Below are positions 1-64,000 of a stretch of DNA of 64,000 nucleotides, one piece after another; position 1 is the stretch's first letter, and each line of letters opens with the position of its first letter. The position numbers were made by a program, and so were the translations under genes. Under the pieces are notes generated by a model, which saw only the letters and a list, made by a program, of their open reading frames with translations, had not been told where the DNA came from and searched no databases. This DNA is from Bimuria novae-zelandiae CBS 107.79. Its lineage: Eukaryota > Ascomycota > Dothideomycetes > Pleosporales > Didymosphaeriaceae. The stretch lies in the NCBI GenBank assembly GCA_010015655.1, contig ML976804.1:1-64000 (forward strand), read 5' to 3'.

Positions 1-70
1 CAAAAAGAAAACCCTGCGATTCGATGGGCAAATAGTCCAGGTGCTGACAGGCACTATCGCAGCTGCACAA

Positions 71-1626
71 TCAATATTGTTCCCAAACCGCTGAAATGAA
101 GGCGAGGTCTGCGCCAGCCACTGTCCTGACCCCATCAAACCGAAAGCGTGGGTCAGCTTCCCTGAAAAGTTTATCCCAGTCTGTCTGCTCTCTCTCCTTT
201 GCGTTGAAAAGCTCCATCATTGCGAGGTCAAATCCTCTATCGGGATATTAGTGGTTCGGTCAGTGAGTCCGATTCTATGGTTCCCAATGAAGGCCCCGGG
301 TTATACGCACCTCGTGATCCCTTCCCGATACCAGGATGTTTCGCCCGAAGCAGGCACAACGAAGTCCGAGACAATAATCCTTGCGCCAGACTTCAATGCA
401 GGTATCAAGGCCTGTAGAAGCCTGGTGCAGTACTTATCCGGCCAGTCATGGAAGATCCAGCGAAAATGATATACATCGGCACCATGCACTGGCTGATCCT
501 TGAAAAAGTCGTGCGCCATGAACGACACCCTCTGCTTTAGCTCTACAGGTATCGCATCCTGCGCCTGCTTTTCTAGGACTGGGTGGTCCTGTACGACCAT
601 TGTTAATTCCCGCAAGCGAGTGGCGAGGGCTACAGCTGTTGAACATGTTGAGCCGCCAATGTCGACAAACTGCCGCACATCGGTCCAGTCGAAAGCCTCG
701 CACAAGTGATGTGGGGCTAGATCTTTGTTTGAGTTGAAATACACCATAGCATTGGCGAATCTCAAAGCTCGCTCCGGCTGGTCCAACAGCATATCAAATA
801 CATGAGTTTTCAGGTCGTGCGCTAGCGCGTACCCCTAGAAATGCGTGAGCTGCTGTGATAAGTGTCGAGTGCTCAGAAAATTACCGAGTGCTGTGGCTCT
901 TGCGAATCGGGCCACTTGAGCAACGCGTTGACCGCCTACAGCATGTCAGTACTGCGACACAGCGAAGGTAAGACAGGGGATTCATTGGACCTGTGTTGCA
1001 GCTGGCCACATCTCTTCGCAGACCATCCCGATCCACTCCATCATCATAGGTGATTCAGAGAGCATTCTGGATGTCGCTGAATGAGCTAGGCGCTCGCCAG
1101 TAGTCTCTCGGAAGATGTGCTTCGTAATGGCGTATCGCGCAATCCGCCGGATGGCATCTTCACCAACGCCAGTTCTCTGGGCAATTTCCGTGTAGCTGAG
1201 GCTTCCACTCTCCGGTAACATATCAGGAAGCTTCAGTTTGTAAAGCGCGTGTAAGTTGATCAAATTGACATGCTGCACCTTCTGTCAGGACGCCCATGGT
1301 AAACCATACGGAACACTCACGGCCAAAATCTGATTATGGACGTGCATTCTCGGTCCTTGTACAAGTGCTTGTAGCTCCGTTATTAGTTCCATCAATTCAT
1401 TCTGTAGTTTCCATCCCTCCAGCGGTAAGCTGTCCATCCTCAGTGATGATGCATCGTGGGAAGGTAGAGGACAGTTATTCTCGCGCAGAATAGTAACAAA
1501 ATGTTGTGTCTTGCAAGCTATCTCTTGGGCCAGCCTTTCGGTCTCTGAAGGAGTTCCATCAAGATTCGCGCGAAATTTTGGGTCCATTTCCATAAAAGAT
1601 GAAAACAAGTAAGATGATAGATCCAT
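71..1626 (-). CDS. Fungal O-methyltransferase of the RiPP cluster, five exons
   Basis: Class I SAM-dependent O-methyltransferase of the fungal secondary-metabolite type (sterigmatocystin 8-O-methyltransferase group). Exons on the minus strand are 1321-1626, 991-1281, 885-935, 311-834 and 71-236; all phases join without a stop and give about 445 residues, normal for the family. The N-terminal winged-helix part (residues 100-200) contains QHVNLINLHALYKLKLPD. The SAM-binding motif VDIGG lies near residue 273 and the catalytic histidine in FHDWPD near 345. Three introns have GT-AG ends with CTGAC-like branch sites; the donor at 990 (GTCCAA) is weak and the 39-bp intron at 1282-1320 is very short. 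It lies 79 bp from the 3' end of the adjacent UstYa gene, same strand. Inferred job: methylating a hydroxyl or carboxyl of the modified peptide. The family call is firm; the substrate is unknown. Confidence 0.88.
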
Positions 1627-1648
1627 CGCATCTTGTGCAGCAAGTCAA

Positions 1649-1657
1649 CATTTGAGC
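1649..1657 (-). promoter_or_regulatory. Cluster motif GCTCAAATG, copy 1
   Basis: The 9-mer GCTCAAATG reads on the minus strand 23 bp upstream of the methyltransferase start. The same 9-mer occurs at 2656 and 3807, both in intergenic spaces of this cluster. It could be the site of a pathway regulator; no regulator gene is visible in the window. Its position so close to the ATG would place it in the 5' leader. Confidence 0.3.
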
Positions 1658-1704
1658 GAACGCCAGATACGCTTTGGCTCCTGTTCATACAGTAACATGA
1701 TCAT

Positions 1705-2488
1705 TCAGGCAGGTCCGCGACTATGGTGGCTGACTGCAGGTAAAGGTGGGGCATCCGTAGCCTCCCAAGGCTGAATCCACTCCAGAAGTCCCTGCCAATC
1801 GACGCATCGGTGTTCAGTACCAAAACCGGTCACGCCCCCGAGCTCTGTATCCTTTGTCTCAACTGTGAGATCTGCGTTGCACATAAGACTTTGCCGTAAC
1901 AGGTCGATGCAGTGACGGATATGGCCGAGGGAATGCTCTGGTGGCTCAGGCTTTTGATCCCTCGCTTCCCGCTGTAGACCAGAGTTTTTTGCGTATGCAA
2001 TGACTTGGTCATGCAACACATAGAAGCCGTGCCGCATTTCGTCTAGGCAATGAAGCTGGTGAAAGACAGAGAACGCGGACCGATCTGGTGCGAGCTGCGG
2101 ATGCACGAAGAAGCCGCCGTGTTTGGGAAAGAGTGACTCCCAGGCCGCATCAGTCTCGTTTGTAGGAGGCTTTCCGAACGTCCCGTTGTATTTGAACAAT
2201 TGATTTCTTGCGTGTACTGTGGCATATTAGTTCCACAGCTTCAACTTTGACGAAGTGTCAGAGCCTACGTCCGAGATTGTTTCTTTGGTAAGGTGGTGCC
2301 GAGTTCATTCCCGCAAAGAAACTGAGGAAGACAAGAGCAAGCAAGGACAATATTTTTAGCATCCATTTCAAGAGCGAGGACGGAGTTTGTGTCTTATTTT
2401 TGGTAGCCATTTCGTCGTCAATCATATAGTTGCTTTGCAATGGATTATAACCGCTTGGCCTAACTCCGAGAAGCGCGAGGAAGTTCAT
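1705..2488 (-). CDS. UstYa-like (DUF3328) oxidase 1
   Basis: Member of the UstYa/DUF3328 family, whose proteins oxidatively cyclise ribosomal peptides in ustiloxin-, phomopsin- and asperipin-type pathways. Exons are 2269-2488 and 1705-2216 (minus), with an intron at 2217-2268 starting GTAGGC and ending CCACAG; the product is 243 residues, the usual size. A single membrane anchor lies at about residues 43-61 (LKILSLLALVFLSFF), followed by a lumenal domain. The two diagnostic HxxHC motifs are HQLHC (about 126-130) and HIRHC (about 172-176), the second followed by IDLLRQSLMC. It is transcribed divergently from oxidase 2 across a 291-bp gap. The family call is firm; which bond it forms is not known. 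Confidence 0.92.
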
Positions 2489-2655
2489 TTCGTCTGGTGA
2501 AGAAAAAGTTCATCTAGTGTTTTCTCGGAGAGTTAAATGTAGAAACTTCAGGATATGATGCGATTGTAAATACCGCAGGAGAGATAGGAGTGAGACGGTG
2601 ATGTGCAGACGCACGCCCGCTGTTGGGATTACAAAGACAAATGGGAGGGCTAAGG

Positions 2656-2664
2656 GCTCAAATG
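2656..2664 (+). promoter_or_regulatory. Cluster motif GCTCAAATG, copy 2
   Basis: GCTCAAATG in the divergent promoter between oxidases 1 and 2, 168 bp and 116 bp from their start codons. It is flanked by AAGG on the left and CCTT on the right, as is the copy at 3807, so each copy sits inside a short inverted repeat. Confidence 0.35.
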
Positions 2665-2779
2665 TGGTCCTTGCCCATTTTGCTCAGAACATGCATCCCT
2701 TCTGAAGCCCACTCGGATCGCCTTTGAAACCACGGCTTTTGAGAACCACATCACGCTCAGGCCTACAAAAAAGCTCTCC

Positions 2780-3693
2780 ATGGATCATCATACGAGACAA
2801 CAGAGCGAATGCCTCCTACCCGATCGCAAAGCTGGAGAGCTGGCGTTCAGAAGCCGACGCCATCGATGGGCTTTCTTGTTTCACATCGTTCTGTTCCTGG
2901 TCAATACCGGTGTCACTATTCTCTTTCTTGCTAGAATCTATGGACAGGATACCATAAATACATTGAGTAAATAATGCACATGATTCCGAACTAAAGCAAG
3001 TACTTACTGTTGTTCCTAGGTTTCACGGGCCAACGTCTTGCGGTTCGTCCGCAACGCTTCATGATGACCGAAGACAGCCCATACGCTGGCCCGCCAAGCG
3101 AAAGGGTTGACGAAGCATGGAAGAAGCTTCTTCATCATATCAATATTCGCGTTTCCCACGGAGAAATGCAATCCACTAATCAAACATCCGTTCCGCTAGC
3201 CGATGGCAATGGCTTCCTTGCGTGGATGGATGTCAGCCACCAGCTGCATTGCGTGGTTTGTGACTTTCTCAGCATTCCATGAAAGTTTTTTGCTTAGACT
3301 GATAATGCTCTTGCAGAAATACTTGCGCCAATGGATCTACCGCCAGCACTACCATCCAGATGTCGGACTTGATGAGGAACCGCATTGGCTGCTACACATA
3401 GGCAAGTTTATCTCCGGCTGCATCGACAACGACCGCATCCTTTGGACACTCTAACAGGATCTTCAGACCATTGCCTGGATTTGATACGACAAGCGCTCAT
3501 GTGCCGCGCTGATACTTCAATCATGACGTTCAATTGGGTGGCAAATCGCTCGGAGCCAATGCTGAAGTTGGACTCCCCGGAGCATGTTTGCATAGATTGG
3601 GAAGACCTGATGAGGAAGGTACAAGACCGCAGAATCGACAATGCCGCAATGGCGCAGCTGGTGAACCCCAGCCTTGACTCGAAGTTTGTATAA
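2780..3693 (+). CDS. UstYa-like (DUF3328) oxidase 2
   Basis: Second UstYa/DUF3328 protein. My exon model is 2780-2966, 3020-3255, 3317-3401 and 3467-3693, 244 residues. The third intron (3402-3466) has a GC-AG donor (AG|GCAAGT) and a CTAAC branch site at 3451; using the acceptor at 3466 restores the second motif HIDHC (about 168-172). An alternative acceptor at 3457 stays in frame but would lose the first histidine. The first motif HQLHC is at about 136-140. A membrane helix spans about residues 30-52 (HIVLFLVNTGVTILFL). The C-terminus carries the family's CIDWEDL-type segment. Expected to act in the secretory pathway on the precursor peptide together with its two neighbours. Confidence 0.9.
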
Positions 3694-4277
3694 GACTGTA
3701 CTGGGTAAGCACGACGGGCGCAGCGGTCTGCTGCATGTTAGATTAATCCTGTAAGTCAAGGCTGACATGCATCTTAGTAGTTGTCATGACGGACAAGGGT
3801 TGTAAGGCTCAAATGCAACCCTTGAAAATGTTGAGAACTTCATTACCCAATACTACCACAGCTTCTTGCAGCCTTCATTAGCATCAATTCCAGATCGTCA
3901 TGCGGAGTGCGTATGTCACCCCGGCAAGTGGGTGAGCGGGTAGATGGCCGTGATTGGTTTGTGCCGGCAAAGCGCATAGTGTTTTGACTGCCGAGCCTGA
4001 GCGTCGGGGCGAGAAGCGCTTCCATAGAGCATGACTGAGGCATGGGTTATCCTGGGCCGGGATTTTCTCGACCCTAGTATGTACGCATACTGTTTTGGAG
4101 AAGGAACAATATCACAGACTTGACTCAGATCCGTAACGTCCCTTGGCCTCACAATGCGGCGGTTGGGGTTCGGCAAAAGATTTTACCATGCAACGTGCAA
4201 AATTGGGTTCCAGGTAGTTTTCGAGGTTTTGCGACATTTTCCAGACAACTTCTTACTTCAGTTTCTACAAAATCATC
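3694..4277. other. Intergenic, no gene seen
   Basis: This 584-bp stretch lies between oxidases 2 and 3. Short open frames on both strands lack family features. It contains copy 3 of the cluster motif and presumably the oxidase 3 promoter. Confidence 0.6.
3807..3815 (+). promoter_or_regulatory. Cluster motif GCTCAAATG, copy 3
   Basis: GCTCAAATG 463 bp upstream of oxidase 3, again bracketed by AAGG and CCTT. A one-mismatch form, GCTCAAATA, occurs at 5305-5313, 573 bp upstream of the precursor gene. Confidence 0.35.
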
Positions 4278-5253
4278 ATGTCGAAGGATTACGAGCATCA
4301 TACAGTTGAAGAAACCGAGCCACTGCGCAGAGATACATTCGATGTGATACGACACCCCTCGGATCCGAAGGAGTCGTCCAGAAAGTGGAAATCACTCATC
4401 GGTCTTCTCTTTGCTTCTACAACGATTAACATAGCCCTGTTGTTGTCAAACACCTTAGCATGGCCTTCATGGACAACACGCCATAACCTTTCACCATACG
4501 GTATGTTTGCTGTTTCCACATTGTTACTCAAGCCCGCAATACTCACGGACACGACAGCACAACTTGCTCGGGACCTGCCCGTAAAATATAATTCTCACTC
4601 CCCGTTCGGATTGGGGAGCGCCACTGAGGCTGAGAGAGCTGTTGCCTGGGAGAGTCTCGACTCTAGCGCAGGGGAGATAAGCCTAGATAAGATTTGGGCG
4701 AAAGTTCGGGCGTTGCCCAGATCAGCGACCTTCTTTTGGGACGACAGTCGCGATATTTATCTTCTCAATGCGCACCACAGTCTCCACTGTATGGTCAGTC
4801 ACCACGCAACTCAAATCGGAGCCTTATTAATGAAAGCAGCGCAAAGTCCGACGTTCTATCGTGCTGTACAACTATGGTCGCCCACAGCTCGATTCATACA
4901 CACACCTAGTTCATTGTATGGATCACCTGTTGCAAAACATCATTTGCGAAGCTGACGATACACCGTTCTACACTTCGACAACTTCCAATATCACCACTGG
5001 CCAGAATCAAGTGCGGATGTGCCGCAGCTGGGATAAGCTGACGGCGTGGGCTAATAAGCAACAAGCCTGCTTTAGTTACATCAATGAGACCCAAGGGGTG
5101 AATGATGTGATAGATCGCTTCAGATATTGCCCCAAGGATAGTCCACTCTTGAAACCCATGCGCGAGTATTTTGGTTATCCTGAAGGCTGGTTCGAAGAGC
5201 GTCCGAGGGACATAGACACTTTGCCCCGTTACTGGGAAGGCTTAGACATGTAA
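4278..5253 (+). CDS. UstYa-like (DUF3328) oxidase 3, divergent and longer
   Basis: Third UstYa-family protein. Exons are 4278-4500, 4558-4793 and 4840-5253, giving 290 residues with consistent phases. A membrane helix lies near residues 40-58 (SLIGLLFASTTINIALLL). The motifs are HSLHC (about 148-152) and HLVHC (about 175-179), the latter followed by MDHLLQNIIC. It differs from its two neighbours in a shorter spacing between motifs (27 residues, against 46 and 32) and in a longer C-terminus with extra cysteines (MCRSWDKL, QQACFSY, FRYCPKD). The first intron is a multiple of three and open, so retention would add residues rather than stop translation. Position and family point to a separate oxidative step. 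Confidence 0.87.
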
Positions 5254-5885
5254 ATGGGGAGATGTATGCAAGTCGAAGCAGATGGCACCCTCTTGCATCT
5301 CAAAGCTCAAATAGGAGTGATTCTTCGGCGGAACGCACTCGTCTCACGCGCACCTATGTGGAATTAGTGAAATGTTATTTCATCGGTGAGAAACTGGGTT
5401 CCAATATATGCAGTGTAACAGCGGATTTCTGCAATGTAACGTGCATATCTAGGTCTGCATCGGGTGTCAGTTTCGGTGTCCGAAGGGTCCCAGGGTTTCG
5501 TGTCCACCGGAAAGCGCCTAGGATCAACTACCGTATCATAGTGATACCAAAATCGTGGGACGAATCTCGCCTTTATGATAGTATAATTGGCGTGAGATTG
5601 AATTTATCCTAATTTTTAAGTGCTTCTTCGAATCAATATCATTGGATGCTAGCATCGTCGATCATTCATAGAGTCCGAGACATAACAAGGGTATCGCGTA
5701 CTGACAAGGACTGATGAAAGCAATGATCAGATCAAGTACTCTACCAATCAGCCTTGGCAGCCTTCGTAGCACGTACTCATATCTCCATAAGACCGTTACC
5801 CTAAGCCACACACGACTCATCTACTGATCACCCCGTTAACTCTCTTTTTGGACGCCAAAGCTTTCCTCCTCTTTCGTTAGCCATC
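5254..5885. other. Intergenic, promoter region of the precursor gene
   Basis: No convincing gene; a 116-codon open frame at 5262-5612 shows no family features. A near match to the cluster motif (GCTCAAATA) is at 5305. A CT-rich stretch precedes the precursor ATG, as is common in highly expressed fungal genes. Confidence 0.5.
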
Positions 5886-6193
5886 ATGCGCATTGCTTTC
5901 TCCTTCGCTCTCGTGAGCCTACTCTCCATCGGTCTTGGCGCTCCCGCTCCCGCAAGCAAAGGTAATCATGACTGAGATCAATCATATTCATATCCCTGAT
6001 CTTGTCAGATGTGGTATCCAGCAGTGATGACGATGCGAAAGTAATCTACCCCGACTATCGCCGCTCCGCGGAAGTCACTAGCAGCCACGCCGACGACGAT
6101 AGCAAAGTTATTTACCCCGACTATCGCCGCTCCGTGGAGACTACAAACAGCCATGTCGATAGTGATGCCGCAGTCATCTATCCTAACTATTAA
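5886..6193 (+). CDS. Repeat-containing secreted RiPP precursor (dikaritin-like)
   Basis: Short two-exon gene (5886-5961, 6009-6193; intron GTAATC to TTGTCAG) for an 86-residue protein. Residues 1-19 form a signal peptide (MRIAFSFALVSLLSIGLGA) followed by a PAPA stretch. The rest holds three units with the candidate core at 37-42 (VIYPDY), 59-64 (VIYPDY) and 81-86 (VIYPNY), an exact 22-residue period. Each of the first two cores is preceded by an acidic run ending in K (DDDAK, DDDSK) and followed by RR, a Kex2-type dibasic site; the third is preceded by DSDAA and ends the protein. Secreted repeats, basic cleavage sites and tyrosine-rich cores are the design of ustiloxin, phomopsin and asperipin precursors, and three UstYa oxidases lie upstream. 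I recognise no known product with this core, so the product is inferred to be a cyclic peptide of unknown activity. Confidence 0.85.
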
Positions 6194-6949
6194 GGGGGTG
6201 GATTCGTTGCGTCGGTTCCCAGGTTGAGGTATTGGAATTAGTAACACTAATTGGTGTATGAATTAATTATTTATGCCCTTTAGTAGTGGTATACTCTTAA
6301 ATCCCTCTTTGCTTTGCAATGTATGAATACGCGCAAATTCCCTTATAACCTATTTTATACAATTCTGGTATAGCTTCGTTTGTCTAGTATTGTGGATACA
6401 TGTGTCCCGACTATTCCTTGTAAACGGCCGTTATAACTATCGCTCGTGGCGTAGCCGCACGATTACAACTGCAAACCATAGTCCTATTAGTAAACTATAA
6501 CCACGAGGAATATTTATTTTATCTAGATCTTACTACTTAGAAGCATAGACACGTGCATCCTCGGCTTCCTCTATTATATATTTTATTTAGTTAAAGGTGT
6601 AGATTCTGCTTTCTAGAGTATTATCGCCAAATACATCCAACCCTGCATCCAGTTTCTCCCTAGCTAATTGGCCCAACTTCGACGCACGCTTAACCGTATT
6701 CGCGCTAGGTAGGACCCTAGCTCGCCTTACTAAACATTATAACGCAGGAGTCCTTCCCACGTGTTTACGTATACTACCTAGCTATCTCTTTTTACCCTAA
6801 GTAGTAAGCTAGCGTAGTTAGGGGGGTAAGGGCTATAAGACCCACGCGTCGTGTTTACGTTTATAGTTAGGAGTCTTATTGCCCCCTCCCTCTTTCCCCT
6901 TTCCCCCATCTTCTCTCCCACGTGTATATTGCAACCTGGCCATCCTTAC
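6194..6949. other. AT-rich, RIP-mutated boundary DNA
   Basis: Directly after the precursor stop the composition shifts to AT-rich DNA with abundant TA and TAG. No open frame is supported. The stretch probably includes the upstream part of the helicase relic and an older insertion too degraded to name. Confidence 0.5.
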
Positions 6950-7579
6950 TAACTACTAGTGCATTATTATAGGCCTCTTTCACTTCCTACTAAACTACTA
7001 AATATAAATATATATCCCATGCGGCTATAGCGTTAGGCTAAACTAATATATATCTTACCTTACGCGTTCGCACGCCGACCATTTAGAACTTAGCCTATTA
7101 AAGAAAGCGCGAATGCTACTAAGTAACGAGCTTATACTTAAGTGTCCTATAGACCTAGACTTGCCTAACTTCTAGTTGCTACCTACCGGCTAGCTTACTC
7201 TACCACACCTCCCTATATATAAAGGGCTATTATATCTAGAGTGCACCTATACTTGCACAGTAGCAAGAGTGCTAATAAGACACTTTAATAATAAATATAC
7301 TACCTACAAGCGTGCCCTAGAACGTTAACCTAAGGCTACTATAGGATCTACTTTCTAGTGGAAAAATGTTTCGTGCCAGCAGCTATTTAAATAAAAACCT
7401 AACTATAGCTACTTTATTATTATCCCGCATGCGAAAGATGCGGAAAACGAAAAAGTGTAGAGTTACTAGAAGATAGTAGTAACGTTATTTAAGGCGGAGT
7501 ATATACGCGCGCAAATTAATAAGGCCCTTAAAAAAAAATAAGAGAAGCATGCGCTAGAGGACGTAATTCTAGATAATAC

Positions 7580-7779
7580 TGTGAGGTTTGATGTTTGCCA
7601 CTGAGCTGATGGCTTGTTTTCCTTTTGTTTGTTTTTGATGTTTGCCACCGAGCTGATGGCTTATTTTCCTTTTGTTTGCTGTTTGCCAGTTATCTAGGAT
7701 GTTTGCGCCTGGGTATATAGGAGATAGCTTACCTCTAGTGGCAGAGGGGGATATACATTTTTTTAGTTATTGGTTCACA
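7580..7779 (+). repeat. 5' LTR of copia-A
   Basis: 200 bp, TG...CA. It contains an internal tandem duplication of about 47 bp (GATGTTTGCCAC-type units). It differs from the 3' LTR at about 11 sites. Confidence 0.9.
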
Positions 7780-7790
7780 GTTATGAGCCC
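7780..7790 (+). other. Primer-binding site of copia-A (initiator-tRNA anticodon arm)
   Basis: GTTATGAGCCC begins at the first base after the 5' LTR. It is complementary to the anticodon stem-loop of initiator tRNA-Met, the primer arrangement known for copia elements that use a tRNA 5' fragment. Confidence 0.7.
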
Positions 7791-7894
7791 GGCATAGTGT
7801 TTTGTCGGGTAACTCAGCTATTGCAGTCAGTGATCGCTCTTAGTCGTCTGATCTTTCACACATACCATTTGTTTGCCCTCTCCATACAATCACG

Positions 7895-8149
7895 ATGACG
7901 GCCGAATTGCAGGCAGCATCCCGAGCGATGGGAGTGATCCTTGAGACGCCTAAGGACTGGCAAGCTTGGTTATTTTTGCGTAAAGATACAGCGCAACAGC
8001 ATAGGCTGTATGAGTATGTGGATCCTAACGTGCCGGAGGCAGATTTGAAGCAATTAACAGCGCCTACTCCGCCGGAGCCAAAAGACGCGTTACCACGCGC
8101 AGGGGCAAATAGGGAACTAATCCTTATACTAGTAAATTATACTAAGTAA
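7895..8149 (+). pseudogene. Gag N-terminus of copia-A
   Basis: An open 84-codon stretch begins with a clear ATG and encodes a soluble Gag-like N-terminus (ETPKDWQAWLFLRK). It ends where heavy RIP begins; the downstream sequence continues as Gag in the same direction with many stops. This is the only sizeable uninterrupted coding segment left in the element. Confidence 0.6.
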
Positions 8150-11100
8150 GATTTTAACGATAAAGGGTTTACGCACTACTAATTCTTATATTAAAGGTAT
8201 AAGTAAGATCTTCTAGTATTTAAGCGTTAGTAGAGAGCGCTTGCTTTCTTTAACTCTAAAATAGCGCGCACTATATATTAACGCAATCTGTACTTACTAT
8301 AGGGTAAGAATATTACTTATAAATATCTAATTACCCTTAAGGCCTACTTATTGCTTACGACAACCGTAATTAAGCGCGAACTAAAAGAGAAGTATCGCTA
8401 GTTATACATGCTATTAAGAAATAAGAGTATAGAGATTTAGCTAAGGGACTAGCTTAACGTGATAAGGCAGGCGTATATAGTTTCGCTATTAAACGTCGCG
8501 GATAACTAATTAGTAGAGGATTTTCTAGTAGCTATTAAAGTAGTAAATCTAGAGTATAGAGCGCCTACGCTAATAAGTTATCTTAAGTAATAGCGCACTA
8601 GCTAGATAACTGCTCTATTATTAGAAGACAAGATCGCGACGTATAAGGACTACTTATAGATAACTTAACCTAGAGCCCTTTAACTTGTAGTAATAGCAAG
8701 AGAGCTTTAAGTAGCAAAGACTATCTAAGAGTTAGATAAGGATAGCTTTAATAATAAGGGCAAGAGCTGCTTATGTAAATTTTGCCACTAGTAAGAGAAC
8801 TACTATTACTTTAACCTACATGCTAAAGGCAGGCGCGTAGACTTTAAGGATAAGAAGTCTATACGAGAGCGTATTAAGAAGGCTTATAAGGACAACGCTA
8901 GCTTAAAAGAGAAGGTAGAGGAGTACCTAGGCAAATAGCGTAAGCGTAATAATATAGACATTAAGGAGATAATTATAGCGAACAACGGTAAAGCTCCTAC
9001 TACTCTAGCTACTTATACGGCTAATTTTACAGTAGAGGCTATCCTTATAGACAATAACTCTCTACTATTTAGAGATCTTGAAGTCGCAGCTATCGCAGAG
9101 GGTAACGGTTTATAGGACTACTAGATTCTAGACCTAGGTAGTAATACTTATATTATTAACTTAGAGGACTAAGTAGGCTAGGAAAGGCAACGTAAGGAGC
9201 ACAACGGCGGGACTATTACTACTAAAGTAAGTTATATTCTAGTAGAAGCCTAGGGTAAAGTCAGCCTCTCTATCTATACGCTGTCTAGTATTAAGAGTTT
9301 AGCACTTACTTACGTTGCTTTTATACCAGGCTTCTTAATAAGCGTTATGGGCCTGGGCCGCTGTCGTGATGTAGGTATTTACTTTAACTCTGGCAGAGAC
9401 GTTTTGTATAGGAGCTTAGGGGTGATTACTTATTTAGAGTACTAGCGGGGCCACTAGTTGCTTAACGTTAAGATAAGTAAGCGACTAAAGAAGCTAACAT
9501 TATTTACCTTTATAATAAGGATAGCGCTATTAAGGATACTAAAACCTGCCTAGAAACTTAGCGCGAAGCTTGCTTATGCTATATAAGGTTATCTATTAAG
9601 AAAGGCAATCTAACACTTATAAGATAATATAGTTAGCGTTAAAGTAACGGACGTTGAGTAATAGAACCTTAATTGCCAGGTTTGCCACGAGGCGAAGCTC
9701 ACGCAGCAGGTATCTAGGCGTACGCTAGTAGACATAGCGGAGCGCCCGTTTTATTGTATTGCTGTCAACGTTTTACAAATCCGCGAGCACGGAAAGCTCT
9801 GCTATAATCGCGACAGGTACGCTGCTTATGCGGTGGACGAGTACTTTAAAAAGAATAAGGTAGAAATAACTAGGACAAGAAACGCTAGAGAGTTACGTCC
9901 CTGGCTACTTAGCGTAATTTAGCAGATCTAAAGGCAGTTTAATTGCGACGTAATTGTTATAAAAGCTAACGACGAGAAAGGATTCAGGTTTAAGAGTCTT
10001 TATAATAAATTAGGAATACGCTTAGAGCTGCGGGTATTAGATATACTAGAGTAGAATAGCGGCGCTAAAATAGCTAGAAAGACGCTTAGCACGAGGGCGA
10101 GAGCGCTAACGTTGTAGGCTAACTTACCTAAGAAGCTAGCGAACGAGATGTATAAGACAATAGGGTACTTACTTGACTATACGCTAACAAGGTCGTTAGG
10201 CTGGAAAACTCTATATAAGATTATCTAGAGACACAAGCCTATCGTCTCCTACATGCGGCCTATTAGTTATTAAGTATACGTATTAAATAAACACCTGCTA
10301 AAGGCTGCAAAGACGTAGTCCAGGGCTCTTATTAGCTATCTTGTAGGGTATAATTTAACTAATATCTTTAGGATTTAGCTACTAATAAAGGACCAAGTTG
10401 TTCGCGTAAGAGACGTTATTTTTGACCTAAGTTGTTTTTATAAAGGCAGTAAAGATGGGTATAACGCGCAAGCTATTGCGAGATCTATCGAGCTATTAGA
10501 TATACTAGAGATGCCAAATAAAGATAATATTAAAGTGGAGGACTTACTAATAACCTGGCAAGCGCGAGCGCGTACATTACTCTAGTAATTAACTACGTCT
10601 GATAAGGGAGTTCTCTCCTAAGTCGAGCATAGAGTGAATAAGAAGGCTTCCGCAATTGCTAAGCAAGTTAAAGAGATGTAGCGTATAGTAAACGCTCTAT
10701 TTTGTGACATATCATGCCTAGTAGCTAGAAATCTGGATAATTGAGGCGACAACGTTATTTTAGACGAATAAATTTAAACGCTAGAAAACGAATTAGAGTA
10801 AGATAAGACTTAATTATAGTAGTAGCTCGGGGGTGAGGAGGATTTAGTGTTAAGGGAAAGAGTCTTAGCATAAGAAGATAAAGACACTTAATTTTTTAAC
10901 GCGTACTTAACACCGCCTTTACCTACCTAGTAACTAGTTGTAAACTATTCTGCGACTAAAATACTAGACTATATGCTTTACAGGCATACAAACAATGCTC
11001 CTTAGCGTTAAAACCTTAATTTTTTAGAGGAAAATCTTATTTTAGGCAGGCGTAAGCGTAGGCTAACAAACCGCAATAATCCTTAGTTACATGTGGCGAT

Positions 11101-12956
11101 TTTTAGCGCTAGGCGCGTTAACGAATATCTCTATACTTTTATAACTTTAATAAACGTTAAGCAAGGCTAAAATGGCAGATCTAGCTTTCTTAACGACTAG
11201 CGACTTTACAGGAGCTAATTACTGCCTAAACTAAAGTCTATACACTAGCTAAAGTATCACTAATTTGGCAAGTAATTTATAGAGGCCGTTTAATAAGAGT
11301 ATCGCTAGGTGTGGGATAAGGGCTGTTTCTGCAAGACAAAGATAACTAGAAAGATAGCGGCTAAGCAAGGTATTAAGGTACTCCTACTTATGTAGGTATT
11401 TAATTACAAGTTTAACGAGGACGGCTATCTTTACAAGTTTAAGGCGCGGCTTATTATACGAAGAGACCTTAAGGAGTAGTATAGAGACACTTATGCAGCG
11501 ACGCTGGCAGCACGAAGTTTTTAGGCCCTACTAGTAATTACTAATAAGTTTAACCTAGAGCTTTAGCAGTATAACGCGCCCAACGCTTTCTTAAACGCCC
11601 TACTTAATCGCAAGCTCTTAGTGGAGACCCTAGACGTCTTTAGCGACGATGGCGAGTTCCTAGAGGTCTTGCGCGCTCTATATGGTTTAAAGGAGTTAGC
11701 ACTACTCTAGCACAAAGATTTCTGTTGCATAGTCAAGAAATTGGGCCTTAAGCGTGTCCTAGGGTTCCCATGCTTATATATAAATAATTACCTTATATTG
11801 TTTATCTTTGTTAATAATATTATAATTGCCTACTATCGTAGTAACTAACGCTTATTCGACAGCATTGCTAGCAAGCTTGTTAAACACTATAACTTAAAGA
11901 TAATAGGAGAACTTACATGGTTCCTAGGCGTATAAGTACTTCGAGACAGGAAGCAGCGCAAGATTTGGTTATTATAGGATAAGTATATTAATAAGGTCGC
12001 TTATTAATTTAATGTGAAGCTAGAGGGCAAGACGCTAAAGGCTCTATTACTATAATACGCAAATAACTTATAGGCTTTTATAAAGAAGCCTAATGCCAAA
12101 CGACGGACGTATTACTAGTAATTAGTTAGTAGCTTAGTATATATTACTTACTAGACGCGTCTAGATATTGCGCGCTTGCATATTATTTTAGCATATTATT
12201 TTACTAATCCTAGGCAGTTGCATGTACAGTACGCACTTAAGGTGTGGGTCTATCTCTTAGTAATAAAGTACTACGCTCTCTAGGGTAGTAGTGACGACGG
12301 CGACGGCGCTACCGAAATCCTCGCTAGAGGTAACCTTGATCCCGTCTTTTATAGAGTATTAGACGCGTCGTATGCGGACGTTATAGAGACGCGCTAAAGT
12401 AGCTATGGCTATTTCTTCTTACTATATAATTTGCTAGTTAATTAGAGATCTACGGTGCAAAGGACCGTTAGTAAGTTAATAATAAAGACGGAGCTACTTG
12501 CTCTATTAACTACTAGATTATAACTTTAGGAGTAGTTGCGCTTTTTTAAGGGGATTAGTTTTAAGCTAAATAAGACGCTAGTTATTATATGTAACAACTA
12601 GCAGACAATAGGCATTATTAATAAGCAGGAAGACCGCCTAAAAACGAGCATTAAACACGTGGATATACACTAGATATAGATCTATTAAGAAGTAGAGGCA
12701 GGACGACTTTATGTAAGATAGGTGCTAATAACTAAGATGCTAGTAAACGGGCTCACGAAGTTACTCTTAAAGCAGAAATATGCGGAGTTTGTAAGGTAGC
12801 TCTATCTCGTGGATCTCCGTAGACGATTTGTCGGGAAAAACGTTAAGTAAAAAGCTTAACACCATAAAATCTAGCGATAGCCACTTTTACGGGTACGTCT
12901 ACGGCTTTATATACGGGGCGATTGCCCCTCCAGCATGTGGGAGGTGCAAGGGGGTG

Positions 12957-13156
12957 TGTAAGGTTTAATATTTGCCACTAAGCTAATGGCTTATTTTCCT
13001 TTTATTTGTTTTTAATGTTTGCCACCGAGCTAATGGCTTATTTTCCTTTTGTTTACTGTTTGCCAGTTATCTAGGATGTTTGCGCCTGGGTATATAGGAG
13101 ATAGCTTACCTCTAGTGGCAGAGGGGGATATACATTTTTTTAGTTATTGGTTTACA
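12957..13156 (+). repeat. 3' LTR of copia-A
   Basis: 200 bp, the same length as the 5' LTR. Every difference I found is G-to-A at TpG or C-to-T at CpA in this copy. Confidence 0.9.
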
Positions 13157-13665
13157 AATACTACGCTAATAGAAGTCTTGCCTTAGCTAGAAATAACACG
13201 ATGGCCAAAATATCTTTAAGGTTACTCTTTTAATAATATTACTTTATTAGTAACTCTTGCTAATCCCGTATTAGAGCCGCTCCTTACTAAATTCTTAGAT
13301 AGCCTAGACTATATTATAGAAGAAGCGCATCGCTCTATCTAAGATAATAAGATTAACGTCTTTAACTAGGCGCGCATTAATAGCTTTATTTAGTAGTAAT
13401 AAGCCTTTAACTAACTACTACTAACTAAACTTCGCGACTTGACGTATTAGAACTATAAGTAGGTGTTTAAGAGGTTAATCTACTTCGCCTATTAGACTAT
13501 TTAGCTAGAGAACCGTGTCGCGCTTACCTACCGTCTAACGACCTCCTAGCTTAGGCACCTTGACTAGATAATAGGTGTTAGTAAGGAGCTTATTAGGCTA
13601 AAGCAGGGCTAAACAGGCGAGAAGGGCGTTAAACTAAACCCTAAAACTATTTAAAGGCTACTAGA

Positions 13666-14051
13666 TGTAACAGGAACAATCGCTCGTCGACACGAGAACC
13701 CTTGGCCAGTCAAGACAGGATTCGAGATCATCCGAAAACCGACACTCATCCGTATCGGACCAATTTCGGATCTATCAGACCGATGGGGAACTACGGATCC
13801 GATTCGGACCTATTTCGGATCCATCAGACCGACGGTCAACCTATGGCAGATATGTGCTAGCTAGCCATCTGGGAAGAGGTGTATTTAGAGGAGCTTGGGG
13901 CCTTTGTAGTTCAGTACCTTTTCCGTATCCTTTCGTACCAGGCCTATAGGCACTTAATTCATTCGAGGCTACATTCTTATACACGCACTCCCACATGCCT
14001 CTGCTAGGAGATACGCCAACATTGATCCTTTGAGTGACCTGCGCCGATACA
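13666..14051 (+). repeat. 386-bp solo LTR, copy 1
   Basis: Starts TGTAACAGG and ends GCGCCGATACA, flanked by the perfect duplication CTAGA (13661-13665 and 14052-14056). A second 386-bp copy lies at 39167-39552 and differs at only about four positions. GC-rich and free of RIP, so younger than the helicase relic it interrupts. Confidence 0.9.
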
Positions 14052-17000
14052 CTAGAAGCCTAACTTAATTAAGCTTGCCTTTATTTCTGCATTACCTTGC
14101 TTAATTACACGTTAAAGGAGGACCTTTTTAAAAGCACGATAGTTAGGTTCCTTGCCGCGCTGGCCGTAGACCCTAAAAAGAAAATACTCTAAGACGCTTC
14201 CTGCTTCACGTTTAACCTATTCGCGTTTATTAAGATATCGCAGATGCTTGTTATCTAGATATTAGTACTAATAGCGAAGGAAGGACGGGTCAAACATTTA
14301 GCAAACGTACTTAATAAGATACAGGATTAGTTTATAATTTATAAAAGTTAGTCCCTATTTAACTAAGTACTTTAATTGCGGGCGTACGGTAAAAAGATTA
14401 AAAATAGTTCTACAAGTCTAGGGCATATTTATTAGTCTAATAACTATAAGCGACTTACTTATAAGTAGCTAGAGTTAAACGTAGCTAATTTAAAGAAGTT
14501 TATTGCCACGCAAGTAGCGCTAGCGCAGGCTAAGCTTAAGTAGCTCTTCTTAGTACACGATAATAAGAAGCGGGAAAACGTAATCCCTACCTTTAAACTA
14601 CGCGACTTACGGGATAACCTAATAAAAAGTGCTAAAGGTTAGAGCTTCTATAAGGATCCTTATGATAGGGATGTGTTGCTAAAGGAAGGATGCTAGATAC
14701 TTAATTATATATTAGAATCTAATATACTACGCGCCGAATTCGTGGAGTTGCGTAAGAAAGACTTAAAAGTTATGTAAAAAGCACCTATAGCAAAGAGATA
14801 TATCTTAAAGGTTAATTTATTTCTTAAACAACTCCTACTTCTTCTTTATATAACTATAGGCTAGCCTACTCGAGGAACGGAGATCCTTAGCTTACGACAC
14901 TATAATATAGTAAATAGGCACCATTAAAACATTTTTATTAAAGATAGTCTAGTAAGCACAGTAACTACGTATTATAAGGGTTATAATATTATTAGGTCTA
15001 CGAAGATTATCCACCGTTATTTACCTAGAGAAGTTAGCGAACTTATTATTTACTATCTATAGTTTATCTTACTATTTTGGAGAAAGCTAGATGCACTCGT
15101 GTAGGTAGATAAGACACTACCACTACCTTTCCTATAGTTAAAAAGCAATATAACCACCTGGGATAGTGCCCGGTTAACACACGTGTTAAAAGAAGAGACG
15201 CGGATACACTTATAAATAAATTTAAATATTACCTACTACTAGCACGTAGCCATTACTATATCCCGTATATATTTAAAGTGTAGCGGATTTAAGCGGGACT
15301 ATAGGATTAAAGAGAAGAAAGTAAATAATTAGGTAAGCTATACAACGTGGATTGCAGGCACTATATATGCTCGGGGGTTAAAAGAGGCTCCTAGGGAAAT
15401 AGAAGCTAGGAGAGCTAAGTATTAAAATATAAGTTAAGAGTGGCATAGCTTTCTTAGATTTCGCGCGTATATATCCTAATATAAGCAGCTAGCGTTGTTT
15501 AAATCGTCTAACAAGGAAGAAAAGGGGTTATATTATAGAAAGAAGCCACGATATAGCTAGGTTAAGTAAATAATATTTTGCCATCTCTCTACCCCAGGAA
15601 AAGGTATACATGTTACGTATATAATACTAGATAGTTAGTAATAATACTAGTGCTACTAGCTACTACCCTTCTCTTGCGTAGAAGAGCCCTACGTACTAGT
15701 TTACCTAGTAGTAGCGCGAGGCGTAGGAGGCGTTAGTAAAGGTAGTAGGAGGAGTAGTAGAGGAGGAAGAGGAGAAAGAGATAGAAGAAATAAGAGATAG
15801 AGATATAGATAAGGCGATAATAGATAACGTAGATAGTGCAGTGGGGGAGATAGAGGCTAAGTAAGAGGTAAAAGAGGGTAAAATTATAGGCAAGCGTAAA
15901 GCGTTATTAAGTATTAAAAAATTATATTTAGTATTTTGCGTCGCATTATTAAGCTAGTCTATTACCTATAAAGAGTACGACAGCCCGTTGGTGTGTGTAT
16001 TAGCTATGTTAGGGGTAAAAAAGGATAGGTAGAAGGGCCCCAAGTAGTACCTGCCTATTTTATTAATTATTATTAAGATTACCTAGTTCATGGTAGTGTA
16101 GCAGGCGTTAGAATTATTAGATCCATTTATAAAAGATAACATAGACAGTAATAGCGCGTATAAGAGCGATAGGGATAGCACCTAGTAATAGGACCAATTA
16201 AAAGGGTGTTTATAGCACGTTTAGTAAATAATAGACAAGTTTATAGTGCGCGATAGCCACAGCCCCATGTAGTAGATATTAGATTTACGGACGTATAGGT
16301 TAAAAATCCATTATAATATAACGTTACGCGGCCACGTGGAGTGAGTAGGGCAGGACGAGTTATTATATAAGGAGCTATAGTTTATTATGGCCTAGTTCTA
16401 TAGCATAGTGCACGGGTTAAGGGAGGAGAGTTAATAGTTATTAATAGAGGATTTATTATTTAGTAATAGCCTGTCTACTAAGCCTATTCTTAATATCCCG
16501 TAGGAGAGTTTGCGCGATAATTTAACTAATAAGTAATTAAGGTAGAATTTTTTAAAAGACTAGCGCACCCGCATGCCCGTGAACGAGAAGTAATAGTTAT
16601 ATAAGAGGGTTAGTTAGAACGCCCGAATTAGGGACTAGTTTATAAAGCTAGGCACTCGTTCGGGCGTTAACTAATAAGAGGTTAAGTAGTATATAGACTA
16701 AGTAGTTATATTTAAGGAGAAGTTAATCGCGTTAATACATATTATAGACGGATAGCTAGCCAAGGGGCCCGAGATTATAAGCATCTAGCACAGTAACACG
16801 GTCAAAGGGGCCCACTATAATATATTTATTAAGAATAGTAAGGTAGTGTTCGTAATAAGATACTATAAAGGGTATGCCATTAGCGGCAATATTAAAATTA
16901 TTTACTAGTATTTACCGCGCGAGGTGGGCGAGTTAGTAGTGTATCATATATAGCTAGTATTACCGTTTTAGCAGCGGATAGAGGCGATAGTATAGAAAAA

Positions 17001-18748
17001 GGAGGCGATTTCGTTATATATATAACTAGCCAACCCTAACGGGCGTAAGTGGACGATAGACTAATTACAAGAGGTATTAAAACGCGAGACTAGCGTTAAA
17101 TTAGGCTAGCTATTAATAATTACCGCGTACCGTAAGATTGCTATTAGTATTAGTTAATGGTTTTTACGCAGGGCTACGGCATTTTAGCCAAAAAAAGGAA
17201 AGGAAAGCAAGATATAGAACAAAGAAAATATAGTAAGATTAGTAGTAAATTTATAGGCCAGGCATATAGCGCACGTGGCAGGTATAGTATACGCACAAGG
17301 CATTATAGAGCAGGCTAGGGCCGTAGTAAATAAATAGTAGTAGTTTTAGATATTAAGCACAGACTAGTATTAGTTTTTAAGGTTTCTACCTAATAATAGC
17401 GAGGAGGATAGGTGCAGGAAGCAAAAGAGGGCGCCGTTTAAAAGTAAGATAAATAAGGCTAGGATTAATTAATAGGAAAGGTTAAGGAAGATAGACACGG
17501 TTAAGTAGTTATAAAGGATAGTAGGTAAGACAGTAACGTTTTAAAGCGTATAGCGAGAGGCGATAGATGCCATTATGGGTAAAGAGAGCCCCGTAGTAGT
17601 GGTAATACTAATAGGGGCGAGTAAGAGCATGTTATTTATATTGCTAGCGTAGGCCAAGTAGGGCGGCACGACTATCGTCGTTGTCCTGTTAATTATATTA
17701 TAAGGTAATATAATGCGGCGGTGTAAGAAGCTAGGGATATTATATATAGCGTAGGAGAGCTAGCGCCCGCCTAACGTAGCTATAGTAGTATTAGTAACCC
17801 CTAAGTTAGTAGTTACGCAGGGGTTTACCACCTTCGTAAACTATTTAAGAGTAACACGATAATTAGACTAGATTATAATTAATAAGTGCTACGTAGTGTT
17901 AAACTAGCGGTATACGTTCTGCAAGCAGATATAGTAGTTAGGCAAGTTAGTAACTACTAAAACGTAGATAGTGTTATTAATAGCTACGTTACTACTAAGT
18001 AAAAAGGACGAGTTATTCCAGCGAATGCATTTTAATCCTAACTAGGTTAAGGTATTCTAGGTAGAGACGGCGCGGACGAATGTGGCATACTAGGTAATTA
18101 AGGTAGGAAGGGTAGTAAAGAAGTAGGAGGTAAAGGGGATAGTATTAGGCGTAGTATAGCAAAAGTTGCGTAAGTATAGGCAAGATAAGATAATAATATA
18201 TAGTAATTTAGTGCGTAAGGTTAAGGCGTTAGCGTAGTAGTTAGGGTGCCATGCGTATTACTATAATACCGTTAGTAAGGTAAGCATGTTAGAGGATTTT
18301 ACGTTTAGTAAAGGGTAAGTAATTATTACTATAAGCGTGTTAGGTATAGGCGTTAATATTCCTAATATCTAGTGTACTATCTACATTAATTAGCTATTTT
18401 CTATGTTAAATTACGCGTAAGAGAGCGGCTAGGCAGGACAAGATAGGGCATAGAGTAAGGCGGTTATAATTATATAAGAAGGGGCCTAGCAAGTGGCTAA
18501 AGATAAGTAGGAGAAGAAGAAGCATGCGTTAGTGTAAGCGTTAGTAAAAAAAGGCAAGGCAGCAACGTATAGGCGAATAGTGTTAGGTAGGTATTTAGAT
18601 TATAGAGAAGTAGAGCGGGTAGGGTGTAAAGAGGGGAAAGAGAAATATAATATTTACAAAAGAGGCAAGGAGACGAAAGAGGAGGAGAGCAAAAGGGGTA
18701 GCGGCAGGGATAGTAGCAATAGAGAAGAGATAGACGTGGTTAAAGTAG

Positions 18749-18885
18749 AGAGGGAGAGAGAGAGGGAAAGGGAGAGGGAGAGAGAGAGAGAGAGGGAGAG
18801 GAAGAGAGAGAGGAAGAGGAAGAGGAAGAGAGAGAGAAAGAGAAAGAGAGAGAGGGAGAGAAAGAGAGAGGTAGAAAGAGAAGTA
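18749..18885 (+). repeat. GA-rich microsatellite
   Basis: Interrupted (GAGAGG)n and (GAAGAG)n run. It yields opposing long open frames (R/E/K-rich on plus, L/S/P-rich on minus) that are composition artefacts. It lies inside the helicase relic. Confidence 0.85.
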
Positions 18886-19560
18886 GTATAGCGTGCGTTC
18901 TAGTAATAGGAGTAGACACGATAGGGTCCGCGATAGAGGTTTATGCAGGACTAGCAAGAGGCGTACGCTAGTATAGAATAGTTACGTAGTTAGTTAGCGT
19001 AGTAGGTAAATTAGTGCAGAATATATAAAGGTACGGGCAATAAATAGAGCGCACATAATATTTAGTAATATTAGTGGGTAGAGAGCTAGGCAGCGAAGGA
19101 GATAATTAAGAAGATAAAGTAGTAGATCTAGTTTAAGCCGTATTTAGGTTGTTTTTAGTGCGGGGTGCCGCAGGAGATATGCCATTAATAAGAGGAGAAC
19201 GGACGGGGGCGTTATTAGCGAGTAGTAGGCGGCAAATACTAGTATTATAGCGTTTTAGTAGCTAGATTAATAGGGATCGTGCATGGGAGCGAGGATTCCG
19301 TTAGGAGCCATTAGGTTAATTAATTAGTACGCGAAGGTGTTGATAGATCGTCTATAAATAGGTTAGTTTAATATTTAGGGACAAAGTAGGCGTTTAATCC
19401 GATAGAAAGTAACTATTTAGTGGCCGAGTTTTGTTAGATTACCCGATTATTAGAAGAGTAGGCGTATAGGAGGAAGAATAGATAAGGTTTATTAGTTTTA
19501 TATATATATTCCGACTAAGTATTTTTAGTTTCGTATAAAGTAGACAGAATAAAAAGAGTA

Positions 19561-21355
19561 AAAAAGTATTATAATAATAATAAGTTATAAATAAATAACA
19601 GTAAAATAAATAGTAAAAGAAAAAGAAAAAAGTAGGGAGGTAAAGTAAATAATATTATATAGAATAGAAAATAGAAAAGAAAAGAAAAGAGATATAAGAA
19701 AAAAAAATATATAGTATTAATAATTAATTTATAAATAAAGTAAATAGTAAAATAGTAATATAGTAAAAATAATAGGTTATTAATAAAATAAATAGGTTTA
19801 TAGTTGAAAATAATAAGAAGGATATATAATTTAAATAATAGTATAATAATAAAGGTAAAGTATTATAAAAAGAAAATTTAAATAAAGAAAAAATTTAATA
19901 AAGTTTATATAAAAAGGTAAGAAAAAAAAGGAGAGCAAGGAGGATAAAATAATTTTAAAATATAAACGTAGAAAGATGTAAGGAATAATAATAAAAAATT
20001 ATATAAAAAAAATAATATAAAAAATAAAAGTTTAGAAAGAAAGGGTAATATAAAAGACAATAATAATAAGTACGTAAAATAAATATATAAATAAAAGGGG
20101 AAATATATATAAGGAAAATAAAGGTATAGTATAAAAATAGTAATAAAAATAAAATAGGTATATATATTTATATAAATTAAATGTTTATTTAAAAAAAAGA
20201 ATAACATAATTAATTAATAGTTAAGATTATAAGAAATTATAAGGTTAGAAATATATATAATTAAAGAATTAGGTATTATTAGAATTTAAAGCGTTTAAGT
20301 TATAAGAATTATAAATTAGAATTAAAAGAATTAAAAGGGTTAGAGTAAAAAGAATTTAAAGGGTTAGGGTTATAAGAATGTAAAGAGTTAGGGTTAAAAG
20401 AATTTAACAAGTTAGAATTAAAAGAATTTAAATGATTAGGTTTAAAAGAATATAAAGAGTTATAGTTAAAAAAATAAAAGAGGAAGGATTATAAAATATT
20501 TAAATATATTACGTATTAAAGTATAATAAAAATAAAAATAAAAATAAATAGTAGTAAAAAAGAGTGTTAAAAATAGTAAAGTTATATATTATAGGTATAT
20601 ATATAAAACAAGAAGTTATAAAAGAGTAATAAAATATAGTTAATAATATAAGAAAGGTGAAAGGGAAAGAAGTTTTTTATATTTAAATACAAGGTAATAA
20701 AAAAAGATTTTATAAAAAAAAATGAATTAATTTATAATAATAATAATATTAAAAATAAAAGTAAATGAAACAAAATAATAAAGGGGAAGAGAAAGAGTAC
20801 GTAAGTAAAAATATAATAAATATAATTATAAAATAAAAAATAAGAAAATATAGGATTAAAAAATAAATTAAGTATTAATTAAATAAAAAAAGAGGTAGGA
20901 TTAATATAAGAAAATAGTAATACGTTACAAAATATAAAACAAAGTTAAATAGAAAATAAATAACTAGTAATTTATTTATAAATGTAGAGTAATAGCTAAA
21001 AATAGATAAAAAATTATAAATAAAGAGCGTAAAATAAAATAAGGGTTAAGAAAAAATATATTTTAGTATAATTATAATAAGAAAATAATAAATAGTACAT
21101 AAGAAAAAGTAAATAAATAATAGTAATATTAAAAAAAAGAATATATTAATAAAGTAGTAAAAAGAAAATAAACCAAAATAGAAAATTATATCAAAAAATA
21201 TAGAATATAATAGCGATATTATAATAAGAAGAGAAAAAGAAATTTATAGTTTTATAAAAAAGGTTATTAAAAAAGAAAAGAAAAAGTTATATAGTATAGT
21301 ATATATTAGAAAAATTAGTAGTTTATTATAAAAATATTTTTAAAATAGTAAACAA
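19561..21355. other. Extremely AT-rich block with degenerate TTAGGG-like tandem repeats
   Basis: About 1.8 kb composed almost only of A/T with scattered G, no believable gene. Between about 20276 and 20470 a roughly 24-bp unit (AGAATTTAAAGRGTTAGRG type) recurs about eight times, including GGGTTAGGGTTA near 20358. It ends abruptly at about 21356, where GC-rich DNA begins. Confidence 0.6.
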
Positions 21356-22707
21356 TCAGACGGCAAGCCTGCATCTAGAAATGGATGCACCCCGTTCGGG
21401 CAATCCGGGCCCTCGCACACCCCTTCGCACTAGCGCCGAACCGGTAACCGACCTCGACCTCCTACCATAAAACGCCCACCTTTCACCGTCATCTTTCCCA
21501 TCCTCTCCTCCCTTTTTCTCTCTACTCTGCTCCCCTTTTTTCCCACCGGTCGCCCGGTCCAGCCCCAGGCATTATTCCCTCCACCCCCCAAACTCAATCC
21601 GTCACCGCCCATCGCCGGACTGCCTTCCTACTCGTCCTTGTGGCCCCGAACCCCTACGTCGACTGCGCCATTCATCCGTTCTTGCGTAGGCGGATTCAAA
21701 CCGCAGCTCGCTTTCGCATTCGTCTGTGGCCCCCTCCTTCCTCCTCTCTATCCACTCTCGTGGTCTCCCCAGCTCAGCACTTTTGCTGCTCCTCCTTTCC
21801 TCTCCTCTCCTCTCTTTCATCCTTTGCGAGTTCTCCTCTTGCCTATCGCGGAGGACGTTCGCCAGACTCACCCCAGCAGCAGCCCCCGTGGAAGGTTGGA
21901 AGCTCGCCACCCGTCGGAAACCCATGCACGCGCACGAGCATATGCAAGGCCTGTGGAATCCCTTCCACTGTTCCGGACTGGCCGATGCAATCTGCCACTA
22001 CTTCCTCCCCCTTTCCCCTTTCGAGGCCGAGGATTGCGTTGCCCTCACGCCGTTGTCTCAGGACCAACATGCCTGGATTGCGCCCCACTCCTTCGGTCAA
22101 CGGTCAACTGGGTTACACCAATCCAGTAGGCCGCGCTCCGGTCATACACCCGCATAACACGTTGATTCGAGCCGTTCTCGTACCGCCAATATAGCACTGT
22201 ACTCCATCTTACGTAGAGCATGTAACATAGCAACGTAACCGGCAAGGATCACGGGTAATCAAATGCTGGCAGCGGACGGTTCGGAGCTTAGCTCGACCAC
22301 GCCGCGAGAGGCCAAGGAGGCATTTGCTTCCAATCGTTAGACGCCACAGGAGAATGCCGGCAAGAATCGTGCGTTCATGCGTTATCTAGCTGAGACCCGA
22401 CGTACCTAGGAGGGTGGGTTACAATCGGAGCTGGAGCTGGGGATCGGTGCTCTGGTACAGGGTGGTACGGCTGGTTATGCAGCCGGAAGGCACCTGCCGC
22501 TAGGTCACCGAATGAGCTACGCCAGCTCTTGACATGATGAGGAGGGTTTCCAGGTCGCTCGAAAAAGCAATGCGCGGCCGTTTCGGGGACGCCGAGGCCG
22601 ATGGGCATCGACCTTATATAAAGCGACCCCAAGTCCGGACGAAGGCCTACATCTTCCATATCTGCATCTCCTCCTTCTGGACCTGGGAGCAACGTCGCCC
22701 CGTCAAA
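21356..22707. other. GC- and CT-rich intergenic DNA, no supported gene
   Basis: Normal-composition DNA begins abruptly. Overlapping open frames of 85-184 codons occur in several frames of both strands between 21430 and 22245, produced by pyrimidine-rich sequence; none has a recognisable domain. TTATATAAAG at 22614-22623 is a plausible TATA box for the gene starting at 22708. Confidence 0.5.
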
Positions 22708-24702
22708 ATGGCGTTCTCTTGCACCAATACTTCGCTCGTTGCTGCTCGTCCCTTTATTCCATACGTTGTCCCAACATCTAAATCCAAGCGCAAGCCAAAT
22801 ACTAAAGCCGGCACAGTACAACGCAACCTTGTCGAGGTTAATATCGCTGAACGTATCGACGACTCCCCAGCACCTTGTTCGGATACATGCCTACCCCCTC
22901 TTGACACGAGAGCGTCTACCTTGCTGGTAGCTGCAGACGCTTCTGGTCTACAATCCTGCCATACAGTTCGTCCACTTACTAGCACAAGCCGAGAGCACCT
23001 GCGCAACACATGCGTAGACGTGGTCGGTGACCTCGATAACTCTTCCGCATGGAAAGGGTTGGAAGGCTTCAGCGGAAACAGTCAAGGTTAGTACGCGAAT
23101 GTGTTGTGTTACTGATTTACTGACCTACGACAGAGTTCCCCTTCAATGCAGACGGCCCGGCCGAGGAAGGGGAGAGTACAGCGCAAGTCGAGCCTAGCCG
23201 CGAAGCATACGATTATCAAGTAGACGATGATGACGCGGCTGCTGGTGCCGAAGCCTGGTGTGCTGAACAGGGTGGCGAAGTCGACGGTGTGCGCACAGAT
23301 GCCTTATCTGAGCAGGAGATAGGATGTGTTCCCCGCGGTCAGTAGCGTCCTGGCTCCTAATTCACGGCCCATCGCTGACCTGTTCGAAAGTGGGATCGAT
23401 GGCCGAGGACCAACCCCTCGTTGACGCTTCGAGCGGATCGCCGTCGGGACGCAAACGAGCACGCAGCTCTCAAACTGGTACGATCTTCACCTCAGCAGAG
23501 ACACCGGACATCCCATCATTAGCAGGGCTAGATGATGCTGATAAGAGAAAGAGGCAAAGGACGTTTAGAAACACGGGAAACCCCATACTCGACCTTACGC
23601 CTGTGCCCGAGCCGATGCCCTCACCGGTGACGTCCAGCGGACCCCCTTCTCGTTGCAGAGCCAGCAATGAGCGTAGCCCCTTTCCACTCGACAGCGGCAG
23701 CCTATTCAACGGTGTCGGGACCCCATTCTCGCCCTTACAGAACCTCGAAGAGGGTAGTGACGCTGGAGTCGATGAGCTACTACGATCGCCAAGACGAGAC
23801 GACACATTCACCGGAAGACAGGGTGATGAAGCTATCTATCCAGGATCGGTGACGCCTGCTGCATATGGAACAGACAAAGGCAGTGGTGACGAAGCTGAGG
23901 AAGGCCACTCCGGCGAACGCAGTCATATCGACGGGTATGATGGAAGTTTGCGGGAAACTTCTCAATGGAGCAATCACAGAGGTCGTCCAATCCGGATGAA
24001 CTGTAGGGGCCAATCACGGCCCTCTCTCGGAAGCTCTCGCAGGGCCAGGATGCCCGCGAGCGCGTTACCAAGCATAGCCTCATCTCGAATAACCCAACCT
24101 TCTATGCCCAGAACAGAGAGCGCTTTTCAGACTTGCTCCCCGCAGAGACAGTCTCCGAAATCGAAAGCTGGTGGCAGCCACCACCAGATGGGTGCGAAGA
24201 TGGCCTATGAGATAACTGATCTCACGCATATTCAGGTGCCAAAAGGCTCGTCTGTTGTGACAATGATCGTGCGTTGCATCGAGTCGAATTTGCCTCTCCA
24301 CCCGATAACCTCGCATCACGGACTCTTCGGCAGCGAAGGCAAGGTGATCCGCATGACGCAGCTCTCGCCAGATTCATGGATGCTTGTAGGATACCAAAGT
24401 GACGATGTCGCGCCGAGCGCATGTTCCCGCGAAAACCCGACCTTGCCGAACATCAGAAGAGCGAGCATTTCCACCAGCGACAGTGCCAGTGACGGCGACG
24501 GCTCGAGCGACGAAACGAAGCGTGTGAAGAAGACCATGTTGCTCGTACGCGCACACCGTGGTTAAAGTCGGACGAGGAGCGCTTACTCTCACTCAGAGAT
24601 AAGATACTCATGAGTTGGGGTGATGTAATCAAACGCTCCTCGAAGCGGACGCTGGGCGCCGTGAAAGTGCGCTATTATGCTTTGCACAAGAAGGACTCGT
24701 AG
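22708..24702 (+). pseudogene. Decaying gene with C-terminal Myb/SANT-like domain
   Basis: A start in good context (CAAAATGG, 22708) sits 85 bp after a TATA box. Exons 22708-23086 and 23134-23337 join in phase to a long frame from 23391 that reads as a serine-rich, low-complexity protein (GRKRARSSQTG). Near the end, at about 24541-24702, a different frame encodes RTPWLKSDEERLLSLRDK and GAVKVRYYALHKKD, a Myb/SANT-like helix-turn-helix. Convincing stretches also switch frame at about 23870, 24046 and 24208 (for example SEIESWWQPPPDG in another frame from the downstream TDLTHIQVPKGSS), and one frame has a TGA in place of a probable arginine. Possibly a DNA-binding protein in origin; I call it a pseudogene, but uncalled introns or sequence errors could explain part of this. 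Confidence 0.5.
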
Positions 24703-25276
24703 GGCGCTCAGCTGAAGCGCTCGCTCTTGTAGAGGAAAGAGGTCTAACATAAAAGGTACAAGCACGTCCGAGGTTGACTGGTTGGCACCTTGGGTGGGGA
24801 TAAGTTCACCTTTTGCACACAGGGGTGAGATAGCAGACCCAGGGGTCGAAGCTGGGGCGGCCACAGAAGCGGAGCCCCAACCAATCATCACATCCTCAAG
24901 ATCGCTTGTGTTGCAGTTACTTTCCGCCCCCGGAACGTGATGCATAGCTATCACCTTACTCCGAACTGGAACTTTATTATCTCCAATTTCATTGTGACAA
25001 AAAGCTGAAGTAACCTCCCCCCCTGCGAAGCGAAAGACCCCTGCGTCGCGATAGGATCAACAGGTACTTGACTTTGCACCAGCTTCAACCTTTCCCCACA
25101 AGGTATCCGTAATTAAGGACCTTGCAGCAGTATTCAAAACGCTAGAATTAATTTACGTAGTACAGCGCTTAGTCCTATCCTATATTTGCGCCAGTACCTG
25201 TTGAGATGGATCTGTAGCCAACATTGTACTTAGCCTATTTGACCTTGACGACGTGCTCCAGCAACCCTATCGCCTC
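24703..25276. other. Intergenic, no gene seen
   Basis: A minus open frame of 121 codons (24589-24954) has no family features and overlaps the Myb remnant. The rest is unremarkable. Confidence 0.4.
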
Positions 25277-25800
25277 CTATGTCTGCCCATTGGCCCGGTA
25301 CGCAATAGCAAGCGCGTGCTGCGATGCTAGCCGATCAGGGTGAGTCTCCGCCAGCGTAACAAACTCGACCGCCAGCTGCGTCTTGCCTATGCCGCCGAGG
25401 CCGTGGAGGACGGCGACGTTTCGACGGCTCGCTGCGTGCACTGGGTCGACCAGAAGCCGCTCAAGCTCATGCATCTCTGCATCTCGCCCAACAAAGCGAT
25501 TCACTACCGGTACGCCTCGGAGACTGACGTCGATTTTGTGTTTGCCATCGTCTGTTCGACTTGGTCAACCTTGTAGATGTGCTAGTGGCTACTGCGATGC
25601 ATAATTACATTGGGAACGGGTCAGCACAAGCTGAGGAGCCGCCCTGATCATGGTCTTGACTACGTCGCTCACTGTCTCAAAGTCTTCCTCTGCCGGCTTC
25701 CCAAACTTGTTCATGTCAAAGTGCGTCCGCGACAGCGAGAACTTGCTCGTCGCATCGGACAGGTCGAGGCAGCCAGAGCTCTCGCTCACCACGAATCTCT
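25277..25800 (-). pseudogene. NLR (NB-ARC/TPR) gene remnant
   Basis: On the minus strand, 25589-25792 resembles the N-terminal region of fungal NLR-like proteins (LSRTHFDMNKFG, EEDFETVSDVVKTM). It is followed, in another open segment at 25277-25504, by FVGRDAEMHELERLL and the P-loop LHGLGGIGKTQLAVEF. Within about ten residues the sequence jumps to ASQHALAIAYRANGQ, typical of the C-terminal tetratricopeptide repeats. Most of NB-ARC and the TPR array are therefore missing, an internal deletion. In intact form such proteins act in non-self recognition and cell death; this copy cannot be functional. Confidence 0.6.
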
Positions 25801-26558
25801 GTGAAGACAGTCAGCCTTAGCATAATGCACGCTTCCTTGTCAAACCCACCGTCCGATCTGTCTTCCCCACAATCCTTCCTACTTTGCTAGAACTCATTGT
25901 TCAGCTCCGCAAGCTTCTCTTTTATCGTCACCAACGACATCGAGCAAATTACACGGCATACATGCCTTTGCGATCTCTACCCGACACAAGATGTCATCTA
26001 CCTATCTGCCTCAATTTGAGAACCGCTCAACTTGATTGAGCTGTACAAATCAAGCTTTTCTTGCCGTGTTGCGGCGACAGAGCGAATAATACCAAGGCAC
26101 ATAGTGAAACGATCTATCCACTCTATTGCGCGATTTTTTTCTATCACGTCTCCATCCTTGACAAGCCTACTCCAGCGGCTGGAGTCCAGCCTACTCGTCC
26201 TGCAGCGATAACATCCCCACGTCACATTCTACTGAGAGTCCCTACACCCCTCCATTGCACAGACCAAGAAGTATCCACGATGCCAAACGGTACCAAGCTA
26301 CGGCCAGCCTTCGCCGGATACCGCTCCGCATCTCACATGATAGTCTCAACCGCGGCACGCGCAATCTCCTTCTATCTTTTGCATTTTCTAAAAACACAAA
26401 TCTCAAAATAGTGTATTGCTATTCGTACAAGTCGAACCTCCCACGCTGAATGCAAGCTAGAAATCACACAAAACAAACGAGCGGACAAGACACGCGTGAT
26501 CAAGCAGTCCCATTTGACAACCCACCCAGCGGGTCTCCTCCTAATGACACTGTGGTTA
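25801..26558. other. Intergenic, no gene supported
   Basis: May contain further decayed N-terminal sequence of the NLR remnant on the minus strand, but I cannot follow a frame. Includes the 3' flank of the antiporter gene. Confidence 0.4.
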
Positions 26559-28510
26559 TTACCTATCACCAACGTGAGCCTTGGGATGTAACACCTCCTC
26601 ATCCGACTTCTCCATGTATGGCGGCACATATCCACCATCGTCCCGTGTGGTTTGCGTTTCGTCGGTGTTCCAGCGCTGCAACGGCAACATGGCGCCCGAG
26701 ACGGGCCTTGAGAAGCGGTTGTGCACGATGACGGAGCTGCGCTTGGGGTTTGCGTACGAGTTAGGCGGCGGGGCATCGGCGTCGGAGCGCAAACGGACTT
26801 CGGCGGGTTCTTCTTCGACAATAGGTGCAACACCCTTGTAACGGTAGAAGGCGTCGAGGGCCGGGATGGAAAGTCCGTGGAAGACGATGGAGAAGAACAC
26901 GAGCCAGTAAACGACGGGAACCATGGCGGCGACGAGATTGTTCTCTTCGTCGGTCAGAGCTTCACCAGCCTTGGGGAAGAGGTGGCGGGTGTGCTCGACG
27001 TAGAAAACGGCTCCGATTCCTAGGGACAGAAAGGTCAGTGGCCGAACCAGAGGTAGGAAACTGGACAAGCTTACCGATGGGCCCGAAGTAACCCATGAAG
27101 AGGGCCTCCTTCCAGCCCTTGACGCAGCGAGGCATCAGCTTGTAGGTCATGAAGATGGCGGGAATGCGACGGAAAGCCATAATCAGGAAACCGAGTATGA
27201 AGAGGCGGCCCACGGTGATGCCGGTGATGTCGGGCTGCTGGAATTGTTCCCAAGGGAAGATGGTACCGATGTACATGAAACCTCCAAAGTTGAGTATGAC
27301 ATCGAAACAACTGTTTACTTCGTCGTGACGCTTCTCCGCCTCTTCCAGGTACACACCATCCCAGTTGAGCACATTGCCGGCGACGAAGCAAGCGAGAAGA
27401 TCGTCTGTACCGAGAAGTCCGCAAACACCGATAGTGAATAGACCGATAGCCATGGGCCACAGGAGAAAGCTCTCAGAGTCGATCCATCGTCGGCGCAAGG
27501 CATACCTGATAGCATACATGCTACCGTATCCGGTCACGATGCCGATAGCAACGGACATGATGATGATATATAGCCAGCCCTCCACGATCCATTGCTCAAA
27601 AGCCTTGGGCAGACCTCCGCCAAGACGGCCAATGTCCTCCTCGCGTTTGAGAAGAAGCCTCGCTCCATGCTCGACTGCGGCCTCGGCACCCTCCTTAAAG
27701 TTGACGTTCTTCAAATCGGCGTGCCGGATCAGGTAAGTGGCGAGCAGCAAGAAAGGGAAGCCGAAACCGTCGTTGGCACCGGCCTCGGACGAGATGAGCT
27801 CTCGCAGCGCCCTAGGGACGTACTTGTCAGAAAACGGTCCCTTGGCGACGGCTTAGGAGAGAATAGGATCAGTGCAAGTGACGCAGGAACCAATCACAAG
27901 TACGGCGAGGAAAGACAGGTTAGGAATGGTGATCAAGATGCAGAGACTAGTGAAGATCCACATAATTGTCTGCCAAAGGTCAGTCAAGAAATGCGCTAGA
28001 CCATCGGTTCACGCACCATGACTAGCAGAAGACAAATGACCATCTCTTTCCAGTTAATGGCCTAGTATTTGGCTAGAAGTTAGAAGCCTGCGATGACCAG
28101 CTAGACACCAATAACAATGCGGCACATGCCCTGCGCTGACATTAGCAATGGTACAACGGGTCATTGGTAACACCACATACCAGAGTGATGGCATTTTGCT
28201 GCCCTTCCTCCGCAGACGCCCATCGGTCGGCAACCAGGAACTTGGACGCTATTGGCCCGAGTATGATGCCAACAATCACAGCAGGAACTTGCGTGGGTTA
28301 GTGACGGACTGGCGTCGATTAGAGGGAAGACACATACGTGCTTCTCCCAGATACCACACCTGCTTTATCTTGATGGAAATGAAGCCGTAAACGACAATAA
28401 AGGCGCCTACATGACGGTTTTTAGTAGCGTCCTTTACCCCTGAGCAGATCACTGTACGCACCTAGCACCGCAATAACGATGTTCAGCTCGCTCAAGTCCA
28501 AACTCGGCAT
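26559..28510 (-). pseudogene. NHA1-type Na+/H+ antiporter, disrupted by four nonsense codons
   Basis: Plasma-membrane sodium/proton antiporter of the fungal NHA1 family. Exons on minus: 28462-28510, 28338-28406, 28181-28287, 28017-28130, 27075-27969, 26559-27019; phases join to 564 codons. Family hallmarks include LGTDDLLACFVAGN, FRRIPAIF and FGPIGIGAVFYVEH, with about a dozen hydrophobic helices. In-frame stops lie at codons 85 (28101-28103), 92 (28080-28082), 98 (28062-28064) and 152 (27853-27855). Each fits a C-to-T change of a glutamine codon in CpA context, as RIP makes; nearby leucines probably replaced prolines in the same way. Splice sites and the rest of the frame are intact, so inactivation is recent. 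It is head-to-head with the ENA ATPase gene. Confidence 0.85.
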
Positions 28511-29971
28511 GGTGACGGAAAGGATTCAAAGGAAAGTGGCGCGAAGAAGGGAGAAAATAGTAGGCGTTCTATAAAGATAAGAGCCGTGAAATAAGGAATA
28601 AAGATCGCGAATGCCCAGCACAGCTAGCGAGGAAGAAAAGGGAAAGAAGATGAAAAAAGACGCAAAAAACAGGGCTAGCCCGCTCGGTTGAGATGGAATA
28701 CAATATTCCACTCGGGAGTTGCGCCGTGAATGTAGTGAAGAAAGAGAAGAAGGATGGAAGGAAAAATGAAGTGCCAGACTCATTTCTGCCAGAGTGTCAG
28801 TGACTGTTAGTATATCACGTCGCCCCCCTAAGCGCCCAGCGCCAGAAAGCATGCTAAAACAATGTCCAAGACTTGCGTCTGCTAATCAGGCTCTTCCGCC
28901 CGGTGGAAGACCCCAAAAATACCCCGTGGTGTTCGTGGAATGTTTTATTGCAGACGGCAAAATGCCAGGGCTGGAAAGGGATCACCCATCCGATGCAAAA
29001 CCTCCGACAGACGGACGTGACGAGGGCGTCCCGTCGATCGCTGCGTGTGCGCTGCGGTGTCATTCTTAGCAATTTTAAGTAGAGCAGCTTGTGCTTCGGT
29101 GTCCGCTGCCAATTTTCTTGGACTACGACACGAATAGAAATTTTCGAACAAGTATACGTTGTGGTGAAACGCGCAGTCGACGGAAGTCACAGTGCAGAAG
29201 CACGGATTTGTAGATGCCTGCGTCAGGCATAGTGCGTTCCATCAAGACTGGGCGCACTTGGAGAAGAAGATGCAGTGTGCTCTCGCGGCGGCGGGGGGCA
29301 GGTGCGATGGAGGGCCGATTCCAGCAGGAAAGATCCATGGGAACATGCTCGCAAAATACACGCAGCTGCAGGTGGAGCAGTGGATATCGTGAGGCTCCCA
29401 GTAGGTCCAGCGAGGGACGATGCTTCGGCGTTGTAGATGCGGCGGGCCAAGGCGCGGCGGCGGCCGTGAGTGGTGTTGTGGTGAGAAGATTAGAGGACGT
29501 GGTGCCGTGTGCCGACTAGGCGGACTTGGCGTTATAGCCTCGCGCCTTCCACCCTGAGACTCGCTCCTCCACCGCGGGATGGCTTGTTGCTGCCAAGCTC
29601 CGACACCAGGGCGCAATCGCCTTCTCCAGACGCTTGGACTCCCTGCTTAGTGGAGCTGCTGCTGCACAAGGGGAGTCTCAACTCCACTAGCTCTTTCACT
29701 AATAACCCCTCATTAAGCCTCTTGTCGCGACCAGGCCCATAATTCACGCCTAGCAAACGTATGGCGCGGAAACATGCTGCTGGTTCGAAGATACTGCAGC
29801 CGTGCCTGCACGCCGTTTGCACACCGCGAGGGGCGTATAAATGGGTCGCGAGGTCGCCAACGGCAATGTTTCGCTCAAGCTCTTATTTGCGTCTTCGTAC
29901 GAATCCCCCCCCCCCCCCCCCCCCCCCCNNNNNNNNNNACCTTCCTCTTGAGCAGTCCTCTTTGAACCAGC
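28511..29971. other. Shared divergent promoter region with an assembly gap
   Basis: A 1.46-kb space between two divergent sodium-efflux genes. Open frames here are short and show no family features. A run of 24 C (29905-29928) is followed directly by ten N (29929-29938), so the sequence near the ATPase start is incomplete. Confidence 0.6.
29929..29938. other. Assembly gap (10 N)
   Basis: Ten unknown bases after a poly-C run, 33 bp before the ENA start codon. Gap length is probably nominal. Confidence 0.95.
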
Positions 29972-32900
29972 ATGGGCAAGGAAAAGGCCCAAGGGCCTGT
30001 GCAATACGGCCTGGAGAGCCCAGCGCACTCGTTGCCCTTTGAGGACGTCCTCCAACACTACGGCGTTGCACAGGACACCGGCCTGAATGATGGCGAAGTC
30101 AAGAAGCGCAAGGACATGTACGGCCTGAATCAGCTCGATGAGGGCCCCGGCGTGCAGCCTTTCCGCATCCTGGTCCACCAGATTGCGAACGCGCTTACCT
30201 TGGTGCTAATCATAGCCATGGTGGCCTCATTTGCCATCAAGTCGTGGATTGAAGGCGGCGTCATCACCTTCGTCATCCTCTTGAACATCGTCGTGGGCTT
30301 CTTCCAGGAGTTCAGTGCAGAGAAGACGCTCAGCAGTATTCGCGCTCTGGGATCCCCTACAGCTCGCGTCGTCCGAAATGGTCAATCAGTCGTCGTACCC
30401 ACAATCGAACTTGTACCGGGCGATATCGTCGAATTGATCACTGGCAACACGGTACCCGCGGACTTGAGGTGAGTGGCCCCGGCGCCCGTTATAACCCGTG
30501 CCGTTGCCGAGCTGTGCTGACCGAATCAGATTGATCGAATGTGTGAACCTGGAGACCGATGAGGCTCTGTTGACGGGAGAATCCCTTCCCGTGGCCAAGT
30601 CTTCGCATTCCACCTTTGATGCCGATATTGGCGCTGGCGATCGCCTGAACATCACCTTCAGCTCTTCGACTGTGACCAAGGGCCGCGCCAAGGGCGTGGT
30701 CTTTGCTACTGTAAGTGGGACTTCTCGACTGTTGGTCGACCATAACTAATCCGCATTAGGGTATGACGACAGAAATCGGCAAGATCGCCGCAGCCTTGAA
30801 GAAGCAGGGGTCCAAGATCCAAGCGGTGAAGCGCAAGGACGATAGCACTGCGGGCTTCCATCGTTATGTACAGGCGTGGGCGCTCACTGGTGGTGACGCC
30901 ATCAGCCATTTCCTGGGCATCAACACTGGCACGCCTCTCCAGAAGAAACTCTCCAAGCTCGCCCTCTTGCTATTCGGCATTGCCTGCCTGTGTGCTCTCA
31001 TCGTCGAGGCCGCGAACAAGTTCAGCGGCAAGAATGAGGTCGTCATCTATGCTGTGGCCACGGGGCTGAGTATGATCCCGGCCAGTCTCATCGTCGTCTT
31101 GACCATCACTATGGCCGTGGGAACCAAGCACATGAGCAAGAGGAACGTCATCGTGCGAAAGCTCGACAGCCTCGAGGCCCTTGGGGCCGTCACCAACATC
31201 TGCTCCGACAAGACCGGTACCCTTACCCAGGGACGCATGGTAGCGAAAGCCGCATGGGTAGCTGGGCGTGGCACTTTCAGCGTTGGCACCACTCGTGAGC
31301 CATTTGACCCAACTGAAGGAGAGATCACGTACCGTGAAGGCGCGCCGAGCGAGCAGGGTGCAACCGAGTCTGTTTTGGAGGCTTCCAAGGTTCGATCTGG
31401 TTCCGTCGTCACTGGAGCCGCCACCACTGAACGTTACATGAACATCGCCTCCATGGCCAACGTAGCTCACGTGCAGTTGGCTGAGGGCAAGTGGACTGCA
31501 CGCGGAGATCCCACTGAGATCGCTATCCAAGTCTTTGCTTCTCGATTCGGCTGGAACCGCCACGGCCTGGTAGGCGGCAACGACGACAGCGAAACGGGCG
31601 CCTGGCACTGTCTCTCTGAATATCCTTTCGACTCGGACACCAAGCGTATGTCGGTTCTCTACGGTCGACGCAGCCCAAGCGGTGAGAAATATGCTTCGCG
31701 ATGGGTTTTCACTAAGGGAGCTCTTGAGCGCGTTTTACCTCTGTGCGTTTCCATCCAGGATGAGCGGGCGAACCCCCGACCCATGTCGGATGCCGACAAG
31801 AAGACCATCAACGACAGCGTCGACTTCCTTGCCAACCAAGGTCTTCGTGTGCTCTGCCTTGCAAGCACCGAGTGGACTGGACCGGAGCTGGGCGACTACA
31901 GCGATGTCAAGCGTGCCGATGTTGAGCAGCAGCTCACCTTTTGTGGACTCGTCGGTCTCTATGATCCCCCTCGCCCAGAGTCTGCCGATGCTGTCGCTGC
32001 TTGCGCTCGCGCGAGCATCATTGTTCACATGTTGACTGGTGACCACCCCGGAACGTGAGTATAGCCCGAAGCTGTTGTGAAAGAAGGTGAACTAACCTAG
32101 AAATAGCGCCACTGCCATTGCCAAACAAGTTGGCATTATTCCCGATCGGTACGAACACCTGGCCAAAGATGTAGCGGACGCCATGGTCATGACGGCCATG
32201 CAATTCGACAAGCTCAGCGACACCGAGGTTGATGCCTTACCTGTACTCCCGCGTGTGATTGCCCGCTGTACGCCCCAGACCAAGGTTCGCATGATTGAAG
32301 CCCTCCACCGCCGTGGTCGTTTTGCTGCCATGACGGGTGACGGAGTCAACGATTCACCGTCGCTCGTACGCTCTGACGTTGGTATTGCCATGGGTCAAGC
32401 CGGAAGTGATGTCGCCAAGGATGCTTCGGATATCATCTTGACTGACGATAACTTCGCTTCGATTCTCAACGCTGTGGAGGAAGGTCGCCGCCTTTTCGAC
32501 AATATCAAGCGCTTCATCTTGCACGTCCTCGCTGAAAATATCGCGCAGGCTTGCACGCTCCTCGTTGGTTTGGCTTTCAAAGACGATGCAGGCAACTCCG
32601 TCTTCCCGTTGGCGCCCGTGCAGATCCTGTGGGTCATTATGGCGACTTCCGGTATGCCCGACATGGGTTTGGGAATGGAGATTGCTGAGCCGAACATCAT
32701 GAGCCGCCCACCGCACGATCTGAAGACGGGTGTCTTCAACACCGAGCTCATGGTCGATATGGCTGTGTATGGTCTTTGGATGGCGGCGCTATGCCTGGCG
32801 TCTTTCGTCCTCATCGTGTACGGCTTCGGCAACAGAGACCTCGGTGAGAACTACAACAACGCGTACTCCAAACGCTGCGATCTCGTCTTCCGCGCACAAG

Positions 32901-33388
32901 CAACCACTTTTGTCTACCTAACATAGTTCGCGCTCTTCCTCGCCTGGGAGATGGTCAACTTCCGACGCTCTTTCTTCCGTCAGAAGCCCCGTGGTCCCAA
33001 CTACCGCTGGTACCACGTCTTCTACTCCTGGTGGGAGGACAGCCGTACCAACCCCTTCCTTTTCTGGGCCATCATCGCCGGCTTCGTCACCATCTTCCCT
33101 ACCCTGTACATCCCCGTCATCAACCACGCCGTGTTCAAGCACGAGGGCATCACGTGGGAATGGGCCGTCGTCATCGTCGAAGCGACGCTCTTCTTCGCAG
33201 GCTGCGAGACGTGGAAGTGGGCCAAGCGTATCTTCTTCCGCAGGCGCGCCAGGAAACAGGGTGGTGGCAACGAGCTCGAAGCTGTGCGTCCGTCGGGCGC
33301 GGGCAACACGCTTGACTCGAGCGCTGACGCTTTCACCGTCGACCAGTCCACGGTTGCCGCGTCTGAGTTTGGCAAGCGGAGTCAATGA
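29972..33388 (+). pseudogene. ENA-type P-type Na+-ATPase with one in-frame stop
   Basis: Type IID P-type ATPase that exports Na+ (and Li+/K+) at the fungal plasma membrane. Exons 29972-30468, 30530-30710, 30760-32054 and 32107-33388 join in phase to 1085 codons, the full family length. Visible motifs: actuator TGES (exon 2), phosphorylation site CSDKTGTLTQG with aspartate at about 376, MLTGDHPGT, and hinge TGDGVNDSPSL. The only defect found is TAG at 32924-32926 (codon 931), where a tryptophan is expected (TGG to TAG, equal to CpA-to-TpA on the other strand). It would remove the last 154 residues, including late membrane helices. Without that change the gene would be a complete CDS, so a sequence error or readthrough is possible. 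Confidence 0.88.
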
Positions 33389-34721
33389 CAATGGCTGGTG
33401 GTGTGTTCAATCTCGCGTGAAAGAGCCGAGAGCGTGGAGGAAGAGTGTGCGTGTTCCGGCGTCGGTGACGCCCCTCTGGTGGAATGGAGAAGTGCTTTTA
33501 GTTTGATACCCAACCTTGAACGGTCCTTACATAGTTTGAATCACAGTCGCTCCTTGCTCTCCGGCTTCACACCTAACGTGTTCTTCTCCCTTTTGACGAC
33601 ATCTTTGCGCGATGCGTGGCACAAGTTGGAGAAGAAATGTTGAGTACGAACTGGTTACGGGTGACAGAAGAGACACCGGCGGGTATATCTTGGTCCGCCT
33701 GCGGTGGTGAGGATGAAACGAGTTGAGCGACTTTCAACGGGGCTGTGCTGGGCGTGGGCCAATCAGCAGCCGAGGAAGGCTATGTGGAGCGCGACTCCTG
33801 CCTCTTCTCGGGGCAGCAGATCTGTCGCAGCTGCATGCCGTCTGGCGATGGTGTTGCTCGACCAGGGGAAGAAAATACCTCAGGACTAACCTATCTAGGC
33901 CTTCATCTATCAAAGGCTCTTAATCGAATGCATGCGCCCTCACTGGAGACACTTTCTGCCGTAGTGTAAGTAAGGTTTTCGGTACGCGCCTGTTATGATA
34001 TGGTGTAGGTCGTTAGTTGCGATGCAGGAGAAGCGTCGAATGAAGAAGCTGGTACGATCGTTTACTCCCCACACCCGCTGAGGTATAATCTCCGCGATTC
34101 GACCGGAATCGCCATAAAAGAGCGCCTGTAATGTTACGCCTAGATTGAGAGAAGAAGCACGTTCTTGAGTCTTTGTTGTTTTGTTGATTCCATTCATGAC
34201 TTAATACACGCATTATCTTCCAACAAAATTTCCCATCGCAAAACACTCGTCTTCCATATGTCCAGGGCCAAAATCTAGCCCACAGCATATTCTCGATCGC
34301 TATATACAAAGAATTGCTACGACAATTCTCCTGAAAGACTCAACCCAGACTGCCGCTAATTGGTTCAGATATTCAACTTGAGGAACGGGATTCTCGTGGT
34401 GGCGTTACTGGAAGCCTCGCATTATTATATCTCGCGTGCCCGTATTATTTTAACGCTCGTTCACAGCACAGGGTAGCCGAGCGTTGAGTTCACCCTTGTC
34501 ACAGACCCAGAGCAGCGCTCAGTTCATCCCTTTGTTGAACATGCTAATCAGGTCTCCGACATGCAAATGGTGTTTGGAAGACTTCGTATGACCAACATTG
34601 AAACCTGTGGATGAGGAGGCAAGATCTGCAGGAGCGGGGTCAAGTTCTTCTTTGTCGGTCGACATATCCCGGGAAGCTTCGCCATTAGTGCCAGTTGTTT
34701 GAGGGGGAGAGCTGAGTTGAT
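33389..34721. other. Intergenic, no gene seen
   Basis: The 3' flank of the ATPase gene and beyond. Open frames of 60-98 codons exist on both strands with no recognisable features. Confidence 0.5.
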
Positions 34722-35035
34722 CTAGCCGCTTCCAAGAGTGGAAACGACAGGGACTGGTTCATGATCGACTGGGGTCTCGCTGTCTAAGGTGGAAGAGAGT
34801 TCCGCGCTGTGTTTCTCCAAGTCGGACTCGATCTTGTTGGTATCATTTTCCGGAACGACAATCGTACCATCAAGGTACTGGTCGGAGGACAGAGTTTCAG
34901 TCATATCGTCGGAAGAGCGGTGCTCGGAAGGTAAGTGATCGAGCGAACGGCCATCATCAGCGCCAACATCAGTCCGAAGGCTGTCAACACTTTCGGGCAG
35001 CGTGAATTCATCGGTAGCAGGAAATCGTTGCTAGC
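34722..35035 (-). pseudogene. Fragment of an unidentified acidic, serine-rich protein
   Basis: One minus frame stays open over about 105 codons (from about 35035 to the stop at 34722). Composition is that of a disordered protein (DEFTLPESVDSLRTD, ENDTNKIESDLEKHSAE). The 5' side runs straight into a minisatellite. I do not recognise the family; it looks like part of a truncated gene. Confidence 0.35.
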
Positions 35036-35155
35036 AAAAAAGTATCACTAGCAGAAAAGCGTTAATAGCAAAGAAGTGTTGATAGCAGGGACACGTTACT
35101 AGTAGGAAAGCGTTAATAGCAGGGACACGTTGCTAGCAGGGAAGCGTTGCTAGAT
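35028..35155 (+). repeat. Imperfect minisatellite
   Basis: About seven degenerate units of 16-20 bp resembling GTTGCTAGCAGGGAAGC and GTTAATAGCAGGGACAC. Several units contain GCTAGC. Confidence 0.7.
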
Positions 35156-35955
35156 GCCGGGAACGCGACAAGCATGCATGTTCAGGAGCAGCTTAAAGCT
35201 GCGGCCACAACAAGCGCAGGCGGGCACAAAGGCGATGACACACTGCTAGCTGACCTCGAAGTGTCAGTCGCTGTCTAGTAACGGCATAAGCAAGGAAGAA
35301 TGGCGACCGCTATCTACTAAGGCTTTTAGGATACGCCAATGCACGTTATATTCGTTCCATTGCTTGATGCGCGTCATTACGTTGTACACGTGACGATAAG
35401 AATTCATGGCGGGGCATGACAATAGCTCGAACAAGCATAGCCGCCAGATAATTTTGTATATAATCTTGCCATCAGTCACTAATACCTACAAGAAAAGCAA
35501 TCGTGCGCTTTCTTAACACACACATATATACGCTCACACCCTCCTTTCGGCTGAGCGCTTGCACCGCATTTAGAAGAGGCCGCTCAACATTTCAGCCTCT
35601 GCTCTCCCGCTTCTTGCTTGCTTATGTCCCATCCACGGCTACAAGGCTTACACGTCATCGCACGATTTAATGCTATGCTTTCTTCCTGCTAGCGTTCCAG
35701 TCTCCGTTAAGCCTTATGTTCTTCGACCTCAAGGATATTATACTGTATACAGCTTGCGTTCGCCCAACTGCCGTTGGGCTGCATTATAAATTATTATTAC
35801 AAAGGTGGAAGAAAATCGTACCGTCTCAATTATTGTCCACAAGCAGACCCGCAGAGACTGCCACACTCGTCGGCTGCATGTGCTTAAAGCAGCAAGCGCG
35901 AGGTGCGTTCCCCCCTCTCTTGCAGTCAACAATTATGAGCCGAAAAACTAATAGA
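35156..35955. other. No gene seen
   Basis: Flanks the Fot1-like element. Minus frame 35264-35479 and plus frame 35716-35958 are short and unrecognised. Confidence 0.4.
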
Positions 35956-35957
35956 TA

Positions 35958-37771
35958 ACGTGTTTGGCAAGCGAGCCGCGCACCCCACCAACTTTTTACA
36001 TCGCCTTATCTTTTAACCATAAGAGCTTAACAACCTCCTATTAAATCACCCTGTAAAGAGGCAGAAATCCTACTTACTATTTTAGTTATTAATTAAAATT
36101 AAACTAAAAGTGTATAATAAGCTGTATAGATATATAATATCCCCTAAATAATACTACGTAACTAACGCGCCGGAATTGCTGTGCGACGTAATTATAAGCC
36201 TAACTTAAAAAAGCTTACTAAGATAGAAGAGGAGGTAATTGTTAGGTATATACTTAACCTAGATTTACAAGGATTTCCGCCTACTCTAAGTACTATGCAA
36301 GATATAGCGGATAAGCTACTCGCTAAGCAAGGCACTGGTAAGGTTGGCAAAAAGTAGCTACGCAACTTTATTAAGCAAATAAACTAACTTACTATATAAT
36401 TTAATTAGCTATATAATTAATAAAGAGCTCTATATAAAAATTTTAAAACTATTAAAGCTTAGTTTAAGCTTATATCGCGCACGAAGGCTACCTATAGTAT
36501 TTATAATAAAAATACCTATAACTTTAATAATACTAGCTTTATAATGGGCAAGATATTAGCGCAGCTTATTATTATAAGCTTAAAGAAATAAAATAGACTA
36601 AAGGCTATGTAACTAAGTAATTATAAGTAGACTATAGTAATTTATAAAATTAATACTACTAATTAAGTAATCCCGCCCTTTATTATCTTCCCTAGCTAGT
36701 ATTACCTCTTTACTTAGTACTAAGATAATAATATACTACGTGACTAGGCTTTCGCTATTAAAAATAATAGTTAGACTACTAATAAGCTTAGAGTAAAGTA
36801 GCTAAACCACTTTATTAAGTATATAGTAAAATATAGGATAGTCGCGCGCTAGCTACTTATACTTAATAATTATAAGAGCTATAACTTGCTTAAATTTTAA
36901 AAGCTTTATAAAAAAATAATACTATTACTTTTTATATACTACTATATTTATCGTACCTTATATAGCTACTTAATATTAATTACTTTTCGCCATTAAAGCG
37001 CGCGTATAGTCGCTAGATAAAAAGCCTAATATATAACTATATTAATTATATTATAAAGCTAGAGTTCCTACTAGCCTTTTATATAGCCTATAAGTAGTTA
37101 ACTATGAAGGAGAATATTTACGTAAGCTTTTAAGGCGTTAGCATAGTCCTATATAATCTAAAGGTAGTAATATTAAAGCTTAATATAAAACTTCGCACGC
37201 CTACGCCACCTATACTAAAAGTTACTTTTTAAAAAGCTAAAACACTAAGTAACGCGCGTAAGCTAGAGACTTAAATAATATTAATTTATAATAAGGTTTA
37301 AAAGTATAAAAGCTTGTTCCCTACATTTATTATTAAGAGGCTTAATTAGCTTAAGAAAGGCTTTATAAGGATACATAAGATTACATTAATATATAATTAA
37401 ATTAAGAGTCTAAAGAAGGCGAATAAGGCCGCTATAATATATAGAAAGTAAAAAAAGAAGCGGATATAGTAGTAAGACACCTAAATAAAGGTAAAGGTAA
37501 AAGAAATTATTGCTTAAAAGAATACTAAGTAGTAAGTAAAAAGTAAAATACGTTAGGGTAAGGCGCGATTCGGTGCTAATTAATAGGCTTTAACGCGCTA
37601 TAGCTACTATAAGAAGACTAGCTATAATGTATAAATATATAAGAAGAATACTATAAATATTACTTAATCTAGTAAAGTAATTATATACTATTATCTTATT
37701 ATATTATTAAGATAGGTTACTATAAGAGCGTAAAAAATTAGTAGGGTGCGCGGCTCACTTGCCAAACACGT
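35958..37771 (+). mobile_element. Fot1/pogo-type DNA transposon, RIP-mutated
   Basis: 1814 bp, bounded by inverted repeats of about 42 bp starting ACGTGTTTGGCAAG, with the target TA on both sides (35956-35957 and 37772-37773). Mismatches between the arms are C/T transitions. The plus strand from about 36180 encodes a transposase relic: KLTKIEEEVIVRYILNLDLQ and GFPPTLSTMQDIADKLL are typical of the CENP-B-like DNA-binding part of Fot1/pogo transposases, then a DDE domain full of stops to about 37470. Size, ends, TA target and domain order all fit. Confidence 0.9.
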
Positions 37772-39166
37772 TAATAATTTTTAGTATATTATTAATCCCA
37801 CGCGGAGAAGTGCCTCCGTACAGAGAATCTAGCTACTTTATATTACGAAGATAATAAGTAGGTGGGGCCGACGACGCTAACTATATATGTATACTATTAT
37901 GTACTAGGCTTAGGCTCTAGTTCGAGGAGGCCTAGAATAGTAACACTAAAAAATACTTAGTATAACTGTTATAAGGTACTCTCGCTTGGTTCAGTCCAGG
38001 TTAGGGTAGTAAGATAATAAGGTATCTTATAAATTGTTTAGTAGTTTAAGTTAATACAACAACGTAGCGCGTAGCTATATAACCTAATCTTATAATAAAT
38101 AAGATAACTCTTAGTTTATATAAAAGAACGTACTCGCACAGAAAATATATAAGTTAACTATAAGGAAAGAAATAATAATACAAAAATTATTATACTACGC
38201 ACTAGTCTATTTCTCCTTTTATTTTTAGGTAATCTAATAATTATCCTGCTTTTTAGGGAATTTTCTCTAATCTGGCATTAAAGTTAGTTCTTAGTAGATT
38301 ATAGTTATATAACCTTAGCTAACCTAAGTAGCCCTATAAGTCTTCGTATGCTAGCTATAGTATGTAACTTTATTTACCTCCCCTTATTTATTTTTAGTTA
38401 TAGTTATATTAGTCCGTAGGTTTTTTAAGCTTATAATATTACCCCCCCTCTTAAAGTAATTATCATAATACCTATATTTATTTTATAATTATATAGCGGC
38501 GCTAGCGTGCACGCGTATAAATAGCTATTAAGGTCTTTATTATAAGTTTACTTTTTACTTTTTCTATTACCTACCTAATTATGCCTAAAGTCCTAAGAAT
38601 ATCTTCTAACTAATGCTACTAGGACTAGATAAAGGCTATCCTTAACGTAGATATAAAGATGCTAACTTTATATAGTTACTATGAAGAGAAGGGTCTAAGG
38701 TATATAATAAAGTTATTTACTAGTTTTTATGCTTACTATATTTAGGTAAAAGCTTAGTATAACCTAGTTTTAACGTAGACTAAGCGTTAGGAGATAAAAG
38801 TAGAGTAGTATCAAATAATTATAGAGTTTTATAAGGCTTAGCGTTAGGTCCTTAACTTAGAGAAGGTATTAGCTACTATAAAAAAGAAAAAGCGTTATTA
38901 TAAGCTAAAAGAGATTATATTAATAAAAGAGTTAAAAAACTTAAAGCGTATAGCTAAAATTCTTAACCTTTTTTTTTTTAAAAGTATAGCCACTAGCGTC
39001 CTTACTTTAACTTTACTACTATTACCTATATCTAACTTAGACTAGTTATAGGCTAACTTATTTATTCCTTTTAACCCTTTTATATCCTTTAACTTTTTTA
39101 AATTTCTTACTAATCTAGTTGTAGTGCCTTTAGATATTCCTCGTGAAACTTCTCTAGCGCTATCCT

Positions 39167-39552
39167 TGTAACAGGAACAATCGCTCGTCGACACGAGAAC
39201 CCTTGGCCAGTCAAGACAGGATTCGAGATCATCCGAAAACCGACACTCATCCGTATCGGACCAATTTCGGATCTATCAGACCGATGGGGAACTACGAATC
39301 CGATTCGGACCTATTTCGGATCCATCAGACCGACGGTCAACCTATGGCAGTTATGTGCTAGCTAGCCATCTGGGAAGAGGTGTATTTAGAGGAGCTTGGG
39401 GCTTTTGTAGTTCAGTACCTTTTCCGTATCCTTTCGTACCAGGCCTATAGGCACTTAATTCATTCGAGGCTACATTCTTATACACGCACTCCCACATGCC
39501 TCTGCTAGGAGATACGCCAACATCGATCCTTTGAGTGACCTGCGCCGATACA
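39167..39552 (+). repeat. 386-bp solo LTR, copy 2
   Basis: Nearly identical to 13666-14051. Left target duplication ATCCT is at 39162-39166; the right copy is split by the next insertion (ATC at 39553-39555, CT at 40013-40014). It interrupts the gypsy relic just after its chromodomain. Confidence 0.88.
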
Positions 39553-39555
39553 ATC

Positions 39556-40007
39556 TGTTAGGATCTGAACATGTACGAGACGCGGAGGGCCAACGGGTCC
39601 TCAGCAAGGGTAACACTCGGCGGGGCTGTTCAGCCGAGGTCACGTGACATGCCATCCCGCCAAGCAAAACCACCCCGGATGGTGTAACCATCCCGGATGG
39701 CGAGACCGTCCCGGATGGTGAAGCCATCCCGGATGGCAGGGAGATAGAGGATGGCAGGATTCACGTAGTATATAGAGAGCTCGAATATCCTTCCCGGATA
39801 TTCGTGTTTAATCTTGTTTATTAATCTATCGTTTGGATCTGAATAAGCAACCTTGTTGATTTGATTGTGCTGTACACACCTTCGATACTAACAACCCCAG
39901 TGACAAGCGTAAGCTATCACTACACCCTTTCCCGTCCTACCAAGTACTCCTGCCCGAGAACCAACCATAGCCCATTTAGGATTAGCTATCTTAGATGGAA
40001 CCTAACA
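39556..40007 (+). repeat. 452-bp solo LTR nested in the target site of the previous LTR
   Basis: Ends TGTTAGG and CCTAACA are perfect inverted repeats. Duplication CAATC lies at 39551-39555 and 40008-40012. Inside, 39663-39740 has tandem GC-rich units (CCCGGATGG). No coding sequence. Confidence 0.85.
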
Positions 40008-40440
40008 CAATCCTATAGTTCGTGAGGTTTTATACTAGTTCCTACGTGTTATGGCTTTCTAGTCATCCTTCCTATTTTACTAGGTATTTATACTAACGTC
40101 TAAACTTTTATAGATCTCTAATCGTCTTAACTTTATACTCCTTATTCTTAAGTTCTAGGTGCAATTCTAGTTCGGCGTCTAGTAGTACTAGTTTTAATAA
40201 TAATTTATAGAAAACTAGGTGTATACATGTGTTTATAAGTAATTTTAGTTTAAAATTAACTAGACCCTTAACTTCTTAAATTTTAAATAGCCCTTTTTAA
40301 AAGTTATTTAGTTTTTTACTTAGCCTAGTTATTTTAAAAAAAAATCGCGAGAGGAGAACTCTATCCCCCTTCTTAAAGGTTAGTCTTGTCAGATTATACG
40401 CAGTAGAGAACCTAGGCTAGAAGAGGTCAGGGGCTATTGC

Positions 40441-41680
40441 ACACAACGCACAGACAGGAACTTTAAACAGGAGGCGTCAACCAGCTCCGGCACAGCACAC
40501 ACAAAAAAAAAACAGAGATTATTAACATAATCACTTATTTATTAAGACCCCGTACTATAACTCACCGTCAACAATAATTCATCTTTAAAAACCCTAATAA
40601 TCTAACAATTAAGAGTCTTAATGCCTTAATCACTAACATGACAACGCTACACCTACGTAACGCAATAATGATCACGCTGTGCGACCACACTAACTACACG
40701 GCGTAGGTTACATAAATCCAGTCAAGATGCGTACTCTATCGTATCTAGAATCTACTAGATCCAGAATTAACGACTGCGCCAAAACCTGAGCCAGTAGTCC
40801 CACAAGCTCCAAAACTAGCTAACTACACTCTAGTCGCTAGCATCATAACGCCAACGCGCATCTCCAAACTATCTACGTTAGGTATTAAAGCTTTTAAAGA
40901 GGACTTTAAATACTATAAGACGTTACTCGAAGAATTTAAAAATAATTAACACGTATTTAAGAAAGAGTAGTTAAGCCTCTAGTAAATTATTATCTTTATA
41001 TAATTAATAGTTAGCTAGCATCTCTAAAGGACGTGCTACCTACCTAATTAACTACTTAGATAGTAGATTATTAACTTTAAAGCTATAGTTAATATTAATA
41101 TGTTATTTAAACAAGAACGCGTACGCGACCGATATTACTTATTCCTAAAGCTACTACGAACTACGAATACATAGGATACATAGCTAGCAGAATATAATTA
41201 AGTAGCTACTAAAGTAAAGACGTATAAAGTCCTAGAATTAATATAGTTTAACGCTGCTCGCGCAGCCAGAATCGAAGCACAAAACACTAAGAGAGCATCT
41301 AAAACTGCCCAAACGGGCAAGCGCAAAGCCTCAAGAGCTCCCTCAGTAAAGCCTACGCCTAAAAGAGGTGCGGGTGGTGCTAGGGTTGTCAGGGAGCCCG
41401 CAGAAGCTGCATCAGCTGCTCCACCCAAAGTCAACTCTCGTGGCCGCATCATCAACGTTCCACGTAAATATAGATAATACGAATTAATCGCGTGCATGTT
41501 ACGAGTCGCTCTACTAAAAAAATTTATAAAAATAGCTATTATAGCTATTATAATAACGTTATCTTTAAGTGGGTGAGCATGTTGTTCGTGGATCGCTGCG
41601 CGACGTGGATCGCTGCGCGCACGGGCACGGTAGCCGAGGTGTTGCGGATACCGGAGGTACCGTGACAGCCGCCACACAAC
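40441..41680 (+). mobile_element. Retroelement Gag-like relic
   Basis: AT-rich, RIP-mutated plus-strand sequence of Gag-like character (FKEDFKYYKTLLEEFK near 40890; KQERVRDRYYLFLKLL near 41110). A less mutated stretch follows at about 41260-41480: basic, proline- and alanine-rich (KTAQTGKRKASRAPSVKPTP, SRGRIINVPRKYR). No complete domain is visible; the family is unknown. Confidence 0.35.
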
Positions 41681-41682
41681 AT

Positions 41683-41911
41683 AAATCGCATTAGAGAAAG
41701 CGAGTACAATAGGAAGGAGTCTTAATAGGTGAAGAGGGCCTACAGCTAGCTACTCTCAAGGATTTTGCAGCATATAGTGATGGGAAGAAGGCAAAGAAGA
41801 GGGTGCACGCTGATAGAGAGAAATCAACTCAACGGCGCTGTGGACACTGCGGCGGGACTGGGCATAACAGAATAACTTGCAAACAGCCTGTAGAAGTAGA
41901 TTCTGAGTAGA
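41683..41911 (+). pseudogene. Pogo-like transposase tail, copy 1
   Basis: The C-terminal part of a pogo/Tigger-like transposase, with EEGLQLATLKDFAAYSDGKK and a zinc knuckle of the form CGHCGGTGHNRITC. Internal stops are present. A homologous copy is at 42800-43197. Confidence 0.55.
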
Positions 41912-41969
41912 TTAGCCTACTATAATTTTTTATAATTGTTTATACGCGTTCTGTACTATTGTATAGAGT

Positions 41970-42275
41970 TGTTCGATTACCAAGGTCCTTTGCATCTGCA
42001 AGGTGGCTGACGCACTCACCCTTGCATTCCGCCCACGCTGAGGGGTGTGTCCGATTACATGATCCTTTAAATCTGCAAGGTGGCTGGCGCACTTACGCCC
42101 TTGCATTCCGCCCTCGCTTAAACATGCAAGGGATGAAGCAAGGGATACCTAGAGAGGCAACCCAAAGATAAAGAGAGTGTCCCTCACCTCTTAGACAGAG
42201 AAACAGACACAGAGACAATTCACCTTAATCAATATCACTTTTTCATCTCATTAAGATTACCCTTCCGATCTGACA
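41970..42275 (+). repeat. 306-bp solo LTR, family with TGTC/GACA ends, copy 1
   Basis: Begins TGTTCGATTACC and ends ATCTGACA, flanked by AGAGT (41965-41969 and 42276-42280). About 78 bp of its 5' end are duplicated within the LTR (second start at 42048). It contains CCCTTGCATTC-type short repeats. Homologous to 60914-61207. Confidence 0.85.
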
Positions 42276-42379
42276 AGAGTCAAGATTTTGGTGGGGTCTT
42301 GGCATTTCCGGCCACTTGCTATGCGCGGCCACTCGCTATGCAAGTACGTTACCCTAGAATTTGGGTTGTAATTAACGTA

Positions 42380-42796
42380 CTTCACAAGCGAGCTGGGCAC
42401 TCCATTTTGGCATTTTATCAGTAAAATCCTCGTTTTTACACCCCTGTTAACTCCCTTAATACTTTATAATAAAATCTAAAACTTTAATATAATAATACTA
42501 TAGACATAAAGATAAAGCTGTTGAGTTTTCATGCTTCTAGCATATATAGTTATAGAGAAATAGAATTTGAGGGCCAAATAATCCCTGCAAATTTATAATT
42601 CTTAAATAACTCCTAACCCTCCTCGGCTAGAGCTTAGTAATCTGAAATATAGAGTATTTATATAGGTGCAGGTTAATTTATAACATTTGAGATTTTATTA
42701 ATGGGTATTAAGAGAGTTAACAGAGGTGTAAAAACGAGGATTTTACTAGTAAAATGGAGTGTCCAGATCGCCTGTGTGCCCAGCTCGCTCGTGAAG
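42380..42796. mobile_element. 417-bp MITE with long inverted repeats
   Basis: Arms of about 85-95 bp begin CTTCACAAGCGAGCTGGGCA on the left and end with its near-perfect complement on the right. TA is present on both sides (42378-42379 and 42797-42798). The arms also share a segment containing AAAATCCTCGTTTTTACACC. No coding capacity. Confidence 0.75.
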
Positions 42797-42799
42797 TAC

Positions 42800-43197
42800 A
42801 TTATCACTAATTTAAGAGAGAATTCGGAAGCGTATAGATAGCTCGCCGACATTAATAGTAGATGCCCTTAAAAGGCTCGCCGAAGGGGCTGCCTCTATTG
42901 CGCACATGCTGGTGTTATCGCGAAAGGAGAACGCTGAGCTTTGAGCAGCAAATAAGGCCGTCACACGCCGTAAATTGTATAAGAGAAAGCGAGTACAGCA
43001 TAAAGAGACCTTAACTGCTGAAGAGGGCCTACACTGAACAACTTTAAAGGAGTTTGCGGCATGTAGTGATGGGAAGAAGGCAAAGAAGAGAGTGCGCGTT
43101 AAAGACGGCGAACCATCGCAAAGGCGCTGTGGACGCTGCGGCGAGACTGGGCACAACTCACGCACATGCAAGCAAGCAGTAGAAGTAGTTTTTGAAT
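42800..43197 (+). pseudogene. Pogo-like transposase tail, copy 2
   Basis: Homologous to 41683-41911: ALKRLAEGAASIAHMLVLSR, then KKAKKRVRVKDGE and the knuckle CGRCGETGHNSRTC. The 5' part of the gene is missing at the MITE boundary, and two stops interrupt it (one after ENAEL, one in EEGLH*TTL). Its downstream sequence is split by the Tc1/mariner element and resumes at about 44988. Confidence 0.55.
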
Positions 43198-43374
43198 AAA
43201 TTGGCTTATTTTAATTTTCTATAACTATTCTCTACGGAGGTGCATATCAAAAGTCCGCGCTCACCGCCTTTGAACCGATTAGTAATCAGGATCTCAGCTT
43301 CCTATTGCAAAACCCCCGAAAAGCTTCCTATTTCAAAAACCACCCTCCCATGGGTACCCGTACAGCGATTTTTC

Positions 43375-43505
43375 AGAGCGCATCGATTTTTCAGTGCACA
43401 TCGATTTTTCAGTGCACATCGATTTTTCAGTGCACATCGATTTTTCAGTGCACATCGATTTTTCAGTGCACATCGATTTTTCAGGGCACATCGATTTTTC
43501 GAGGC
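43375..43505 (+). repeat. 18-bp minisatellite inside the Tc1/mariner element
   Basis: About seven near-identical units CATCGATTTTTCAGTGCA, variants only in the outer units. It lies between the transposase stop and the left inverted repeat. All three frames on both strands are open through it, giving spurious repetitive ORFs. Confidence 0.9.
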
Positions 43506-43674
43506 GGTTTGGCAATATCGTTTATTTAGTGCTAGCTTGGGATAACACAATTTATTGCCGACTCTCATGCCTCCTAGGCTTATCCTCCGCTCCCTCGCGA
43601 TACTTATTACCCCCTTTAAGCCGAATTACCTCCTGAATGTGCCTCATGATTCGCTTGATCCAGGCCTGAATTCG

Positions 43675-44838
43675 CTATTGTTCTAGATGGTCCCATGCCT
43701 CCTTCCAGGCTCGCTTGGCCTCAGCTCTTGACTTTGGAGCACCTTTCTTACTAACTACACGTTTGAGATGTGCCCAGCAAGGCTTAATTATATTCAAGTC
43801 CGGAGAATTGCCGGGCCAAAGAAGCTTTGCAACGCCATGCGTACTATACACAAAGCTTTGGGCGTGGTGGGCATGGGAAGGGGCCTTATCCTCTTGCATA
43901 ATTGTATTTGGCCGGTCCTTCATGCATTCTTTAGTAAATGGAAGCAACTTTGGCTTAAGGATGCAGGATTGGTAGCGGTACCAATCTATACCTTTTCCTC
44001 TACCTCTTGTAAGCTTGCTATTTGCTGTAGTCTATTTTTATTAAGGTTTCCTTTTGCTCTTGTTCTGTAGCCCTAGCCTTCTTATCTTAGTATTAAGTTC
44101 CCACATCTCCTTTATAATAGGCTTAAGCTCTTTATTAAGCTTAGCTATTTTAACAGCTCCCTTCTCTCTTTTTGACGCCGTCTTAGGCCGCCAAATATAA
44201 AAAGGCCCTTTCTTATTATAAGAAAAGTAGCCCTAAAATATAAATTCTGAATAGCCTTTCCACCTTTCTCGTATACAACTCTTCAGAAAACGCTTGTCCT
44301 TGGATCGCCAGATTCGGTACCCTCCACGACGGTGCAATAGAACAACGGATGTCTTGTCTAATTAGATAACATTCTTCTAATCGTCTAATGTCTAGTGGGC
44401 ATGGCTCCGGCAAAACTGAAGCCTCTCCTCCCTCATTTTTTTTATAAGGCCTGGCTTTTGAGTTGGCTTTGTCTTTCTTAGACCTGCCTTTCGAAGAACG
44501 CGCTAAACGGTCATAGCTGAAATCCCTCTAACTTCTGCGGCAATATAAGCGCATGTTTTCTCCTGGCCGAAGCGGTCAGAACGGACCTTCGCAAGGATAT
44601 TATCTTTGGCGTCATCCTGTTTGGGGGGGCGGCCGGAGCGGGGGGCATCTTCAACATGGATATTACGGACAACAGGATGCTCAGCCTGTGGATCGAAACC
44701 TCGTTTGATTGCGCGATTGTAGATAGAGTTGACTGTACGTGCTTTTATGCCGGTCTGTCGCTCAATATCCTTATTTGATACACCAAAAACTTTAAGAGCA
44801 ATAACTTGTGCTTAGGTAGCAGAATTATAAGGCGCCAT
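43675..44838 (-). pseudogene. Tc1/mariner transposase, inactivated
   Basis: Starts at 44838 (MAPYNSAT) with an early TAA in place of a CAA codon. Helix-turn-helix segments follow (SNKDIERQTGIKARTVNSIY, EVRGISAMTVWRVLRKAGL), then the DDE domain. The C-terminal open part (43675-43947) has QEDKAPSH, where families usually have D-N-A, and PDLNIIKPCW, where the catalytic glutamate appears as lysine. About 387 codons in total with several stops. The mutated catalytic glutamate makes it inactive regardless of the stops. Confidence 0.8.
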
Positions 44839-44987
44839 ATCGGTAAATTTTGTCGAAAAGAGAGAGTATACAGTGTGTACAGTAGGAAGTAGTCAAATGG
44901 TGGTGACGTGGCAGATCCTGCCGGCAGGATTCTGCCGGCAGAAAAACTGGAGGCGGTGAGCGCGGACTTTTGATATGCACCTCCGTA

Positions 44988-45731
44988 CGGTGCTGTACTA
45001 TTGTGCACCGTACTGATTTTGGTGGGGTCTTGGCATAGAGTGGCGACTCGTTTGTGGAGTACGCTACCCGAATCGCTAGTACTTTAGTGGAAAAATGCAC
45101 AGTGGCACGGGACAACTCCGTATATTTTCGGAGGGTCTGGGTACATCCATCCCTTCCCCTTCTTGTTTAGGCTTCATCGCCACTATTGGTAGAATTTGCC
45201 AGGCCATGAACCTTGTTTGGCATCCGATACATGCACCTGTGATCAGCGCTGCAACCTGGTCTCAAGATCCCCGAATGACGATGCTCAAAATGCCGTTTTG
45301 GCCCCACTTGTGCACACGTTCCGAGTCCCATACACCATCTTGATGGCTTAATACCCGCAATTACAGGCTTCGTGAAACAGTACAATGGACCTTATATACG
45401 AACGTATCCCTGGCATGTCTGAGCGACCCTGAGTCAGTCCTGGGCGGAGTCTCCGCACTAGAGTTCGCAACAAGCAAGCGCAGATTGATTACCACATTAG
45501 AGCTGGCACGGACCGGAGGGTGATCTTTCTACGCTTAATGTAGTAATCAATCTGCCTATCGCTTGCTTGCTGCGGACTCTACTCCGCACACCCCTTCAAC
45601 TTGTCACACGCATAGATTTAAGTGCTTTCGGCTTGATGGAACACTTGTCCTTGGAAATACTCTTTTCATAACTGCCCTACGCTTCAGACTATCAGGAAGC
45701 TTGAAGATATTGTGTATCGTTATCAGGAACG
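44988..45731. other. Element flank and intergenic DNA with a palindrome
   Basis: Up to about 45090 the sequence continues the pogo-like copy 2 (GATTTTGGTGGGGTCTTGGC also occurs at 42283). The rest has no gene. An inverted repeat with arms at 45467-45503 and 45537-45575 (GCAAGCAAGCG, CAGATTGATTAC) could form a hairpin. Confidence 0.45.
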
Positions 45732-47251
45732 ATGAGACCTCTGCAATTGCTAGTCCCATTCATAATATCGATTTCGTTTGGACTCGCCCAAGATCCTGGA
45801 TTGTCCCCGCCTACTGAAACCTTTCCCAAATGCGCGGTACGATCTCGTTGGAATTCCCAAGCACATTTTCATAGATTAACTGGATTTGACAGCTATCGTG
45901 CCTTCTCACCTCAATACAAGATTCACCCTGCGAACTTTCGGACCAGAAGTGCATATGCACCAATGTTGAGCTACAAGGGAGCATCGAACTCTGCGTACGG
46001 CAATCTTGCACTGTTAGGGAAAGCCTGAGTGAGTGGCAGGTCGTCATCATCATTCGGAATATAGGCTGATTAGTTCGCACCTAGCCGCGAAGAATGCTAC
46101 CCAACCAATCTGCAATGTTCCTATGCGGTACAAAGGAAACACAACCCGTGCTTGCAGCCTGGTTTTCTCGGTTCTTTGCCCCTTTATTGTCTTCATACGA
46201 CTTTTATACAAGGCAATATTGTCAGCTACGGATCTGGGTTGGGACGATTGGGCCGTTCTTCTTTTACTATGTGTCAGCGCACCTTCTGTGGTCATCATCG
46301 ACAAATACGCAATTCCGTACGGCATTGGGAGCGACGTTTGGACTGTGCCTTTTGATCACATCACCGAATTTGTCCGCTGGTTATACGTGCTTGGAGTCCT
46401 CTACTTTCTCCAGATTGCACTCCTGAAACTTAGCATTCTCCTTTTTCTGTTGAGGATATTTCCTAGACCACTGACCAAACGGCTTCTCAAGGCTACCATC
46501 GCATTCAATTTGCTCTATGGCGGAGCTTTCGTCATTACTGGCATCTTCCAATGTCAACCTATCAGCTTCTATTGGACATCCTGGGACAAGAACCCAGCCA
46601 TCCGAGGAAAATGCATGAACATCAACGCCCTGAACTGGAGTAATGCCGTAATCGGCGTTGTGCTGGATGTTTGGATGCTAGCCATTCCACTATATGAAGT
46701 TTTTCACTTGCAGTTGTCGCTGCGGAAAAAAATCAGTGTAGTCCTGATGTTCTTCGTCGGTACATTGTACGTATTGCAGCTAGAAGGCATTCCGCAAAAT
46801 TTTCTGATCAGGTTCCAGTGTTACAGTAATATCAGCTGTCCGTTTACAGTCTCTAGTAACCTTCGCCGCCTCGTCGAATCCGACCTGGAATCAAGCCGAC
46901 GTCATCACCTGGTCACTTGTCGAGATTGGAGTAGGCATTGTATGCACTTGCATGCCCGCCCTTCGTGTCATCCTCAACCGCATGTTCCCTAAGCTTCTTG
47001 GCATGACCACGGACAGAAGTCAGCCATACTATGCGAACCACCCCGATCCCACCAACAACAGTGGAAGAGGTGGAAGCACGCTTGGCAGTGGGCTGAACAA
47101 GCAACAGAACACAAACGCTGGGGCTGCCCATGACCCCAATATTTCGAAAACTTCCAACGTGCAGCACACCGATGATGATGAGGTACAGCTGTTAGAGCTA
47201 GTTGAGCTGGCATCAAAAAACAGACAAAGCGCGGAGCAGAAACACGAATGA
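45732..47251 (+). CDS. CFEM-domain seven-helix receptor (PTH11-like)
   Basis: Four exons (45732-45836, 45893-46028, 46085-46766, 46819-47251) join in phase to 451 residues. Residues 1-19 are a signal peptide. A CFEM domain follows with eight cysteines at about 34, 38, 48, 55, 57, 69, 74 and 90 (KCALSCL, CICTNVEL, CVRQSC). After it come seven hydrophobic helices (LVFSVLCPFIVFIRLLY, DLGWDDWAVLLLL, LYFLQIALLKLSILLFLLR and others) and a hydrophilic tail. This matches fungal CFEM-PTH11 receptors, thought to sense surface or host cues at the plasma membrane. No defects were found, unlike most other genes in this part of the window. Confidence 0.88.
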
Positions 47252-47399
47252 ACAAAGTCTGTAGATAGCGAATTGTAAATCATCACCATTATCGCACGAA
47301 GCGGTCATCTTTGTTCGGATCTACGATCGAAACAACACATTTCCTGAACCTCGCTGAGTGCGACATGGAAAATAACTTATCTCCTCGCTCTCTCCTCCT

Positions 47400-47848
47400 T
47401 CTTGCGGGCAGACGCATCCATCCCAAATCTCTTCGACTGGGCGATTTTCCTTTTCGTCCTGGCTAACACAAGAAACGGCGTTGGCGGAAAGCCGAGGCCT
47501 AGCGGACAGCATGCCTCGGTCGTGATCAAGGTGGCGACGAAAGAGGAGGCGGAGAAGCTGCTACGGTCGGACAGCGTGACGTTCGGCGGGGGCGGACTCA
47601 TGATCTCGCGGTTCGAAGAGCGACGCACGCCGGTACTGTGCTTCAACTGCAGGAGGATTGGACACAGAGCGAGGGACTGCAGACGACCAGTGACGTGCGA
47701 CATGTGTGGACTGGAAGGACACGCGCAGTGCGAGACGGTCAACCTGCGCTGCGTGAACTGGCAAGGTCCATACCGGGCGTCCAGCCGCAAGTGCCCCGAG
47801 TACGAGAAAGATAGGGACAGGATCCTCGCACGCCAACGTCATGAATAA
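47400..47848 (+). pseudogene. LINE ORF1 (zinc-knuckle Gag) fragment
   Basis: C-terminal half of the nucleic-acid-binding ORF1 of a non-LTR retrotransposon: KVATKEEAEKLLRSDSVTF, then cysteine knuckles CFNCRRIGHRARDC and CDMCGLEGH. The N-terminus is missing, and the left boundary is somewhere in 47370-47480. The stop overlaps the ORF2 start (ATGAATAA at 47841), a typical LINE arrangement. Confidence 0.75.
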
Positions 47849-48793
47849 GGAGCTGCGAATCCTCCAGGCAAACATGTGGAGAGGCAGAGAATCGCAGCAC
47901 GCGCTCCACAACGATCCGGCGCTGGCTGGCTTTCACTTCATCCTGGGCCAGGAGCCCGGGTGCTTTCTTGCGGACGGAGAGGTGGTGTTGCACGACACGA
48001 ATCCGCGCTGGACGACATTCGTGCCGGATGGCAGGCAAGAGGGCCTGTACCCGGTCCGAACGTGCATCTGGGCATCCAGAGACGTGGCAGTGACGCAGGT
48101 GCGGGTGAACTCGGCGGACATCACGGCAGTGGTAGCGCACGTGGGTGGAAAGAAACTGGTCATTGTATCGGTGTACATTCCTGACCTCAGCTCGATGCGG
48201 ACAAAGGACGAGAGCTGGGAGGCGCTTACCAGCAGGCTAGGCATGATCAAAGATGTAGTGCAGCGGGAGCAGCTATGTGATCCATACACGGAGGTGGTAG
48301 TCGCTGGCGACTTCAACCGACACAATCCGCTGTGGGGAGGGAGCTGCATCGGCAACGCGCCGAGACAGGAAGAGAGTGAGCCGATCATCGACTTCATGGC
48401 GGAGCTGTCACTCCAGAGCCTCCTCCCTGCAGGACTCATTGCATTCGAAAGCGACAGGGACACACGTCGACGATCGATCTCATGCTGGCGACGGAGGGAC
48501 TGGTGGATGATCCGGTCAATTGCTCACTCTGGGAGCATGAGTACGGGTCGGACCACCGTGCCATCCAGACCCGCTTCAGCATGGACGTGGACCGAGAAGA
48601 GAGGCAGGAGCGACTGCTGCTCAAGAATGCGCCGTGGGACAAGATCAGGGCAGCGGTGGAGCAAGAGAAGGAGGAAGGCTTCTCAGCTAGAGATGTGGAC
48701 GAGATGGCGGACCGACTGACGTTGTGGGTGAACAAGGCGCTCGAAGCGCACTGCGCGCGAGCTCGACTGTCGCCGTACATGAAGCGAAGTTGA
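47841..48793 (+). pseudogene. LINE ORF2 endonuclease domain, truncated and frameshifted
   Basis: Apurinic-type endonuclease of a non-LTR retrotransposon: RILQANMWRG, VSVYIPDLSS, VVAGDFNRHNPLWGG, then after a one-base frame change near 48470 IDLMLATEGL and GSDHRAIQT, the conserved C-terminal motif. It ends at about 48793 with no reverse transcriptase. GC-rich and without RIP stops. Loss of the 3' part is unusual for LINEs, which normally lose their 5' end, so a later deletion is likely. Confidence 0.75.
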
Positions 48794-49262
48794 ATCCCAT
48801 GATCAGGTTGCCTATTGGCAGGAAGCGCAGTGTCGCCAGTCCAGTCCCGGAAGCGAGAAACCTGGCTCGCATGTTCTAGTATGCCATCGATATATGCAAG
48901 TTCAACGCCAATGTTTTCTCAGACGAAGACCTCGAGCTCCTACTCAGCCGCGTAATGGATATCTGTCTACGAACAAACCCAGAACCGGTTATGCAGCATT
49001 GCATCAAGCTCTTTGATACCGTTTTGACTTATGTTCACATAACGGTGAAGTCACTGAGACCATGCGTTGAGGTTCTGTGTGCCATTCACAGAATAGTTCG
49101 TTCTCTTGGGGAGCCAGCATGGAACACACTGAGTAATTTGTTCAAGTCACATGTGGGAGGGGCGGCGGTCCTTTCGTTGCTGCACAGCTACCACCACAGC
49201 GTAAGTACGTCACGTGTTCGGCGAAGGTGAATTAACGAGGCACAGGATCCGGACATGTTGAG
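48788..49262 (+). pseudogene. Tuberin (TSC2) N-terminal fragment
   Basis: The plus frame from about 48788 to 49200 resembles the helical N-terminal region of tuberin, the TSC2 subunit that restrains TOR signalling. FNANVFSDEDLELLLSRVM, KSLRPCVEVLCAIHR and EPAWNTLSNLFKSH align with family positions of about 195-300. A TAG at 48877-48879 interrupts it. A GTAAGT intron (49201-49245) leads to DPDMLR, which still fits the family, after which similarity stops. The rest of the roughly 1500-residue gene is absent, so this is a displaced gene fragment. Confidence 0.55.
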
Positions 49263-50754
49263 GCATTCCCTACCGCGAGAAGAGAAGGCCCCAAGTGGGC
49301 CTCGAATATCGGATCCGCCGGTTGAAGAGCTGAAACCACTTCACCCTCTCGGCCAGCATCTTCCGTTCCCAATGAATGTCAATGCGCCACAAGCGAGCCC
49401 GCCCCATGAATATCTAACATTCTATATGCGGAGACCAGACCTTCGGCGGCGAGCGACGCTGCCTAGTGTGCCAAGTGCTGGCGTTCAGCGTCGCAGTCTA
49501 GACGAGCCGCGAGGAAGGCTGTCAACGTGGGATGAAAGGTTGGACGAGGAGCCATTACCTTCGCCCGGAGGTATTGGAATCGGAGTATCGAGCCCGACCG
49601 AAGCCACGATTCCAAAGCAGCATAGACGCAGATCAAGAAGTGCGGATGCGCTGCGGGAGCTGGTGAAGGATCGTGCCTCTATCGATAGGAGAAGAAGCGC
49701 GGAGATCAGGTACTGGAGACAGAGCTATGCATCTGGTAGTGTATACAGTTGACCGCAGACCGCGAAGACTGTTGAGACGATGCGAAGCGTCCAGATTCAG
49801 GAGCCCGCTATCACCGAGCCCGATGACTCCGTCATTGAGATGAGTGCTACACTCGTGCACTCGGATGAACCGACAGCATCACCCGGCGAGCCCAGTTCTT
49901 CGCGCGAGATTCTAGCTCCTGTCTCAGCGTTCAATTTTGGTCTCCAGAGTGGCTTCTCGGACGATACAACAGTCCCATCTGAGCCTCCCGCTCCGGTCTC
50001 GCCACCAGAGCGTAATCGCAATCGATTGTCGATCGAAGATCGCGTGACCCATCTGGAAGACACCTTCCAATCCCTCGAACACTCCGTGCACCGTCTTTCA
50101 ACGCGTAACAATCGACAAACCATCATCCTCTCCGACGCGCCCCGCAATCTACGATCCCGTAATTCCGACTCCACCAACAACAACAGCAATAGCAACAGCG
50201 ACCGTATACCAAACTATCAGTCCAGCAACGACACTCTAAAATCCGGCCCCGCATCATCCACTCTCGTCCGTCCCAGCCGCGAAGAACTCAGCAAGGAAAA
50301 AGTCGTATCTCAACTCTACGAAGCGTTGAAATTTGAGCGCAGCGCCCGGAAAGCCCTTGAACAACAAGTTGAAAATCTCCAACACGATATCGCAGACCTG
50401 CACGTCCTTGTCAACAAACTCATCGCTTCGGCGACTGCCACTTCGCCTTCTTACCCCACGCCGTCCCCTGACACGCTCATCGTGAGCAGGGAAGATATGG
50501 CGGTTGGCTCGCCGAGAGCGTATCCCAAGGACGATAATCGGGATACGTTTGTTGGCAAGTTTGGAAGGATGGGGGGTGACGAGAGTAGAGGAAGGTTCGG
50601 ACATGATAAGCAGAATTGGGGTGGGCCCAGAGAGGGGGACAGGGGAGATGAGGCGGACGTGGATGTTTGGGCTACGCCCAAGGAGGAGGGATTCGGGAGT
50701 GGGTTTTTCGGGGGCGAGAGGGAGAGGAGTAGGAGTGATGTTCGGGGATATTGA
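49255..50754 (+). pseudogene. Coiled-coil protein gene with an in-frame stop, 5' end missing
   Basis: One frame runs from about 49246 to 50754, broken only by TGA at 49750-49752, which fits CGA to TGA (arginine). The product is low-complexity and serine/arginine-rich (KQHRRRSRSADALRELVKD), with a coiled coil late in the protein (EELSKEKVVSQLYEALKFER, KALEQQVENLQHDIADLHVL) and a glycine-rich tail. The first codons come from the tuberin-like fragment, so the true N-terminus is lost. An ATG at 49780 could start a separate 324-residue product containing the whole coiled coil. Function unknown. Confidence 0.5.
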
Positions 50755-51003
50755 GTGAGGATTGGGAAGGAAAAGAGAGGAGAGAGAAGTTTTTGAGATT
50801 TGCATACAACTTGTACGATACCCAGCGTTGGCGTTTGGAAGGAGCGAGAATTGAGTGCTTTTACTGTTGCTTGGGATTTAGTTGCATTAGCGCATGAGCG
50901 AGGCTAAATGAATCAATCATTTCAAGATTGTGAGGTGGAGTGCCGATGACTGGTGAAGTGATGATCATCTAGAGAGGGACTGAGGTGAAGGTGAGAGATA
51001 TAC

Positions 51004-52203
51004 GTGTCACATGTTATTAAGCTTGGAAGGCGCGCTGGAGAAAGCGACAGCAAGCCCTCCACCGACGCTCACTCCGTCCCTTCGGCATCTCCCACGAATA
51101 CTGCGCGACAAAACGAAACAGCAGGATGCAGAGGCACTTCGAAGAAGACATTCCAGAGCAAGTATATCAATACGGGAATCCCAAATCTCGTCGCCAACTA
51201 AGTTAGCTTAGACGACAAGGTCGTCACCGTAAGAGTGTATGAAGAAAAGAGGGACTTTACAGTCTATGAGACCCTCATCCGCAAGTCTTCCGACTTCTTC
51301 AAGGACGCTCTTGAAAGTCCATGGCGCGAGTAGCAAGACCGAGTTGTTACTCTGCCTACGGTGAACCCAGTCAATTTCAAGATCTACTATCACTGGGTTC
51401 TTACTGGTCGACTCCACACGGAACCGGATGCACCTAAAGGGACCAGCTTGGGCAGCCTTTTAGCCAAAGATACATACATTCTCTTTGAAATCGGGCGTCT
51501 TACAGGTGTTGCTAATGTTGGTCACTACTTACTCGACGTATCCTTTGTTAATACAGTGAGCGACGCACTATTGGCTGAGAGCTCACCCATTCGCTCAAAG
51601 CTTATTATGCATGGTTCATTTCTGTACGAGGCTTTGCCACCCGGCTCTCCCTTGAGGACGATCGTTGCAGATACATCAGCGTGGTATTCGTGCCTCGAGC
51701 GCATCGAGTTCATCAAGAAGAGCTCTCATCTGTCGGACAAGGCACAGCACCCGGACTTTGTTATGGATGTACTTCAGGCTCTGGCCAGGCGATTCATGTC
51801 CATGTCGGCAGTAAACTCGCCATTATTGGGTTGGGAGACGAGCTGCAAGTACCACAGTCATAACAAAGAGAAGATATGCTACAGAGAGAAGCTCGAAGGG
51901 CATGTGTACGACCTGAATTTCATGTTCCAAGCTGACCAGCCACAGTTTCGACTCGTCAGAGAAGAAGCGTCCAGCGTCAGACGAAGGCCAAGCTTCCGCA
52001 GCCAAGCGGCAGAAATGAAGGCAAAAACATACGTGCGTTCTCAACTGCGGTCATGGTCGCGGTCTGAGCTACGAGACCTCTTTTTGCATAAGACACTGGT
52101 AGAAGCACGAAAAGCGATCGATGATTGGGTTCTATGGCCTCGTAGAGGCGTGGTCGGCTGGCAAGGTGAGAGAGAGTGGGATAGGATCTGCCGTCGGTCG
52201 TGA
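51004..52203 (+). pseudogene. BTB/POZ-domain protein gene with two stops
   Basis: A single frame carries a BTB domain typical of the many fungal BTB proteins: VVTVRVYEEKRDFTVYETLI, RKSSDFFKDALESPW, then VTLPTVNPVNFKIYYHWVLT. TAA (51199-51201) and TAG (51331-51333) interrupt it, the second fitting CAG to TAG. The following 280 codons (from 51361) are open and include the usual helical C-terminal region. No good upstream ATG was found. An intron could remove the first stop but not the second, which lies inside the domain. Confidence 0.6.
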
Positions 52204-52583
52204 CTTCCTCAAGACACGCCAGAATCACGTCATCCTTCCCTCAGTCTAGACGTCAGTCTCATGCTCGTCTTCTTCTCACACACTCGTTTGCTTCTTGCCT
52301 TCCTTGCCTCTCCTTTTCCTTCCTACGGACTGTCCATAAGAATCTTGTCTGCCTATTGTTGCTTTTCTTTAAGGCTGCGCTAAGTCAGGAATAAGATAAG
52401 TCTTAAGAGAGGATTGTTTAGCTACCGTACTGTAAACCTTATCTTAAGCCTTTTAGCAAGAATTTTCTGTCGTACATGACAAGGTGTTCTCGATCAATGT
52501 ATGACGAGGCCTTCTATATCATAAGATACCGAAAAACATCAAGATCATGGTAGGATACCGCAAGGACAGCGAGCCCTGGCAGG
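52204..52583. other. Intergenic between convergent genes
   Basis: No gene. Contains the 3' flanks of the BTB pseudogene (+) and the NmrA-like gene (-). Confidence 0.5.
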
Positions 52584-53112
52584 CTATCTACTATATATCG
52601 GCCCCGTCCCTTGGACCGTGATCCCCTTGACCTGCCCCCTCACCAATTCCGCCAACACGTCCCTCAAATCCACGTCTCCAAAGCGCACACCAAACAGCTC
52701 ATTATCCACATGTCTCCACACCTGGATCCCGCCAAAAAATCCCGTTTGCAAACTATTGAAAAAGTCCATCGGACCGTACGTGCCCTGGGCCATGTTGTTA
52801 AGCGCGCTTTGTCGCGCCTCTGCAATGGAAAACGCCGTGCGTGTCCATGGGACTCCGGACTCCTTTTCAACGACTTTGAACACGTCGTGGTGCGAGAGCA
52901 CGCCGTCGGAGACATGGTAAAAGCGGTTTGAAATGAGTTCGGGTTTTTCGAAGAGGGCGACGACGACTTTTGCGAGGGTGGCGAACGAGGTGGCTGGCCA
53001 GGGATTGATGCCGTTATCTGGCAGCGTCGCCGTGTGTTTTTCGAAATCAAATGCGAAGAAACCGATTGAGAAATCTAAAATCACATACGTCAATTTTTTG
53101 TTCAAGTTTAGG

Positions 53113-53143
<31 letters not shown>

Positions 53144-53693
53144 NNNNNNNNNNNNNNNNNNNNNNNNNNNNNNNNNNNNNNNNNNNNNNNNNNNNNNNNN
53201 NNNNNNNNNNNNNNNNNNNNNNNNNNNNNNNNNNNNNNNNNNNNNNNNNNNNNNNNNNNNNNNNNNNNNNNNNNNNNNNNNNNNNNNNNNNNNNNNNNNN
53301 NNNNNNNNNNNNNNNNNNNNNNNNNNNNNNNNNNNNNNNNNNNNNNNNNNNNNNNNNNNNNNNNNNNNNNNNNNNNNNNNNNNNNNNNNNNNNNNNNNNN
53401 NNNNNNNNNNNNNNNNNNNNNNNNNNNNNNNNNNNNNNNNNNNNNNNNNNNNNNNNNNNNNNNNNNNNNNNNNNNNNNNNNNNNNNNNNNNNNNNNNNNN
53501 NNNNNNNNNNNNNNNNNNAGGTGGAGACTTGATTGCGGACAAGGAGCTTGATATTGAACTTGCCAGTGGCAAGGACTTTTTCTAAGATTGGGAGGCCGAC
53601 TCTACCTGTCTATTGAGTGTTGGTGGTTGATGCGCTTTGTGAGCTGACGACGTTACTTACGCCGACCCAAACGATGTTCTTGAGAGATGTCAT
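52584..53693 (-). CDS. NmrA-like NAD(P)-binding protein, interrupted by an assembly gap
   Basis: The minus strand encodes the start (MTSLKNIVWVG near 53693-53661; VGLPILEKVLATGKFNIKLL near 53600-53530) and the C-terminal half (52584-53105; WPATSFATLAKVVVALFEKP, NRFYHVSDGVLSHHDVFKVV). This matches the NmrA/isoflavone-reductase-like family of Rossmann-fold regulators and reductases. The middle is replaced by 375 N. An intron with a GTAAGT donor lies at about 53600-53660, but I could not match both reading frames with a standard acceptor, so the 5' structure is uncertain. Confidence 0.6.
53144..53518. other. Assembly gap (375 N)
   Basis: Unknown bases preceded by a run of 28 T (53116-53143). 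The homopolymer is at a sequencing break and may be an artefact. Open frames across it are meaningless. Confidence 0.95.
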
Positions 53694-54119
53694 GATTTCG
53701 CTGAGGATGTCGCGATGCTGAATTTGAGTTGTGAATCGTTAAGATGCAGGCAAGTAACCAATGATGTGCACAGCTCTTATACACACCCGTGGTAGGGATT
53801 AGACATTGATTTCTCATCTTTTCCTGTAAGTCTTGCGAACCGCGGTACTCGTTTCTGGAAGGGGTTGTACGTTGAGTAATCTACCGCATCCCTACCTTAC
53901 CGAAGGAACACGTCCAGGTAGTCTCGCCGGCAGTTTTACAAGCCTAATACCACATAAGTAAGCGCCTAAAACAGAATTAAATGATTAGAAGAGAGAAGAA
54001 GCTGTTGTAGAACAGAGACGTTAAGTTAAAAATATCGCTCTTAATAACTGGATTCGTGTTGCTGACACTGACGGAGCTGCGCTTGTATGTTCCCTTAGCG
54101 CTTTCGATATGCCGTAAGT
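53694..54119. other. Intergenic, no gene seen
   Basis: The 5' flank of the NmrA-like gene up to the target duplication of the second copia element; no features. Confidence 0.4.
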
Positions 54120-54124
54120 TGTGA

Positions 54125-54278
54125 TGTGTGCGTACCACAGCAGGAGGCGAACTGGGTTAATTGCTATCTAGTAAAGTCAGAGTGGTTATATACATAAAGT
54201 GGAGTATCTAGAAGATTCTAGATTAGTAGGGTCACATGACTGTGTGACGACATAGTCGAGTTGTGATGTTAGCTAACA
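54125..54278 (-). repeat. 3' LTR of copia-B (minus orientation)
   Basis: 154 bp, ends TGTGTGCG and GCTAACA on the plus strand. Adjacent to the polypurine tract. Confidence 0.88.
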
Positions 54279-57200
54279 CACCCCCCTAGCTTAAGTGAAT
54301 TGTAGAAACGAAAGCTAAAAAAGGAGTAACTTTAAGCTCTTGGTGATCTCTGCGTGTGTTCCTCTAGTACTACCCCCTAAGCTCGTTTGATACAATATCT
54401 TCTAAGTCTGTTCGAGGCTCTAGTAATGCTGAAATATCGCTAAGTCCTAGCTGGCGTACAAAGCTGGCGTGCTTTTAGCGTGGAAAGATCTTTGTAAGGC
54501 CGTTAGCTAGCATTTCTGCAATAGGCTTCTATTTAATCTGTAATCTGCCTTCTAATACTTCCTAACGTATCTAGTGGTGGTGCACGTCTACGTGCTTGAG
54601 CTTTGTCTAAAGCTTATTAGCTATCTTAGTTGTAATTAAGATAGTTTGCTGGTTGTCGCACCAGAGCGATAGTATAAACTCTAGGTTAAAATAAATTACC
54701 TAAAAGAAGCGTTGCCACCACTCTATCTCTCCTCTTGCTAGTAATAGAGATAGTAGCTTAGCCTTAGTAGTTAATTTTGTAACTAATCGCTGAATTGTCG
54801 CTTTCTAATTAATAGGTAGGCCGTAGAGCTTAAAAAGATAGCCTTAGGAACTTCGACGAGTGTGTGGCTTATCTATAAAGGCCACATCTAATGCGCTATA
54901 GAACAACGGTTCTGGTTCTTGCTAAGCTAATTCTAGTGTTAAGATACTTGTAATTCTGCCTTATATATCTGCTAATGCACGAATAGCAAGGTTTTTTATA
55001 CTAATTAGGTATTACTAAACATGCTGCGCTGCGTGCATATGCTTTTATCCTAGATTCTAAAGATAACGTGCCAGTATTAAGTGTGCTTGCGCGACGTCTA
55101 GGCGTGTTAAGGTTAAGATATATACTAGTAAGCTAACTAATTACTAATATTAGTGTATTCGTGCTGCGCTTAGTTCCTCTGTTAAAGGCGTAAGGTTATT
55201 TTCCTTTAATAGTACGTCTAGATATTGTCTATTAAGCTTAAGGTCAAACTTTATTGCAATCTTATTAATAAATAAGTCTTAGATTAAGTAGATAGATCTT
55301 GTAAGCTTTTCTCGAATGACTCGAATTCCTAGGAACCGCTTAAGCTCTCCTAGCTCGCGAATGTTATATGTGTTAAGTAGCTATTGCTTAAACGCTTAGT
55401 AGGCGCTCATATTAAGTGGATGTATAAGGATAATAATATCGTCGACATAAAAGAACACAATTAACTGCTTGTTCGTGAACAAACATAGAACTCCTAGTAC
55501 TGGCCTTAAGCCAAGCTTCTTTAAGGTTAATAATAGCTCTTAGTACCAAAGTAGCGGTGCTTCCTTAAGGCCATAAAGTGCTCGTTGCAACTCAAGAAGC
55601 TTACTAAATATGTCTATAAATCCTTCTAGGGTACGACAGTACATCTTTCGCGGTAGTCGAGCGTTAAGAAAGGCATTTAATATGTTAAACTAAAATATTA
55701 GCAGGCTAAAGGCTACTACTAAAGTAATAAGTGCTCGAAACACTTTTATAGTAAGTGTTGCAGCATACGTGTCTCCCTACGTGTCTTATAGGTCTCCTCG
55801 TACGCAGAGTCGTGCCTTAAACTTGTATAGATATCTGTCTTTATTAAACTTGTACGTGAAGACCCATATTAGGGGTAGTATCTTAGTATCTACTATAGCT
55901 AATGTTGCCTTAGTGCGCTTAAAACAGTGCTTTTTCTAGTAGCTCTTAAACTCTACTTAAACTGCCTAGGTAAACTCTGCGCTAAATAGATAATTCTTAA
56001 GGTCTTTCTAGCGCTTAGGCAGTAGTAGTAGCTAATTACAATAAAGCCTTATCTTTAGTAGTTCTCTAGCTAGCTTTACTAGGGCTGTCGGATTTATTGC
56101 AGCTACAAAAGCTATATAGTATGTAGTAAAGGCCTAATTTAGTGGCTTCCTTGCTTATTTACCTGCTACAATGTTGCTACTGCTTCTAACCTCGGGATTA
56201 GCCATTTTGGGTGCGTTGTTTCTTCGCCGATCTAGAACATATTCGTCTAAACTTGCCCATCCTTTTGGTAGAGTTAAAGGTGCCTGGTGGCCTGATGGGA
56301 TTGGCATAAGTGGCCCTTGTGCTTAACTAGTAACATTCTCCTGCTACGGTGCTCTAACATGTATTATTGGGCCATCTTCTTCTTGATTAGACTGCATGTC
56401 TTCTTGGTTACACTATATTTCTTGGCCAGACTATATTTCTTGGAGCAATTGCTCCTGCAATTGCTGTTTAGTGTCCTGCTCTTCTGTAGTTTGCTAGTTA
56501 TCCTACGCATTCTGCGCGCCTGTGTTAAAGATATCCTCGCCTTCCTCCTGCTGAGGTGGCGCTGTGTTGCCACGAATTGATGGCTCCGGCGTTGGTAAAT
56601 AGGCCATATAAGGCTCATCCTCCTTGCGATTAGGTATGGTGTGAAGCCATAACTGCATTAGCTTAATTAGATTGGTTAGAGTGGCCTGTGCGTCTTAAGA
56701 GTAAGGTATATCTAAAACCTTAATTTCTTCCTGTGTTACAGCCTCTCTCTCTAAGTCATCACCGAAACGACTCTCGCGCTTAAAAATCACGTCTCGTACC
56801 TAAATCACCTGGTCCTTTTTAGGTAGCTAAATGCGAAAAATGTTAGTAGAGTCGTATCTAACTAGGTATCTAACAAAAGTGCGAGATTTAAGCTTATCAG
56901 CCTTCTTTAGCTTTTTGTTAAGAATATAAGCTTTACATCTAATTAGAGCAAAATAAGCAACTAAAGGCTGCTTGCCATAAATAAGCTTATAGGGCGTTTT
57001 CTAATAGATAGCTTTTGTTGGTGTGACATTGGCGATTTAAGCGGCAGTAATAGCTAGTTTATTTAATAGTAACTTTAGTAGTCCTGCTTAAATTTAAAGC
57101 GCTCTTACTTTTGTAATAATAATATATCCTGCTTTTTCTATTACGCTAAGCTGCTTAGTAGTATCTAGAGCTTATAACTTAATCTTAAAGCCTACTTGCT

Positions 57201-59426
57201 TTGCAATGTTATAGAGCTTAAGGCCATAGCCCTGCTTACTATTAATCTTGAGTATAATTATAATGTACCTATACTAACGCTGGATCTTATTAATTAATGC
57301 TTTTAGCGCTGGCACTACTAAGTGCAGTGTCTTGTCTATAAGTATAGTTACTTTATGCCACTTTAAGTACTCGCATATAGCGTGTAGCAAGTATTGGTCT
57401 CTATTATAGTAGGTTTCCCCTGTAGGGATAAGCTGCACAAGATTGATTACGATACGATAGAATAGTCTTGTAGCCTATTCTTTAGGTTGGCGTTTGCTTA
57501 CTTAAGCTGCCGATTTCGCTTTAATGCATGTATCGTATTCTCGTAATTAAGGTGCTCGGGTATCTAGATTTAGAGCTATCCCTTTTACGTTCTCGTTTAC
57601 ATGATTAATTACTTCCTTGCTTGCATAGGCAAATAACTCATAAGCTTTAATGTGGGATGCTGTAATTAGGCGTTAATCCTCTCTCGAGGCCTTGTATACT
57701 CGCCGAAGCGCTGTAGCAAAACTACTCAGCGTTGGTCGGTTGTTATCCTCGGCATTAATGATCTAGTGGCCGTCCTTGTGTTATAGCAAGCAAATAACGT
57801 TTAACGGATAATGCTAGTATATCACATCTCGTCCTAAGTCGAACTACACACCTATTGCTTGGCATCTTAAGAGGCTTACAACGTTCGTAAAGAAACCTTC
57901 TATAAGAGCAACATCTATAAGTTAGATCTAACCTATACTATAAGGCAAGTTTATATTAAAAGTAACTTTTCCCTAGGCTTATATAGGTACTGTTAATCCT
58001 TCTATAAAGAGAATATCCTCTAGTTCTGCCTTACGCGTCTCCGTCCATCCGAAACAGGTTAAGTTACAGACATAAATATTAGAACTAAGGTCTAGAATCT
58101 ATTAGTTAATAATTATAGGTAGCGCTTTCTGCTACACCTGTTGCGGCTATATAATAGAGAATGAGCTATGGGCAGCAAACCTCTAATTACGACTTACTAA
58201 TGTCTTTCTGTTATCTAGCTTTATTAGCTTATCTACCTTCTTTATACTTATCCTATCTCTTATAAGGATATTACTAATTTTCTTAACTTGCTTTAGGTCC
58301 TTTAAGGCCTCTATGACCTTGGCTTGCGTGGCCTGTACTGGTTAGAAGTTCTTTGGTCTCTTTGGATAGTCTGGGACTAGGTACCAGCAGTCCTTGTACT
58401 AGTGTTAGCTTCTATAGATACACTCTGGTTTTCCCTTTAGCGATTGTTCTTTCTGTTCTTGGCTTTATTGTGCTGAAACGCCTAGTGTAGCAAACGTTCC
58501 AGGTGAAGCCGTAGTAAGTCCGATTCGTCGATGATACATCCTGAATTGGGCAACATAGTCCGCTAGAGATTAAATCTCATCCGTTTTCCTAATAGTTTCT
58601 TTTAGAATAAGGTCGTGGTGTGATATAGCGGCCTACTTAGGAGTAATTGTTCTGATAACTGCTAGAAAATCGTCTTAGGCTTAATAGCCTATCGTCTTAG
58701 GAAGGTTTGCCTCCCTGCATTAATTTATAATATAAATCTAGTTATTAAGCTATTGTTTAAGGTTGCGGCTTTAAGGCTTCTCCTGCAGAGCGCGGTATTT
58801 AGTTACTAGCTCTCTATTATATATAGCTATAGTTAGTGCAAGCTACTGCTTAAGCGCGATTAATTAATTATAGACGTTGTCTTTTTTATTAATTAGGTAG
58901 AGGTGGCGAGTTGCAATAGTGTGGCTAATTTCTATAAGAAGTTCGCCTTCTCTCTGCTTTAGGTTTGTATATTCCATTCTTTCGTATCTCTAGTTCTAAA
59001 GGAGATTACTGTACATTGCCTACTAGCCTATATCTAGCTAGCTAATCGTGGTTGCTCTAGCCTTGATAGCGCTGGGTAATAGTTTTGTAGGCTTAGTAAG
59101 CTTTGGTAGCTTATCCTTTAGCTTTAAGATATTGTAGTATTTCTAGATACTATCTACGATAGCCTTCTCTTGTTGTAGCTAGAACTAGGACTCTTAATCT
59201 ACTAGTTTATCTAGTATAATAGTTACGCGTGTGACTCCTGAGTCGCTAAGCGACATCGTGATTAATAGCGACACCACTTTATGGCTATTATCTATATTAG
59301 GTCTTCGACGCTAATGCTACGGCGATCGATAATAGGTCTCTAATACTAACGTTACGGCTATCGACAATAAGGTCTATATAAAGAATAATAAATAAACTTA
59401 GTAATTATTAATTATAAGTGTAATCC

Positions 59427-59437
59427 GGGCTTATAAC
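59427..59437 (-). other. Primer-binding site of copia-B
   Basis: The minus strand reads GTTATAAGCCC immediately after its 5' LTR, one G-to-A change from the copia-A site GTTATGAGCCC. Complementary to the initiator-tRNA anticodon arm. Confidence 0.65.
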
Positions 59438-59591
59438 TGTGTGCGTACCACAGCAGGAGGCGAACTGGGTTAATTACTATCTAGTAAAGTTAGAGTGGTT
59501 ATATACATAAAGTGGAGTATCTAGAAGATTCTAGATCAGCAGGGTCACATGACTGTGTGACGACATAGTCGAGTTGTGATGTTGGCTAACA
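59438..59591 (-). repeat. 5' LTR of copia-B (minus orientation)
   Basis: 154 bp; differs from the partner LTR at about five sites, all transitions and in both directions, so both copies took mutations. Confidence 0.88.
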
Positions 59592-59596
59592 TGTGA

Positions 59597-60154
59597 AGTG
59601 CTGTTAAAGCTTATGGCATGGATCGGTAATTCCTGCTTTAATTTGTAAGCTAAGCGCAAGGATTGAGAACCTAATGGTCCATGCATGATTCTGAGTGAGG
59701 CGTACGGTACGGGCCGAGGGCGCTTTCTTAAAATTTATTAGCCATGGTGTTGAGATAGTGCTTAATTCTGTGTTCCTTTTCTACATCTTGTAGCTGCATG
59801 CTAGCCTCTTAGCACGTCTTGGAGGCATGTTCTCGGTAATGTCTGGACCATGTTAAGACGGATTGTACTTACTTGATGCTAACTTGCTCTTCCTCTATCT
59901 TCCTTTTCTTGTTACACCGCGCATCACACGCATGCATTTACACGATAGAGGGGTAAGGTCTTGAGGCCAAAAGCAAGGTTTGGGCAGCTGGAGATTACAG
60001 ATGCGTGCAGCCCTTTAACGTAAAAGATCGTCGTGTGAGCTCTTATCCGAGGATACAGGAACCTCAGACGGGTTTGAAATTTCAGTAATCGTTGAATTTA
60101 TTTGAAATGAGGAGCTTGTCTGTACGCACGTAGTGAGGTTTGATAGGCTTTCTC
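59597..60154. other. No gene seen
   Basis: Older flank interrupted by copia-B; normal composition, no recognisable coding sequence. Confidence 0.4.
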
Positions 60155-60660
60155 TTACAAGATCATGTCCAGAACAGACATGCACTTCAAACAGTGGAAT
60201 TCACCGTGTTCGAAAATCGCTTTTCCTGAATCTGTCTGTGATGTGCAAACGGGAAAGCTTGGGAGATGCCGCCTGGGCATAATTGACGCACGTCTGCCCA
60301 GGGCGTTGTACCAGGCAGGGTCAGAATCGTAGGCAGTCCAGGAGACTTTGTATTGCAGACGTCCGCGGTACATGCGGCTGTCAAGAATCTCCTCTAATTG
60401 CCATTCTGGGTTGCCGTCGACCTCTATTGGCTCCTCTTTTGGCTCCATTTGACCTGGCAGTGTGTCTGTGGCGGCTTTCTGTAGGCGGTCTGCGTGAAAG
60501 TCGTCATGCATGTGCATATATGACGGAAGTTTAACTTGATAGGAGTGACCTTTTATGGCGACGATTAGATAGGGCCTATATATTTTCTGGTTGAGCTTTT
60601 AATTAGGCTAGCTAGTTATGAAGCCTCTTGGCGTGATATAGACTTAATTGCCTACTCCGA
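60155..60660 (-). pseudogene. Gypsy polyprotein C-terminus with chromodomain
   Basis: The open minus frame 60155-60517, extended upstream, resembles the end of a Ty3/gypsy integrase (DDFHADRLQKAATDTLPGQM) and a chromodomain (EWQLEEILDSRMYRGRLQYK, WTAYDSDPAWYNA). Chromodomains in such elements direct integration to heterochromatin. Little RIP in the open part. The rest of the element is absent. Confidence 0.65.
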
Positions 60661-60913
60661 AATCTGGCTTATGTTGTTTCTTATTCACTTAACATACTTA
60701 TTGCTCTTGGGCATAAACAATTCCTCTCTAAGCTATCTCTATAGCCCGCTTTACAGCGCTGTGTTGAACCGTTGCGTAGTTCTGCGCTTTCTCTTAGGAC
60801 GTTTGCTTACAGGCTGTGGGCGAGGTTTTTATCTGCTCTTTTTAGTCCTAGTGGTGAGTAGGCTAATGTCTAAACTTAATCTTGTTCAGCAAGAGGTCTG
60901 TAGTCTTATAAGG

Positions 60914-61207
60914 TGTCCGATTACATGGTCCTTTGCATCTGCAAGGAGGCTGGCGCACTTACGCCCTTGCATTCTGCCCTTGCATTCCGCCCTTGCACTC
61001 CGCCCTTGCATTCCGTCCTTGCATTCTATGCAAGGGATGAAGCAAAGGATAAAGCAAAGAATGAAGCAAGGGATATTTAGGCAGGCAACCCAAAGATAAA
61101 AGAGAGAGTTCCTTGCCTCTTAGACAGAAAATCAATACACACACGCACAATTCACCTCAATCAATTATCATCTTTTCATCTTATCAAGATTACCCTTCAA
61201 TCTGACA
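60914..61207 (+). repeat. 294-bp solo LTR, family with TGTC/GACA ends, copy 2
   Basis: TGTCCGATTACATG to ATCTGACA, with duplication TAAGG at 60909-60913 and 61208-61212. Internally expanded CCCTTGCATTC-type units (about five, 60963-61030) and AAGGGATGAAGCA-like units. Homologous to 41970-42275. Confidence 0.87.
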
Positions 61208-61212
61208 TAAGG

Positions 61213-61570
61213 CAGTATAGCCTAAGCCCAATCTATGCAGAATAGTAGGTTAGACTAGTTGCCCTAGTGGTAGTTGATAAATAGGCGAAGGCGCTAGTTA
61301 AGGTACTAGTTTATAATCTCTGTGTTCAGGCTAGTAAATGTGCATACAGTTAACCCCACCACACTTCAACTTGAGCCCACCAACTAATTTCCCGGGGGCC
61401 CAAGCGCGTTGGTGCGGCCATCTATTGGATGGTAGAGTTTAGTCAGCTATTGGTGACTTTAGCTTTTTAAATAGCCGACCCACTAAGGTCCCCATCAAAA
61501 TTCTCCCAACACACTTTGCTCGCTAAGACTGCCGAAAAAATGAGTTAAGTTGTTGAGAACACATTGCGAA
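61213..61570. other. No gene; upstream region of the Mutator-like relic
   Basis: 61350-61570 has normal composition and could be the terminal region of the element that follows; I could not find its inverted repeat. Confidence 0.35.
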
Positions 61571-61571
61571 C

Positions 61572-62970
61572 ATGTTGCTAACAACATTAGGTGATACATT
61601 AGATATTGCTGAGAGCCGAGAGCTCCTATCTGACATAGAGAACGAAATATCATATAACAGTGATATTGACGAGTTTGTTGTGGGAGAATCTACAGAGAGA
61701 ACACAAGAAGGTTCCCCTGCTGATGCCTGGGAGGAGGAAAGGAGCGATACTGAGGCAAGAGCAACATAGCGTCATGTTAGGAACATGTTCTCATCTTCAT
61801 CTAGGATGTAGGGGTCTCTGTTACGGCGCTGACCTCTGGGGCGCACAACCCTCTTACAACAGGGACAATCACCCACACTGCTCTCCTTCCAGAATACCCC
61901 CAAACGTCTGAGTCCGGGTATACGTACTGTGTCCATGTAGATCCTACTAGGGCCACCGCGGAGATGGTGCTCCAAGATGTCCAACAGGTAACAACCCTTC
62001 CCCAACATGTTGTCAACACGTTAACAAGCTATCAGTTCCAATATTGTCGGAAACAGAAGGGTCCAGCTAAGCGCACAACATCTGCCTTTCTAGGTGGACC
62101 AGCAACAAGGTATCGATATGAGTGTACAGGAATAAAGCATTGCGAATTCCTTGAAAATACGTTAGCAACGCTTTCACACACCCATGTTACCGATGAGATG
62201 TGGGAGCAGATGAAGAGCGCTCGCTTGAATATATACAGGTCTGAGCTAGACCCACAGAAAAAGAGATCTACAGCGTAGGTGTTCTTAACTAGTATTAAAC
62301 AGGTTCTCACTAGGTACAGGCTCTACCAGGCTGTAACGCATCGATTTAGCAACAGAACTGCGTGTGTATTTACAAGGCCTACATGTAGACCAGTTCTCCG
62401 CCAGATGAGAGAGCCGGTGAGCGACAACAATTCTAGAACACGTTAACAACCTGTTAAGAAGGTATCTAGGCTGTTTCTGGGGAGCGCCTCTGGTATATTG
62501 GGTGCAGAAGTTGGACGCCATCAAATAAATCAGAAGGGCACATGTATAGGGTTGTTGGGGATCAGTACGACACTCAACACCTCCAGAACCTATTTAATAA
62601 TGGGTTACCCCAGGATCCAGAGCAAACAGAGACGTGTGGTACTATCCTGTCAACAAGGTCAAAACTTCGAGACTGTGGTAACAAAGTCACTTCTTAACAG
62701 CTCATGAACACCTTACTAACGTGTTCATAAGATAATAATCATCCTCAAGGGAAGGGGAATCTCATGCGGGCCTCGTGTAAGGTTCAGTTCAACATTATTA
62801 TACCTGTATACGTAAGCGAGTGCCCCTACTATACGTTTACGTCAGAGGGTACACACACACACCCTCCTCCTCCACCTTCAAGGACTCCTGAAGCTCTTTC
62901 AAAGGAGATAGTATCTCTTATTCACCGAATAAACGATCCAAGCATGACTGTTGGTATGCATGTTTTCTAA
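61572..62970 (+). mobile_element. Probable Mutator-like element relic
   Basis: Several plus-strand open pieces resemble fungal MULE-type transposase N-termini: an acidic start (61572-61769, SDIENEISYNSDIDEFVVGE), a cysteine/histidine segment (RYRYECTGIKHCEFLE near 62120), and a later piece (62764-62970) with CKVQFNIIIPVYVSECPYYT and EGTHTHPPPPP, like the WRKY/GCM1-type zinc finger of these transposases. Frames are broken between pieces. The assignment rests on these short motifs, so confidence is modest. Confidence 0.4.
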
Positions 62971-64000
62971 ACACGTTCTAGACTATTTACTAACGTGTTA
63001 GCTTCCTTTCTTAAGTCACCGTTCCTTAGGGAACTTTATCCGAACAAGTATCACTGGTTAACTATTAATTAGAACTACCAATAGACGCTAAAATACACCT
63101 GGTATTCTATATAGACTAATTAGAACTAGTAGATCTTAAAACACTAGTTAAAATAACTTTCTATTACTAGCTAGAGGAAGAAAACGAATTTAAAGTTAAA
63201 TAAATACTACAATATACAAATTAGCCACGCACGTACCTTATTAAATAGAAAAAGTACCTATATAGTAAGAATATATAAGAACCTAAAAAGCACTTAATTA
63301 ACTGCAAATAACTACTTTAGCGCTACTATTAGAACACACTTAAGATAGTAATAAGGGAGGATCTTCCTAGAAATCTGCGGGCAAGCCCTCGAAGGCACCC
63401 TAGGTAGATAGCAATAGTAAAGGACCTAAAGAATCCTTAGTAACTATTAATAGAAGATTAATAGCTCTACGCGACTTTATATCTTTAATATTTTACTCCT
63501 TTATAGCTATTATATCCTTAGTATAATAGTCTAGTAAATTTATTTACTAACGTAATTAATCTTTGCGCGCGCGCGTAACACGTAATTTCTCTAACGCCTT
63601 TTTATAGGCCTTAAACGTAGCTTCTTGCGTTTCTCTTAACTCTTTTATTTACGTACGTAATTTCTCTTTCTTAGCAAGCAATTGCTTAAATTTAGACTTA
63701 GATACATAGACGTTATATTGCTATCTGCGGCGAACGCACTCGCCACATTTCCCTATACAAATATAAACTTTGTAAACATAATTATGCTTAACGCACGTTA
63801 AATACTTCTTTACTATAGTTTTGCTAAAGGAATTAATAAAGGAAGATAGGAAATAACGACAATTAGTGCTAAGAGCTAGTAATTATTTAGGTATAATAAA
63901 GACTAAGCTAACGCTACTTATAACGTGGGGTAACTAGCGTTATAATTAGGCGGTTCTACAAGTCACATGATCTGAGGACAGACCATAGGGAGGATAGGGG
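62971..64000 (-). mobile_element. RIP-mutated repeat block, unidentified element
   Basis: AT-rich, TAG/TAA-dense. The minus strand at about 63800-63480 shows a cysteine cluster (CIGKCGECVRR) followed by a lysine/glutamate-rich helical stretch (KFKQLLAKKEKLRT, ATFKAYKKALEKLRV), as in zinc-finger/coiled-coil proteins encoded by some fungal transposons. The family is not identified, and the element runs past the window edge. Confidence 0.35.

What the first reader, a model, noticed from the sequence alone, without database searches (positions are those of the whole stretch)
71..6193. Apparently undescribed dikaritin-type RiPP gene cluster
A secreted repeat precursor, three UstYa/DUF3328 oxidases and an O-methyltransferase lie within 6.2 kb, all with intact frames. 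UstYa proteins cyclise ribosomal peptides in ustiloxin, phomopsin and asperipin pathways (established). The core VIYPDY/VIYPNY does not match any product I know, so a new cyclic peptide family is inferred.
Basis: partly seen in the sequence, partly recalled or inferred. Interest (0 to 1): 0.95.

Follow-up and report, generated by a model that had tools for sequence, protein, structure and literature searches.

The report
Conserved fungal modified-peptide gene cluster
A soil fungus carries five neighbouring genes that very likely turn a repeated precursor protein into a short, oxidised and probably cross-linked peptide; near-identical precursors occur in other fungi, but no product is known to us.

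Summary
The window lies in Bimuria novae-zelandiae CBS 107.79 (Pleosporales). Hand-spliced models give five open genes at exactly 71-6193: a PF00891 O-methyltransferase, three UstYa/PF11807 proteins, each with two HxxHC motifs and an N-terminal hydrophobic stretch, and an 86-residue secreted-type repeat precursor. Nine further proteins carry the same repeat: all 29 repeats of the ten proteins keep D-x-D-x-x-[V/I]-[V/I]-Y-P-x-Y; 19 are followed by RR and 10 end the protein on the core Tyr. So this is a dikaritin-type RiPP cluster by its gene-level definition, and its core matches nothing found in the literature searched. Cross-linking and methylation are inferred.

The parts
71..1626 (-). O-methyltransferase-fold gene (PF00891), 5 exons in transcript order 1626-1321, 1281-991, 935-885, 834-311, 236-71; 445 aa
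   Evidence: close relatives 65-77% identical in 15 other species; residue 280 in the SAM motif I differs from 15 of 15 orthologues
1705..2488 (-). UstYa1 (PF11807), 2 exons 2488-2269, 2216-1705; 243 aa; HQLHC at residue 126, HIRHC at 172
   Evidence: a UstYa1-like stretch precedes the OMT in six merged database gene models, which points to the same adjacency elsewhere
2780..3693 (+). UstYa2 (PF11807), 4 exons 2780-2966, 3020-3255, 3317-3401, 3467-3693; last intron GC-AG; 244 aa; HQLHC 136, HIDHC 168
4278..5253 (+). UstYa3 (PF11807), 3 exons 4278-4500, 4558-4793, 4840-5253; 290 aa; HSLHC 148, HLVHC 175
   Evidence: His and Cys of both motifs invariant in the 33 sequences aligned
5886..6193 (+). 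Precursor gene, 2 exons 5886-5961 and 6009-6193; 86 aa; hydrophobic signal-peptide-like N-terminus and three repeats
6041..6058 (+). Core 1 VIYPDY (followed by RR, 6059-6064)
6107..6124 (+). Core 2 VIYPDY (followed by RR, 6125-6130)
6173..6190 (+). Core 3 VIYPNY at the C-terminus (Ala instead of Lys before it; VIYPDY in the C184 copy)

Best explanation
This is a five-gene dikaritin-type RiPP cluster. The precursor enters the ER by its signal peptide (inferred from hydropathy). UstYa1-3, single-pass membrane proteins with a presumed luminal dicopper site built from two HxxHC motifs, oxidise the repeated DxDAKVIYPDY units, most likely joining a Tyr phenol to a side chain of Val, Ile or the other Tyr, or desaturating a residue (inferred from the enzyme family). 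Kex2 cuts after RR (site shown, cutting inferred), a carboxypeptidase removes RR, and an unknown peptidase trims the acidic spacer, possibly at the conserved Lys. [quoted passage not shown] The OMT-fold enzyme, which shows no membrane segment, probably methylates the released peptide last.
For: Open models and Pfam matches. Two HxxHC motifs in 3 of 3 UstYa, an N-terminal hydrophobic stretch in each, none in the OMT. Repeat conservation 29 of 29 at both Asp of DxD and at Y, P, Y; RR after 19 of 29, protein end after 10 of 29. Pairwise distances of OMT and UstYa3 correlate over 10 species (Pearson 0.96; 0 of 2000 label permutations reach it). Family biochemistry: dicopper DUF3328 enzymes form a Tyr-O to C-beta ether (passage in PMC12186524); UstYa homologues cyclise or desaturate (passages in PMC10512285).
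Against: No product, transcript or enzyme assay. UstYa proteins also serve non-RiPP pathways and do other chemistry (PMC12048977, section 22). In Xylaria cubensis the precursor is on another contig length than the other genes; in Nemania sp. FL0916 the OMT is; one of five precursor species and four of 15 OMT species had no UstYa row to compare. The contig starts 70 bases beyond the OMT, so the left border is unseen.
Confidence: 0.78

Rival explanations
1. The precursor gives a secreted peptide that is not cyclised: a signalling peptide cut by Kex2 and modified by the UstYa proteins only by desaturation or hydroxylation.
For: The core hardly varies between two fungal classes, which suits a signal better than a varying toxin; UstYa proteins are reported to take part in hydroxylation, chlorination and transacylation (PMC12048977 section 22) and desaturation (PMC10512285 passages).
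Against: Two invariant Tyr per core fit ring formation at Tyr; [quoted passage not shown]
Confidence: 0.14
2. The Bimuria cluster is decaying: the frames are open but it no longer makes the family's product well.
For: The third repeat has lost the Lys and, in the window copy, the Asp, both kept in the 28 other repeats; OMT residue 280 in the SAM motif differs from the Gly of 15 of 15 orthologues; Bimuria has the most private changes in the OMT (16, next 15) and in UstYa2 (6, next 4); the C184 copy of UstYa1 has a nonsense codon.
Against: In UstYa3 Bimuria is not the most changed (7; CAS-2024a has 8); two of three repeats and the HxxHC motifs of all three UstYa are kept; all five window genes are open; only 9 substitutions in 6193 bases between the two copies.
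Confidence: 0.25
3. The OMT-fold protein is not a methyltransferase but catalyses another step.
For: Its best-scoring solved relatives by sequence are 7bqj, HpiI (7bqo) and LepI, which I recall, from no call, as OMT-fold pericyclases or close to them; the SAM motif is altered in Bimuria.
Against: The His of the HDW motif, recalled as the catalytic base of plant OMTs, is present in all 16 sequences aligned, and 15 of 16 keep the motif I Gly.
Confidence: 0.1
4. The repeat protein is an unrelated secreted or structural protein that only happens to lie beside UstYa genes.
For: Short, acidic and repetitive; in Xylaria cubensis it is on another contig length than the UstYa genes.
Against: Same pairing in three other species, exact repeat and RR grammar.
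Confidence: 0.02

Closest known systems
Dikaritins (ustiloxin, phomopsin, asperipin-2a, epichloecyclin, victorin)
   Same: Secreted Kex2-type repeat precursor with UstYa/DUF3328 genes beside it (PMC10512285 passages); Tyr in the core; dibasic site after the core
   Different: Core not found in any paper held; three UstYa genes and a PF00891 OMT; no tyrosinase, reductase or peptidase gene among the five genes (left border missing)
Clan R1 RiPP clusters of lichen fungi (PMC12048977)
   Same: UstYa-type genes with an O-methyltransferase; the authors say OMTs had never been reported in dikaritin clusters (section 20)
   Different: Clan R1 has a tyrosinase and no repeated precursor was identified (passages and section 22); this cluster has a clear precursor and no tyrosinase seen
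Putative RiPP cluster of Hypoxylaceae (PMC8403587)
   Same: Cluster similar to the ustiloxin one reported in Hypoxylon rubiginosum among others (passage); a UstYa2 relative is found in that species (P0044)
   Different: Its core is not stated in the passages read, so identity with this family is untested

Membership tests
Dikaritins | Precursor with an N-terminal ER signal peptide | tested here: met
   By hydropathy only: 19-residue window 1.92 at residue 3; no signal-peptide predictor was available; three of the ten family models (P0007, P0009, P0010) do not show the same start
Dikaritins | Repeated core sequences separated by Kex2 sites | tested here: met
   3 repeats, RR after 2, the third at the C-terminus; same grammar in 9 other proteins, one with two repeats
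Dikaritins | UstYa/DUF3328 gene(s) next to the precursor | tested here: met
   3 genes within 4.2 kb of the precursor
Dikaritins | Core peptide oxidatively cyclised by the UstYa proteins | not testable with these tools
   Needs product or enzyme assay
Ustiloxin/phomopsin subgroup | Tyrosinase gene in the cluster | tested here: inconclusive
   None among the five genes; contig C149 starts 70 bases and contig C184 ends 120 bases beyond the OMT stop
PF00891 SAM-dependent O-methyltransferases | Domain match and SAM motif | tested here: inconclusive
   Domain match E 8.6e-27; motif I altered at one Gly in Bimuria, kept in 15 of 15 orthologues

The most novel reading that the evidence does not exclude
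A dikaritin family with a frozen core: one peptide, constant across Dothideomycetes and Sordariomycetes, made by three UstYa oxidases without a tyrosinase and finished by an O-methyltransferase-fold enzyme. If so it would be, as far as the papers read go, the first characterised dikaritin with an O-methylation (or OMT-fold) step, and its constancy would point to a conserved target such as a signal receptor rather than a fast-changing toxin.
Probability: 0.35. Interest if true: 0.68.

Novelty: new member of a known kind. Interest (0 to 1): 0.5.

Why it matters
A 2022 review counts five reported dikaritins (PMC10512285, passage), while a 2020 survey found 1758 of 7878 repeat-precursor genes with UstYa neighbours (PMC7329392, section 7). 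This family gives a small, clean system: a fixed C-terminal core end, an almost invariant core, three UstYa paralogues to assign one by one, and an OMT-type partner. Exact masses can be looked for in existing extracts of Xylariales.

Tried and rejected
Searching the text of 5.39 million papers for VIYPDY gave none; YPDY gave 73 papers, none of the 20 listed titles on fungal peptides. Two 2016 surveys and a 2025 UstY paper, sought by DOI or PMC id, are not held. Papers naming Bimuria novae-zelandiae: 17, of which 12 listed, none with a title on peptides or secondary-metabolite clusters. Solved structures gave nothing usable for UstYa: 0 hits, 4 hits at E 0.11-0.15 to an unrelated protein, 0 of 66 and 0 of 70 Foldseek hits at E<=0.001; the two models are of middling confidence, pLDDT 76.6 and 80.8, so absence of a fold match is weak. 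NCBIfam gave no name for two UstYa and the precursor. A UstYa-OMT fusion enzyme, suggested by six database proteins with both domains, was judged unlikely: in all six the UstYa part lacks its middle, including the first HxxHC stretch, and a second Eutypa lata model has the OMT alone, so they look like merged neighbouring genes; this is a judgement, not a proof. Horizontal transfer between classes was considered: the OMT tree puts Stachybotrys with the Xylariales group (98/95) and the Pleosporales outside, but 9 of 22 inner branches are open and transfer was not tested. Of 26 rows given to that tree 25 were used: my script cut P0114 wrongly and the tool dropped it; P0108 was left out as a second Eutypa row. 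A first repeat count missed 8 of 29 repeats by a script fault and was redone. No tRNA and no Rfam match in the window.
Full report
What is there. The window is the first 64000 bases of contig C149 (80968 bases) of a 77.4-Mb assembly. The precursor is identical to a protein of Bimuria novae-zelandiae CBS 107.79, a pleosporalean fungus. The database gives that protein a contig of 86514 bases, not 80968; C184 (21433 bases) does match in length the contig of Bimuria protein P0013. The species is named, second-hand, among potential root-rotting fungi of New Zealand white clover (passage in PMC5183635). Five genes fill 71-6193: OMT and UstYa1 run to the left, UstYa2, UstYa3 and the precursor to the right. 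All splice into open frames with short introns, and Pfam names four of them.

The precursor. It has a hydrophobic start and three repeats, D-x-D-[A/S]-[K/A]-VIYP[D/N]Y, the first two followed by RR. A search of 5.8 billion proteins gave ten proteins, this one included: Bimuria, Melanomma, Plenodomus, Annulohypoxylon, Nemania and Xylaria by name, and four unnamed. Melanomma and Plenodomus are Pleosporales (Dothideomycetes), Xylaria and Annulohypoxylon Xylariales (Sordariomycetes). Over 29 repeats in ten proteins the Asp at -5 and -3 and Y, P, Y of the core are 29 of 29; K 28, first core residue V 27, second I 28, D 28. The residues at -6 and -7 vary widely. Since 10 of 10 proteins end on the core Tyr, the C-terminal core end is fixed by the sequence. 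The N-terminal end is not: conservation runs on through DxDAK, which may be a recognition element, a cutting site at Lys, or part of the product. Among the three Bimuria repeats synonymous codons differ while most residues stay.

The enzymes. Each UstYa has an N-terminal hydrophobic stretch and two HxxHC motifs; in the alignment of 33 UstYa3-type sequences the His and Cys of both motifs are invariant; in that of 26 UstYa2-type sequences those of the second motif are, while the first motif is not listed as invariant (some rows are partial or misspliced). UstYa1 and UstYa3 are 29% and 19% identical to UstYa2. UstYa2 and UstYa3 each have their own close relatives elsewhere, 53-77% and 62-86% identical in the near group; for UstYa1 the close relatives seen are the stretches of 59-69% identity in the merged OMT models. 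The OMT has relatives at 65-77% in 15 other species, then a drop to 46%.

Conservation of the set. Orders looked up: Lentithecium and Pleomassaria Pleosporales; Eutypa, X. cubensis and N. serpens Xylariales; Stachybotrys Hypocreales; Seiridium Amphisphaeriales. Locus tags are neighbours where numbered, e.g. ACEQ8H_004740, _004742, _004743 and MGN70_009083, _009085. Six of 16 OMT rows are merged with a UstYa1-like stretch, and Seiridium rows merge UstYa2 with UstYa3, which gives the same order as in the window. The precursor has the contig length of a UstYa relative in Melanomma, Plenodomus and Nemania FL0916, not in X. cubensis; A. stygium had no row to compare. Distances of the genes correlate between species: OMT-UstYa3 0.96 (10 species), OMT-UstYa2 0.82 (8), UstYa2-UstYa3 0.73 (8), reached by 0, 4 and 1 of 2000 label permutations; common descent of the species alone would also give much of this. 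More distant sets occur in Sclerotinia nivalis and Alyxoria varia.

Two copies in the genome. Contig C184 holds a second copy; the OMT and precursor DNA find only these two close places. Within 1-6193 the copies differ by 9 substitutions; in the next 1386 bases by 46, 45 of them transitions. In C184 the third core reads VIYPDY and UstYa1 meets a nonsense codon early in exon 2. From about 6-8 kb to 20 kb the window has RIP-like composition and an LTR-type element, 7580-13156, without counterpart in C184. So the cluster sits at the edge of repeat-rich DNA, and the precursor is its right border.

How it most likely works. Shown: the genes, motifs, repeats, RR sites and their conservation. From the literature: UstY enzymes use a dicopper site to form a Tyr-O to C-beta ether (PMC12186524 passages) and UstYa homologues also desaturate (PMC10512285 passages); dikaritins are described as RiPPs from Kex2-processed repeat proteins cyclised by UstYa homologues (same passages). 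Inferred: that these three act on the VIYPDY unit with its two Tyr, that Kex2 and a carboxypeptidase free Tyr as the C-terminus, and that the OMT acts last. The best-scoring solved OMT relatives are 7bqj, HpiI and LepI, so a non-methylating role stays open.

Is it known? VIYPDY occurs in no paper held. The 2020 survey does not mention Bimuria, Xylaria or YPDY in its main text, but its supplement was not open to me. The Hypoxylaceae survey reports a RiPP cluster in related fungi without, in the passages read, giving a core. A lichen survey says OMTs had never been reported in dikaritin clusters and describes one in Clan R1 (section 20). So I call this a new member of a known kind, with an unusual enzyme set and an unusually constant core.

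Limits. No expression or product data. UstYa genes are common in this genome (53 exon-wise matches, both cluster copies included), and UstYa proteins also serve other pathways. The left border is cut by the contig end. Bimuria itself departs from the family in repeat 3 and in the OMT motif, so another species is the better place to look for the product.

Noticed in passing
window 7580-13156: LTR-type element with 200-nt direct repeats (95% identical) and RIP-like composition, without counterpart in the C184 copy; 8000-9500 has at least 43 matches in the genome, its own place included.
   Followed up: partly
window 1-7579 against contig C184 (L010, L009): Second copy of the cluster: 9 substitutions in the cluster but 46, nearly all transitions, in the 1.4 kb beside it; unclear whether paralogue or second haplotype, and why the duplicated cluster itself escaped RIP.
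   Followed up: partly
window 30763-32926: P-type cation ATPase pieces; 30763-32058 has further copies on C21 (98%) and C1 (84%), so another part of this contig is duplicated too.
   Followed up: partly
P0108-P0110, P0112, P0114, P0115; P0012, P0014, P0015: Public gene models that seem to merge neighbouring genes (UstYa1+OMT, UstYa2+UstYa3) and would mislead domain-fusion searches.
   Followed up: partly
P0042 and P0131 (Alyxoria varia); P0045, P0049, P0135 (Sclerotinia nivalis): Diverged relatives of the UstYa and OMT set on shared contig lengths; their precursor is unknown.
   Followed up: no
window 46033-46992: Open frame with a fungal rhodopsin domain, PF20684 E 2.1e-47.
   Followed up: no
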